64,000 nucleotides of DNA from Stereum hirsutum FP-91666 SS1 (Eukaryota > Basidiomycota > Agaricomycetes > Russulales > Stereaceae): NCBI RefSeq assembly GCF_000264905.1, contig NW_006763141.1, positions 490,600-554,599 of the forward strand, given 5' to 3'. The notes below the pieces were generated by a model. That model had not been told where the DNA came from, did no database searches, and was given only the letters and a program-made list of their open reading frames with translations. Numbering within the stretch: the first letter of the stretch is position 1; each line of letters begins with the position of its first letter. Of the stretch, positions 1-64,000 are shown in pieces. The translations under genes and the position numbers were made by a program.

Positions 1-933
1 TGCAGTGCTCAGCTTTGTACATCGACAGTTCGGTACGCCTCCCCCTTCTCTCTTCTCTTCGTTTCCACCTCGACCGTTTTATCCGCTCTGTGTACTTCTT
101 CACCCATTACATGCATGTATGACTACAACTCCCGAGCTTCGACCCCTTCGACACGGGAAACTGTCAAGATCCAGGGCAATTCATGGGGAGGAGACTGCTG
201 TATGTGGAGCCAAGTGTGCATTGGAGGACTGAGGGTTCCGTGTGGAATAGGTCTTGCACGTCCTCAGGTCTGTAGCTGCCTGGTAGGAGTCGGGATTCCG
301 TTGGCTTAACGATACTGTATCATGTTTCTTTGTGATGTGCTAGTCTCGTCTCATGTATGTACATAGCTTGTTCTATATCAGCAATATATAGCTTTTACCA
401 GCAAAACTGGTCAATAAGTTTGAAGGATATTGTGCTCTATCTGGTGCTCTACAAGAAAAATGAAGTGATCTATTGTGCTCTATCATGCTCTATCTCGTGC
501 CTCCCAGAAGGCAGGTCTAAAAAGAATAGACGAGAATAGATACTGTCAAACGATCTATTTGTGTCTACCGGTAGACCGAGTAGACCGAAATAGTTAGGTT
601 TAGCCAAATGCGGTCTTGCTGATGTAGGACGAGAAAGTCAATGCATTCATTCCGTATACACGTTACTTTACTTGGACTTTCTTTTTGCAGAGTGTTTCGT
701 TTCTCTTCACTTATCACTCACTTATGATGTACGTCTTGAGGAGGAGTATTGGAGTATGTGAAGGCAATACGAACATCATAACGTAGATTAGATTAGATTA
801 GATCATGTTGGTTTAGTAGACGCGTCTCGCGTCTTAATAGATCTTACCTTCTTCTTGGTCTCTACTTGTATCTTGGGTGCCCTGGTTCTAATATGACTTG
901 TATGTACAGTAAGTATTGCATGCTACTAAAGAC
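1..933. other. Intergenic DNA downstream of the transposase remnant
   Basis: No gene is recognised here; the reading frames are short and lack family features. The stretch holds four copies of TGCTCTAT/TGCTCTAC between 433 and 493 and a short GATTA run near 785-802. Because it lies just past the 3' end of a Tnp2-type transposase gene, it may be the subterminal part of that element, but no CACTA-type terminus could be identified. Confidence 0.4.
433..493. repeat. Cluster of TGCTCTAT direct repeats
   Basis: The octamer TGCTCTAT occurs at 433, 476 and 486, with the variant TGCTCTAC at 445. Short repeated motifs near the ends are typical of CACTA-type elements, where they bind the element's own proteins. 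Assigning them to the neighbouring Tnp2 element is inference, since the matching far end was not found. Confidence 0.35.
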
Positions 934-2432
934 TTATGCATTCTCTGCTGCATCATTACGCTCCTGCACATGCTCTTGAGGAGCCTCTCCGAGACTCGCT
1001 ACAGGCAAACCCGGCTTCTCAACCAAGTAATAACGGTTATCGGAAGCCTCACCCTCAGGTAAAGTCACCTTGTGCGGCACCATCCCTACAACAGCTTCAA
1101 TAGCCTTTGCATCAACCACCCGCGTACCTTGCTCTCCACCATGCCTGCACGATATGAACGTTTCCCGTGACGCTCCCAAGAGGGTCTCACTCGGTGGTTC
1201 ATAAACGGAGACCATAGCTACCGTCTGTAGATCGTCTTGTACTTGAAGATGAAAGAAGTACTGGACTTCGCCAAGACATGTGGCTCCATCCAGCGTCATC
1301 TATTCGTTGATGATCAGCTAAGCTCAGTGCAAAACATTAGTGAAGACATACCTTAACATTGCGTGCCATACGCGTCTGCTCCAATGGCTTTTTAGACTCC
1401 TTCCAGAGTGAACGAGCAATTTGTTGAGTCGGAATCTCAAGACGAGCCCATCTCGTAACCCGCGGATGCCAATTAGGATCCACAGGCCGCCCCATGGATG
1501 CGTAGTAGTTCTTGATGGCTACTTCTTCGCACGGCCGAACTTCACGAGGGCAGTTGTCTTTCGCATGCAGGAGATAGTATCCATCGCCAAGGCTTTGAGC
1601 GCCATCGGGATGTGTTTTGACAGGAGCATCCTGTAGCTGCGGATACATGGACTTGATCGCGTTGACCTGAGCTCGAATAACGCAACGCTCAGCGAGGTTC
1701 ATAAAGGCGTTGGATGGCTGACGGATTTCCTCGGTGAGATTGCCAATGGTGCGTTCCATGGTCCATTGAGCGAGGAGCCCCAGTGGCCCATAGTCGGGGA
1801 TACCAGGACTGAGATGAAGGAGACCGTGGATGCTCTGTCGAACGAAGTGTAGGCGTGCGGACTTTCCTTGATAGTAAAGCCTTTCATAGTCGTCGACGAA
1901 CTGGATGAGCTCGTTGTGTGCTTGTATCATCTCTGCTCGAGTGATCGTTCGCTGGTGGAGAATGCGGATAGCGTGGACGAGGAGACAGAAGTTGCTGTAG
2001 TAGGGCTCTTCCAGAACGCCGTAGAAGACGGCAGGCCCCATTCCGAAGACGTACATGAGCCACTCCCAGGCCTTGTACCCACTCGAAGCCTTCTCTGCAG
2101 GATTGCGTGGTGGACGGTCAAAGGAACCGGGGAGGTAAGGTGTCGCACGACGGACATCTTCTCCATGCTCTTCCCAGAGGAAGTCATGAAGGATAGCCCA
2201 AGACCAAGTCGCCTTTAAGTCGTTCTCGCCACATTTCAATGTTCCGCGCCAGAGACCGAAGAGAAGATCGGTAAGATTCAAGCAGATGAGGTGCATGAGA
2301 TCGGAAGGGAAAATTCTGGGAACGCCGAGCGAGCGGGGGATGGAAGTGAAGATGCTGGGCTTGTTCAGGCCCGTTCTGAGGCGAATCTTCTCGAATGCGG
2401 TCTTGTTAGGTGCACGAATAAGCTCAGCAATA
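934..2432 (-). pseudogene. Tnp2-type (CACTA-like) transposase, C-terminal half
   Basis: This is the 3' half of a transposase gene whose 5' half lies at 3912-5952. The main exon (to 1352) carries the segment HLICLNLTDLLFGLW, which matches the conserved core of basidiomycete Tnp2-family transposases. A 52-bp intron (1300-1351, donor GTATGT, acceptor AATAG) leads to a last exon (1299-934) that ends in a stop. The frame upstream of the core stays open to 2432, where an inserted element begins and brings in a stop codon (TGA) after a few codons. The protein would have catalysed cut-and-paste movement of a CACTA-type element. Apart from the insertion, no frameshift or stop was seen, so the break looks recent. 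As it stands the gene cannot make a full transposase. Confidence 0.8.
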
Positions 2433-3913
2433 CATCAGGAAAACCGAATTTATTGCTTAGCGTTAGAGCGGGCTACTTAGCCTAGGTAGCGTGCCGCAGC
2501 TCTGGGCAGCCCTAAGTATCACTGCTTAGAACCACTTATCAATCCTGCTTGCTACTTAGGACTGCATATTGATCCTGCCAACCTGCATAGCCTGCTTAGC
2601 CATCCGGTTGTCTCCTTATTTTATATACTCCGGATCTACCCTAGGCTCTCATATCATAGCCACTCGTATTCAGCCCGCCTCGGAGCAAAGACATTGATGT
2701 GGCATAGCTTTAAGCTTGCCAGAGTCGACCCGGCAGGGTGACGAGCAGTGAGCTGTTTCTAGACAGCATCTGAAGATGGTTTACTCTACAGAATCAAGTG
2801 AGCGGTCCCATACAATGTTTATACACTCCCCAAACGACGAGACATTCGTCAATTTGACCGTTAGCAGTCGTTTGCGTGTTCTGAGTTCAGTGTGGCAAAC
2901 GCTAACTTATGACGTCATGAAACCTGAATGTTCCCGAATATTCGGTGAGCCACCGCCACACAATTACACATTTCTATATAAAGCCTTCATTTCGTCAGCT
3001 GGGTCCTTTCAGACTCTTTCGTTCTCAACCTCCATCATCTGCTCTTCACTTGCTCTTCACGATGCGCAAGTGCCGTTCTTACCTCCGTCAACGCTGGTAA
3101 ATCTCGAGGATGAAAGCACGAGAAAGGCTTCGACTGTACAGGTGCGTCCCCTTCTCAGCATTTACTGGCTCATTTCCGCCACGCTAAGCAACATATGTTG
3201 TTTGTATGACGATAGGTATTTCTCTTGTCTTGTGTGTACCTACATTTTCACCTCTATGTGTATCATCGCAGCCGCCTGCATAGTGAGAGAGAATGTCTAA
3301 GGTGAGCACTGAGCAGTCATCTCGAGGAATTCCTATCGCTTCCTGTGTGTGCAAAGTACTGCCACCTCTCAAGGAGAGAGCCGTGGCCCAGCGATTTTTG
3401 GGTCTGTGTTCTTACCATATTGACCATCACCTTTCCCTCATACATTCATTTTAGGTCATGCTCTAGTGGTTGTGTCTGGCTTGTGTGGGAGCACGAAGGA
3501 TTGCACGAAGCAGTAGTCTAGGCAAGGTCATAGATACAGGCTTGCATTGGTAGATTTATTCCATCACTTTGTACCCTTCAATTACAATGAGAACCACTTT
3601 TTCCGAATCATCTATTGAATCTCCAGCATCAAGAAGGAGGAATCCTACTGGAAGAATCCAACTAATTTTGGGATGAATTGAGTACTGGAGAATGCTGATC
3701 TCTACTTATCCCTATGATAGGGGTAACAGACGTGCAGCCCCAAGCCTAAACAGAGTTGCTTAGGAATATGGTAGGCTGGCCGGTCGCTAAGTAGGCCTAC
3801 CGTATCCGGCTGTCTCCCTAAGGAGCCTAACCCGAGGGGGGGTTGTGTATGGGCCTAAGCACCATAAGTAGGGTATGTAGTCGTGCTTACACTTCTATTT
3901 TTTTCCTGATGTA
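2431..3913. mobile_element. 1.48 kb TA-flanked DNA transposon inserted in the transposase gene
   Basis: The element runs 2433-3911. Its outer ends are an 11-bp perfect inverted repeat, CATCAGGAAAA at 2433-2443 and its complement at 3901-3911, each bordered by a TA (2431-2432 and 3912-3913). Removing the element and one TA joins the two transposase halves in frame with no residue lost, strong evidence for a precise insertion at TA. TA duplications with short inverted ends suggest the Tc1/mariner/IS630 group, but no transposase frame is present, so it is non-autonomous. Both flanks are rich in CTTAG/CTAAG motifs, and a 17-bp near-repeat occurs at 2602-2618 and 3804-3820. The centre has a CRE-like TGACGTCA, a TATA box and splice-like signals. 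Confidence 0.8.
2911..3100 (+). promoter_or_regulatory. Promoter-like core inside the TA element (CRE palindrome, TATA box, short frame)
   Basis: Inside the transposon lie the palindrome TGACGTCA (about 2910-2917), a TATATAAA box about 65 bp further on, a pyrimidine-rich leader and an ATG at 3062 that opens only 12 codons before TAA. Several donor- and acceptor-like sequences follow up to about 3310. This looks like a promoter and leader picked up by the element. Whether it is transcribed, or coding at all, cannot be told from the sequence. Confidence 0.35.
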
Positions 3914-5952
3914 GCGGCATTGTACCTGCATACTTCTTTGTCAATAGATAGCTAAAACAGCGAATGGATATCACTGCTCACCGTGCCATCAAAGTCGCGG
4001 TAGATTCCGTCCACTCGCGCTCCGGGTCCCAAAGGTCGATGTCGGTATGAGTGCATTGATCGTCGGGAAGGTCGCAATCAACGGGATGCATGCACGCGGG
4101 GTAGTAAGTCGGTATTCCGAATAAATGACGACCTAGCTGTCCACAGAAGCGACGGCATCCACAGCATCCGGTAGCACCGACGAATCCTAAAAGCTTCTCC
4201 ATCGCGGTGGTATCTGCAGTCGCAAATGCGAAGAAGGGCCGATCCACGACGACCCTCTCCTGAAGCGCATCCCAGACCTTCAATCCCTCTTTCATCAACC
4301 CGATAACATGATGAAGCCCAGGAAACAGAAAGGAGTCGAGATGTTCCGGTGCGTTGGGGCCAGGGAATATTCCACCGGGATATACGTAGGTCTTCTTGAA
4401 GCGAAAGTCGGGGGAGTAATTTACGAACATCCAGAGATATATCCAGGTATCGGATTTCTTATGACGGTAGAGCTGTGCGCCATCGATGGAGAATTGGAGA
4501 ATGGTATCATTCTTCCCGATGACGCCGTCACGTACCGCCTCGAGAAGACCGCGGCTCTGGAGAACATCCTTGAAGATGTCGATGTCGGATATGTCACGGT
4601 TAGCGGCCTCGAGTTCGGCAAGGAGGGACTTCATGTCGTCGTAAGCATATGCGAACTTTTCTGCGCCTTCACGAGAGCTGCGTGCGGCTTGGATCTGGAA
4701 ACCGACAGGAAGTGTATAGAAATACTTTTGGGCGACTTTGCCTCCCGACTTCTCGAAGATGATGGGGTCGTAGCGGGGTTCGGAACACGTTGGGCATCTG
4801 GTGAGGTCCGCGTATGGTCCGGTGTACGCTATGTGCGAGTTTGGACACATGTCTGATTTGATTGGAACCAGACCGGTCATGTCTCCGAGGCGCTTTTTGA
4901 CCTGCGCAAAGGAGAGCATGTCTTGCTCCGGATGTGTTCGAAGGTAGGTATCGTGGAGTTTGGAATATGTTTTATTGGACGCGTTCAGGCAGTCGATGAA
5001 GGCGCTGATGGACCAGTCGAGACAGGGGTCTGCGGAGAGATCGATTTGCTCAGTGCGGGGGTTTTGAAGACGGTATATGGCATCGTCATCTAAAGCGCTA
5101 TTCTGAAGTGTGGCGTTCTGCAGCGCCTGCTGAAACTCGAGTGTAGTCTGAATGCTAGGGATCCTAGAGAAGAGAGGGGGGTTTCCGGGAGGTTGTTCCC
5201 CTACCTCGGGTGGCACAGGTTGTCGGGGTATTGGATCTGGATCAGGATCAGGATCGGGAGGAATGTCGTCACCTGGGCCACCTGGTGGTGGTTCAGGTTC
5301 TCTCTAAATACGAAAATACAAGCCTGTGTAAGCACCAAGTCTACATCAACTGTGTGTGAAAGAATATACCGGAGAACCAGTAGCGCTTCGCGTCGGCGAT
5401 CTAACCGGGATTTCTTCGTCATCATCATCCCAACCGGCAAAATCATTACCGGCAGGCTCCTGTAAGAATATATCGTGAGCGAACTTCGTCTAGATACATC
5501 ACAGCACAACTAAAAGTATGCCTACAATGTATCTGTCGTGTTCCTGAACAGCCCCTTGCTGTGCCTACAACAGGATGTACATGAAGTTGTCAATGTCATT
5601 TCGGATTAAGAAGACGATATCCACATACCTGAACTTCTCCGGGAAGTCTATCACCTTCGCCTGCATGACCTTGAATAAATTGTGGCGCATGGGGAACGTC
5701 AGGTGCAGCTGATTTTCGCCAACACATCGTTAATTTCAGAGACGTGATGCTGCCAGAGTGGGCATCTATACACGTACCTACCGCAGCTGTACCACGGAAG
5801 ACTGCGTGCGCTCTCCATGTCTTCTCCGACACCTGTCTGGGGACTCCACCACATCGTTGGTGGCAATCACAATGAAAAGAACGATTGTCAGTTCGAGCTT
5901 TTTTCTGAGGACGTTTGTCGATGTCGGCAATGGTCTCTTCTTGGTCGGACAT
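3912..5952 (-). pseudogene. Tnp2-type (CACTA-like) transposase, N-terminal half
   Basis: This is the 5' part of the broken transposase. A first exon starts at 5952 and encodes a Cys/His cluster (CDCHQRC, then RQVSEKTWRAHA) seen at the start of basidiomycete Tnp2 proteins. An acidic exon (5459-5370, with AGNDFAGWDDDEE) follows, then the main exon 5303-3982, which carries a four-Cys zinc-binding pattern (CPNSH, then CPTCSEPRY) and the long central transposase region. A 56-bp intron (3926-3981) leads to a 14-base stub that runs into the inserted element. Joining of the first exons is uncertain: donors at two places near 5790 both keep a frame open. Residue matches and frame continuity with 934-2432 show that the two halves were one gene. 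Confidence 0.75.
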
Positions 5953-8185
5953 GCTGCCTCACGAGAATCTGACTAGCAAGAGAATCCCAGAGCTGAGAAA
6001 GAGTACAACAGTACTGCCAAATGAGCCAGCAGAACACTAGTTCAGACCCCGAGCTCTCGTAGCGTCGAGTGCCCCTCTGCGAAAGACAGACGGGGTCGGT
6101 AAAGTTGCAAGCGACAAGCCTTGATGCAATTCCAGCCATATGCCACGACATCAGGCAAAACAGACATTGCATTGCTCAAAGCGATCAGACAACCGAACAA
6201 GTAACAAGGAAGGAGTCTACCATATGCGGCGGGCAAAAGGTAGTTCAAGCCAAGGCCAAACGTTCATACGTTCACGCGCTTGCATCGACGCGTCATCTAT
6301 GTTTTCTGCTAGGCTCGAATTCACACGGTCTCTGACAGTCTTCACCAATATCTCTCAATTGCGCAATCTGTCCCGATCCGGTCATTCGTCGCCCTCAATC
6401 GCCCTCAATCGCCACAAAAAGACCGAGTTTTCACTGTCGATCAGATTTCTCATTGGCTCCGACTCCCGAGTCCACCCGGCCTCCTCAACCGTGACGTTGG
6501 CAGAGGTTGGCAGTAAGTATCACCAGCAAGAAAAAAACAACGACACGAGCTAAACATCACAGGACGGAAACCTTCTGCTAAGATCTCTTTGATATTATCG
6601 GCTTCCGATGTTTCGACCAGCGTAAGGCGGAATAGTACGCCTTGCCAATGGCAGCCAGCGACCACTCCATGCAAATCAAGGCAAATCACGAGCTTAGACC
6701 TATACGTCCTCTCCGATCTGGTCAGGATCACAGAAGAGAAACCTACTCACGAGCCGCACAGTTCTGGCGATACTTCGTCGCCCCAACACCGGACTATCTA
6801 CTACTACTCGTGTGAGCGAGTCGGTCCAACTTCTCATCTATGTTTTGTTCTGTAGGCAAAGCAGCTCGTGATGCAACTCCTGGTCTCGTGAGAGTCTCAC
6901 TGTCCAACAACTTGAACTCTGCAGCCATTGGCAAGCTTCTCTCTTCCCGGGCCATTTTTGGAACGCATCTGGTTCGGCTTGTTTATCTGTTGTCATACAT
7001 TGCGAGTCCACGAACTCCTTACCCAATAGAGCTCAAAGTCGAGAGCAAATTGATTCAATAGCCGCAACGGGGCGACACAATCAGTAACCACCACACCTTC
7101 GAGAGCTTGAATATCCATTAGTCGCTCTCGAGGTACATTTGTGACCTTCAGCTGTTGTCTATGGCATGTCGTCCTGCCTACATGACGATGTAGTCCGTGG
7201 TCCTTGTAGGTACTTTTCCTTATGCCCGCATCAATATTGACTTACCTCTATGCAGCGCTCAGGTTCATGGCAGACACACCACACACATGATATGTACGCC
7301 CGCTCGTGTATACTCATGCTGCGATGTGCTATCTACAGCAGCGTCAAATACAACTCGACGACAAATCTCACCCCATTGTTTTAGTTCAGGTACGTCCAGG
7401 TCTTTTTTCCGGGGACGAACAGCAGTAGTTCAATCGGTGCAAGATCTGACATAGCACACCTGTACTGCTAGTAAATGGGTACTGGCAGCTGTATGCTCAG
7501 CTGTAGTACAGGACGATCTTGGGATTTGAAACGAAGATGGGGCGGATGTCCCATCTTATCTCATACTACGATCCGCTGCAAACAATAGAAGCATTTGCCA
7601 CCTCGCCTCTTCAAATGCTGCTGGGCTGTATCATCGGACCGTATTCCGTCGAATACTTGTAGATCTATGACCGTTGTCTGTGGAGAACATGGGTATTGAG
7701 TCGGACTGTCCCCATTGGATAAGTTACACGCAGAAGTGTCGGCTGGATGTTTCCCACTCATCAGATGTTTCAATCGGATGCCCAAGGCTCGTTCTGTCTG
7801 CTGTTCCGAACTTCATTACTCACGGAAGTTTTAGTCCAGAAAAGGCAACACCACCAATGGATCCACGACACTCATCCTTATTGTTTTGCAGGCCCCTCTG
7901 AGCCTGAGCAGTGAGATGATTACTAGTCAGCTACAAAGATCCGGGCGCGATGCGGGCAAGCAATGTGAGTGTGCTACTTGGTATCCTATCGTTGTGCCAC
8001 ACAGAACGCTGACACATTCTACGCATGCAACTGTGGATCGGTTACATTCCATGCGCCCAAAGAATATCCTCGAGCATCTTGCTCCTGCTGCTATTGTCTT
8101 TGGCCTTGGCTCGCCCAACAGGTATCTGTTAACTGTAACACGGCTTTCAGCTCACTGGCCTCACAGCAGTGTCGGGTACAAAGAG
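5953..8185. other. Gene-poor stretch between the transposase and the pheromone gene
   Basis: No reading frame here shows a recognisable domain, signal peptide or consistent exon structure on either strand. Scattered donor- and acceptor-like sequences (for example around 6507, 6810-6855 and 7206-7254) could be remains of a decayed multi-exon gene, but no protein family could be read. A pheromone receptor (seven-helix STE3 type) was looked for by eye here and not found. Confidence 0.4.
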
Positions 8186-8191
8186 TATAAA
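8186..8191 (+). promoter_or_regulatory. TATA box of the candidate pheromone gene
   Basis: TATAAA lies 118 bp upstream of the ATG at 8304, followed by a pyrimidine-rich leader. Strong TATA boxes are common on highly expressed short fungal genes, and this one is the reason to believe the tiny frame downstream is expressed. Confidence 0.6.
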
Positions 8192-8303
8192 GGCCATCCC
8201 TCGAGCGTCAGGGCTCTCCAGGCTTCATAGGAACTCGACACACACCTCAGCGAAACTCCTCGTCTTCGCTTACGCACTTCTCAACCCCTTCTATCCTTCT
8301 CAG

Positions 8304-8429
8304 ATGGACTCCTTCGTCAACACTGTCGCCTCTATCCCCGCTGCTCCCTCGGAGTCCCAGCCCACTACTTCGCACCCCGTCGAATCCGAATCCGGTGGGG
8401 GCAACTCAACTTACTGTGTCATTGCTTAA
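8304..8429 (+). CDS. Candidate CaaX-type mating pheromone precursor
   Basis: This 41-residue frame begins MDSF and ends CVIA followed by TAA. The last four residues form a CaaX box (Cys, two aliphatics, small residue), the signal for farnesylation, removal of the last three residues and carboxymethylation. Basidiomycete mating pheromones are made from precursors of this size that often start Met-Asp and carry no signal peptide, as here. The mature peptide would be roughly the last 8-14 residues before the Cys; acidic-serine pairs (ESES) just before GGGNSTYC are plausible cut sites, though the exact site is inference. A longer frame runs in from 8169, but the TATA box at 8186 makes 8304 the sensible start. 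No STE3-type receptor lies within the window, so it may be an orphan pheromone-like gene. Confidence 0.72.
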   Translation: MDSFVNTVASIPAAPSESQPTTSHPVESESGGGNSTYCVIA

Positions 8430-9356
8430 ACGCGATCGGCGATCCACGCTATCCAATATCACCGTTCGTTCACCCAAGAACTGAGACCTGCTAACCATCC
8501 GCATGTACGTGTGCATTTCTCTCTGGGCACCTCTGCCTTTATCAAATTTTGCGGGCGTGCATCGCTTCGTATGAACCACCGCTTCTTCGTCCTACGTACT
8601 TACACAACTGTACCCTTTACTTTCAGGACCGCACGACCTATCATTATTCCCAATATTAACCTTCGACCTTCGCCACAATGCTGTCACATTGTTTTTCGCT
8701 TACACAATCGGGTTATTTCTTTCTGAGATGAAGTGAGAGAACACAAGTAGAGGGGAGGAGAGCAGTCAAATATTTGTTGTATGCTAGTAGTACGCCTGTC
8801 ACAGACGAAGAACTTTTCAACCAGTACTTTTTCAGTGTGGCATCCGGGGAGCAACAATGAGATGGCCAGCTTCTGCGTTCTCGAGCTACCTAGATGTTCG
8901 GCGCCACAACGGAGTAGCGAGGAAAGCCGTAAACGCGACTCACGTGTCCGCGTCGCATCGACGCGTTCGTCGTTCAGTCGTTCACTCAACGGTGGAAGAA
9001 GGAAAGGAAGCTCCTTTTAGAGCTAATTTTCTCTCCATAGAGCTATTCTTTCTTTTCTTTTTCAGAACATAAGTAGTACAACATTCATTAAGTGTAATCG
9101 TAAAGTATAGCATCTTCCGAGGTTTGCTCGCATATACTCCCGTACACCATGGCAAAATACTACAATAATAAGGGTAAAAAGAATCCCAGGAAGAAATGTG
9201 AAAAGCCACCAGGAGTGGGTACCGAACTCATCATAAATGATTTAAGTTATCGTTATGGACCAAAGGATGAGGTGAAAGGAGGTAATGAAATAGAAAACGA
9301 GTACGGAAGGCGAGGAGGAAGAGCGAGAGAAAATAGTATCTATGAGCCATGGCTCT
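8430..9356. other. Intergenic DNA between the pheromone gene and P450-1
   Basis: Nothing coding is supported. A 79-codon lysine-rich frame at 9149-9388 overlaps the 3' end of the P450 on the other strand and shows no family features. The region presumably holds the 3' ends of the two convergent neighbouring genes. Confidence 0.4.
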
Positions 9357-11961
9357 TTAATCCGAGTCGAATACTTCGGTGGCCATGATCAATTTCTCGG
9401 CAGTAAGCGAGCGAGGCTTGACGTTGCACTTGAAAGGGAGAGGATACCTGTACCTCGCGTATCGCGATACAAACTCAGCTTCAGTACAACGTAACTCAGA
9501 GAATGTGAATGAGAGGGAACGCACGCAACGATCCCCGACATATGATCGTCCACAGGCTCGATCTCCTTACCCTGATCATCCACTGCCTTCTCGATCTTCA
9601 GTGTAGCCAAAATTGATGCCACAGCCAGCCAAACAGATTCACGAGCCATGAAGCGTCCTGGACAGATGCGCCGTCCGAAACCGAAGACTGCCTCGGGTTC
9701 AGGGAGGTCCGGATTATTCAGGTAGCGGTCTGGGTTAAAATCGTTGGCATCGGGCCCGTAGACGGACTCGTCGTGTAGAATCGCCCTGTGAGTGTGTCGA
9801 GTTAGACTTGATATCGCGAAGACCAATATGATAAAGGCTAAAACCATGTACGGACCAGATATTCCCGATCACGGTGCTACCTTTTGGGATAAAGTAGTCT
9901 CCAAACACATCGTCCTCCGTTAGCTTATGAGGAAATCCTGTAGATATTCCAGTCAGTGTCGTTATGTGAAAATGCAAACATCGATCAGGACTACCTAATG
10001 GACCAACAATACGCCATCTAAAGCAGTAACATGTTACATCTGAGTCTGATTTCTTCGAGAATATATCGCGAACCGCTTACCTCCACACCTCCTCCGTCAA
10101 AGCCTTGACATACGGGAGCGTGTCTATATCCGAGAACTCAGGTAACCGGTCGTTTCCAATGACGGAGTCTATTTCAGCTTGTGCTTTCCTCTGAGCTTCG
10201 GGGCAGAGGGCCATGGCGAGGAAGAAGTTCTCGAGAGCGCAAACAGTCTGAATAGATTATCTGTGAGACCCACGGACATCATTACGAAGAGCGAGTGCGT
10301 ACCGTATCGGCACCACCTGAATGCCGAGTCGCGACAGCGTGCGGTTAGTCACCTCATTGGACGAGCGCACGTTGCAGCTCAAAGACGGCAGACGTACCAA
10401 TATACCTACCGGGGTAACATAGTCAGTTGAGGGCAAAACTCAGAAAAAGTCGGGCGAGCTCACATATTAGCCGTAAGCCCCTTCGCCACACCTTCATCCT
10501 CGGGCAATGATTTCTTACTCTCGAGCTGAGTGATCAAAGTCGCAGCGACCGAAGGAGAGGCAGTCCCACTCGCCTATATGATACCACGAGGACATCCCGC
10601 ATCGTGGATGAGCTCCTCGATCCGTGGTAAAGCCGAGAAGCGATGAATAGCTCACCAAGGAATCCTTCGTCGCTTCAAAAGGATGGTTGAGCATATCCTT
10701 ACTCCAATGGCATAATTCGCTTGCTTTCTTCTTATACTGTTTGACAAATGTGATCAGTACCGATGTATCGATTCGAAGCGAAGTGCTTACACCAACGCCC
10801 GGAAACCAAGAGGGTAACTTGAGCACTACATCAACAAGAGACGTCAGCTTTCTGTATGTACGCTGATAATCGTATTTTCCCAGAGGAAGGCACATACGCG
10901 CAGGGAATAAATCAAAAATCTGCGCCTCTATGGACGCAATGGTAGTGACGGCTTCCAGCCCACCTTCTGCGGTCTCGATGAAAGGGTCGTGCTGCGGTTT
11001 GACTTTGATTCCATACGCGATGTCGAGGATGATTGCGCCAGCCATGCTTCATGTACCCGTACAACTGAGCATATTTTCCCTGAAGGACATGAGATAATGG
11101 TGCTCACTGGCGAAGATGCTCCTTGAAATCAGCTGGCTTGTGAACGAGATGGCGTAAGAGCTGATGAGTAGCTGTGCATTCGATGGGTCGGTAGTCCTGA
11201 TCCGGATCAAGGGTTTGAAACTCGAGGCAAATAAAGCAAGTCGAAACACCTGCCTACCTTGACAGCGGACGGTTGGAAGAAGGCGTGAAACGCTTTTCGT
11301 GCAGCTTTCAGACGATCACCATATGGGAACGTGGCTACGACCCAGTTAAAACCGAGGCTATTGGTAGGGAGAGATCAGCTATCGTCAACTCCATTCCCGT
11401 AGCTTAATACGCACAGAACGGAGAACGAGGGAATAAAAGGCCTTTGTCGAAGGATATTATTAAATCAGAGATGCCCGAGGATCAAAGGATGCAGCAATGA
11501 TACGATACCTGTCCGAATAGATGGCTGATCGCTTGACGAAAATCTCGTTGGCGGCTTTTGCAGAGTTCACCACAACTATATGGCTACCCAGAACGTCACA
11601 GTGGACGAGCTCGCTACCTAAACATAGCAGCATTATCAGTAATTACTCAACTAACGAAGCAATGCCGAGATGACCTGTTTCTTTCGCCCCTATGAGAATA
11701 AATTATTCGTTGAATAAACTCGAATGTTGAAAGATTAGGCGGTGACTCACATTTCTCGTATACCAGCCATTCGTGATCCTTTGGCATCTGAAGAAGGTTC
11801 CCGATAATTGGAAGTCGAGGAGGCCCAGGTGGTAGTTGCTTTCCAGCGTACTTCGCATTCCGTCTACGCCAGATGTACAACCCAGCGAGAACGCTGAGTG
11901 AAAAGAGAGAAGCTGTGAAGCTCGTATGAAGGTGATCGTTAAGAATGGACAAAGGAGCCAT
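9357..11961 (-). CDS. Cytochrome P450 monooxygenase 1
   Basis: A multi-exon P450, probably microsomal. The chosen start (11961) gives MAPLSILNDHLH followed by one membrane anchor (about residues 14-30), a basic stop-transfer stretch and the proline hinge LPPGPPRLPIIGNLL. The I-helix oxygen-binding motif GGADT is near 10300-10320 and the haem-binding loop FGFGRRICPGR at about 9653-9685. The last exon, after an intron with donor GTGCGT, encodes PFKCNVKPRSL and stops at 9357. The class resembles mushroom P450s often named O-methylsterigmatocystin-oxidoreductase-like, but the substrate cannot be told. It shares exon pattern and sequence with the P450s at 39803 and 43655, and lacks the intron they carry inside the haem loop. 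It lies 2.7 kb from the peptide precursor genes, so a role in tailoring those peptides is possible but unproven. Inner exon borders were not all resolved. Confidence 0.85.
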
Positions 11962-14049
11962 AGTGACCGAGTTAGGAGGCCGGACAGTGTGCTCGAAGGA
12001 TGGCAACTTCGTGTTGACCGTTATCCGTCCCGTTTTTATTGCGTTTCGGCATCTCCTGTGCACCCCAAAACGAGATTATCAAGCGCTCGCACTTGATACG
12101 AACAATAACATGGCACCCGCCGAGCATCTCCTGTACAGGTGGAGTAACCCTCAGATGTCGGAAGTGTGACTTTACTGAACTGGGATCAGCGACGAAGCGG
12201 AAGCGAACGTAGCGTAGAAGAAGCCGGACACGACGTGAGCACATTGTTATTGTTGTTGAAGACAGAATATTCACCATAAGGCTGAGCATCGCACTAACCA
12301 GAGCTTCTCGACTTCAGGCAGACGTCGGCTAGGATAACTGGAGTCTTCTATGCATGGATAACCATCTCACGCGTGCAACGGAATGCAAAGATTTCGGTCG
12401 TTGTTTCTCATCGCGAAGAGCACCTGAGAAAGCCTAGTTTGGAAGAAGGTCGGCAGAGTTGTGGTGAAGGCAAATGGCACTGTTGCCTCGTGGACAGTTC
12501 CGTTCCCCGAGCGCTCTTGTTGTCTCGTGACGTCATCATCATTGTCCAAGCGCATTTTGTCCGCGCAAGAGCAATGCGAGTAGCCATAGGTGGCCACCAT
12601 TGTCTTCCCCCTCTCTGTCTCACTATGCTCCAACGATCGCAGGTCAAAAACGCTAGAGGAAACTTTTGAGGGTGCTGCCAGAGGAGGGGGTACGAATGTC
12701 CGAGGTGTAGACGTCAAAAGTTCTCCGACCCGTCTCGATGATCTCGATGCGACAGATGAGAAGCTCAACCTCGAAACCCAAGCTCACACGGGAAAATTTC
12801 ACAACTTTCTCCATGGAGTTGCCCGGTGTGGTCAGACGGGAACAGAGAATGATAAACACGAGCTATATCTCGTCCACATCCCGTCGTCAAGCCCAACCAA
12901 TGAAATTGCAAGACGCAGATGAATTAACAAAGTTTCGCGCTCACAATACACTGGGAGTCCTGAAAGGCTTCGCCAATGGTGAGAAAGTCTTCCACCATCC
13001 TTCTCGTTGATATTCTCCGAAATCGATGTCTGACCACCATGCCGCAGCTGCGCAGAACACTTAAAATCGAGGCTGAACTCCTCGAACGAAGCCATTGGCG
13101 GGCAGCCAAAGGTCGGGGTATGCGACGTGAGACTGGGGAGGTTTTGGTCATGATAACTGCAATTAAACCGCTTTTGGTACGAGCGAAAACATCAAAGAAA
13201 TGAGGACGAAAGGGAGCAAACATGTGTTCTGCCGCACGCTCTACAACGCCACCGCCAACAGCTGTCGTTTGAGGTACCCACCACAATGGAATCAACGACG
13301 CCAGGATTTCAGGCAGATGGAGATGAAGTACTTACTCACATGTGCCCTAAGTTTATATTTTGTCAGAGCATGAAAGCAGGGTGTTTCGCAGTGTGAACAG
13401 GTGGCACCGTCTTCGACTCGAGGCTAGGCAGGTCTAGGTGGAACCAAGAGCTTGAGTCTGAGATTATCAGGAAATGAATAGCAGTGGACGTATCTGTCGT
13501 ATGAGACGTCCGCAGCGTGAGAGTGGTGTTCATGATCAGCGTGTAGTCGCAACGAGATGGAGAAGGTAAAGCTCACAGGACACATTGCTCCTTGGCCTCT
13601 TCGCCAGTGCGTCAATCTATCGCGACATGAGAACTCAAATTTGGCAGATCAGGAGGCAGTTCAGCACTAGGTATGTCAACAGTCATAAACCGCAGATTGC
13701 TTTGCGTATTAGGAAGAATAAAAAGCGTGTTCCACGGGCGTCCGGAGGTTGAAGGCTAGCGACTGGAGTTTCAATGGTATGTATTCTTCGAGAGAATGGA
13801 GGCTAAATTTCACGTCGTAGCAATCGCCCAGGATACAGTTGGGATGTGGCTCTGTGAGAGTGTGTACAGGACGAACGAGATCTAGAATTTCGAAAGAGTA
13901 AGTAAGGACGAACGGAGGCCGGCCGCTCAGAGAGCATGCCGTGAGAAATTACATCACGGCAAGCTCCGACCCTAGAAAGCGACTGACTAGACTTGAACAG
14001 GCCCAAGGTTGCAACTAAACTGCACTCGTGGGCGGCAACCCTTCGATAT
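11962..14049. other. Unassigned 2.1 kb region upstream of P450-1
   Basis: Several frames of 60-138 codons occur on both strands but none has a recognisable family, and none links to another by clean splice signals. Some minus-strand segments around 12900-13600 contain donor-like sequences and could be a decayed gene. The P450-1 promoter should lie at the left end of this stretch. Confidence 0.35.
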
Positions 14050-14547
14050 CGCTGTTTCTATGCTTTCTCTCTTAGATGACGGTCCGTGCTGGTAGTCTGC
14101 TTTTTACGGAAAGTGAAGACGGCATATTTTGTTCTGGAGTCAGAGAACAACAAATCGGACTACTTCCTTGCAGCTTTAGCTTCGCACCCCACGTTCATGG
14201 GGTTTTTTGTAGAACTTCGCTTGGAAATGCCGTGAGTAGAGCAAGTGAGACCTGCAACACTTTCCTGCCTTGTGAGTGGAAGGTCGTTCGCCGTTTCGTG
14301 CGCCTAGCCAATGGTTAACGCCTCAGTTTCTGTGCACTATCCCTCGAAGGACTTTGGGGCTCTATATTCCTCAACCGTGAAAGGTAACTGCGCCGATCCT
14401 TTCCGCGACTGCTCTATCGAAACCATACTAGGCATATCTCGCTCTACGACAATGCTCATGCTCATATTCCAACCACGCAGCCGACCACAGAGTAATGTCC
14501 CTTCCTCATATTTCTTATCAAAACATGCATCAATTTAATGTTCACGT

Positions 14548-14559
14548 TGACCCAGGTCA
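14548..14559. promoter_or_regulatory. Inverted repeat TGACC-CA-GGTCA upstream of precursor A
   Basis: A perfect inverted repeat with a 2-bp spacer lies 54 bp before the TATA box of precursor gene A. The duplicate promoter of gene B lacks this segment. It could be a transcription-factor site unique to gene A; binding is not demonstrated. Confidence 0.3.
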
Positions 14560-14612
14560 CGTCAAAATGCACGAAAGCGGACAAGCTCCAATCACCAGAC
14601 TCGACACATTTT

Positions 14613-14618
14613 TATAAG
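14613..14618 (+). promoter_or_regulatory. TATA box of precursor gene A
   Basis: TATAAG lies exactly 80 bp before the ATG at 14693, the same distance as in gene B. The sequence after the box (GCAGCTTGCACG) is also shared with gene B. Confidence 0.6.
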
Positions 14619-14692
14619 GCCCGCAGCTTGCACGGCGTACACCCTCATCCCAACTTTCATCGCAGAGCTCAGACGCAGTCCACAAATTGAGC

Positions 14693-15098
14693 ATGAACTT
14701 CAACATCATTCTCGCTCTTGCCACCATCATTGCCTGCGCAGAAGCACGTCCCATTAATAACTGTCCATGTAAGTTGTAGATTGGCTCCATACGCTCACCC
14801 ACCGTTACAATAACACTCAATACTTACTACTGGATACATATACAGCGAACGTTGGTGCAAGAGACAGCTATGATCTCGCAAAGCGTGAGCTATATTCAGA
14901 TTTCCAGTTTTACGAGAAATGCTATCTCACGATTTTACCCATGAATCTCTAGGTGGGGGTTGCTTTGTGAGTACCTTTTACTTGCGTCCACCGTTATTTG
15001 AACTCATTAGTAGCGACCTTGGAACGGAATGATACACAATCGTGGTACAGGGACAGTACGGCGCGGCTGAAGCATGGGACGAAGCCGATGACCCCTGA
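14693..15098 (+). CDS. Small secreted Kex2-type peptide precursor A (candidate RiPP precursor)
   Basis: Four exons (14693-14768, 14846-14884, 14953-14966, 15051-15098) give 58 residues. Residues 1-19 form a signal peptide (NIILALATIIACAEA). A short leader (RPINNCP onwards) ends in the dibasic site Lys-Arg, a Kex2 cutting signal in the Golgi. The core after it reads GGCF then GQYGAAEAWDEADDP: one Cys, one Tyr, one Trp and an acidic end. The third exon is only 14 bp and starts inside the Arg codon of the dibasic site, exactly as in genes B and C, which supports the splicing. With a UstYa-type gene 6 kb away, a dikaritin-like role for the core is the best guess. The product is unknown. A plain secreted signalling peptide is the alternative. 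Confidence 0.75.
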
Positions 15099-15401
15099 AG
15101 AGTCGTCACTTTGCGTGAGCTCCTTCGAATCAGCATTCACTATCAAGAATGCACTGACATGCTAGCTCGATATAGAGCTAAACAGTCTCTTACCACCGAT
15201 TCGGATTCATTTAGTTCTCGATTGTTCGGTATGCTCGTAGTGGGCGATGTTCTTCACGAATTTAATCAAACGAAGCCAATGAGAGCCTCTTTTGCCTCGC
15301 TCTGTAATGGTTCGAGTGCAACGCTCTGACCGTTTCTTCAACATGGTCAAGTAGGTCTTGTCTTTGTGATGCTTCTTCGACATGAGCAGAAGGTCACCCG
15401 C

Positions 15402-15804
15402 CAAGTACTTATACAAACAAGCGTAAGTAGAAGTTTTATCAGAGTCGAACGTTGTATGGATTGACTTACAGTGCATAACTATTTCTGCTCAACTCAGCCG
15501 TCTATGAGATCCTTCTGACTGTTCTGCCAGCCCTTGTACAGGAAGCCTATCATACAGAGAATGCTGCCGACAGGCTCCTCAGACGCCGAAAAAGTCTCTC
15601 GCATTCCTGCGTACCGTGGGTACTATCGACCACCGGCATATCTACTTCTCCGTCCAGCGTCAAACGAAATGGCTTGACACACCTCTTAACTTGGAGTACG
15701 AGCAAGTAAAGCCTTGTACAGCTTTCATCGGTAACTCCGGCCTGACGGGGTGGGCTGGATAAGTCGAGCTCCAGGCTCGTAACCGGCGAGCGTTCGATGC
15801 CTCT
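15402..15804. other. Spacer between the two duplicated units
   Basis: No gene is supported. This spacer has no clear match after unit 2. Short frames occur but none resembles a known family. Confidence 0.35.
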
Positions 15805-16366
15805 GTTCTTATGTATTCTCTCTTGGATGCTCTGATAGTCTGCTGCTTCCTATGGTGTCGGGCTTCCTCAACGCATCATGGAAAGTGAAAATGGTATTGT
15901 TCGGCCTGGAGGCCATCATGACGTGAGAAGCGCCACAAAACAACAAACCGGACTACTCCGTTGCAGCTTTAACTCCGCACCTCATTTCATGAAGCTTTCG
16001 CAGAGTTTCGCTCCGTAATGCGATGAGTGGAACAAGTGACACTTGTGCGACCATCCTGCCTTGTAAGTGGAAAATCGTCCACCGTTTCGTGCGCCTTGCC
16101 AATGAGGCTGGGGAACGCCTCAGTTTCTGTTTAATATACCTCGAATGAATTTGGGGCTCTACAATCCTCAACAATGAACGGTAAGTGTATTGATCCTTTC
16201 CGTAACAGCTCCAACGAGGCCCTCTCAGGCATATCTCGCTCTATGTCCATATTCATCCTCTGATCACGTTGTCGACCACAAAGTCAGGTCCCTTCCTCAT
16301 CTATCTCAGATTCTAGTTGTCCCGGGGTACACGAAAGCGGACGGGTTGCGAGGCTCGAGATATGCT

Positions 16367-16372
16367 TATAAA
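16367..16372 (+). promoter_or_regulatory. TATA box of precursor gene B
   Basis: TATAAA lies 80 bp before the ATG at 16447, the same spacing as in gene A, with the shared downstream segment GCGGCTTGCACGAC. Confidence 0.6.
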
Positions 16373-16446
16373 GCGTGCGGCTTGCACGACCACACCCTTT
16401 ACCCAAACTTCTACCTCAGAGCACGGACGCACTCCACAAGCTGAAC

Positions 16447-17029
16447 ATGATCTTCAACATCATTCTCGCTCTTGCTACCATTATTGCCGGTGCCCAAGCA
16501 CGTCCCATTGATAACTGCGAGGGTAAGTTATAAATGAGCTCCATACGCTCACCAACTCTACAATACTACTCAATGCTTACTACTATATATGTCTATGCAG
16601 GTAACGTTGACACGAGAGCCAACTACGATCTTACAAGGCGTAAGTGTAAGATAGGACATTCTTACTCCGCAGAGATGCTGAATTTTGTCTGAAACCAACA
16701 ATACAGGTATCGGCGGGAGTGGAGTGAGCCACTTTATGAAGCCTCAGGAAAGGATCTGAACTTACTGACAAATTTGGCAGGCATCGTACTTCATTGCCAG
16801 TCCTGACACTGACAAGAACCCTGAGAAGCGTAAGTGACTCTCAGATTTCTAAAGTGTTACAAGGAACGATATCTCACGATTTTATTCAGGCGGAAGCTGC
16901 AATGTAAGTACCATTTTATGTGCCCACCGTTATTATGCTCGTCCATGACATATACTGAAAGTACACACTACTGTGATACAGGGCCTTTACACTTTTGCCG
17001 ATGCAGAGACCGCAGCCGATGAAGTCTGA
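16447..17029 (+). CDS. Small secreted Kex2-type peptide precursor B with two core units
   Basis: Six exons (16447-16522, 16601-16639, 16707-16723, 16781-16829, 16890-16903, 16982-17029) give 80 residues. The signal peptide (NIILALATIIAGAQA) is nearly that of gene A. After a short leader, a dibasic Arg-Arg opens unit 1 (IGGSG, then ASYFIASPDTDKNPE), and a Lys-Arg opens unit 2 (GSCN, then GLYTFADAETAADEV). Each unit is one microexon plus one longer exon, each begins inside the Arg codon, and each has Tyr as the third residue of its longer exon. Compared with gene A, one exon pair has been gained, or lost in A. Two different cores from one precursor is a known feature of multi-core ribosomal peptides. 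Function is inferred from this layout and from the UstYa neighbour. Confidence 0.75.
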
Positions 17030-17333
17030 AGAGTCGTCACTTTTAGTGAGCTCCTTTATATCAACATTCATCGAGTTTGCACTGACATGATAGCCCGATG
17101 CAGAGCGTAATGAAAGGCCCTTGCTACGGATTCAGACTCTTCCAGTTTTCGATTTCTCGGTATGCTTGTAGTGCACGATGGTCCTAACGAATAGAACCAA
17201 ACGAGGCCATTGAGAGCCTATTTTCCTTGCTCTGTAATGATTCGAGTGCATGGCTCTGGTTGTTTCTGAGGTATCGTAGAGTGGGTGTTGCCCTTGTGAT
17301 TCTTCTTCAGCATGAGCAGAAGGCCATCCGCCG

Positions 17334-18064
17334 TGCTGTGTACTCGCTATCGGGTGATTGGGACACGGGATTCGTGGCACTGTTCTTGGAGGGCATCCAG
17401 TACACGTCTCTAGAAGGCGATTGCTGCGACCCTGGAGGCCCTTCAAACCGTCGCTCTGGCCAGAGTACACTCTCTACAGTAATTCCTGTGGGATTGAATC
17501 CTAACCAGAAATTGGGCTCAGAGTTTTTGAGCGCATCTGAAGTCTCAAGGAAACCCTTTGACTTTTGTGAGGTGCTGCAAACAATATTAGGTCCGTTTCT
17601 TCGACATGTCCGTCATTGCTTCTTGAGCGACAAACTGTGTCAATACGCACCTGATTTCTGGGGCGTCCGACCGTCTCGGAACATTACAACTGGTGCGCCC
17701 AATTTTTGTATGGTGCAGGGCTCTCGAGAGTCATCATCACATGAAGGTTACATGACGGGAGCATCAAATAGGGCCTGTGGTTCTTTGCATCTTTGACTTT
17801 ACGTCTCATATCAACTAAGTCCAAAAATATCCCTCAGAAAGATCCGTTACTGGAGAAAATGGTGACGAGAGTATCTCCAACCGCGCCGAGTATCCCCATT
17901 CCTTAGGTTTTCTGTGTTCTGATGAATGGTATGTGGGATCCAGGGTACTCAGCTGCTAAAGCGACCGTTCGTTCTGTACTGCGTGGTGAGCCATAACCTC
18001 TGCATCTTTTAGCGCCTTTACTTTCGAGCCCGAGCTTACTCTAGTACAAAGGACTCAGAGCTGG
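17334..18064. other. Intergenic DNA between precursors B and C
   Basis: A 189-codon open frame (17227-17796) crosses this stretch but lacks a signal peptide, domain or splice pattern and starts inside the duplicated flank. It is treated as chance. The last part is the promoter of gene C. Confidence 0.35.
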
Positions 18065-18072
18065 TATATAAG
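18065..18072 (+). promoter_or_regulatory. TATA box of precursor gene C
   Basis: TATATAAG lies 107 bp before the ATG at 18172. The wider promoter does not match those of genes A and B, in keeping with a more distant relation. Confidence 0.55.
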
Positions 18073-18171
18073 GCTGGGTCGTTCTTGATGGGTAACTGTG
18101 GTTCGCGTTATCACTAGCCTGACCCAACATTCCAACAACATCCCACCTGTACTCTCCTACCCAACTCAGTC

Positions 18172-18471
18172 ATGAACTACAAGATCATCCTCGCTTTTGC
18201 CGCTGTCATCTGCACTGGTGTTCAGTCCAGCCCCACTGGCACCAATGACATTGTGGCGAGGGACAGTCTTCCGAAACGTAAGTAATCTCTATACGCTAAA
18301 TATATTTGCACAAGGGAGACTTCGAAACTAACCACAAGGCCGTTCTGGGTACCTTAGGCGAATTAGAGGTGATTTTTCTTCGGACGGTCGTGGTGATACG
18401 GAAGGCTTACTTCACATCGCTTTGCACAACAGTATTACCTAGTCCATGATGTCGACGAGGCTGAGGACTGA
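18172..18471 (+). CDS. Small secreted Kex2-type peptide precursor C (candidate RiPP precursor)
   Basis: Three exons (18172-18277, 18358-18368, 18433-18471) give 51 residues. A signal peptide (KIILAFAAVICTGVQS) is followed by a short leader ending in Lys-Arg. The core reads ELE then YYLVHDVDEAED, again a Tyr near the start of the longer exon and an acidic end. The 11-bp microexon starts inside the Arg codon and ends on a codon border, as do the 14-bp microexons of genes A and B, which decides between two possible acceptors (the TTAG at 18357 rather than the AAG at 18340). Here the leader is in one exon rather than two. It lies outside the tandem duplication, so it is an older relative. It ends 515 bp from the convergent membrane-protein gene. 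Confidence 0.7.
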
Positions 18472-18985
18472 GCACATATTTCTGAGCGTTATGCTGCGTG
18501 AGTTTCTCCGTTTCAGAGGTACTGCAGTCCAGAACTGACTCGCTAGAGTTTTTTTCAGTGTCGGAAGAATTACTTGCGTGATTACTATGGCTCGAGCCGT
18601 CCTCCGATTGTGTTGGCCGCGATGTATTTTGTGTTGATCCGAGGTGCTCAGAATGTATGATTACTACAGCGGAGGTTTATAGTGTTCTTAGTGGTGTCTT
18701 TTGTCCCGTAAAATGATAACATCCCGACTGGTTCAGTGGCACGTCGACGAAGGTGTGGTACCTGAAAGAAATCACGACTTCTTGTCGGACAGTAAACGAG
18801 CTCAACAGCCTTTCTAACCGTCTCAAAGGTTTCACGCGAGCCATTATTTGAGCAACTTGTAAATGTGACTGCATGAATGGTAATCGTTACTGTACACCTA
18901 TGCCCTTGTACTATTTGTTCAAACGTACTACACCAGTCGTCACTGCAAATACCAATGCCTTTCAAGGCGAACCGAATCCTGCTAA
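18472..18985. other. Convergent intergenic region
   Basis: This lies between the stops of precursor C and the membrane-protein gene, so it should hold both 3' untranslated ends. A 138-codon minus-strand frame (18648-19064) overlaps the last exon of the membrane-protein gene in another frame and has no support of its own. Confidence 0.4.
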
Positions 18986-19957
18986 TCATCGAAGTTCTTG
19001 CATGTCGAACGCTAAGACATATTGGACTCAATTTCTCCGTAATACTTAGGTAGGAAGACGACACTCACATAGAGGTGGCTCTGAGAATATTTGCAGAAAC
19101 TCAAGCCTACATCCGCTTTTTCTTATGGCTTCCTCCGAGCACGCCACTTCGATCACCGTATTCCGCCTCCCGCCACACTCCAACCTTGGTGTCGGTACCC
19201 TCAGCTGCCATCCAATATCCGCCTCCTTCACATATTCTGCGCTGAAATTCACAGTTCCCATCAAGTTGAGGCGCGAAGGGCGAGTATCATAGGTGAGATT
19301 CTTGGGGAGGGGGGAAGTGACGTTCCATATCTCTAGAGCAGAAACGTCCCCGACGGCAACGAAGGACTTGTTATTGGACGCGAGGGCGGAAGCGTCCGAA
19401 ACAACGGCTTCGATATAACAGAGAGCGGATGGTGAGAGTCGGGTTGACCAGCGGAAGAATGTGGAGTCCTATTTGCGAAGACGTCAACCAAGAAAAAACT
19501 ACGTGAAGTGGCGCAGAGGAGAAAGCTTGCCGTCGCACTGAGGAGGACTTTACTCCCGGGATTAAAGACTTTGTCCTGTTCAGATGAGCTCACATGGACG
19601 ATCGTGTTGGGGAACCACATTTTGGGGCCTGCAGGAATGATATAAGCTAAGGCTGTGATGAATGAAACAGCAAGAGGAAGTACCCTTTGACCTCCACCGC
19701 TGGATGCCTCCCACTGTCTCCATGTTGGGGTATGGCGTTAGTCTCCTGAGACCAGATGGGCTCAGCGGGACACTGAGTGCCGATGAGAGCGAGTAAACAG
19801 CGATGGCAGACGCCACTGTCACAAATGAGGTCAACGCGACGCAAGCCCACAAAATAAACGGGTATCGTCCTTCTTCAGTGGGTATGCGTTCTTTCCACTC
19901 CTCTGGAGAAAGGAGAGGAACGTAGTCCTCAGAAACAGGACGGTCAGGACGGGTCAT
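18986..19957 (-). CDS. Single-pass membrane protein with an extracytoplasmic domain, function unknown
   Basis: The start at 19957 gives MTRPDRPVSEDYVPLL, a short cytoplasmic tail, then one hydrophobic segment (YPFILWACVALTSFVTVASA, about residues 28-52) and a long outer domain with N-glycosylation sites such as NVT and NLT. Exons inferred from splice signals carry WFPNTIVHVSSSEQDKVF, then a large exon (from about 19468) with ALEIWNVTSPLPKNLTY and four Cys residues, and an 8-codon last exon ending at 18986. The layout resembles a family of unannotated type II membrane proteins common in Agaricomycetes; I know no function for them. The gene diverges from the UstYa-type gene across a 0.9 kb spacer, which allows shared control. 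One internal donor near 19690 is unresolved. Confidence 0.65.
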
Positions 19958-20851
19958 CCTCTGCAGAAGGCAAAGGGACAAAGATCAAAAGTGTTGGGGG
20001 CGGGGATAGCAACAAGAACAGGTGTTTGGAGCTGAAGACCCTGAATCGCACACGCCATGCCGTAGTCTAGAATGAGATCATAGTCGGGTCGCGGGTGAAG
20101 TCGTGCCACGGTTTGAGCCTGTGGTTATCGATATTAGGCTGAATACAACCATAGCAAGGTAGGCGCGAGACTCTTCAAGACGAACAGAGTTTTCAGTATG
20201 ACGAGAAGACACGCACATGTTTTGACAGTATGACAATACAGCCCCAAGACTGTCCGAGTATATCGGAGGGTACTGATAGGTCGTGCGGATATGTTAGTTG
20301 GATAGTCGTCTGGCGCCAGGACTCGGAGCGTAGTGTCGCGGCGCGTGATGATGAAAATGTGAAGCAAGAAGCTTAGAGGAGGTAAGAAGGGGCATTTCTA
20401 CTGCTCCCTCGAGATCTCTTACGATATGACATGTTTTTCTGAGATGATACCGTGAGCATGCTTGATATGGCCTGAACTGGCCGCCGTTGTGTAGTTCGAG
20501 CAAGTACTAGTGTAACTCGAAGAATCGGACGCCACCGCAAGAATTAGGGCGGCTTATCGGAGGATGCCGAAATAGCCGTGGACATCAATTCCCTCGAGCA
20601 CCCTCCTTTCCTCCTTCTTACATTCTTGCACGTTCCATCACTTACCTAGCTCAGACAGCGGCCCAGATAGATGTCTAAAATAAGCGGTTCGTTGCTTACA
20701 GGGTATCTTTGCTCCAACGTACGCCTACCGTGCTCCTAGCTCTGCGAAACTGTGCTTCGATAGCACCTCGTATCCTTTGCAGACCCTGCGCACGATATTT
20801 TCTCTACGATCACCAAGGACGTACGGAGACTCAATCTATTGCACTATTGAC
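19958..20851. promoter_or_regulatory. Divergent spacer between the membrane-protein and UstYa-type genes
   Basis: The two genes are transcribed away from each other across about 0.9 kb with no recognised gene inside, so both promoters must lie here. No TATA box as strong as those of the precursor genes was seen, and the CACGAAAGCGGAC box of precursors A and B was not found. Confidence 0.4.
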
Positions 20852-21721
20852 ATGTCTTTCCTACGGAGAGCGAATACGGGTTTTCTCTGCGTGCTTCTTG
20901 CTCTCGTTGTCAGCATGAGTGTTAACCTCCTCACCGTCCGAAACATGGCCCTGAAGACATCTAACGACCCGGGACGTTATAGTACGCTACACTAATTTGC
21001 GTGCTCTCTATGACGTGGGGCCTGACATAGACCTCCAGGTTACAGCGGCGACGACTATCCGATCCAGCTCCCTCTGTACCTTCCCACAGTTTCTCTGGTC
21101 TATGAGAATACCGAGCGATTCGGTGTCTCAGATCTCAGTTCGTGGTCTGACTGGCGTTCGACCGATGCATTCCCCAAGGGAAACGGGTTTGTGAAGCTCG
21201 GGCCTCAAGGTAATTTATTCTCCATTTTTCGAAGCTCTTCACTGATTGCCACTTCTCTGCCCGTTCAGCTCGTTTGTTTGGTCTCAGCATGTTTCATCAA
21301 CTTCACTGCCTGCAGATGATACGCCATGCTATTCTCGCAGGCGACGCTGAAGACCATGTCCAACATTGTCTCAATATGATTCGGCAGGTACGCATTGAAA
21401 TATGGATGTACTCTGACGCTTGCGTAGTGAGCATATATTTGCGTTGTCTGTCCTAGGCAATTCTGTGTGCCGCGGACACGACACTGGATCCATTAGATGT
21501 TTCGAATGATGACGGCGCGCCCATAGCCGCAGATGGAGTTGGGCAGACGCACATGTGCCGTGATTGGGACATGGTATACCAGTTTGTGAACGACAATCAG
21601 CTGAGCGAGGCGTGGAACGTAAGCAAAGATGCAACGTAAGTAGTGCTGGACTCCTACAGAATACAATTGATATCACGGATTCAAGTTTCCGAGCTCATCG
21701 GTGTCTAGGTGTGACGACTAG
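20852..21721 (+). CDS. UstYa/DUF3328-family protein (putative peptide-modifying oxidase)
   Basis: Five exons (20852-20981, 21039-21209, 21269-21387, 21457-21635, 21709-21721) give 203 residues. One membrane anchor lies near the N-terminus (about residues 9-27, TGFLCVLLALVVSMSVNLL). The defining pair of HxxHC motifs is intact: MFHQLHCLQMIR and DHVQHCLNMIRQ, followed by AILCAADTTLDP and THMCRDWDMVYQFVND, all in the usual order. UstYa-family proteins act in the secretory pathway of ascomycetes and are linked to oxidative cyclisation of Kex2-released peptides (ustiloxin-type dikaritins), among other modifications. Here the gene lies 2.4 kb past a family of secreted Kex2-type precursors, so those are its likely substrates. 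No stop or frameshift was seen. Length is at the short end for the family. Confidence 0.85.
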
Positions 21722-22823
21722 CTTCATGAAGCACCCTTGAACCTCATTTCGCAGGGAGTTGAAGATTCTAGAGTGAACATTCCGAGTATGGTTCAGAGGG
21801 ATAGCCCACCCTGTACCCCGGGTCTGTCACATGATACAGCAACTGATGTCTCTTCACAGGGCGTATAGCTGCTCATTAGGGCAGATGATCATTCTGGTAC
21901 GGAATGCCACAACGACCTGCTTGACACGGCCATATATTCGCCAATTCTCCGTCATTCACCTCATTATCCGTGAGCTAAATTGACTTTACTGCCGCTATGA
22001 CCGGAGCTTTTCGTAACGCTAGAGCGGTAACGGCTACCCATGTGGCCATTAGTTACAATGCGTAACTCAAACGCTCAAACCACATATCTACCGCATTGAA
22101 AAACGGCAGGGAAAGATGCGCGAGTTGCGTACCGGTGTCAAAGATCAGGCCATCCCAAAACAAGTTCTTTTCCCAAACTCGAGAAAAGACATGGTGCTGG
22201 ACAACCCGTCACTGCGCGATATTGGTCGGGCAGGAACTTCTGGTAAGGCAACAGGGCGAACGGAATAGTGGAAGTGTCCGATAATAAATCACAGTGAGAT
22301 GAAGATAGATTAATTGACATTCGCATAATGGAATCCTTTCGGAGAACGGCATGACACGGTCGTAACATGAATCACTACTGAACATCGGAACGAGTGGTGG
22401 AATTACTCGTAATAGGGCGGACTATAAAGAAATATAAAGCGTAAAGATACTGCAAACCTGACAGACAAAGATGCTACAACCGCACCACAAGACATGTAAG
22501 CAATAATAGACGGAAGAAAAACAGGCGATGTGAGGATGTGGTCGGGTATCAGAGGGTATACTCTTGATGTGAGATATAAGTGACGGATCCGGTTCCACAA
22601 GAAGGCAAAAGCAAGAGAATACTGACACACAAGCAAGGGAAGGCATGAAGGAGATGGTGTTATATTGTTTCAGTTCCTCGGCAGCCACGAGCTTTCAATT
22701 CAAACATAGATCACAACTGGCAGATTTAGATCCTGCATGCAGGAAGAACGTCGCGATTAATATATGTTCATCCCGAGACATTGTGAAACGCACTTGTATT
22801 CTTCATTGAATAATAGAGACGAT
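21722..22823. other. Intergenic DNA between the UstYa-type gene and the Msb1-domain gene
   Basis: About 1.1 kb where the two flanking genes converge. Only short frames without family features are present on either strand, including an 88-codon hydrophobic minus-strand frame at 22422-22688 that I do not support as a gene. Confidence 0.4.
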
Positions 22824-25800
22824 CTAGTCCTCTGTGGGCTTTGCGATTTCCTCATCAAGAGCAGAGGTAGGTCCTGGAGCGACTGGAGCGTTCTCAACTT
22901 GTGATACGGCATCTTCAGGTGCAGAAGGAGCGTCTTCTCCTGTTGAGGAACGTTCTTCAGGAACGGACGAGTCCTCTTTAGCCGTGGTGGCCGCATCCTC
23001 CGGAACGGCAGGCTTCAAGAGTTTATCGTCTGTTGTAGGATCCTCGGGGGATGGTACATCTTCGACGGCAGGAGCAGTCTCTTCCGCAGACGGCTCGGTT
23101 GGGGTAAGAGCGTCTCCAACGGGCGCGGCATCTTCCGAGACTGCGACAGGGGTTGACTCTGTCGCTATTGGTGCCGACTCGTTGGCGACGGGTGCAGGCT
23201 CCGGGACATCAGCTGGTTCCTCGTGCATTTGTTGAGGTTCAGCAGCAGATTCTTCTGGCATCGGAGAAGCCTCCTCGACGGCGGATACATCAACTGGTAC
23301 TGGAGCTGGTTCTTCGATAGCAGCTGGGGCCTCTTCAGATTCGACTGGCGACGGCTCTTCTGATGTCGTTTTGGTTTGTCAGCACATAGATAGCACAAGA
23401 AGAGATAGGGAGTCCTCCTCACCGTTGACCTCCCCAGCAGCAGGAACGGCTTCTTCGACGATAGGAACAATATCATCCGCAACAACGACAGCCTCGGGCT
23501 CTTCAGCCACGGTAGATTCGTCCGTGGGCTGAGCGGTTTCATTGGCAGCAGGAGCGGGTTCTTCGGCGGTGATGATGGGCTCTTCAGGAACATGAACTTC
23601 CTCATCGACGGGAGGTGCAGTTTCTAATTTTTAGGATGTTAAGACCAGTCAACGTCAGGAAAAAGATACTTTTGCAGGACAAACCTTCGACAGTGGCCGA
23701 GTCACCAGCCGGTGTCGCGTCTTCAGCAGGAGTGACATGCTCGGCAGCAGGGGCTGGCTCTTCAACAGCGGATGAACCCTCCTCAACTTCTGGCGCGGCA
23801 CCATCGTCTACAGGAACGGCCTCCGAGGCAGGTTCCTCTTCCGCGGGAACGGGCTCGCCGATGGCGTCAGCAGCGGACGCAGCCTCTTCCACCCCGACAG
23901 GAGGTTCATCTTCAGTGAGAGTTGCAGGTTCTTCCTCGACGGGTGGCTCTTCTTCTGTAGCAGGGAGATATTCTTCAACAGCGGGAACAGGCTCTTCGAT
24001 GGCCGTGATTGGTTCTCCTGGAGCGGACGCCGACTCCGCAGCAGCGAGAGCGGGTACTTCATCCTCAGCAGCATCTTCGACGGCAGGTTGTTCCGGTATA
24101 ACAGAAGGCTCTTCAGCAGGAGACACTTGCTCTTCGACTGGAGGAACGGCTTCAACCTCAGAAACTAATTGCTCGGCAATGGGAGTCTCCTCGGTGACGG
24201 TAGTAGGCTCTTCGACGACGGGAGTGTGGTCATCCGTAAGGGCAATATCCTCGGTGGGAGCAGCGGGGGCTTCAGTGAGTTCCGGAGCAGAGGCAGGTTC
24301 GTCAGAAGCAGCTTGGTCTGCTGCTGGATTCGGTTCTTCGACAGAAGCGGCAGTGGTCTCCTCGGGAGCAACAGGCACCTCGACGGTGGCAGGTTCCTCG
24401 GCAGCAGTAGATTCCTCGACAGCAGCAGATTCCTCGACACTAGGAGTGGGCTCTTCGATCGCAGAAGGTTCTCCAGCAACCACAGGTTCATCCACAGCAA
24501 CAAGCTCGTCTGTGACCTGGATTACTTCTTCAACAGCAGCAGGTTCTTCGACGGCGGGTGCAGCCTCTTCCACGGGTGAATCAGGCTCTACAACTAATAT
24601 TACACAAGAACCGGTCATTTCTTTACTCCAGAGGGCGAATGGCTATGCTATCAACGTACCTTCAAGTAAGGCAGGCTCTTCGACAGTGGCAGCAGGTGTA
24701 GTTTCCGGCTCAATGGTGGCAGGTCCGTCCAAGACGGAGGGTTCCTCGACGGTGACAGGCTCATCCACAACGGAGGGTTCTTCAATGGCGGCTGACTCTT
24801 CGACAACAGGAGCTTCTTCGACGGTGGCAGGCTCATCCACGACGGAGGGTTCTTCGATGACCGCCGATTCCTCAACAACAGGAGGTGCCTCGGTGGTGGC
24901 GGGCTCATCCACGATTGAGGGTTCCTCGATGGCTGCCGACTCCTCGACAGCAGGAGGTTCCTCGACGGTGACAGACTCATCCACGACGGAGGGTTCTTCG
25001 ATGGCGGCCGATTCTTCGACAACAGGAGGTTCTTCGATGGTGGCCGATTCCTCAACAGCAGGAGGTTCCTCGACAGTGACGGGCTCATCTACGATGGAGG
25101 GTTCCGCGGCCGACTCTTCGACAACAGGAGGTTCTTCTACGGTGACAGGCTCATCAACGACGGAAGGTTCTTCGACGGCGGCCGATTCCTCGACAACAGG
25201 AGGTTCTTCGATGGCGGCCGAATCCTCAACAACAGGAGGTTCTTCGACGATGACAGGCTCATCCACGACGGAGGGTTCTTCGATGACCGCCGATTCCTCA
25301 ACAACAGGAGGTGCCTCAGTGTTGGCGGGCTCATCCACGATTGAGGGTTCCTCGATGGCTGCCGACTCCTCGACAGCAGGAGGTTCCTCGACGGTGACAG
25401 GCTCATCCACGACGGAGGGTTCTTCGGTGGCAGCCGACTCCTCGACAGCAGGAGGTTCCTCGACGGTGACAGGCTCATCCACGACGGAGGGTTCTTCGGT
25501 GGCAGCCGACTCCTCGACAGCAGGGGGTTCCTCGACGGTGACCGGCTCATCCACGACGGAGGGTTCCTCAATGACGGCCGGCTCGACGGTGGCAGAGTCT
25601 TCGATAGCTGCTGATTCCTCTACAGTTGTAAGTTCCTGAACGACGGCAGGTTCGTCTACGGCAGCTGTAGGCACCTCGACAGCTACAGCTTCCTCGACGG
25701 TCGATACGGGCTCCTCGCTGGCAGCTGCAGGCTCTTCAGCCTCAGGGACTACTTCCTCAGCTGGCGGAGCCGTTTCCTCAACAGCAACGACTGGCTCTTC

Positions 25801-28800
25801 GGCTGCGAGAATGACGTCCTCGACAGGGGCGTCAGGCTCTACTCACACCGGACAAGTCAGTGAAGCGAATAAACGGAAGCTAGATTTAATTGACACGAAC
25901 CTGCAACAGGAACAACCTCTTCAGCCGCAGGAGTGGTGTCAGCAGCAGGAACGGCTTCAGGCTCAATAGGAAGAGCTTCGGAAGCCTCGGGTTCAGCTTC
26001 GACTGCATCCGCCGGCGTGGACTCCTCGACCGCAGCGACGGGCTCCTCAACCGCGACCGCAGGTTCCTCTACGGCTGCGATGGGTTCTTCTGTAGAGGTC
26101 ATAGGCTCCTCAACTGCCACCGGTTCTTCAGCGGTCGGGGTCACTTCCTCAGTAGCAAGGACAGGTTCTTCGGCGATGGGAGCAGCATCTTCAGCGGGTG
26201 CCACAGCTTCTTCAGCTACACGATCAGGTTATCAATAAACTGGAGGGTGAGAGAAAAAGTCCTGGTGAACACTAACTTTCAGCAGGAGTCTCTTCCTCGA
26301 TCGCGGCAGCTGCGACGGTTGCGGCGACGGCAGCAGCACCAATGACAGTTGGGACGTCCTCCGGTTCCGCAGGTGTAGCCACTGTGTCAGTCTCGGTCTC
26401 GGGCGCTGGTTCAGCTGCCTTAGCCGGAGGTGCAGCCTCTTCCACAGGAGCAGGAACGGGAGCCTCTTCCTCAACCTCTGGTTCGACCTGACTCACAGCC
26501 GGTACCTCTTCCTCTACAGCCTTCTCAACTGGTGCTTCTTCCACCGCCACCTCTGGAGCCTCAGCAACCTCTTCGACCTCCTCCTTCGGCACCTCAGCCA
26601 CTTCGGAGACTTCAGGAACCTTAGGCTCCTCCACTTCAGAGACCTCAGGAGTTTCCTCAACATTTGTAGACTGTGATTCGTCCGCCTGGGCTTGCGCCAC
26701 CGCCACCGGCTCACTGGTCTTCAACAGGAGCTGAGGACCAACCGTTTCGCCAGACAAAATTACACTCTGGGGTGCAGGTGGGAGTGTAGCGCCGGTCGAG
26801 TCCGCTGGGACTTGAGTAGGCTTGGAAGCCTCTTCGGTCTCTGGTTGGGGTTCGTCGGCAGCGGAAGTGAGGTGAGCTTTCTCATCGTCTGGAGGAAGAG
26901 GAACGACGAGGGATGGAGCTGGGACGGTGGAGGGAGCTTCTACGAGAGTAGATAGAGCCTGTTCGGCGCCTGCAGGGGTAGCAGCAGGAGCACTCTCCTC
27001 CTTCGGCTCGGAAGTAGCCGCCTCAACAGCAGCAGCAACCGTACCCGCCACCGCAGCTGCTACGCCAGCGCCCAGTAGGACCTCCTTCCCATCGACCTTC
27101 TCGTCTTTGCCCTCTTCCTTTTCAGTGCTCAGACTCTTCTTCGGCTGCTCCTCATGCTCCTCCTCATGTACTACCTCTCCCATCTCCCCCACCTGCGGCG
27201 CCTTACTGACCTTCTCCTTCTTCTCCTTCTCCTTCCCACTCTTCGCCGAATCACTTCTCTTGAGCTGGATCGTATCCGAGCTCATCGTCCTCTCCATATT
27301 CCCACTGCCACTTCCACCACCTCCCGTAGCCCAGAACGACAACCGCTTCTTAGTGGCAGAGATCGTCGAACTGACCCGTCCTCCATCCGTTCTGATCGAA
27401 GGCCTCGCCGTCGGTGAAGTAGCACGTCCGTTTCCACTCTTGGCACTAGCCGCTCCCTCAGATGACGAGCGTTCATGCGCAGGGCCACCAGTGGGCGTAG
27501 GTGACCTCGGCGGAGGCGGCCTCACGAAAGCCTGCTCAATTACGAGCCACGTCACCGGTTTGGGCTGCAAAGCTGTCGCAGTGGCTGTCGTAACATCTGT
27601 GGTTGACGTAGGAGGCGAGGCGGCTGTAGCGGGGGCAGAAGCAGACGAAACCTCTTGTAAGGCAGGGATGGGCTTCAACTGGCATAAGACGAATTTGGGC
27701 CAATCGCTGGCTATGGGGTCCAAAAGCGCATCGCTCCAGAAATCGACGAACGCCTCGTCCAGTTTGATGCGTTCGACCAGCGCGACCTTTGATGGAGGAC
27801 TCGATCCGGCGGTCTTGGCTGAAGGAGGAACGGGCGCAGATACTATGATCGTCGGGTTGTTAGAGTTGGGGCTGGTGTTATCGGTGGATGAACGTCGAGT
27901 CTGAGACTTATCGCGTTTCTTGGACGATTTGCGAGAAAGAGGGGCTGCGGACGAAGGCGGGTTCGTCTTCTCGATATCCTGGTCCCAGAGCGTCGATGCG
28001 AAATCTTTAGGGATGACAGGGGTCTCCTTGAACCCACGACTGGAGAACTGCGTCCAGTCAGTATCCGTAGGCGTACGAGGAGAAGCGGTCGTCGGTGCCG
28101 TGCCACCAGCAGTCGCAGTAGGCGTCTGAGCGTTGCTGTCAGCTGTGGCCGTAGCCGGACTGGCCACATTGCTGTTACCGTTGCCCGCGAATGAGGGGCT
28201 CAAGCTCCTTCCCCTCTCCTTCTCCTTTCCCAGTTCCTTGTCCCTTACCATACTCAACAACCTAATCGTCCCATCCTCAAAAATCCTATTCAGTACCGGA
28301 TCCTCCTCCTTGACCTCCTCCGCCTCCGCCGCCGCACCTTCCTGCTCACTCCTCGCCAACTTCTGGATAACCTCCCAGACCCCGGCCTGATCCCCAGCCG
28401 TACTCTCATACGTAGACCTCAACGCTTCCTGAATGATCTGGATAGGGAAATAAGCCTTAGGTTTCGTGATCCCTGAGATTTGGGTCTCGAGGCGGACGAA
28501 GAGGGCGTCGTAGCGACGGGTAGAGAAGCGGGTTCGTGGGAGGAGGGCAATGTCGCCGGACGGGTTTGGTGACGCGTACTTCGCATAGGGGTATTGTTCG
28601 ACGAGTTCGGTGAGGCGGCGGGGCATCTTGTGGTTTGATGCTTCCTCCCTATAATGATAGTACATACCAATAAAAATTGTATTAGAAATCGGTGAGATGG
28701 AGAGACGGTGAAGACAAGGTTATAATAAATGTACCTAATCCTGGCCAAGAATAGATGTTCCAACACTCTCCCCGCCTTCTCCCACCGCTCATAGAAACTC

Positions 28801-30063
28801 GCCCATCCATCCCTGCTCTCGCTCCTACTCGCCGCAACCAGCCACAGTCCTATAATCATGCTCAACCTGGCACCACTAGACCCGTTCGCCTCACCATGTG
28901 CTGCCAACGACGAGATCACGTCCAAGAGCGCTACGAGAAGCTCAGCGTGATCTTCGGGAAGAAGTGGGACGAGAGATTGAGAGAATGCGGTGGGTGGGTA
29001 GTTGGAAGAACGTTCGGCGCGTGAGAAGGAAGTGTACCATGAGAATTCGTCATCTGTTACGGTATTATTGTTAACGTCGCTAGTAGTGGTATGGGTATTC
29101 GTGGATGGTGTAGTGGGGGAAGAGGGGGAGGTGGAAGAGGTGGGGTTGAGGGCGGGACGGCCGAAGGAATTTCCTTCGAGCTTAAGGTGACGGAGACCCC
29201 AGCGCAGGACGGCAGCGACGTCGTGTGGCGAACGCGCGTAGGAGAGTTCGGACTCGAATGTGGAGAAAGCATCAGATGCGGATGCCGGGGTGGTCGGGGA
29301 AGAGAGCGTGTTCGTAGGGTTGCTGGGAGCCAAGGATAGAATGAAGACGGATATGAGTCCTGTACGTGATATTCATGAGTACGATGTTCAAATAGTCGGG
29401 AAGATGTACTTACTCTGTTGTACGTCGGGAGACGCGGAATACCAGTGCGGGTGCATGATACCGAGGGTTTCCAAACCTTCCCAGCAAATCGAAATAACGC
29501 GTCAGGATATATTATTCGGCTACTGGAGGAGACTTATATAAAAATGGACTCCTATACGCACCACGCTCGATAATAATCTGCGAACACGCTCTCACCAGCA
29601 GCAAGGTCTCAGCGCTCGTCAACCTCCTCTCGCCAATCACCTCTTCATTCAACACCGCATACGCATCCGGATCCGCCTCAAATACAACTCCTAACGCACG
29701 CTTATTATCTGCCTCCTTGGTGGATAAATTCAAGCTGAGATGAGGGACCTCGTTCGAACGTTTTGCGCCACCAGTTGAAGAAGGATCAGCCGAAGGACGT
29801 GACTTTGGGCGAAACAGCGAGATGAAGCCTGCAGACTCTTTATCCTTCGACTCGTTGGAGTCCTTGTCCTTGTCCTTGTCCTTGTCCTTGGACTGAGGGA
29901 CTTCGGGGATGGCTTGGGCTTGGTCGAAGTGAGTAGCGGAGGGAGAGACGGTCGGCGAAACGGCTTCGAATTTCCCTTCGAGTAGGGAACCTTGGGATGC
30001 TCGCTTGTCCTTCTTCTCTTCCTTCTTGCTGCGACCAAATACCTTGGACAGGAATGAGGGCAT
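22824..30063 (-). CDS. Msb1/Mug8-domain protein with a long acidic repeat tail
   Basis: The start MPSFLSKVFGRSKKEEKK and the following exons (ALGVVFEADPDAY, LLVRACSQIIIERG, then SPHDVAAVLRWGLRHLKLEG and LPRTRFSTRRYDALFVRL) match the fungal Msb1/Mug8 domain, a RhoGAP-like fold in proteins tied to Cdc42/Rho polarity and bud or tip growth. The domain fills roughly the first third. A Ser/Pro-rich middle (about 28350-27000) follows, then a huge disordered tail of Glu, Val, Pro and Ala (to 22824), including an array of 24-residue repeats. About nine exons are split by short introns. The N-terminal region has a KDKDKDKDK run. Role in polarity is inferred from the family. The length of the tail is unusual, and gene predictors will tend to cut it up or call the antisense strand. 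Confidence 0.8.
24750..25590. repeat. 72-bp coding tandem repeats in the Msb1-domain gene
   Basis: A 72-bp unit (24 codons, reading roughly SVVDEPVTVEEPPAVEESAA) recurs in tandem, nearly identical in the copies around 25376-25590. A larger segment starting GACGGAGGGTTCTTCGATGACC recurs after 426 bp (24841 and 25267), so several units were duplicated together. Both spacings are multiples of three, so copy-number change keeps the frame. Confidence 0.8.
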
Positions 30064-31391
30064 GACGGCTAGTTTGACCTTGTCCTATTGTACTACTGAT
30101 GACTTGAACTCTGACGGTTGAAAAACGCTGTGCATACTGCGACCATCAGTGCCCCGCCTGTTTACTTTCCGTGAACAGTAAAAGATTGGGAAATATGACT
30201 CGTACCAATTGGCCTGTAAATAAATACTCAAAGACGACAATATAGAACAGACAAGACGTCTAGTCCAACCAAGATACCGTATACCAAGGATCGTCGAGCT
30301 CAAATCGCGGATGAGCACGTACGATGTGGACGGGACGAAGAGGCGGGCCAAACAAGTGCAAAGATAATCTGAATGCCCTTGTGGCCCGACGTCCTTCTCT
30401 TCCCATTATCCGGCTGCTATCGTAAGTACAGTAGTGCCCTTCGCTATTCTTTAGTCGCCTCACCTGAACCTCATGTTCTCAACATTCTCCACACGAGAAC
30501 ACGTTTTGGCGCTCCCTTTACGGTCCAAAAGTCCCGTTCCGGTCTTAGGACTGTGAGCATCGATGCGCGACTTTTCACCGAGCACGGGGTCGTGCCAGGT
30601 AGCTAAGCCGGAACGGGTTCGGAAGTTGGAACACACTTTGAACAAAATAACATGAACGGAGTCAAGCAGGGTGATCATGAAAGTGTTCGCCATTGTGGTT
30701 CAGGGTAACACGAAGTACGAGTAGGTATGTAGAAGTCCGTCGCTGACGTCGATGCGCTTTGAAGAACATCTCGCCACATTCATATCTTGAACTTCGACAC
30801 GATCGATGCTCTAGGTTTTTTGAACCAAAGCAACCACAGCTTTACACGTTGTAGCCATGATGGTCTAAGATACGATCGTATCTACAAAGGCAGGCGACAA
30901 TATCTCATCTTCCGCTATGGTGATCGAAAGAGTGACGAGGATTGCGCCACACCGCTCTCGAGGAAGTTCGAGCGTCAAGCTTCAAGCCTGAAAGTGATGA
31001 GAGGAGATTCAATTCCATACGAATTCATAAAAGATAGCTAATAAGAAAAGCAACGCAGATATGAAGGGAAACCAAACATTTCGACAGGCTATTTCTATCG
31101 AGTGAGTACTCAAGCACGAACACACAACACAACACGACAGAACGGAACAGAACAGAACAGAACAATCAAACAATTCTTCCACGTACATTGACGTTTACAC
31201 CCACCCGTCTAGACCCAAAATAATCAAGAGATCGAAACGATGAACACAAATCCTACCTTATATCTTCTTTCCTTACTTCCGCGTCACCCACCACACGACA
31301 ACCACCACATCCACCTGCCCACCACAACACCGCGCCCTCCATCCCGACAATCACTCATCAGTGACAGACGGCAATGTTTGTCGGTGCTCGC
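30064..31391. other. Intergenic DNA upstream of the Msb1-domain gene
   Basis: This should hold the promoter of the Msb1-domain gene at its left end and the 3' end of the MFS gene at its right. No coding frame with family features was found. A microsatellite-like AACAC/AACAG run lies at 31121-31165. Confidence 0.45.
31121..31165. repeat. AACAG-type microsatellite
   Basis: A purine-plus-C run of imperfect pentamers (ACACA, AACAC, then GAACA repeated) between the Msb1-domain gene and the MFS gene. Simple-sequence DNA, with no role assigned. Confidence 0.6.
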
Positions 31392-34248
31392 CTATATCGA
31401 CGCCCTTCCCCTGGGTTCAAACGGCAACAATAAGGCCATCCCACCAGCCGCAATAATCAGCGCCCCAGCAATATAAACGGGCACGGGCGTATTGATGTTA
31501 GCGTAGAGCGCGATGATGGGAGCCTGTCCGAACCTAGGTCAGCTTGACCGCAAAACAAGGCCTGGTGCAGATAGTGGGGAAGGTGGCCAGGGGCGAGGGT
31601 GGTAGCAAAGACTACGATGATGGTGGAGAGGACGATGAAGGCGGAAGGAGTAAAAGAATACGCACGATGACACCAAACACCCTCGTCGCAGTCGAGACCA
31701 GTCCGTTCCCTGTCCCTCTATCTTTCGCAGGGAACAGCTCGGGCGAGATAGCGTAGAGAACGCCGTACATGATCTGCCAGCCACGAAAAAACCACCGACA
31801 ACAACATCGCCAATCGCCACACAGAATCCACCAGAGATCAGTCAGCCTTTCTTTTCCGGGCCATAGACTGGAGAAGTGTGGTGGAAAACGCACGTTACTG
31901 TTAAACGCGTACCCACAGTTCCACCCGAGCAGCGCGTTGGAGCTGCGCGCGGTGGTACTCGCAAAGAGGAAGGCACCCGTTAGCCCTAGATGTATGCACG
32001 GGGGTCGTTGAATAATCTGCAATTATACTCACGCGGAATATGGAGAAGGACGGCAGGGGCAGCCAAAAATAAAGTCAAAAGAAACTTGAAGGGAAGAAAG
32101 GTGAAGGAAGGGAGAACAAGGAAAACGTTTGAAGGGAGAGGGTAGGACAAGAATGGACCAAGGAAAGTGAAGTGGTGAGATGGGAGCAGAGAAGAGTACT
32201 CGCCCGCAGAGATCGCCAATGTGCCACGGCGCCCGAACCAAGGGAGTTCGACGGCCCAGCCTGCAAGGAAGGCGCCAGGTATACCGGTAATAGAGAGGAT
32301 GACCTGCTGTTATGTGTGCAACAGAACGTTAATATCGGAAGAAAGAGAAGGAAGATAAATATGAGATGCACGTACGTTGCGATAAGTAGTGTAATAGGTC
32401 GCGTCGTCGAATTGGGCTCCACGACTTGCGAGTCTAGATAAATGAAAGGCTGATGAGTACGAACTTCAACCTTGAGATGACACCTGTGATTCGGACTTAC
32501 AGGTAAGGCAAGAAACTGTTGTACAACGTCGATGCCAGTCCAATAATACCTGACATAAAAAGCACGGTGAATAAGAGCGATAGAGATTGCGACATATGAT
32601 AACGCACCCCAAAGCGCGATCAACAACGAAGTCGACCATGCCATCTTCCTCGTCCCAAACAAATTCCTGACATGAGCCATCTTCCACGAACTCTCCTCAC
32701 TCAGCACCCTCCACCTCCTCCACTCACCCACCTCACCCCCTTTCCCCTGCCTCTCCATCTTGTCCTCCACCGCCTTTGCAGCCTCGTTCAATTCCTCCAC
32801 ACTGATCCTTCCTCGGTTACTCTCGGTATCTCCAGAGCCTAGGCCGTTATATTCTGCGATTTGACGCACCACGGCAACAGCTTCTGCGTCTCGACCGTGT
32901 CCGAGGAGATACCGCGGAGACTCGAAGAGTTTGAAGGCAAAGAGGCGGACGAAGGAGAGAATGAGCATGAGGCCTCCTAGGGTAAAGACAGTGTAACGCC
33001 AGCCCATATTTTGTGAACGGGAGCAGGTTTCGGGGGTGGCGTCGGTGGGACAGGAGAAGTTAGCTATGAGGGGCCAGGCAACCTGTGATAATGAAACGTG
33101 CAGTGTAGCGGCGGTATGTCAGCGGATGATTTGTGGAAGAAAAGTAAGAGGAGGCGGCGGAGTGTCACGTACCAAGGAACCGACCAGCTGGCCTATCGCC
33201 CACCAGATCGAGAGGACGGTGAGGAGGTACTGATGTGAAGCCGGAACGAAGTCTGTCACGACTCTCATGAGCACTAAGTCATATATTTACCCAACATAAG
33301 AAAGGTGCACAGACCGAGAAAAACAGCAGAATCGACGGGCATGTTTCCACCAACGCCTACACCGAGCACGGCCACCAAGGCAGCGAGAGCGACGAAATTT
33401 GGAGATCCACCCGAGGCGATACCAAATATGCTGGCCATAAAGAGCGTGAGGTTGAAGGACCATCTATAGAAGAGGTGGTACCCCAGAGTCAGTAACTGAA
33501 GTATGCTACATGTCTGAGAAATTGAGGTGCAGAATAGCGTAATGAACGGGTCACAGCGCCGCCACACTTTCTTGATCAACGAAGGGCTAGCGCTAAACCA
33601 GTTCACAATTGGAGGTCCTCCCACTCCGTACGGAAAGCCGTCATGACAGCATATCATCCGCATCACACCAAAAATAGCGAAACACGCAAAGCCGTTCACA
33701 AGAAAAGCGCGTGTAAAGCACTCTACGCATGCAAGGAAAAGATAGCATAACGTACTTTCTACCCCAGATATCACACCCAAAGCTCCACAGTATCGCACCA
33801 ACCAACAACCCGATATTCGAGGCGAGGGAAAGAAAAGGTCCGTTGAATTCGAATTCGAGTAGAACGGGCGAGAGTATCAAGCTCGTGAGGAGCGGCCAAA
33901 CACTGTCCCTATTGTATTCACCCCAACAATCAGCGTAAGTTCTATGACCAAGGAGTGCAGAGAACGGACGTACGAGAACCAGCCAAAGCCTGCGACAGCG
34001 AAGAGACCCCACTATCCACAGTTCATTCGTATTAAGAATCCACCGAAACGTTGAGGTTCATGGTGAGATGAGCTGACCTGATATTTGCCCATGCCGATCT
34101 CCTGCAATGCCCTGTTGAGTACATGAGACTTGGCTGCGTACACAGGATCGACGACACCCTCATCGTAGATATCCGCCTTTGCAATATCAGGCGTACTAGC
34201 ACCCCGCAGGGTGTCTTGTGAGCTGGATTTCTTCAGTGAGGATGACAT
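31392..34248 (-). CDS. MFS transporter (sugar-porter/SV2-like type)
   Basis: About ten exons encode a multi-pass membrane carrier. The chosen start gives MSSSLKKSSSQDTLRG and a hydrophilic tail with VDPVYAAKSHVLNRALQEIGMGKYQ, which in this group precedes the first helix (WGLFAVAGFGWFS). The loop after the second or third helix has the signature CDIWGRK, later exons give SGGSPNFVALAALVAVLGVGVGGNMPVD, then FESPRYLLGHGRDAEAV, and the last exons NIMYGVLYAISPELFPAKDRGTGNGL. This order fits 12-helix carriers related to the sugar porters and synaptic-vesicle SV2 group. The substrate cannot be told. The end PFEPRGRASI with stop at 31392 is typical. A longer frame starts at 34353, but MSSS is the likelier start. 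Plasma-membrane location is inferred. Confidence 0.82.
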
Positions 34249-34927
34249 CTTGTGATCGAGGAGAAAGCTAAGACACTGGTAGGGGCCAATCCGAGCTGGA
34301 TTAAATAGCAGCGAATTCAAGGAGATGACGGACGGCCTCTGAGTCCCCGGCAATTCCGAGTGAGTGAAATGGGAAGGGAGTCACCCACGCTAATCACGCG
34401 TGATTGGCCCATATCTTGAAGATGACCGAGGATTGGTCAGGAATTTGGCAGTTTTTGTCATTTCACTCACGATGCGCAATGCTTCCATGCATTTCGAGAC
34501 ATTTCTGAGAGTGATGTATTTTTGCTGAGAGCTTTGGCATGATGCACCACAAAAAGATGCACCGACAGGAGGAATGTTTGGGACGTTGCAGGACCGAACA
34601 TTCATTGCGCCACACTGCGGCACCAGATGTTCATACTCCGGCTTTCTCAGATTCAACGCCCGCTCCAGGTCTTCTCCAGTAATTTCCGGCCACATACTGG
34701 GAGGGCCACCGACATCGCCAGAACTTGTCTACTTCATCGTATAACTTGAAGGCAAATAGTATGTTTTGCATGCCTTCAGATTTAACCTCTTGATCTTATG
34801 GACTTGTGCTGTAGCTACCGCGCGAAATCGTCCTGTTACGATCACCGTCGGTGCCACTCAAGGTTCTTGACTGCCCGCGGCCGCCTCTCATATAATAACG
34901 ACAGCCTAATCTTAGTAGCTTCATTAG
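34249..34927. other. Divergent spacer between the MFS gene and AFG2
   Basis: Both neighbouring genes start at its borders, so it holds two promoters. A 101-codon minus-strand frame (34390-34695) with several Cys residues was seen but has no recognised family and is not called. Confidence 0.4.
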
Positions 34928-38039
<3,112 letters not shown>

Positions 38040-38265
38040 CATAAATCAATGCCCAATCCCACATCTGTGTCTGATATTAATCATTAATGCTCTCGTGGGC
38101 GCCGTGTCGGTGCCACATGGAAGATGCCGCACAGCGGCGTAAACGTTCGAGTTGCCGAAAACAGAAGTCCTTCGTGGCTTTCGCATGCTCCACCACCATC
38201 TCTCCGTACTCAAGCGCTACTCTCTTATTCAACCTCATTTGACTCGCTTTCTAGTTTCAGGCACA

Positions 38266-39665
38266 ATGTCTGACACGCCCGAAACTACAATGCCCGCTTC
38301 TGGCAGTAAGAGGGGCCGTGGTCGTGGCGGTGGTCGTGGAAGAGGAGCTCGAGGAGCTCATACGCCTGCACGAGCCAACACGCGAATAGATGCTGCTACT
38401 TCTCAGGAGGAGAGTGGTAAGAGTAATTCAAGCGCGGGAGAGAAAGCTCGGGCAGCCTCTCGAGACTTCTCTCAAAAGCCTTCGCCCACCCACTGTAAGT
38501 GTCACATCAAACATCATTTAGGCTGTCGGTACGAGTTTCAAGCTCACAAGGGCTGGCGCAATTCCTACAGTCATATCTCTTCCCATTGTGCGTTACAGCA
38601 TTTTTCAGTTAACACCAAGAAAGGTCAAGTTTTGATACCTTTTTTCCCATCCTGTGTTCTCTTAGGGCCACCATGAAGCACTACGTGCCTCGATCTCGAA
38701 CTTCACATCTGCGTTGTTACAGAGCACGCCGCCTATCACGGGTTTTGACAAGTCTATAGTAATCTCTCCACGAAGGCTTCATCTCACCCTCGGAGTCATG
38801 TCACTTGCCGAAGACCCAGGGCTTTCATCTGAACAAGAAGGTGCCACATGAAGTCCTGTCTAAAAGTAGAGATAATGAAGCGCTTTTCGCAGAAAACGGG
38901 GGCCCTCGTACTCTAGAAGAAGCTTGTTCCGTCTTGGAATCCTTGCGAAAAAATGTGATGGAGCTTCTTGGAGGAGAACGACTGCGTGTCGGGTTGGAAA
39001 GAATGGATATCATGAGACCGGATCGTGGCGACTCGTCGAGGGCCCATGTTATGTATGTAGGGCCAATGTTGGACAGTGAGGATGCGAAAAGATTAAAGGC
39101 AGTCGGTAGTATGTATACTACATCTCTTCTCCTGAACGTCTATCTGATTTTATTGCTCGGTGCGATCTGTTGACAGCATTCATCCAAAAGGCTTTCAAGC
39201 AAGCCGGTCTCATGATCGATGAACGACGGCCTTTGAAGGTATGCCTCATGCACTGATATTCCTTACGACATTTCTTGGCGTTTGAACGATTCTGTTTAGC
39301 TGCATTGTACTGTTGTCAACACCACCTATCGCAGGCCTCGGCCCAGCGGCCCTCGAAAACCATTCTCATACACCGAGCTACTTCAAACCGAGGCTTTCCG
39401 TGCTCTCCAGTCTCCAAAATCAACTCCGTCTCTTTCGGCGATCTCAACGGATGCAGAGAGGGCCAAAATTGAGGTAGATGAAGATGAGCCAAACCGAGAA
39501 GAAGGACCTGTCCTTCCGGGGATTCGGAAGCATTCAAAGGAGAAGCAACGACCGATGAATGTCAATTTTGGAACATGGGATGTTGATGAGATACAGATAT
39601 GTGAGATGGGTTCTTATGGCCCTGAGGGAGAATATGTACGCGTCGGCGGGATATCTTTGGTGTGA
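38266..39665 (+). CDS. 2H phosphoesterase-fold protein, ASCC1/AKAP7-like
   Basis: An Arg/Gly-rich N-terminus (KRGRGRGGGRGRGARG) leads into a domain that, once spliced, opens with THFISLPIV. The two catalytic-type motifs of the 2H superfamily are present: HLTLGVM (about 38780) and HCTVVNTTY (about 39305), spaced as in ASCC1 and the AKAP7 nuclear-localisation domain. The C-terminal part (FGTWDVDEIQICEMG) also fits the family. The protein probably binds or processes RNA 2',3'-type ends in the nucleus; in animals ASCC1 belongs to a transcription and DNA-repair coactivator complex. A KH domain, present in animal ASCC1, was not seen. The stop at 39665 lies only 138 bp from the convergent P450 end. 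Confidence 0.8.
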
Positions 39666-39802
39666 AACAAAGGAGACTTGTTCTTAGACATATGAATGTA
39701 TACTGGTACATTCCGTCGAGAGTGATACAACTTGAAGCAAATGAACAGGCCAAAGAGGTGCCCGCCTATCTCGTACATATGCTCATCATAAGAACATATC
39801 CG

Positions 39803-42287
39803 CTACGTACTGATCTCCTCCGTCATCTGTATCGACTTCAAGGCAGCAGCGAATCTCGGCTGGATTTTGCACTTGAACGGCACAGGATACCTAGATTTTC
39901 CACATTCACAGTGTCAGATGAATATAAAGACCTAAACACAGAGGCTGACTTACGAAACAATACCAGATCCTTGATCATCTTCCGGCTCAACATCATTTCC
40001 GTTCTCGTCTTTATCCTTCGAGATATTGAGAGTCGCCAAAATAGCAGCAATGGCTAGCCAGACCGATTCACGCGCAAGATGTCTGCCTACGCACCGGTGA
40101 GATAAATCATCAGCTTGACGATGACCCGACTCGAACAGGAAAGTGGAAAAGTATTACCGACCTGGACATTGGCGACGTCCGAAACCAAACGCGATGTCTG
40201 GTTGAGGGAGGTCACCATCAAGATATCTCTCAGGCCTGAAGTCTTTAGCGTCATGACCGTATACATCCTTATCATGCAACATAGCCCTGATATAAAGCAG
40301 TCAAGATCGGTGAGCTGTACTTTATTTTCGGACACTGCTTACCACACATTCGGGATTATTGTTGACCCAGCTGGTAGGAAATAATCCTTGTAGACATCGT
40401 CGACGGCGAGATAGTGTGGAACAGCTGCTTCCTCGATCAGCATCTATACTGTACGGATACAAGCAGAAGGAAATGGCGTACCCAAAGGGGTGACATTACG
40501 CCACCTGCTGAAGAGTCAATACGCAGGACATCTCACTATAAAGAATGCCGCATTACCTGAGGACTTCAGAGGTCAACGCATCCACGTAAGGAAGCAACTC
40601 CTTGTCCTCGTAGGAAGGAATTCGATCAGGGCCGATGGCACAATCAATCTCAGCTTGAGCCTTTCTCTGGGTTTCGGGATATTTGAGCATAGCAAGGATG
40701 AAGATCTCCAGAGCGCACACAGTCTAGGTTAGTAAACGTTAGTTCCAGTTACAAGCGTATGTGCGACAGGAATATTGAATGGACTCACTGTGTCCGCGCC
40801 ACCTGTTATAGAATGGTTCTGTAAGCAAGCGCAGAGCATTTGAGCAAAAGCAAGAACGCATACCAAGATGCATCGTCATTAACGTACTGAGCTACAGATC
40901 GAAAGGTCTTACATATTCGTGGCTAGTTGCTGTGCGATGACTTCCTCCTCTATCGAGGGCTTGTTCTCCAATTGGTTCAGTGTAGCAGCAGCGAAGGAAG
41001 GGGAAGAAGTCCCTTCAGCCTTGAACACGCTGGCCTGTCAGTGGCCGTACAAAATGCACTGTGTTGAAACTGCATACGAATCCTTCTTTCACAGCGCGCC
41101 AAGGGTTCTCCTTCATAGTGGCACTCCAACGACGAAGGTCTTCTGCGTCTTTTTTATACTGTCACAGCAGATCAGATCGATACCAAGCATACGTGTAGCT
41201 GTATTTGCTCACACTCAATCCTGGGAGCCATGCAGGCAGATACATTGCTGCTCGTTGCACCAAGAGAGTAATCAGTTGATCATATAGATGGGAGAACGAA
41301 ATTAAACACACCTGATGGTAGAAGTTCAAATATCCGGGCTCGTGGAGAGGACGCGGTCGAAAGAGCATTCAGACCCTGTTCCGCGATTGCGACATGCGGA
41401 TCGTCCCGCGGCTTGACCTTGATCCCATATGCGACGGCCAGTATGATGGTACCCGCCATACTTTCAAAATGAGTCACCGTGAGCGGTGAGGTCTGCAATT
41501 GTCGAGCTGTTGCTTACTGCCTGAGATGAGCGCAGAATTCATCAGGCCTGTTCACAAGGCTCCGCAAGAGTTGGTGTACGGCCCCAGTTTCAATTGGATG
41601 GTATTCCTAGATTCAAGTATAAGTGTCATGTCCGATACTACTCATAGTAAATACTCACTGTCAAGATAGCTGGCCGGAAGAAAGTGTCGAACCTTTTGCG
41701 CAAGGCCCTCAGTCGATCGCCGTACGGGAGGAAAACCATTGCCCATTGGAAACCCAGCCTGTGTCGTACGACCAATCAGTAAAGACGACAATCGCCTCGA
41801 TCGAGCACACCAATGCTCACATGAACCTCAAAACAGGAAAAGCTGGCCTGTGATGATCGTCAGCATTGCTCATATATGGTCACTGTAAACAGCGGCTCTA
41901 CTGCGCTCGCGGTACCTATCCGAATACTGCGAGGACCGTTTGTCCAACAACTCTGTAGCGGCTTCAGCGGAATTCACTATGATGAAGTGGCTACCCAGGG
42001 CATCAACGTGTATCAACTCCGAGCCTGTAAAACGGTTACCCTGGATTATTGAGAGGGAAGGCCCGGTGTAGAAGCTCACCGTATTGCTTTCCCCACAGCT
42101 CGTAACGAAGCCATTCGTGATCGTCCGGCATCTGCAAAAGGTTGCCTATCAAAGGTAGACGAGGAGGACCCGGGGGTAACCGTTTCCCTGCCGCGCGAGC
42201 ATTATCCTTGCTTCGCCACAAGTACAAACCCGAGATGGTACAAAGAGCGACGACAAAAGCGGTTGATGGGGATGTTCCCACAGACAT
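39803..42287 (-). CDS. Cytochrome P450 monooxygenase 2
   Basis: A multi-exon microsomal-type P450. The start at 42287 gives MSVGTSPSTAFVVAL, a single membrane anchor and the hinge LPPGPPRLPLIGNLLQMP. The I-helix motif GGADT is near 40790-40810 and the haem loop FGFGRRQCPGR near 40161-40190, split by an intron right after Cys-Pro. The end PFKCKIQPRF stops at 39803. It shares the anchor, hinge and exon borders with P450-3 (43655-46390), which lies just upstream in the same direction, and less closely with P450-1. Substrate unknown. Key motifs are intact, so it is probably active. Not every inner exon was traced. Confidence 0.83.
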
Positions 42288-43654
42288 AATGGTTGCGATT
42301 AATATGGGTAATAATGGAGGGAGAGGATGCACTGGCACTGGCAGTTGGCTGATTTATACCCGTGGAATATGCTAGAACTCACTGCAAGCCCAAGGATAAT
42401 TACGACAGCATCACTGGATGACACAGTGTAACATTGTCGGAGCCTAACGCCACTATCATTTGGCCCCACCGCGGTGTTTTCTGCACCTGTTATGGAACTG
42501 ACAATATCCTCTCGTCGTGGTTTACGACGTCGGAAAACTCGGATCGAGTAAGTTCAATCTGTGTGGTCGAGCGTTGTTTTGAGCTGGAATTGTTTCGGAG
42601 AGTCACAAGTCCGACTCTCGTCGGATACTGTGAAATACATGTGAAATCATCCATGGGGTCATGAAGAACAAAATGTGATACACACCATTGCAAACAGTGT
42701 TTTCCAAACAAGCTTGAAGCGATTCGAGGCTCCTGCGTGGAGCGCGAAGGATATAACCTTGAATAACCCCGACTGGCGGTCTGAAGCAAACTAGTTATGC
42801 GCCCATCTCGCCACACCGTCAATAGCGGACATGAGTCTGTACCGCAACGTTGGTAGTTTCGCCGAGTTATTATGACGCTGCAATTATATTGAGAAGGAGC
42901 TCAGTGTATGCGCCCGAGCCGGTCCGGGTCACTCGCGCTGGAAACACACGTTGTCCCCTTGAAAGAAAGGTGCTCCTTATCGTGAGGGTGCTTTACATTC
43001 GACACATATTCTCGGGATTTCGGCCTGGAGGCCTAGCAATATATCCCAAAAAGTCATAAACAGACTTCAGTACTAAGTACTGAGGTTGGAAGGGATCTGC
43101 CGGGGGAGTTGGACTCACCAAAAGTAGAGATATCTGACGAGACCTCTAGTGATACGGGCGGTCGAGTTTAAACAGGTTCAGGAAAAGCACCTTAAGCCGG
43201 GTAGGTTTCCATGCCCGCCAACCGTTTTTGGCATCATTGAGCACCGAGTCACTTGCAAGCAGCGATACAACGACAGTCTGAATGTTCTGAAGCAGCCTAC
43301 ACGTATTCCTTGAAAGTATTGATTTACTGCATAGTAATTTCACGTGTTGAACAGTGAAAAGAGATTGAAGCCTACTGCTGAGGTGGTGGTTCAATATTCA
43401 ATGATGACCGGTTAACTTGGTGGCGTTTTGGTGGCGTTGCTCCCGGGCTACTCCGGCTCCGGCAATGTCCCGACTGTCTCCGATAAGGAGGTGCCACGGT
43501 GGCACATTCAAATTGTATTTCTGCAGTTGTGTCGCAGAATTCGATATCGTACATTCAGCTCGTTCGATGGTCTTTTTATTGTTTCTCGTCGCCATACGCT
43601 CATATAATATACCTAATCATTTCTCCAAAAGGGGACTTAGGTATATCATCAGGT
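42288..43654. other. Spacer between P450-2 and P450-3
   Basis: Only short frames without family features. It contains a perfect 17-bp palindrome, TCAGTACTAAGTACTGA, at 43067-43083. The left part should be the P450-2 promoter. Confidence 0.4.
43067..43083. promoter_or_regulatory. Perfect 17-bp palindrome
   Basis: TCAGTACT and its exact complement flank a single central A. It could be a dimeric regulator site or chance; it lies 780 bp upstream of the P450-2 start and 570 bp beyond the P450-3 stop. Confidence 0.3.
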
Positions 43655-46390
43655 TTAGCCACTCATCTTGTCGGAGGTCTCAAGGTCTACTAGTTTTGCA
43701 GCAGCATTAGACCGCGGCTTGATACTGCATTTGAATGGTCGGGGGTACCTGAGTCACCGCCATTATCATACATAAAGGAAATTTTGAAAGAAAGCAACAG
43801 ACAGGGTGGTCAACGATTCACGTACAGAACAGAAAGACAGCATAAGAAACTCACGCTACGGTACTTGACGCATAATCTTGCTCGGGTTCAATCTCCTCCC
43901 CGTTCTCATCTACAGCTTTGGAAATATCCATCGTGGCAAGAATCAAGGTCACTGCCAACCAGATGGAATCACGAGCCATGTACTGCCCTGATCGAAACGG
44001 TACGGCGTCAGAGCGTTCGCGTTCTGCAGGTTAGGGAGGATCATTAGTGGGGAGAGCTGAGCCGACCTGGACAGACTCGGCGCCCAAAGCCGAAAGCAAT
44101 TTCAGGATCAGGCAAGTCTGAGTTGACGTAGCGATCGGGATTAAAGCTGAGCGCGTCTGGGCCGTAAACGGACTCGTCGTGTAGTATAGCCCTGTTGATG
44201 AGAACCGGACGGTAGTCAGTTTCTGGATAGCCTCGACAATGCATAAGTAATCGCAGCCAGCAGTGTGAGGCATACCAGATATTTCCTAGGACCGTAGAAT
44301 TTTCGGGAAGAAAATAGCCCTTCCAGACGTCGTCAGTGGTGAGGCGATGAGGCACTCCTATCAATTGTTGATTTGACATTATTATGACCATCGTACAGAA
44401 CGAACACTGGAGCTCACCCAAAGGGGTAACGTTACGCCATCTGCGCAAAGCATATGCGCATGAGTTCAATACTTCAAGAGCAAGTAAGATACATTGCCAT
44501 GACTGAACACTTACCTCAATACCTCTTTCGCCAGAGCACCAACGTACGGGAGGAGTTTCTCGTCGGAGAAGTCAGGAAGTCGATCGTGGCCGACGACGGC
44601 ATCTATCTCAGCTTGCGCTTTTTTTTGAACTTCAGGATAGAGGATCATAGCCAATATGAAGTTTTCTAAGGCACAAACGGTCTGAAAGAACTTATGGTCA
44701 GAGTGTTCCAAGATCATATGCACCAGTAGATTTCGCTTAATGACAATAACCATACCGTATCTGCTCCAGCTATATGCCGTGCGATGGAGCATGATGAGCT
44801 CATAGAGATCCGCTCTGAGGTTAAACGCCGAGTAGAAGTACATACCGACATACCTGAGGGAAAAGTAAACAAAGGCAAGCTCATCGGACCATTGGACCCA
44901 CTCACATATTTCCAACAAGCTGCTTCACAAATGCTTCCCCTTCCGGCGTCATCTCTCCGTTACTTTCCATCTCTGTCGTCATCGTAGCAGCAACTGACGG
45001 AGTTGCAGTTCCTCTCGCCTACAAGTCGAAGTGTATACGGCGACTTTTAGCTCATGCTCCGGAAAATCCAGGGCAAGAAGAGACGAACCATAGCTTCCTT
45101 AGTCGCAAGGTAAGGATGTTCTAAAACGTCCGTGCTCCAGTGATGATTTTTCTCTGCAAACCTTTTCCACTGTGTTAACCGATCAACAATCAGTGTAATA
45201 CACACGATAACGAGAAGCAGGAAATTGGTGTCAAAAATCAAAGTCCCTCACCCCAACACCCGGGAACCACGAAGGCACGTGTACAACTGCATCGTCACAG
45301 CCATTGAAGTTGTCAGTACACTCGAGTATCAGCATTGACCAGAACACTTAGAGCGAGAAATACGCACGGCAAGGCAAAAGATCAAAAAGCTGAGCATGAG
45401 GCTCACTGACAGCTGCAGCGGCCTGGAGGCCTTTCTCAACGGTCTCGACGTATGGATCATCGTGCGGTTGGACCTTGATTCCGTACGCGATACCCAAAAT
45501 TATAGCACCTGCCATACTATTCGAACCCAAAGTCCATCATGAAAGTCATCAGTCCGTCATAAATAGACATTCGCAAATGGAATTTTGAAAACATACTGTC
45601 GAAGATGCGCCATAAATCCTTCGGGATTGTGCAAGACATTAAGCAGAAGCTGAAGAACCGCTTCGCGCTCGAGAGGGCGGTACTCCTGTCCGAATGAGAA
45701 CGTCAGGGTTAATTTCTACAATATACAAATATAACCGACCGTGACGCACCTTAGCAGGGGTCGGTTGCAAGAATGTGTGAAATCCCTTTCGTAAAGCGCG
45801 TAGGCGATCGCCGTAGGGCAATAACGGCATCGTCCAGTGGTACCCAAGACTGACGACATTCACGTTAACGCTTCGGGTCAAAATAAAATACATTCGTAGA
45901 CTCACAGAATGGTAGAGGAAGGCAAGAAAGGCCTATGTGGTGTATGATGTGCATACTGGTTAGTCTGAATGTCGTTGAGTGCATTTTGGCTCTCACCGAT
46001 CGGAGTAGATAGCTGATCTCTTTTCGAAGAGTTCTCTCGCGGCATCCATACTGTTCACTACGATGAAGTGATTGCCCAACAAATCAAAGTGAATAATTTC
46101 GCTGTCTGCCAGTGGAGTCAGTTGTGAGTTTCTGCCGCAGGTCTTCAAAAAAGTGCTAGACGAAGCTCGCCATGTTCTTTCCCCCAGCGCTCGAAGGCCA
46201 GCCACTGTTTATCAGTTGGCATCTCCAGAAGGCTACCGAGTATGGGAAGGCGACGCGGACCAGGAGGGAACCTCTTCCGGTCACCGCTGACATGTCTGCC
46301 GTACCACAGATACAAACCGATCGAAGCGCATGTGATGAAGAGGGCCCAGGCACCGTAGAGGTTAGAGAATGCATCATGGTACAATAACAT
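43655..46390 (-). CDS. Cytochrome P450 monooxygenase 3
   Basis: The start at 46390 gives MLLYHDAFSNLYG, a membrane anchor (WALFITCASIGLYLWYG) and the hinge FPPGPRRLPILGSLLEMP. The I-helix motif AGADT is near 44755-44775, the K-helix region EVLR near 44511, the PERF-like segment FNPDRYVNSDLPDPE follows, and the haem loop FGFGRRVCPG (about 44065-44095) is split after Cys-Pro by an intron, as in P450-2. The last exon encodes PFKCSIKPRSNAAAKLV and stops at 43655. The head-to-tail placement with P450-2 and the shared intron inside the haem loop point to a local duplication. Substrate unknown. Inner exons partly unresolved. Confidence 0.83.
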
Positions 46391-46651
46391 TCTGGCAACT
46401 TGAAGGGAGGTTGATGGGGCTTCACGAAAAGAGGAAGTCTCATCGTCGTCTTATAACAGGGTTTAAAGCGCCCTCAGTACCAGAACAGTAACCACCTACC
46501 CATGTATTCCTTCATCACTGGGATAATCGTCATTGCTGTCATCGCTCGGTAATAGACAATCTGAATATAGCTTGATAATGTCAGAAGGGATTCACGACGG
46601 CCATAAGCCGCCTAGAAGCATCGGACGACTGCAGAGAAGCGACCTCTGTGA

Positions 46652-47694
46652 TCACTGCATCCTCTCGAACAGCGCAGCCCATGCCTCGTCACCAGGATCG
46701 CATTTCTTCAACTTGTCATAATCATACCACGTAATCACACTCGTCGAATCCGCGACTACCGCCCTTTGCGCATACGAGTACGCCGCTCCGTGAAGGTAGA
46801 ACTGAGTGCGCGTGAGTGGTGGTGAGGACTTCGACGATGATGACGAGGTACTAGGGGCGTCTGGCCAGCGTTCGACCCTGTGCGCGATGAGGAGCTAATG
46901 TGGTTCGAAATTTACGGATCAGCAAGGGGGATGAGAGTGTTGGAGGTGAGCGAACAAACCGTGTCAGGGAATCGCACAGGTCTTCTGAACTTGACCTCGA
47001 TGGATTTCAGAATGAAGGAGATACCCTTCGCGGACAACATGCCATTCGCCTTCTCGGGTCCTCCGAGCGTGTTCCCAACGGCATTTATCCACACCATCCT
47101 TCCAGACTCAAAGAATCGGACATATCGTACGTTATTGACGTGTCTTCATGCCAGACGGCCCATGCAAGAACGACCAAGAAGCGCAGGACGCGTGAACACC
47201 TCATTCATGATTGTGCCAGACAGCAAAGCAAAGCGAAGACACGTACTGAAACGCATCATGGTCACCCCAGACAATGCTCTGCTCCCAAAAACTGGATGGA
47301 TCATATCCTTGCTGAATGAATGTCGCCTTTGCCTCTTCTGCGGCAGAAACAGGTTCAGACTCTTCGATTCCATGGTCATCTGGGTGTGCGGGTCCTTGTG
47401 CGCCCGGAGGGAGGTGGTATGGTGAAGTTGGGTCGCGGAATGCACTTTGGAGGTCCTACGTTCCATCCGTATAGCACAAACTTTCAGAAACTGCTATAGA
47501 CGAGGGCATGAAGAAAGGCGCACGGCTATCGACGACGTTCGAAGATGTCTGACGGGTAGTTGGACCGTCAATGCATGGGCGGATTCGCCTCCTACCCTAG
47601 TACCATGCTGGACAGGATTGAGAGTGGTGATAGAAGGATTGAAGACTCTATTCAAAGCAAGTAGTTGTGGTCGAAGGATAGCACGAGCAGCCAT
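46652..47694 (-). CDS. Hotdog-fold acyl thioesterase-like protein, probably mitochondrial
   Basis: The first exon (from 47694) encodes an Arg/Ser-rich, acid-free start (MAARAILRPQLLALNRVF and HLRTSS) that looks like a mitochondrial import signal. Spliced exons then give SAFRDPTSPYHLPPGAQG, FWEQSIVWGDHDAFQ, and the hotdog active-region motif HVNNVRYVRFFESGR, a hallmark of thioesterase/4-hydroxybenzoyl-CoA-type folds. The C-terminal exon ends in SVITWYDYDKLKKCDPGDEAWAALFERMQ and stops at 46652. It probably hydrolyses acyl thioesters in the mitochondrion; the substrate is unknown. The opposite strand has open frames of similar length (46880-47425), which are shadows. The gene ends 262 bp from the P450-3 start. 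Confidence 0.75.
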
Positions 47695-48102
47695 TGCGGA
47701 TTTGAATGTTTGGACTGTAATAGTAAGTCGTCAAGCGCCACGCAAAGGGTTCGGAGAAGTGGACATCGGTCATCCCCTGCTGTTTCGTTTCAGCTGCTCA
47801 AAGCATCTAGCACATGTCGTCAACACCTTGACACGTCAAGCAGCCAACCAACTTTTGATTTCACAGCGTCCGACTCGAAATATAGTCCACAAGAAATGCA
47901 TGATGAAGTAGTGACATTACCAATGCCATGTCTTGAAACGGCGTGTGGCGTTGTGGGCCACAACGGGACTGAGGGTGTACTGAGGACACACAGGCGAGAC
48001 AGAACAGATATCAAAATAGTAACATCCAAAACATGAAAACATCGCACATATCCATATCGACTCGAATCCGCGTGCTATCGATCTGTGATCTCAACACCAA
48101 TT
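47695..48102. other. Spacer between the thioesterase and MRD1
   Basis: About 0.4 kb holding the thioesterase promoter and the 3' end of MRD1. No gene recognised. Confidence 0.45.
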
Positions 48103-51100
48103 TCAAGCCTCCGCGTCCTCCACGCCTCCATCCTCGTCCCCTCCAATCACAATCTTCCTCTTCCGTCCCGGCAACTCCTTCCCCTCTCCAAACCCTACGC
48201 CCGCCTTCTTCCTCAACTCCTCTACATCCATATCACCCTCCTCAGCCCACTCCAACACGAGATGCCTACCCAATAAATGCGTATGCTTAAGCGCATTGTA
48301 CGCGTTCTCGGCTTCTTGGCGAGTGACGAATTCGAGGAAAGCAAACCCGCGAGTGCGGTGATCGAAGCGTTTGGGAACACGAACGGACTTGAGCTGGCCA
48401 TGAGATCTGTAGGCGCACAAGATACAAAGGTTATGATCAGCGGGAGAACGGAAAGGCAAACTAGGGAAATAAATGAAAAGACGAAGAGCGCCACGCACCC
48501 AAACAATTCCCGGATCTCCTTCTTCGTAGCCTCGAATGGTACATTCTTGACCAACATCTTCGTCGTTCTACTCTTTCCTCCTTTTTTCGCACCCTCCCCT
48601 CCAGCGGCCTCATCTTCCTCGACGCCTCTACCCGCAAACTTCACGCTGAGAGCATGCCCATCGAGCACATACCCCTGCATGCCCTTCAACGCTTTCTTCG
48701 CGCCTTCCGTCGTCTTGAACCCAACGAACCCGTACCCCATGCTCAACCTCGCGTTCGGTCTCTTCGGGTCCGGCTTCGTCTGAATACGAGCGAACGCGAA
48801 AGAGGGCAAGTGCTTGAAGACCTGGTTCAAGCGCTCTGCTGTGGTTGAGAACGCCAGATTCTTGACGAAGAGTGTCGACCCTGCCGCCATTGAGGGCTCC
48901 TCCTCGTCTGCACTGATTCTGATAGCACTGCCGGTAGCATCGTCCTCAACAGTGACTGGCTTGACTCCGTCCGCGACTTTCGTGCCCTGCGCAGGCTCAG
49001 CAGGCTCCTGGAACATACCCGCCGGCCCCTTCTCCAAATAGATCACCGAATTCCCCAATCTCCGATATGCCACCGCCCTAAACGCCTTCCTCGCCTCATC
49101 CGGATGCACGAACTCAACGACAGCCATCGTACCCGCTGGCGGTACCAGCACCCGACTCAACTCGCCATGAGTCTCGAACATCTCGCGGATTTGGTCGGCG
49201 GTAGTACCATAAGGGATGTTCTTCACGAGGATGGTGGTATCGGAGCGATGAGTGCGGGTAGTGGGGGTAGATGAGGAGTCGGAGAAGGAAGAGAGGATGA
49301 CACCTTGGGATTCGAGGTAGGCTTTTGTTTCGGAGATGACGTGAGTTTCGGCGAGTGCGAGTTTGACGGCTGCGTTGGGTGATTCGGGGTCAAGGATGTC
49401 GGACTTGGAGAGGTTCATGCGATCGGCTACGGATGAGAGGACGGCATCGCTCTACGAGACACCCAATGTGAGCTCTGGGCACTTCTCCGCTGATGTAAAA
49501 GGACGAGTGGTAACTTACGTTCATATAAAGCATACTCCAGTTGAACTCCTTGCCGGCGGTCGCCTTCTTCTTCTCACCCCGTTCATCCTTTAAGGATTTC
49601 TTCTTACCATCCGCATCCTCGACCGCGATATTGCCCTTCCTGTCGACTGCGCCCAGGATGTGCAGAAGCCTGCCTTGAAAAGATTTCCTGTCTAGCGTTT
49701 CGTAGGCAGCGAGAGCGGCGGTGGGTTGCACAAACGAGACATAGGCTAATCCCTTCGGTTGCTTCGTCTTCGGGTCGATTGGTATATGAATCTATGAAAG
49801 GTAGTGGTCAGCGACGTAGTCGAGGCAGGAAGCGCGAAGAGGTGAAAAGTCAGAAATAAACTATCAATTTCCCAGCATAAATCAACATTCCCGAAGGATC
49901 TGATGTCCCTATGCATGTGTATCATCCGTAGGGGGCGAAGCCCTGAACAATGGGCTGAGAACTCACCTAAAGTTCAGATGGATACACCAGAAGGGTATAA
50001 AACTTAAGAACCGTATTCACGCTTGCTGTCGGCAGACAAACATACCTAGGGGAGTATATGGAGGTATTAGCATGCGATCGAAACGAGGAAAAATGATACA
50101 CGCGAAGAGAGATCAGATAATAAATACTATCTAGGTATTTCCCGAATAAATCAACATCCTCTAAAGTCTGTTGTCCCTATTCTTTATTTCATCCCGAAGG
50201 TGCCGTCGCCACACAAAACACAAAGAAACGAAAGCAGGAGAGAAAGATGTGATGTCTCACCTGAGATATTTCGCCAAACGGTCGGAATAGCTCTCGCAGC
50301 TCATCTTCCGTGCAAGCGAAGGCCAAATTCCGGACGAAGAGTCGAGCAGTCTGGAGAATGGTCTCCTTCGTAGGGTCTGACCGTTCTTCTTCCTTCTGCT
50401 CCGGAACAAGAGCCTCCCCCGTATCCATCTCCTCGTCATCCGACTGCTCGAACGCCTTCTCCGGAACAGCAGTCTCAACGTCCTGCCTCATCCTCGCCCG
50501 CAACCACTCCATGTCCGACATACCCTCCGGCGGTTCCTCTTCAACAGGCTGTGACTTCTCAACGTCAGACTTGGCCTGACGATCACTCTTCTTCGACTGC
50601 GTTGCAGTATCTTCGGGAGCCTCAGGTGCGTCTGCCCACGACGGACCCTTCCTCGATCTAGGCTGCATGACCTGCAAGAACTCGTCGAGCTGCGAATCTT
50701 TCGACTTCGAGCTCTTCTTCGCGTTAGTCTTCGGTCCAAGAGCAGCCTCGGACGCAGCTTCAGAGGGCGAAGGACCTAGCCGTGGACGCTTATTAGGTCT
50801 CGGAGCAGGTGCATCTTTCGCTCCCTAATCCACGACATAAATAGTCGAAAGAGAAAATTTCATCATCTAGATCAGAAAGACGTGAGTACGGGGATGAGCG
50901 ACACAAGACTCACGTCGACAACGTCGACCCTCACCCGCGCCGTATCAAGGAATGTCTTGTCAAACCATTCCTTAGCTTTGGCAGCTTCTGCGTCGGTCTT
51001 GTAGCCCACGAAGCCGAAGCGTCGAGACGTGCCGTCTTGCTTGTGTGCGACTTTAACGTCAGTGATGGTTCCCCCTGGGCCTTTGGATTGAGAGAAGTAT

Positions 51101-51159
51101 TCCTTGAGACGATCTGGTGTGATGTAGGTGGGCAAGCCCTTAACGATGAGACGGGACAT
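48103..51159 (-). CDS. MRD1: Multiple RNA-binding domain protein 1 (MRD1)
   Basis: The start MSRLIVKGLPTYITPDRLKEYF opens the first RRM, followed by FGFVGYKTDAEAAKA. An acidic linker with SDMEWLRARMR, typical of Mrd1, leads to further RRMs: LFVRNLAFACTEDELRELF, ILVKNIPYGTTADQIREMF, LFVKNLAFSTTAERLNQVF and MLVKNVPFEATKKEIRELF, ending GFAFLEFVTRQEAENAYNAL. Five RRMs are clear and a sixth weaker one is likely (RGLLHILG region near 49700). Mrd1 binds pre-rRNA and U3 snoRNA in the nucleolus and is needed for 18S rRNA processing. One intron (49792-50260) is 469 bp, far longer than its neighbours. The gene diverges from the SNF2/RING gene across 194 bp. Confidence 0.9.
49832..50183. repeat. Duplicated ~85-bp segment inside a long MRD1 intron
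   Basis: Two imperfect copies, about 49832-49918 and 50100-50183, share GCGAAGAG, an AATAAA-rich part, TTTCCC, ATAAATCAACAT and TGTCCCTAT in the same order. They lie inside the 469-bp intron. Confidence 0.6.
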
Positions 51160-51353
51160 GGTGGACGAGACGAAGAAAAATACTCGCGAAAAAAAGAGCG
51201 CGTGGAAAAGTTGCGGAGCCGCCGAGCGTGGGAACCAAGAGTCATTTGCGGGAGGCGTCGTCGCGTCGCGTCCTCTCAGCTCTGTGGCGACGCGTCTTGC
51301 TCTCAGCCGCCATCATCTTCCTTTGTCCCAGTGTTCCGCGTTCTGTTCTTGCA
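51160..51353. promoter_or_regulatory. Short bidirectional promoter, MRD1 / SNF2-RING gene
   Basis: The two ATGs are 194 bp apart and point away from each other, so both genes must start transcription within or beyond this short GC-rich stretch. No TATA box is apparent, as usual for housekeeping genes. Confidence 0.5.
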
Positions 51354-54300
51354 ATGCGCGCTCTAGAATCAGTACACCAGTTCTCCTGCCGATGTAAAGA
51401 TCCTGCTTTGGCGCAATGGCCTTACTACAACCAAGACAGATGTCAGCTGCCCGTCGACTTTAAGAGTCTGCTGGACCGCATCAATCAAACAGTCGGAGAC
51501 AACTCCCTCGAGGATTCGGCACGCGAATTGCAGAAAGGGAAGAAGCGAGCAGCACCCTCCGTGTCTGCTGGAGATACGAAAAGAACGAAGGTCGATGACT
51601 CAGATGTGGAAGTGGTGGAGAACGCCACTGTGGTCCCAGTTTACCGCCACACGTACGATCTACGCTATACCAGAAGACAGGTCAATAATACCAACTCGAA
51701 CTCGGTGACAGGATCTATCATCTTGGACGACAAGGCTTTGAAACAAGCTGAGGAAACAGAGGGTGCGCTTCTAGCAGTGCTTAGAGGTCACTGCGCAGGA
51801 TCTCCGGAGGACACCACCATTGACCTCGGAGACTTCAGCATACCTTGTTTCCCTTTCTATCCCTTCGAACGTGAACGACCTGTCCGGGTATGCCCTCTAG
51901 GCTCGGACCGACATATGTGCATCTTGCCGAGGGACGCAGATAGGATTGACGTCGTTTCGTACGACGTTGCCCCTCGGCACAATGATATATATTCTTGCTT
52001 ATCAGAGCTCCCTTCCCGCCCATTCCCTCGTGCATCTGTCTTCACCCACGTAAAACTTATCGTGAAACCCACCGACACATGGGACGCATCTACAGACGAC
52101 TTACCTTTCCGTCTCATCGTCGATATGACTGTGTCCTTCCATGCTCCCCTCATCTTCGAACCCCTCACTGACAGCCGCCTCGCCGAAGAAGCGAGACGCG
52201 TTCTCCTCCACTTCGCATTTCCACCCCCCTCTCTCGGACCACCATTCCATAATCGAATCGACATTCCCTTCTTCTACGCCTCCATCAAGCCTGCACCACA
52301 GCTCTCATCCACCAAGCTCTACGAAGCTGCTCAGCCGGATGCCCTTCTCCCCACTTTACTCCCTTTCCAACGAAGAACTGTGGCTTGGATGCTCGAGAGG
52401 GAGGACAAAACGTTGGACGCGTCGTCTGGTGCTGTAGTAGATCGTGCAGTAGATCTGACGGACTTGCCGTTATTCTGGGAAAGTATTAGGGTCAGGCCAG
52501 AGTCGGGTACAACAACGACATGGTATTTCCGAAGACTCACAAGCGAACTCACTAGCGAGTTTCCGAGTCAGGAGATGACGTGTTTTGGTGCATCTGTCTG
52601 CGGTTCGTCCTTCACTTGCGCTCGTCTACTTGTTAATTGAACTAAGGGGTGTTGACGTTTGTTATGGTGTCATAATTAAACAGAGGAACCCGGCTTGGGG
52701 AAGACCCTTGAATGTATAGCGCTCATCCTTCTCAACCCCGGCATCGGACGGAATCCCACTGTCGTCCGTTGGGATCCTGAGGCAAAGGTGGAGGTCAAGC
52801 AGATCAAGGTTTGCAATATCCTTCCTTTAGACAGTAGATCCTCATCTGATTTGGAACTTCCTTCAGACGAATCTCATCGTAACCCCCGTCTCCCTGTCCC
52901 AGCAATGGAAAGACGAAATTACTCTACATTCTCCCACTCTCAAAGTCTTCGTTTACGAAGGTTGGAACAAGCTTCCCGTTCCCATCACCCCCAACACAGC
53001 TGTTCCCATCGGCAAACCCAAACTCAGACGAAAAGGCAATGTCGGACGTCGTAAAAACACGGTCGGAGCGAACGGTGACGCCATGGAAATCGATGAAGAT
53101 AACGAAGCCAAGATCACCGACGGCCTGGATTGGGTCGCATTCGTGAACACTTTCGACGTGGTCATCACAACGTATAATGTTCTCCAACAGGATTTGAATG
53201 TGGCGAGGGCACCACCTGTGAGGCCGAGGAGGGAGGTGGCGGAATATTCGAGGACGGAGCGGGCGAGAAGCCCGTTGATCATGGTGGAGTGGTTTAGGGT
53301 CATCATGGATGAGGTGCAGGTGGTTGGAGGAGGAAAGACTGAGTATGTCTGCTTGTCATTAAGGCCTTCTTGACTTTGGATGCTGAATATCTTCGTCAAA
53401 AAGGCAGATGGTGTCACTTATTCCACGTCTTTCATCCTTTGCGGTCTCGGGTACACCTGCTAGATCTCATGTAGCTGACCTGTCCCACGTCCTCAAGTAC
53501 GGACTCGCTCAGATTCTGTATGTTCTTGTCTGTGCTAACGCAAATATGTATAGGTTCTTGCGTGTTGATCCGATGATCTACTCACAACGAATCTGGTCCC
53601 GCCTTTTGCGAGCACCATACGCATCCGACTTTGCCGCTTTGTTCCAGAAGTATACTGTCAGGTGCGTCTCCACACGAAACACAATCCAGCCTTTATGCCA
53701 AACGCCGAGGACTGTCGACTAACGGAACTGTGTAGGACCATGAAATCCGCTGTCAAAGACGAGCTCACTATTCCACAGCAAACACGTTATCTGGTGCCAA
53801 TAGAGCTTGGTCGCGTCGAACGCCACGTACGCCACAACCCATCATCCTTCGCTCCGTTCTTCGCTATTTATCGCACTGAATTCATTTCTCATTTTCCATC
53901 GACAACCTCAGGTATACGATCAAAATATTGAAAATGCCCTGCTCGATCTTGGATTGGATGCTCGCGGTGTCGCCGCCTCAGAAGACTGGGAGCTCGATTC
54001 GAGCGTCTTGAGGACCTGGCTTCGGAAGCTTCGACAGATATGTACGCATCCTCAAGTCGGCAGTTTGTCGACTAAAGAGAAGCAGCTTGGGAAGAGTGGT
54101 GCGTTGAAGACTATGGCCGAGGTCCTTGAGGTAAAGTAGAGTTACCCTCCTGCCGCAATATAAAAAGGGAAGATGTAATTTGTCTGACTTTATGGGTGGT
54201 ATTTGCTCTGTAGGGCATGAGAGATCAGAATTGGAAGAACATGATGGAGGATCGACGGACGAAGGTATGGAGCTCTTCTATGAGTGGCAGCAAATAAGAC

Positions 54301-57300
54301 CATGCTAACGCACTCTTCATATCTTGCTTCATCCTCGACATTCTGTTCCAGGTCAATGAACTCGCCACAGCTGCACAGTTGGTCCAGCACGACAAAGGAG
54401 CAGCCACCACCGCCCAACGCGCTGCCAACCTACTTCTCCAGGCCGAACAAGAAGCCAACGCCGCCATCCAAGAAGTACAAGCTGAAATCGCACTGCACGA
54501 TGAAAAAGGTGAAGTACTCAAGAAAGAGGCCGCTGCCGTGCGCGCCGCTCGCAGGAAATCTGTCGAACCCGATCCTTTTGACAAGGGCAAAGGCAAGGCT
54601 CGAGTGGTGGACGACTTTTCCAGCGATGAAAGCGACGACGACAACGATTCGATGAGCGACGAAGGTATGCCGAAGACGCCTGCAGGAAGGGAACATGTGC
54701 ATAAGAAGACCGGTTTGGTCAATCGATTGAGGGATTGGTATTTGACATTGCATAGGGTGAAGTTCTTGCAGGGAGATGTGTATCATGTCATAGGAGACCA
54801 TAAGGCCGTGGATGAGGAGGCAGCGTATGCTGCAGCAGAGGTTCTCCGGAAGCGGCTGCTCAAACGTAAGTTATTTCGTTTTCATACTTATCTTGTGTCG
54901 TACTTTAGGAGAGTACTAACTGATTTATGCAGTCACGGAGGTATCTGCCGTGCGGGCCATGGGGCAGCTCAAGGTGGATGTCACAACATCTTCGAGCCGA
55001 CAGGGCGTGAATTTGGAGAAGATCCTGGTCGACTTCGACGACTGGCCCAAAGGCGGGATACGCTCCAGTGACCTGGTACGCATTCCCCACTTCCTAGCAC
55101 CATTCATGTCGGTTGATGACAATTACTAGCTGGATCAAGCCAAGGAGATCGCAGACGAACTCCTAAACGCGCAGGCGAGACTATTTTGGAAGTGGCGAGA
55201 GCACATCTACCATCTCATTGCCCAACCCCTCGGCGCCTCCGACTCAGAAACCGATGGTGCTGATGGTCAAGAGTACTCTCGCTCGCTCGCCACCCAGGGC
55301 GAGGCTGAGGTCTACCTTCAATCGTATGCCTCCCTTCTCGCTGACCGTCGCGAAGTCCTCGTCAACGAGCGTACTATGCTTGCTGTCCATGACGCCAAGG
55401 AGAAGAAACTTCGTCGTACAAAGGCGGCCGCAAAGGCCGTTGCTCATGATGATGACGCGGATATGATAGATACCGAGGTCGAAGTAGAGCCAGAACATAT
55501 GGTCTTGAGGAAGCAGCTCGAAGACGAGAGGAGAGCACTGCTTGCACAGTTCGAGGGCGTGGCTGTCAAGTCCATCGTAGTCCAGCTCAATGCCGTAGCG
55601 GCGAAGTTACCCAAGGAAGACGACCCGGAGAAGATCTTGGCAAGGGAAGGCGCGAGCGCACTGCGTAAGTTGATGTCAGACCAAGGTTCGTAGACACTTG
55701 ATCATGGAGTGCCCTTCTGCTCGCTCACAGTACATCAGCTTCTGCGAACGAAAAGCTGGAGGCCGACCTCGCCCTGTTCCGGAAGGCCTTCAACGAGCGG
55801 ATCTTGTGAGGACCACCCTTAATTATGTTTCATCACTGGCTAATAATCACGTCCAGGTACTTCCGGCAGCTACAAGAGATCTCGGACTCTGTGGTAGAAG
55901 TTCAATGGGATGGTGCCGTTGGCGACGCTATCAAAGAGAATGAGACGACGAGAGTTGAGCTGGAAAAGAAGATCAACACTGCTCGCGCACGCCATCGATA
56001 TCTCAACCATCTCGCAAGCAAAGAGGGAGAGGGTGGCGAGGACGATGAAGAGGATGCTTGCGTTCTCTGCAAGTGCGAGTTTGTGCGTGGATACATCACG
56101 CAATGGTTGGTCCCTCATTGCATCCTGCATTCTCCAGGAAGTCCAGGCTGACCTACACCCCTCACCAGTGCACATGTTTACTGCGAAGTAATTCGAACAC
56201 TTTGCCTGATCGTTCCGCCGGTGCTGACGTCCCGATTGTATAGGATTGCATGAAGTCGTGGCTGACGAAACAGCACGGGAAGGCATGCCCAGTGTGCAGG
56301 TTTGGGAAATAGTCTCTCTTCTAGATTTCTTCTATTTGACGGGTGTCCGTTAGAGTTCCGCTGGACGTCAGTAGCCTTCAACGTTTCTCCATTCAAGACA
56401 AGAGCAAGGACGCCCCCGTCTCTTCATTGCCAGTCAAGCTTAGCAAGGACGGAGTACCGAGGTCACTCCGAACGATCGAGTACAATTATATCAAAGCCAG
56501 TTTATTCGAAGATATCGCGGCCACAGAATCCGAAGGAAGCTACGGCTCAAAAATCCAAACGCTCGTTCGGCACCTTCTGTTGCTTCAACAGTCGGAACCA
56601 GGAGCGAAGAGCATCGTGTTCTCGGCATGGGCTGATTCGCTGTCGAGTGAGTCTCTGCTACACTTTTTCGTCGTTAGGCCTGCAATGGTAAATGTATGAG
56701 ACTGACACGGTGCGCTTGCAGTTATCGAACATGCGTTGAACATGAACGGTGCGAAGATCGCTGAAATATATCGCAAAGCTCTGGTTGGCTGAACCAAGTC
56801 TATCTGCAATCTAGGGATACCTTGCTTGCGGATCGATTCGACGAAAGGCAAGCAGAACGCTGCGAAGAGATTCCGAACGGATCCCGATCTCCTAGTTTTG
56901 CTTCTTCACGGGTGAGCCCAACCGAATCTCGACCCTCAAATCTTGCATCGATCCTCACGACACTCACGCTAATCTTGATATCCAGGGAACGTGAAAATGC
57001 AGGCCTGAACGTAACGTGTGCCTCGAGAGTATTCCTGCTCGAGAGCGTGGTCCAGCATTCGTTCGAGATTCAAGGTGTGTACAGTGCAAGCGACACCGCC
57101 TTTTGCATGTGTGATCGATGGGCTTCAGTTGCTGACGAACTAACTCCTGCTCGATATTCGTAGCTATCGCTCGAATCGATCGACTTGGACAGACAAGGCC
57201 TACCGAAGGTGAGCGAAATGAACGCACGATGCTTCATGTCGTTTATTGATGACGCATATCCCTATTCTCTCGCAGTGTATTGCTACTATGCTGAAGGTAA

Positions 57301-57842
57301 GATTTCGCGCCTATCACATTATTACCGATTCATGCTCTGACATATTCTCGAACTTTATGTCCTCGTTGTACGATGATGCACAGATACGGTGGAGAAAAAC
57401 ATCCTCGACTTGGCCGCGAGGGAGGGACTTTCGCTCTATACCAAAGACAGCGCACAAGGGACGCTCAACGTGACGCCACTCGCGCCTGACTCTGAGAAGA
57501 ATGTCGTCGATTCGCCTTCCAAGGGAAAAGGAAAGGGAAGGAAAGCAGCAGGGACGCAGAAGGGTGACTTCATCATCAAGTTCGTCTCCGCTTTCTCCAT
57601 TCCATGCGTCATCCCTGCGTTTGGTATGGCCTTCGACGGTGTCACTGACATGATCTTGCGTGCATTGCAGGACGGACGACATGCTTGCGATTCTATTCCC
57701 TCATTTATATGAGGACTTGGAGTTCTTGATACCGCCAGAGGCTAGTGGTGCCAATGCCGGTGGGAGTGACTCGCCGCAGCGAACGGCTTCTATGAGGTCT
57801 CTCCAGCAGAACGCTGTCGCAGGGCCCTCTCGGACGCATTAG
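51354..57842 (+). CDS. SNF2-helicase/RING ubiquitin ligase, SHPRH/Irc20-like
   Basis: A very large multi-exon gene. The N-terminal part (MRALESVHQF...) leads to the SNF2 ATPase: Walker A region EEPGLGKTLECIALILLNP (about 52685), the segment VVITTYNVLQQDL, the Walker B-like VIMDEVQVVGGG (about 53305) and AVSGTPARSHVADL. A long coiled insertion (54100-56000) carries Ala/Glu-rich helices. A RING finger follows (CVLCKCEF, then CAHVYCE and CPVC, 56050-56290), and the helicase C-terminal lobe ends with ENAGLNVTCASRVFLLE and IARIDRLGQTRPTEVYCYYAEDTVEKNI. A RING between the helicase lobes is the layout of yeast Irc20 and animal SHPRH, nuclear enzymes of DNA-damage tolerance and recombination. The start is the first ATG in frame; an upstream GTG-opened frame is not used. 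Confidence 0.85.
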
Positions 57843-58397
57843 CGTATATATCTGTAAACGTTGTCTCGGTTTGTTCCCGAATGATCCTAGAGCGATCTAT
57901 AAATTAGAACTTGTTCAATGTATTGCAATCGCGGAGCCACGATGTGGCGTATGAACATTGCGATCAAAAAGAAAAAGAAATGGACAATGCGAGAGAATGG
58001 AGAATGATGAGCAATGCTTGCGGAGTGAGAAGGGGAAGGAAATTCCATGCGATATATGTATGCCTTGAGTTGAATGCGTTGAATTTGTGAATGTATGCAT
58101 GCGAGAGAACAAGAGAGACCCAGGAAACAATGAAGTGGGTGTACCGTCGAAAAGAGGAGAGGGGTGATCATAGTAGGTATTGGGGTTGCATATAGTGATC
58201 AAGACAATAAAATGAGAGAGCAAAACGGAGGATTCAAAATGCGATACGGTACCATGAGACCAGTCAGCCACGGGGAGCACTCGTTGAGCAGAGAACACAA
58301 GCAGAACAAAGAGAGAAGAAAATCCACAAATAATAGAAACAAACCCGACTTTCACGACCCATTGGACAGATAGACAGACATTCTTGCCACCAACACC
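57843..58397. other. Convergent spacer
   Basis: About 0.55 kb between two gene ends. No gene recognised; a 146-codon minus-strand frame here has no family features. Confidence 0.45.
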
Positions 58398-61300
58398 TCA
58401 CCGCGGCCCTCCATCCCAACTGGCCCTCTTGCGCTTATTATCCCTCCCCCCAGCTCCCTTCTTCACCAACAAATCGTTCGGCGACACCGCGCTCTGCCCC
58501 CTCTGATGCATCTGTAATTTCCCCGGCGCCACACCGACACCAACACCCGAACCCACAGCCCGTCCTCCACCACGGAATCCATCACCAACGGCACTACCAC
58601 TACCCACAAGCCCATCCTCCGGATCCACATCCCGCGCACCCATAGCCGTCGTAGGCCTAACGATAGTAAACGGCGCCCCCAAAGCCTTCGGAGCCACACA
58701 CCCGATCCCGTTCCTCCCCATCCCACTAAGACTGAAGCCCATCGACTTTGGCTCCGCGAAGGCGTACGTCGGCTGTTGTTGCTGTTGCTGTTGCTGGTTC
58801 TGAGCCTGCGCCTGCGATGCATGAGCATGAGCCAACTGCGGCGAATAACTCGACGGTCCCAAGCCCATCCACGCCGACGTCGAAAGGGACGAGCCTGACG
58901 AAGTCGAAGCCGAAGAAGACGACGCGAGATCCAACGCGAGCCCCGTCCTCGACTCTTCCGTCGCCGTCGCCACCGCGTCGCTCATCACGACCGGCGAGCC
59001 CCAATAATGCAGATCCAAGAACGGCACCTCGTTCGCATCGGCACCACCACCACCACCACCACCACCACCGCTTCCACCACCTCCGCTAGCGACCGCGTTG
59101 TTGTATCCACCACCGGTCATCCCGGACAACGGATACGCACCGAACCCGAATATCGAGCCCAGCGCGTTACTCGAGCTCGAGCCATCGAGACCGGCACCGA
59201 CACCATAGCCGGAGGAAGAAGTCGACGTGCGCCATGGATCGCCTTGCAGGAGCGCGTGGAGGGCAGATTCGGCGGCTGCGGGCGAGCCGGGGTTGAGCGT
59301 CGGGCACGCATTGAGGTCGAGCGAGAGCGAACGGGTAGGCGTGAGCGGTGCATGGAGGGGTTGAGGCTGGTGAGGCTGCTGTTGTTGTTGAGACTGGGAC
59401 TGGACCTGAGACTGGGACTGAGATTGGGACTGGGATTGTGGGATGTGCGAGGCTTGGGCTTGGGACTGCGACAGGAACGGCGCTTGCTGCGTCTGAGGCT
59501 GCGAATAAAGACTGGGGAGTGTGTGGTGGGTGAATGAGGGCGTCATAGACCCATGCTGATGTCTCGAGCTCGTCGAGGCCATCGCGAACCTATGTTCCGG
59601 CGGCGGAACACTCAACGACCTATTATTTCCCCCACCGCCGCCCGTATGCTGATGCGCGCCCCTCTGACGATGAAGACTATGATGCGCACGCACAGGCGTC
59701 CCAGGCGGCGTATCCGCCTGTTCCCCATCTCCCTCGCCGCGTCCCGCTCCAAGTCCAGCCACCCCATCATCTCCATCATCGCCCGCATCCGAGAGTGCAG
59801 ACGAAGAAGACGAAAGGCCGCGAATCTCGTCCGATGTCTGTCGCGGAAGCCGGACATCCACTCCAGGTAGATCGTCCTGCTGAATCTTGACCGGCGACTC
59901 CGTCAACATCCGCACCTCTTCTCCTCCTCCTTCCTGGCCTCCAGGACCAGCCTCCACGCCGTCCATGTCGACGTCTCCTTGGCCTACCACGGCCGAGTCC
60001 GCGACGGGATCGTCCAGCGAGATCGCAGTGAGCTCGATCTCGTCGATACCAGGCAGGGCGGGGTTGTGAAGCTGCACAAGAAAAAGACAAAAAAATCAGC
60101 ACCCAATCCTCCTCCTCTTCCTCAAAAAAAAAAGACTCACCGCCGCCGCACTCCCCCCATTCGCGCCCCCTCCCCCCGAACTCGTCGTATTCCCACCTGT
60201 ACTCGCCCTTCCTCCCCCGGGTCCCCCAAACCCGCCCAACCCAAACAGCCCCAACCCCCCATACGTCTCCATCCCCCCAGCAAACCCACTCATCGAATAC
60301 TGTGGCTGATGCGTCCTCGCCCCGAATATCAAATCGCCCGCATAGTTCGAATGATGCGTGAACCCTCTCCCCGCTCCATTCCCTCCCGCTCCTCCTCCCG
60401 CACCACCATACGCGCCTCCCGCACCACCAGACCCACTTGGAGGACCATAATAATTCGCGGCACCGACAGCGGACGCACTCCCGGATAATGCCTGTCCGCC
60501 CCACGCCTCCGGATCCGAAAACGTCGAATGCCTATCCGCATCGAAATCATAATCATTATCCCACCCATCTATGCCCCCCTCCGACACCGCAGAAGCAGAA
60601 GCCGACGCAGAAGGGAACGAAGAGTCATTGACGAGCCAGGAGGACGAGATCGCGCTATTCGACGCCGCGGACTGCGAGTTCGAATAGAAACTGTCCGATG
60701 TCGCGTTCGCCTCCGAGCCTCCTCCTCCATGATGACCATGATGAGAGTGATGATGGTGGTGATGGTGGTTGGACGGGTGGTTCGGATGATTATGGCTCGC
60801 GGACGGATACAACAAATCATACCGATCCATAACCCCCTGCTGTTCCTCCTGATCATGAAACCCCGGCATCCCGAGCCCTAGGCCAAGTCCGAGCCCGAGT
60901 CCCAAGTGCGCGTAGTGCTGCTGGAGCTGGTTGTTGAAGTTCAGGTTGTTCAGGTTCGCGAAGCTGAAGGGGGAGGAGAGGAAGGGGGACGAGGAGGATT
61001 GTTGGCCCGGGGAGGAGGGGGAGGCGTGGAAGTAGGATGGGGGTGAGCTGCTAGAGGCGGAAGCAGAAGAAGCAGAGGAGGGGTTGGCGTTGTTGGTGTT
61101 GGTGTTGTTGGAGGTGTTGTTGGTGGCGGTGGCGGTGGCACCAGCGGGTGGATGAGTGGCGGTCGAGGGATCAAGACGAGGATTCGAAGACATCCAATCC
61201 GAAGGTCCCCACGCACTCTTCCCAATCATCATATTACCACCACCATTCCCATTCCCATTCCCACTACCACCATTCCCGCCCACCCCAGACTCCGACAACG

Positions 61301-64000
61301 CCCTCTTCAAATACGGCTCATCGAACATATACTCCCCATTCGCACCTGCACCTCCCGCAGCGGAAGTCGCATACTCCCCCGCATTCAACGGCGTATCCAA
61401 AGAATTCGACATCGGCGTGTCCGCCGCCGCACTGTTCACAACGCCAGACGAAGACCAGACCCCCGCAGCCGCCGCCGTTGAGATATTCGGATGCGAATGC
61501 GAATGCGAGTGCGAGTGTGAGTGTGAATGGGAGTGTGAATGGGAGTGAGAGTGGGATAAGTCAGGCAGGCTCGACAAAGGATCCGAGAGCGGGTCCGTGA
61601 TAGACGACGCAGAATCAAGCGAGAGCGGTTCCATAGCGTGCATATCGACCTCTATCGAATCGAGCGGAGAGGGATCGAGGACTTCGAGATCCGCATCATC
61701 GACGTAGAAATCAACGTCGTTGGACGTGGAGGGGACGTCGTTGTGCGTGTGCGATTTCGAGGTGGGGATGGTGTACGCGAGTGGTTGACGAGTCTGCTGC
61801 TGCTGATGGGGAGGGGGATAGGAGGTCTGATGATGATATTGCTGCCCGCTCCGCCTAGGCATCCTCGGCACCGAATGCGACGTCTTCCTCGTCCTCGTTC
61901 TCGGTGCTTTATACTCATCATCATCATCATCGTCATCCTCTTCCTCTTCCTCATCCTCCTCATCTTCATCATCTTCATCATCCCGTAACCCCTCCTCGTC
62001 CGAACTATCTCGACCCCGACCCCGATCCCGCCCCTCATCCTCACTACACGTCGCACTCTGCGGCACACTCTTCGTTCCACCTCTCAAAAAACCCTGAGTC
62101 GTATGTCGTCTCTTCCTCCTCGCCCTCGCCGCCGGTCCCGGTCCGCTCTCCATCCCTCCCATCCCCGTCTCCATCTCCACCACCATCTCTCGTACCTCGT
62201 GGATCTGTTCGTCCGTCTTCGACCGCCCTACTCTCTTCTTCTGCTGTTGCTGTTGTTGCGTCGCTCGGCCGAGAGTGGTGGTGGTGGCGTTGGTGTGGGA
62301 TGTGGATGTGGCCCCGAGGGTGGCAGCAGTCGCGATCTTGAACTGCATCTGCTGTCCCCCTTGTCCTTGTCCCATCGTCGTCCCAAACCCCTGTTGCCCC
62401 GTATTAATCCCCGTCACCCCCACCCCAAAACCCTGCCCTTGTCCTCCATTCACACTGCCCACCCCCGCCGCACCTGCCCCCACCCCACCCACCCCACCCA
62501 ACACCCCCTCCCTCCTCCCCTTCACATTCCTCGGCTTATACCCCGCCTTCATATACAAATCCGGAAACGCATTCCGAAACCGATCCCTCAAATCCGTGCT
62601 CCTCCTCCCCTGCCCTTTAAACACCGGATCCTTCACAATCGCAGCCCACACCGTTCCGTGCCTCTCATACCCCGCTTTGAGGGCACGATCTTCCTCTGGG
62701 GTGAATGGGCGCCGCTTTTTGGAACGTGTTTTTTCGAAGATGGAGGTGCCGTCGGGGAGGGAAGAACGGATTTTGGTGGAGAGGTGGGTTTTGGCGTTGG
62801 GGTAGTGTTGTTTGTAGGCGTCGGGGAAGTAGGTGCGGAATCTGGGTGGGTGGGTGGGTGGGTGGAGTGAAGGGTGGGTGAAGGGTGGGTGGAGTGGGTG
62901 GAGGGTGGATATAGATAGTATAGGATAGAGAGAGGGATTTATTAGTTAGTTATTCATCCATCGAGAGAATAGGGGCAGCGAGAAAGACGAGGTCGTGTGC
63001 GAGTACGAGTACGTGTGGCGTAGACATTAGACGCGCTAACATGTACGCCCCATGCCTGCGCGTGCAACACACAGCACATCGCGGCCTGCTACTAACAACG
63101 TGGAACGCGGAAGCACGCGCCACATAGGGATGTGATGTAGACGCAGGCTGGACTCGGAACTGAGACAAGACAAGACGCGGCTATTCGCGGTCTGCGGGCT
63201 GATGATACGCGAACCCTCTGCCCTCGAGACAATCCAGCGCAGTGCAGTTGTCGGAATAGAAGAGAAGAGTACAAGAGAGATAGAAGAGAGATGGAAAGGG
63301 AACGTACCTGTCTTTGAGATCGACGGGCGAGCGATGGTCGAATTCGAGTGACTTGTCGTTCAAGATCGCCTTCCAGTTCCCCACACCATGCTACACAGAC
63401 ACGAGCACGATGAGATAATGATAAATGATAATGAAAGAAGAACAACGACGCGTCAGGAAGAGAAAGAGAAAAAGAATAAAGACATACGCGATTACACCCT
63501 TCAACCAACATCTGCGTCTCCTCCATCGTCCACTTCTTCCTCATCTTCTTCTCCGCCCCCGTCCCCACACTCCCACTCCCACTCCCCGCCACACCCGTAC
63601 CCACATTCACCGCCCCACCCGTCAGCCTCTCAGCATCCGCCGCTTTCGACCCCTCGCCACTCTCCAACTTCCTCACCTTCCCCTTCCTCTCCATGACCAA
63701 ACTCTCCGCCCTCTCTCTCTGTTCCCTCCCCGCCACGGCATCAGCTTTCGTCCCCGTGGCGCTCGTGCTCTCAAACACGGACGTGTCGTCCCTGAACGTC
63801 CATGGCTGGACTTGACGCGGTGACGACGGCAATGCGAGCGAGACTCTTCGTTGTTTCGTCGTTGACGGTCTCGACACCGTGCCCGTGCCACCCGTGGCTG
63901 TCATAGTAGCAGTAGTCGCGGTGGTCGTGGTCGTGGTCGCAGTAGGTGGAGCAGACACAGACGATGAGGATGAGGATGGTGGTACGTGTGCGGATGAATG
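58398..64000 (-). CDS. Double Myb/telobox DNA-binding protein, Tay1-like (5' end beyond window)
   Basis: Reading on the minus strand, the frame is open at the window's right edge, so the true start is missing. Repeat 1 spans two exons: KKWTMEETQMLVEGCNR, then HGVGNWKAILNDKSLEFDHRSPVDLKDR (63390-63308), with the telobox VDLKDR. After a 466-bp intron (62842-63307) comes repeat 2: RPFTPEEDRALKAGYERHGTVWAAIV and STDLRDRFRNAFPDLY. Two telobox Myb domains are the layout of Tay1, the double-strand telomere binder of Yarrowia and of its homologues in basidiomycetes, so a telomeric role in the nucleus is likely. About 1,300 residues of low complexity follow (Gly, Ser, Gln, His, acidic runs), to the stop at 58398. 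A late intron lies near 60080-60140. The telomeric role is inferred from the family. Confidence 0.78.
61490..61560. repeat. Ser-His dipeptide repeat in the Tay1-like gene
   Basis: On the coding strand the run encodes about ten alternating Ser-His pairs after DL, from hexamers of the type GTGTGA/GTGCGA/ATGCGA read on the plus strand. A separate His-rich run lies near 60740-60780. Both are coding microsatellites. Confidence 0.6.
62843..62907 (+). repeat. G-run tandem repeat (GGGT)n in an intron of the Tay1-like gene
   Basis: The plus strand reads GGGTGGGTGGGTGGGTGG and continues with several more GGGT blocks. Read on the coding strand it is the C-rich 3' end of the 466-bp intron, directly against the acceptor of the second Myb exon. 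Four or more GGG runs with 1-base loops can fold as a G-quadruplex. Confidence 0.65.

Follow-up and report, generated by a model that had tools for sequence, protein, structure and literature searches.

The window, i.e., the whole analysed stretch of 64,000 nucleotides of the Stereum hirsutum genome, carries three genes for small precursor proteins (P1, P2 and P3), a gene for a But2-like predicted membrane protein (T) and a UstYa-family gene (Table 1). An earlier note on this DNA had placed the starts of P1 to P3 and of the UstYa-family gene at 14693, 16447, 18172 and 20852; all four are correct, and the genes are intact as modelled. The small precursors with signal peptide, dibasic site and tyrosine-containing units that it described were recovered in the spliced models. 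As modelled, the P1 protein consists of a signal peptide, KR and the single unit GGCFGQYGAAEAWDEADDP, the P2 protein (six exons) of a signal peptide followed by RR-IGGSGASYFIASPDTDKNPE-KR-GSCNGLYTFADAETAADEV, and the P3 protein of a signal peptide, KR and the unit ELEYYLVHDVDEAED. The hydrophobic, signal-like N-termini passed a home-made heuristic for a hydrophobic core and a cleavage site in all three cases.

The units (one in P1, two in P2, one in P3) all differ in sequence, in agreement with the several different cores proposed earlier, and the last unit of each gene runs to the stop codon. Tyrosine is present in 4/4 units as modelled, for P3 dependent on a weak splice, and Tyr-x-Ile in just one of the four. 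The units have acidic tails, and two of them contain cysteine. All ten introns of P1 to P3 are of the GT-AG type, and introns interrupt all four dibasic sites. The 14-nt microexon of P1 recurs with the same length and phase in exon 5 of P2 and in exons 3 and 8 of a precursor gene at another place in the genome (C12, described below).

Table 1. Features of the precursor/UstYa locus and its surroundings (positions in the window).
Feature	Position	Strand	Exons or pieces	Product or remark
CaaX pheromone-precursor-like ORF	8304..8429	+		41 aa, ends CVIA; context, outside cluster
Cytochrome P450 gene region	9392..12075	-		piece 9392-9868 matches PF00067
Precursor P1	14693..15098	+	4 exons: 14693-14768, 14846-14884, 14953-14966, 15051-15098	58 aa
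P1 microexon, 14 nt	14953..14966	+		end of Arg codon of KR + GGCF; phase 1 to phase 0
Precursor P2	16447..17029	+	16447-16522, 16601-16639, 16707-16723, 16781-16829, 16890-16903, 16982-17029	80 aa
P2 additional unit vs P1	16707..16829	+	exon pair 17+49 nt	phase 1-1 (symmetric), carries Y-F-I core
Precursor P3	18172..18471	+	3 exons: 18172-18277, 18358-18368, 18433-18471	51 aa; final splice uncertain
T, But2-like predicted membrane protein	19046..19957	-	19957-19684, 19628-19531, 19468-19046	
UstYa-family gene	20852..21639	+	4 exons: 20852-20981, 21039-21209, 21269-21387, 21457-21639	200 aa

In a comparison with a query of 681 bases, DNA identity between P1 and P2 was 77% in the first 265 bases and 68% in the last 216, by which they are tandem paralogues. 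The leader of P2 matched only P1 in a search of the genome, and for the leader of P3 no match was found anywhere else in the genome. The description of the three precursors as related therefore holds for the duplicates P1 and P2, whereas P3 resembles them in layout alone, which suggests relatedness. Between P1 and P2, pS and pN are 0.40 and 0.16 for the leader and 0.49 and 0.40 for the core (small numbers in both cases). Since pN is far below pS in the leader and near pS in the core, the leader appears constrained and the core freer, a pattern expected for precursors.

The intact UstYa gene with both HxxHC motifs (HQLHC and HVQHC) reported earlier was confirmed, its protein scoring 72.3 bits against PF11807 (cut-off 25). 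It is the only UstYa gene at the cluster; the distance to it is 2.4 kb measured from the P3 end and 5.8 kb from the P1 end, and P1 to P3 have this DUF3328 gene within 15 genes, the distance used for pairing Kex2-processed repeat proteins (KEPs) with DUF3328 genes. None of the ten tyrosinase (PF00264) matches lies on the contig of the window or within 100 kb of any UstYa place in the genome. Since the accessible part of PMC12048977 assigns the class-defining role in UstYa-type RiPPs to the DUF3328 protein, a tyrosinase was not regarded as a defining trait of the class. The gene T, the second intron of which is GC-AG, encodes a protein with one hydrophobic segment at its N-terminus, consistent with a type-II topology.

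At least 19 UstYa places were detected in the genome. At three of them (C12, C4 and C21), the UstYa gene adjoins a multi-repeat Kex2 precursor gene, and these related sets are the main support for the interpretation of the window. The C12 UstYa gene is the closest paralogue of the window UstYa gene by tblastn and blastp (56% identity), with exon lengths of 130/171/128/183 compared with 130/171/119/183 in the window. The C12 precursor gene, 1.3 kb from its UstYa gene, comprises ten exons with six repeats of the AIGASVYYMSEEEEAKR type. Its first exons measure 67, 42 and 14 nt, those of P1 76, 39 and 14 nt, with phases 1, 1 and 0 in both, and it has in common with P1 and P2 the plan of a signal exon, a short exon with a split Lys-Arg at its end, a 14-nt microexon and a Tyr exon. 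At C12 166895, a precursor copy looks decayed and contains in-frame stops. The C4 precursor, 0.8 kb from its UstYa gene, contains APTGPNNYEIGYSDYQGAKR repeats with the pattern Y-x-I-G, which is that of ustiloxin cores (PMC7329392, section 9); two of its units start with SP, and its first intron lacks a canonical donor in the required phase in the present reading. The C21 precursor contains five similar units, and in 6/6 cases introns lie between K and R.

A protein search with T yielded matches only in the window, at C12 and at C4. Furthermore, when the ORFs of at least 50 aa from C12 and C4 were compared with 116 kb around the window by tblastn, just UstYa and T were matched; one further match of 21 residues (E 0.002, window position 42677) was set aside. 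The shared But2-like gene, like the mating-type setting treated below, goes beyond the earlier note. At 14 of the 19 UstYa places, no Kex2 precursor was found within the 3.2 to 15.5 kb examined per place, as judged by eye from scans for signal-like starts, repeats and the signature, short of full gene prediction; a UstYa gene alone is thus no predictor of a precursor. The UstYa genes at two of the precursor-less places (C6 and C1:567 kb) reach 122 and 114 bits in their single best matches to the window UstYa, compared with 103 bits for C4, whose two exon matches sum to 187. Two cases were kept as undecided, namely a secreted candidate of 49 aa with a single KR (C18 455331-455563) and a signal-like start with no dibasic site as read (C25 23852).

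The gene models were ranked among enumerated structures using splice weights from 17 introns outside P1 to P3, and the ranking is partly circular because 11 of the 17 come from the C12 and C4 precursors modelled in the same analysis. The model of P1 ranked first of 18 structures, that of P2 second of 194 and that of P3 36th of 73, or second of 23 if only three-exon structures are counted. Among the 12 top-scoring structures of P3, KR is kept in seven and KR-ELE in six, and the Tyr tail YYLVHD occurs in none; the Tyr core of P3 depends on a weak donor. A post-hoc signature, a signal-like ATG combined with a dibasic codon split at the donor and set after P1 to P3 were known, matched six times in 272 kb on both strands, namely at P1, P2, P3, the C12 and C4 precursors and C6:496926. 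This sixth match has no coherent reading frame, appears chance-like and was rejected as a precursor. The C21 precursor was missed by the signature due to its introns falling between Lys and Arg. A fourth precursor at 15419 was likewise rejected, as a dibasic donor motif lies there within a duplicated downstream stretch with no signal-like start.

The recurrence of the precursor/UstYa pairing, the exon plan at C12 and the common gene T make it very probable, at roughly three in four, that the window carries a basidiomycete cluster for ribosomal peptides of the UstYa/Kex2 type (dikaritin-like), in a form with microexons and only one or two units per gene; the pairing drawn in the earlier note is supported in this way. 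P1 to P3 would enter the secretory pathway via their signal peptides, and cutting by Kex2 after KR or RR would release two short peptides from P2 and a single one from each of P1 and P3. The calculated monoisotopic masses of these four products in linear form are 1957.742, 2024.933, 1932.805 and 1837.789 Da. The UstYa-family protein, presumably anchored at its N-terminus and facing the lumen, would oxidise or cross-link these peptides, most likely at Tyr, and the adjacent T would probably belong to the maturation machinery as its third member, e.g., as partner, chaperone or sorting factor. As the units are phase-matched exons delimited by introns within the dibasic sites, in-frame gain, loss and exchange of units would be possible; P2 exceeds P1 by one unit.

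It is unlikely that the products are instead linear secreted signal or effector peptides cut by Kex2, with UstYa acting on something else or on one precursor only. The many UstYa places with no precursor found fit such peptides, and so do the acidic tails and the cysteines, which ustiloxin cores typically lack. Likewise, only 103 of 1,680 basidiomycete KEPs lie no more than 15 genes away from a DUF3328 gene (PMC7329392, section 7). However, the repeated pairing at C12, C4 and C21 is hard to square with an unrelated enzyme, as are the microexon plan at C12 and the presence of T at C12 and C4. It is quite improbable that P1 to P3 are decaying relics of a one-time multi-repeat precursor: no more than one or two units are left per gene, the cores diverge almost freely and a stop-interrupted copy is present at C12, but frames, splice sites and dibasic sites are intact in all three genes as modelled, the P1/P2 leader is constrained and P2 has an entire additional unit in phase.

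The cluster is flanked by STE3 receptor genes on its contig, which also carries CaaX pheromone-like ORFs, one of them 6.3 kb from the cluster. P1 to P3 have this genomic region in common with the basidiomycete lipopeptide (CaaX) pheromones, but they lack a CaaX end and possess Kex2 sites as well as signal peptides; a CaaX reading was rejected. That they are alpha-factor-like mating peptides is highly improbable: their location, Kex2-cut alpha-pheromone-like precursors of basidiomycetes (accessible part of PMC6339444) and DUF3328 neighbours for 17 of 76 alpha-pheromone-like KEPs (accessible part of PMC7329392, section 8) speak for it, but a genome search gave no STE2 match (a control search was equally silent), no STE13 XA/XP dipeptide follows the dibasic sites of P1 to P3, whose units start with GG, IG, GS and EL (SP does open two of the C4 units), and annotated ascomycete alpha pheromones and yeast mating factors among the KEPs have DUF3328 neighbours in three cases only (PMC7329392). 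It is a speculative and rather improbable extension that the mating-type region also carries a second and chemically distinct secreted-peptide system, in which UstYa-modified peptides with fast-changing cores come from microexon precursors and are matured by a dedicated three-gene set with the new But2-like component; this system would be passed on together with the lipopeptide pheromones and STE3 receptors and would signal in mating or self-recognition. The P450 region yielded no profile match for its two other pieces, and no reading frame at C12 or C4 matches P450; it was rejected as a proven member, and its cluster membership as a possible tailoring enzyme is doubtful. A weakly transporter-like gene at 32-33 kb (PF00083 below cut-off) is not shared with C12 and C4 and was also rejected as a proven member.

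The preferred UstYa/Kex2-type cluster shares with the dikaritins of ascomycetes (ustiloxin, phomopsin, asperipin-2a) an ER signal peptide, Kex2-bounded Tyr cores and a nearby UstYa/DUF3328 gene with two HxxHC motifs. It differs in the number of units per gene (one or two, as against many near-identical repeats), in its microexons, in several precursor genes with different cores and in the But2-like gene, as well as from ustiloxin in its single UstYa gene and from ustiloxin and phomopsin in the absence from the contig of the tyrosinase found near their precursors. Chemically, the product may belong to the dikaritins.

For Basidiomycota, the precursor/DUF3328 pairing is already in print (PMC7329392, section 7), so that the pairing in the window is not a first; Tyr occurs in 65.6% of KEP repeats with a DUF3328 neighbour compared with 38.2% (same section). 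For Pleurotus ostreatus, the accessible part of PMC8893723 gives 16 UstYa-like genes, which it calls "probably involved in dikaritin production", and describes no precursor; the enzyme family is the same and the count comparable to that found here. The C12, C4 and C21 precursors look like the basidiomycete KEPs that are accompanied by DUF3328 genes (Umemura, 2020; PMC7329392). UstYa and T link the window set to both C12 and C4, and for C12 the exon plan is a further link. The KEP rule demands at least three tandem repeats of at least eight residues between Kex2 sites in annotated proteins (PMC7329392, section 13). P1 to P3 fall below it and could not be listed in that survey, whereas the C12 and C21 precursors have six repeats and five units, respectively, as counted here.

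For the cyclisation of Kex2-processed peptides, the same survey proposed that it "might hardly occur in Basidiomycota" (PMC7329392, section 7). The present genome suggests why its count may be too low: exons serve as units, introns interrupt the dibasic sites, and single-unit genes containing 14-nt microexons adjoin a UstYa gene closely related to one with a classic repeat precursor. The related sets suggest that such peptides are made by basidiomycetes as well, and that surveys based on finished gene lists and repeats would overlook some of them. The outcome is a precise gene set, the But2-like T as a new candidate partner protein and a search rule (an intron-interrupted dibasic site near UstYa).

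The three small split genes P1, P2 and P3, predicted secreted Kex2-type precursors in the window (C11:490600-554599; genome of 46 Mb, 38 contigs), were modelled without frame errors, which upholds the earlier note's claim of small spliced precursors at these places, and no Pfam match at E up to 0.1 was obtained for any of them. Alternative structures were enumerated with splice weights taken from 17 introns outside P1-P3, of which 11 belong to the C12 and C4 precursors modelled in the same analysis, so that the ranking is partly circular. The P1 model ranked first of 18 structures and the P2 model second of 194, the top-scoring alternative for P2 differing only in the last acceptor, with loss of the last Tyr core. 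For P3 the model ranked 36th of 73 across all exon numbers, where the summed splice score rewards extra introns, and second of 23 within three-exon structures. The Tyr-containing cores, also claimed earlier, are present in all three genes as modelled; that of P3 is its weakest part, because the Tyr tail is absent from all 12 best structures (KR kept in seven, KR-ELE in six).

Features identified in the window and elsewhere in the genome (window positions unless a contig is named)
Feature	Position	Strand	Description
P1	14693-15098	+	spliced, frame intact; MNFNIILALATIIACAEARPINNCPSNVGARDSYDLAKR-GGCFGQYGAAEAWDEADDP
P2	16447-17029	+	spliced, frame intact; MIFNIILALATIIAGAQARPIDNCEGNVDTRANYDLTRR-IGGSGASYFIASPDTDKNPEKR-GSCNGLYTFADAETAADEV
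P3	18172-18471	+	spliced, frame intact; MNYKIILAFAAVICTGVQSSPTGTNDIVARDSLPKR-ELEYYLVHDVDEAED
UstYa-family gene	20852-21639		200 residues; HQLHC and HVQHC
CaaX pheromone-precursor-like ORF	8304-8429	+	41 aa, ends CVIA; PF08015 E 0.013, below cut-off
CaaX pheromone-precursor-like ORF	C11:464384		ends CIVM; PF08015 below cut-off
Kex2 repeat precursor	C21:577656-578421		Trp replaces Tyr in units; one early unit with Tyr
But2-domain gene	C17:475637		between two UstYa genes
But2-domain gene	C20:276187		about 2.9 kb from UstYa match
But2-domain gene	C6:841142		no UstYa gene found within 9.4 kb around

Judged from sequence, P1 and P2 are tandem duplicates. In the alignment to the P2 query, DNA identity is 77% for the initial 265 bases and 68% for the final 216 of that query, the flanks contain further blocks at 77-82%, and exons of 76, 39, 14 and 48 nt are common to both; P2 has two further exons of 17 and 49 nt, jointly phase 1-1, which add one unit. 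Synonymous differences number 10.8 at 27 sites and nonsynonymous ones 14.2 at 90 in the first 39 codons, against 6.2 at 12.5 and 17.8 at 44.5 in the cores. By these small numbers, the leader appears to be under more constraint than the core.

The UstYa (DUF3328, PF11807) gene was confirmed as intact with both HxxHC motifs (72.3 bits, residues 100-187); solved structures gave no match at E up to 1. The genome search with PF11807 resulted in 30 exon matches at 19 places including the window, a minimum number. Contig C12 carries the closest paralogue (56% identity over 202 aligned positions, near-equal exon lengths); C4 follows by identity and by summed exon scores (54-66% over 58 to 78 residues of the second exon, 42-43% in the later part). 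The single best matches of C6 (122 bits) and C1:567 kb (114) exceed that of C4 (103), and no Kex2 precursor was seen in 9.3 and 11.3 kb around these two genes.

Adjoining the C12 UstYa gene, a precursor of 10 exons and 169 residues with six AIGASVYYMSEEEEAKR-type units was found. Its opening exons follow the plan of P1: a signal exon of 67 nt (phase 1) comes first, the second exon (42 nt) has a split Lys-Arg at its end, and a microexon of 14 nt (AIGA), present twice in the gene, precedes a Tyr exon. A second copy at C12 166895 (-), near the intact one, looks decayed and has in-frame stops. The C4 precursor (APTGPNNYEIGYSDYQGAKR-SPTGPNNYEIGYSDYQGAKR-SPEGPEDYEEPYSD) lies 0.8 kb from its UstYa gene; for its first intron, at the junction to the signal exon, no canonical donor in the required phase was seen, and both internal boundaries split a dibasic codon. 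The C12 and C4 repeats, used as queries against the genome, found no loci but their own (5/5 and 3/3 matches). Introns occur in 4/4 dibasic sites of P1-P3, in both resolved boundaries of C4 and in two of the six C12 KR sites preceding AIG(A/V); in the seven-exon C21 precursor, which has Trp units, 6/6 introns lie between Lys and Arg of Kex2 sites. The C21 precursor adjoins a divergent UstYa gene resembling those at C18 and C25. In total, clear precursors were found at four of the 19 UstYa places and a 49-residue candidate at C18; none was seen at the other 14 in 3.2 to 15.5 kb scanned each, weak negatives from heuristic scans judged by eye, with about 5 kb or less covered at six places.

Between P3 and the UstYa gene, the minus-strand gene T encodes a protein with a single hydrophobic segment at its N-terminus and, after it, a weakly But2-like domain (PF09792, E 1.6e-4, 22.5 bits, under the cut-off of 24.2). 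Among the best candidates scored, its protein matched the window, C12 and C4 only (nine exon matches, E up to 1), adjoining UstYa at all three places, with 64% (C12) and 43% (C4) identity in the compared parts. When C12 and C4 ORFs of at least 50 aa were compared with 116 kb around the window, UstYa and T were the only genes matched, bar a 21-residue match at window 42677 (E 0.002) that was set aside; the precursors, too short and diverged, were unmatched. The exon-by-exon PF09792 search missed T at its three places and revealed three further genes (C17, C20, C6), whose grouping with T depends on the sub-threshold score. Five of the six But2-like genes found are located about 3 kb or nearer to UstYa matches, three of these pairs being paralogous sets and not independent; by our own arithmetic, 10 kb around each of the 19 UstYa places covers about 0.4% of the genome. 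At C17 and C20 no Kex2 precursor was seen in the scanned surroundings, and the link between But2 and UstYa may extend beyond Kex2-type peptides. No literature linking the two families was found; the one paper retrieved, PMC5915685, names both in separate places.

In Basidiomycota, the pairing of Kex2 precursors with DUF3328 genes has been described in silico (103 of 1680 Kex2-processed repeat proteins, KEPs; PMC7329392), and UstYa-like genes are known from mushrooms (PMC8893723). Four points were not found in searches of the open-access literature, which lacks most subscription journals: precursors with microexons and one or two units whose exon plan and UstYa paralogy connect them to a classic repeat precursor, introns inside dibasic sites as unit boundaries, a But2-like third gene beside UstYa/Kex2 sets, and a mating-type setting of such a set. 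Beyond the gene models, we infer that P1-P3 would enter the secretory pathway by their secretion signal and be cut by Kex2 at the dibasic sites into peptides of 15 to 20 residues, which the UstYa-type protein would then oxidise at Tyr, T perhaps taking part. One window unit (Tyr-Phe-Ile) and two C4 repeats (Tyr-Glu-Ile-Gly) agree with the Y-x-I-x pattern described for the cores of ustiloxin and phomopsin (PMC7329392); the three remaining window units and those of C12 do not.

Elsewhere in the window, a frame at 3981-5303 (-) is weakly like tnp2 transposase (PF02992, E 3.7e-4, below cut-off), and the long frame 1340-2434 beside it had no Pfam match. Very long overlapping low-complexity frames occupy 22.8-28.7 kb, Ser/Thr/Ala-rich on the plus and Glu/Pro/Ala-rich on the minus strand.

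The cluster, at 6.3 kb from a pheromone-like ORF, is probably located in or near a pheromone/receptor mating-type region. All seven STE3-family places found (23 exon matches) are on the contig of the window, five of them between C11 462.6 and 574.7 kb, flanking it on both sides; STE2 gave no match in the genome, the control search being silent as well. Both CaaX ORFs lie in this stretch, between or beside STE3 genes. Two hits also came from scanning 126 kb elsewhere in the same way, so the count is not enriched, and the two ORFs are distinguished by an MD start and weak Pfam similarity. In the genome-wide PF08015 search, C11:464384 (E 0.396) and C13:1379117 (E 1.6) came up as the two matches, both below threshold, and the window ORF did not. 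According to a proposal by Umemura (PMC7329392), some cyclic KEP products act in sexual development and are controlled by mating type. The location of the cluster makes this proposal testable in a basidiomycete; position by itself is no proof.
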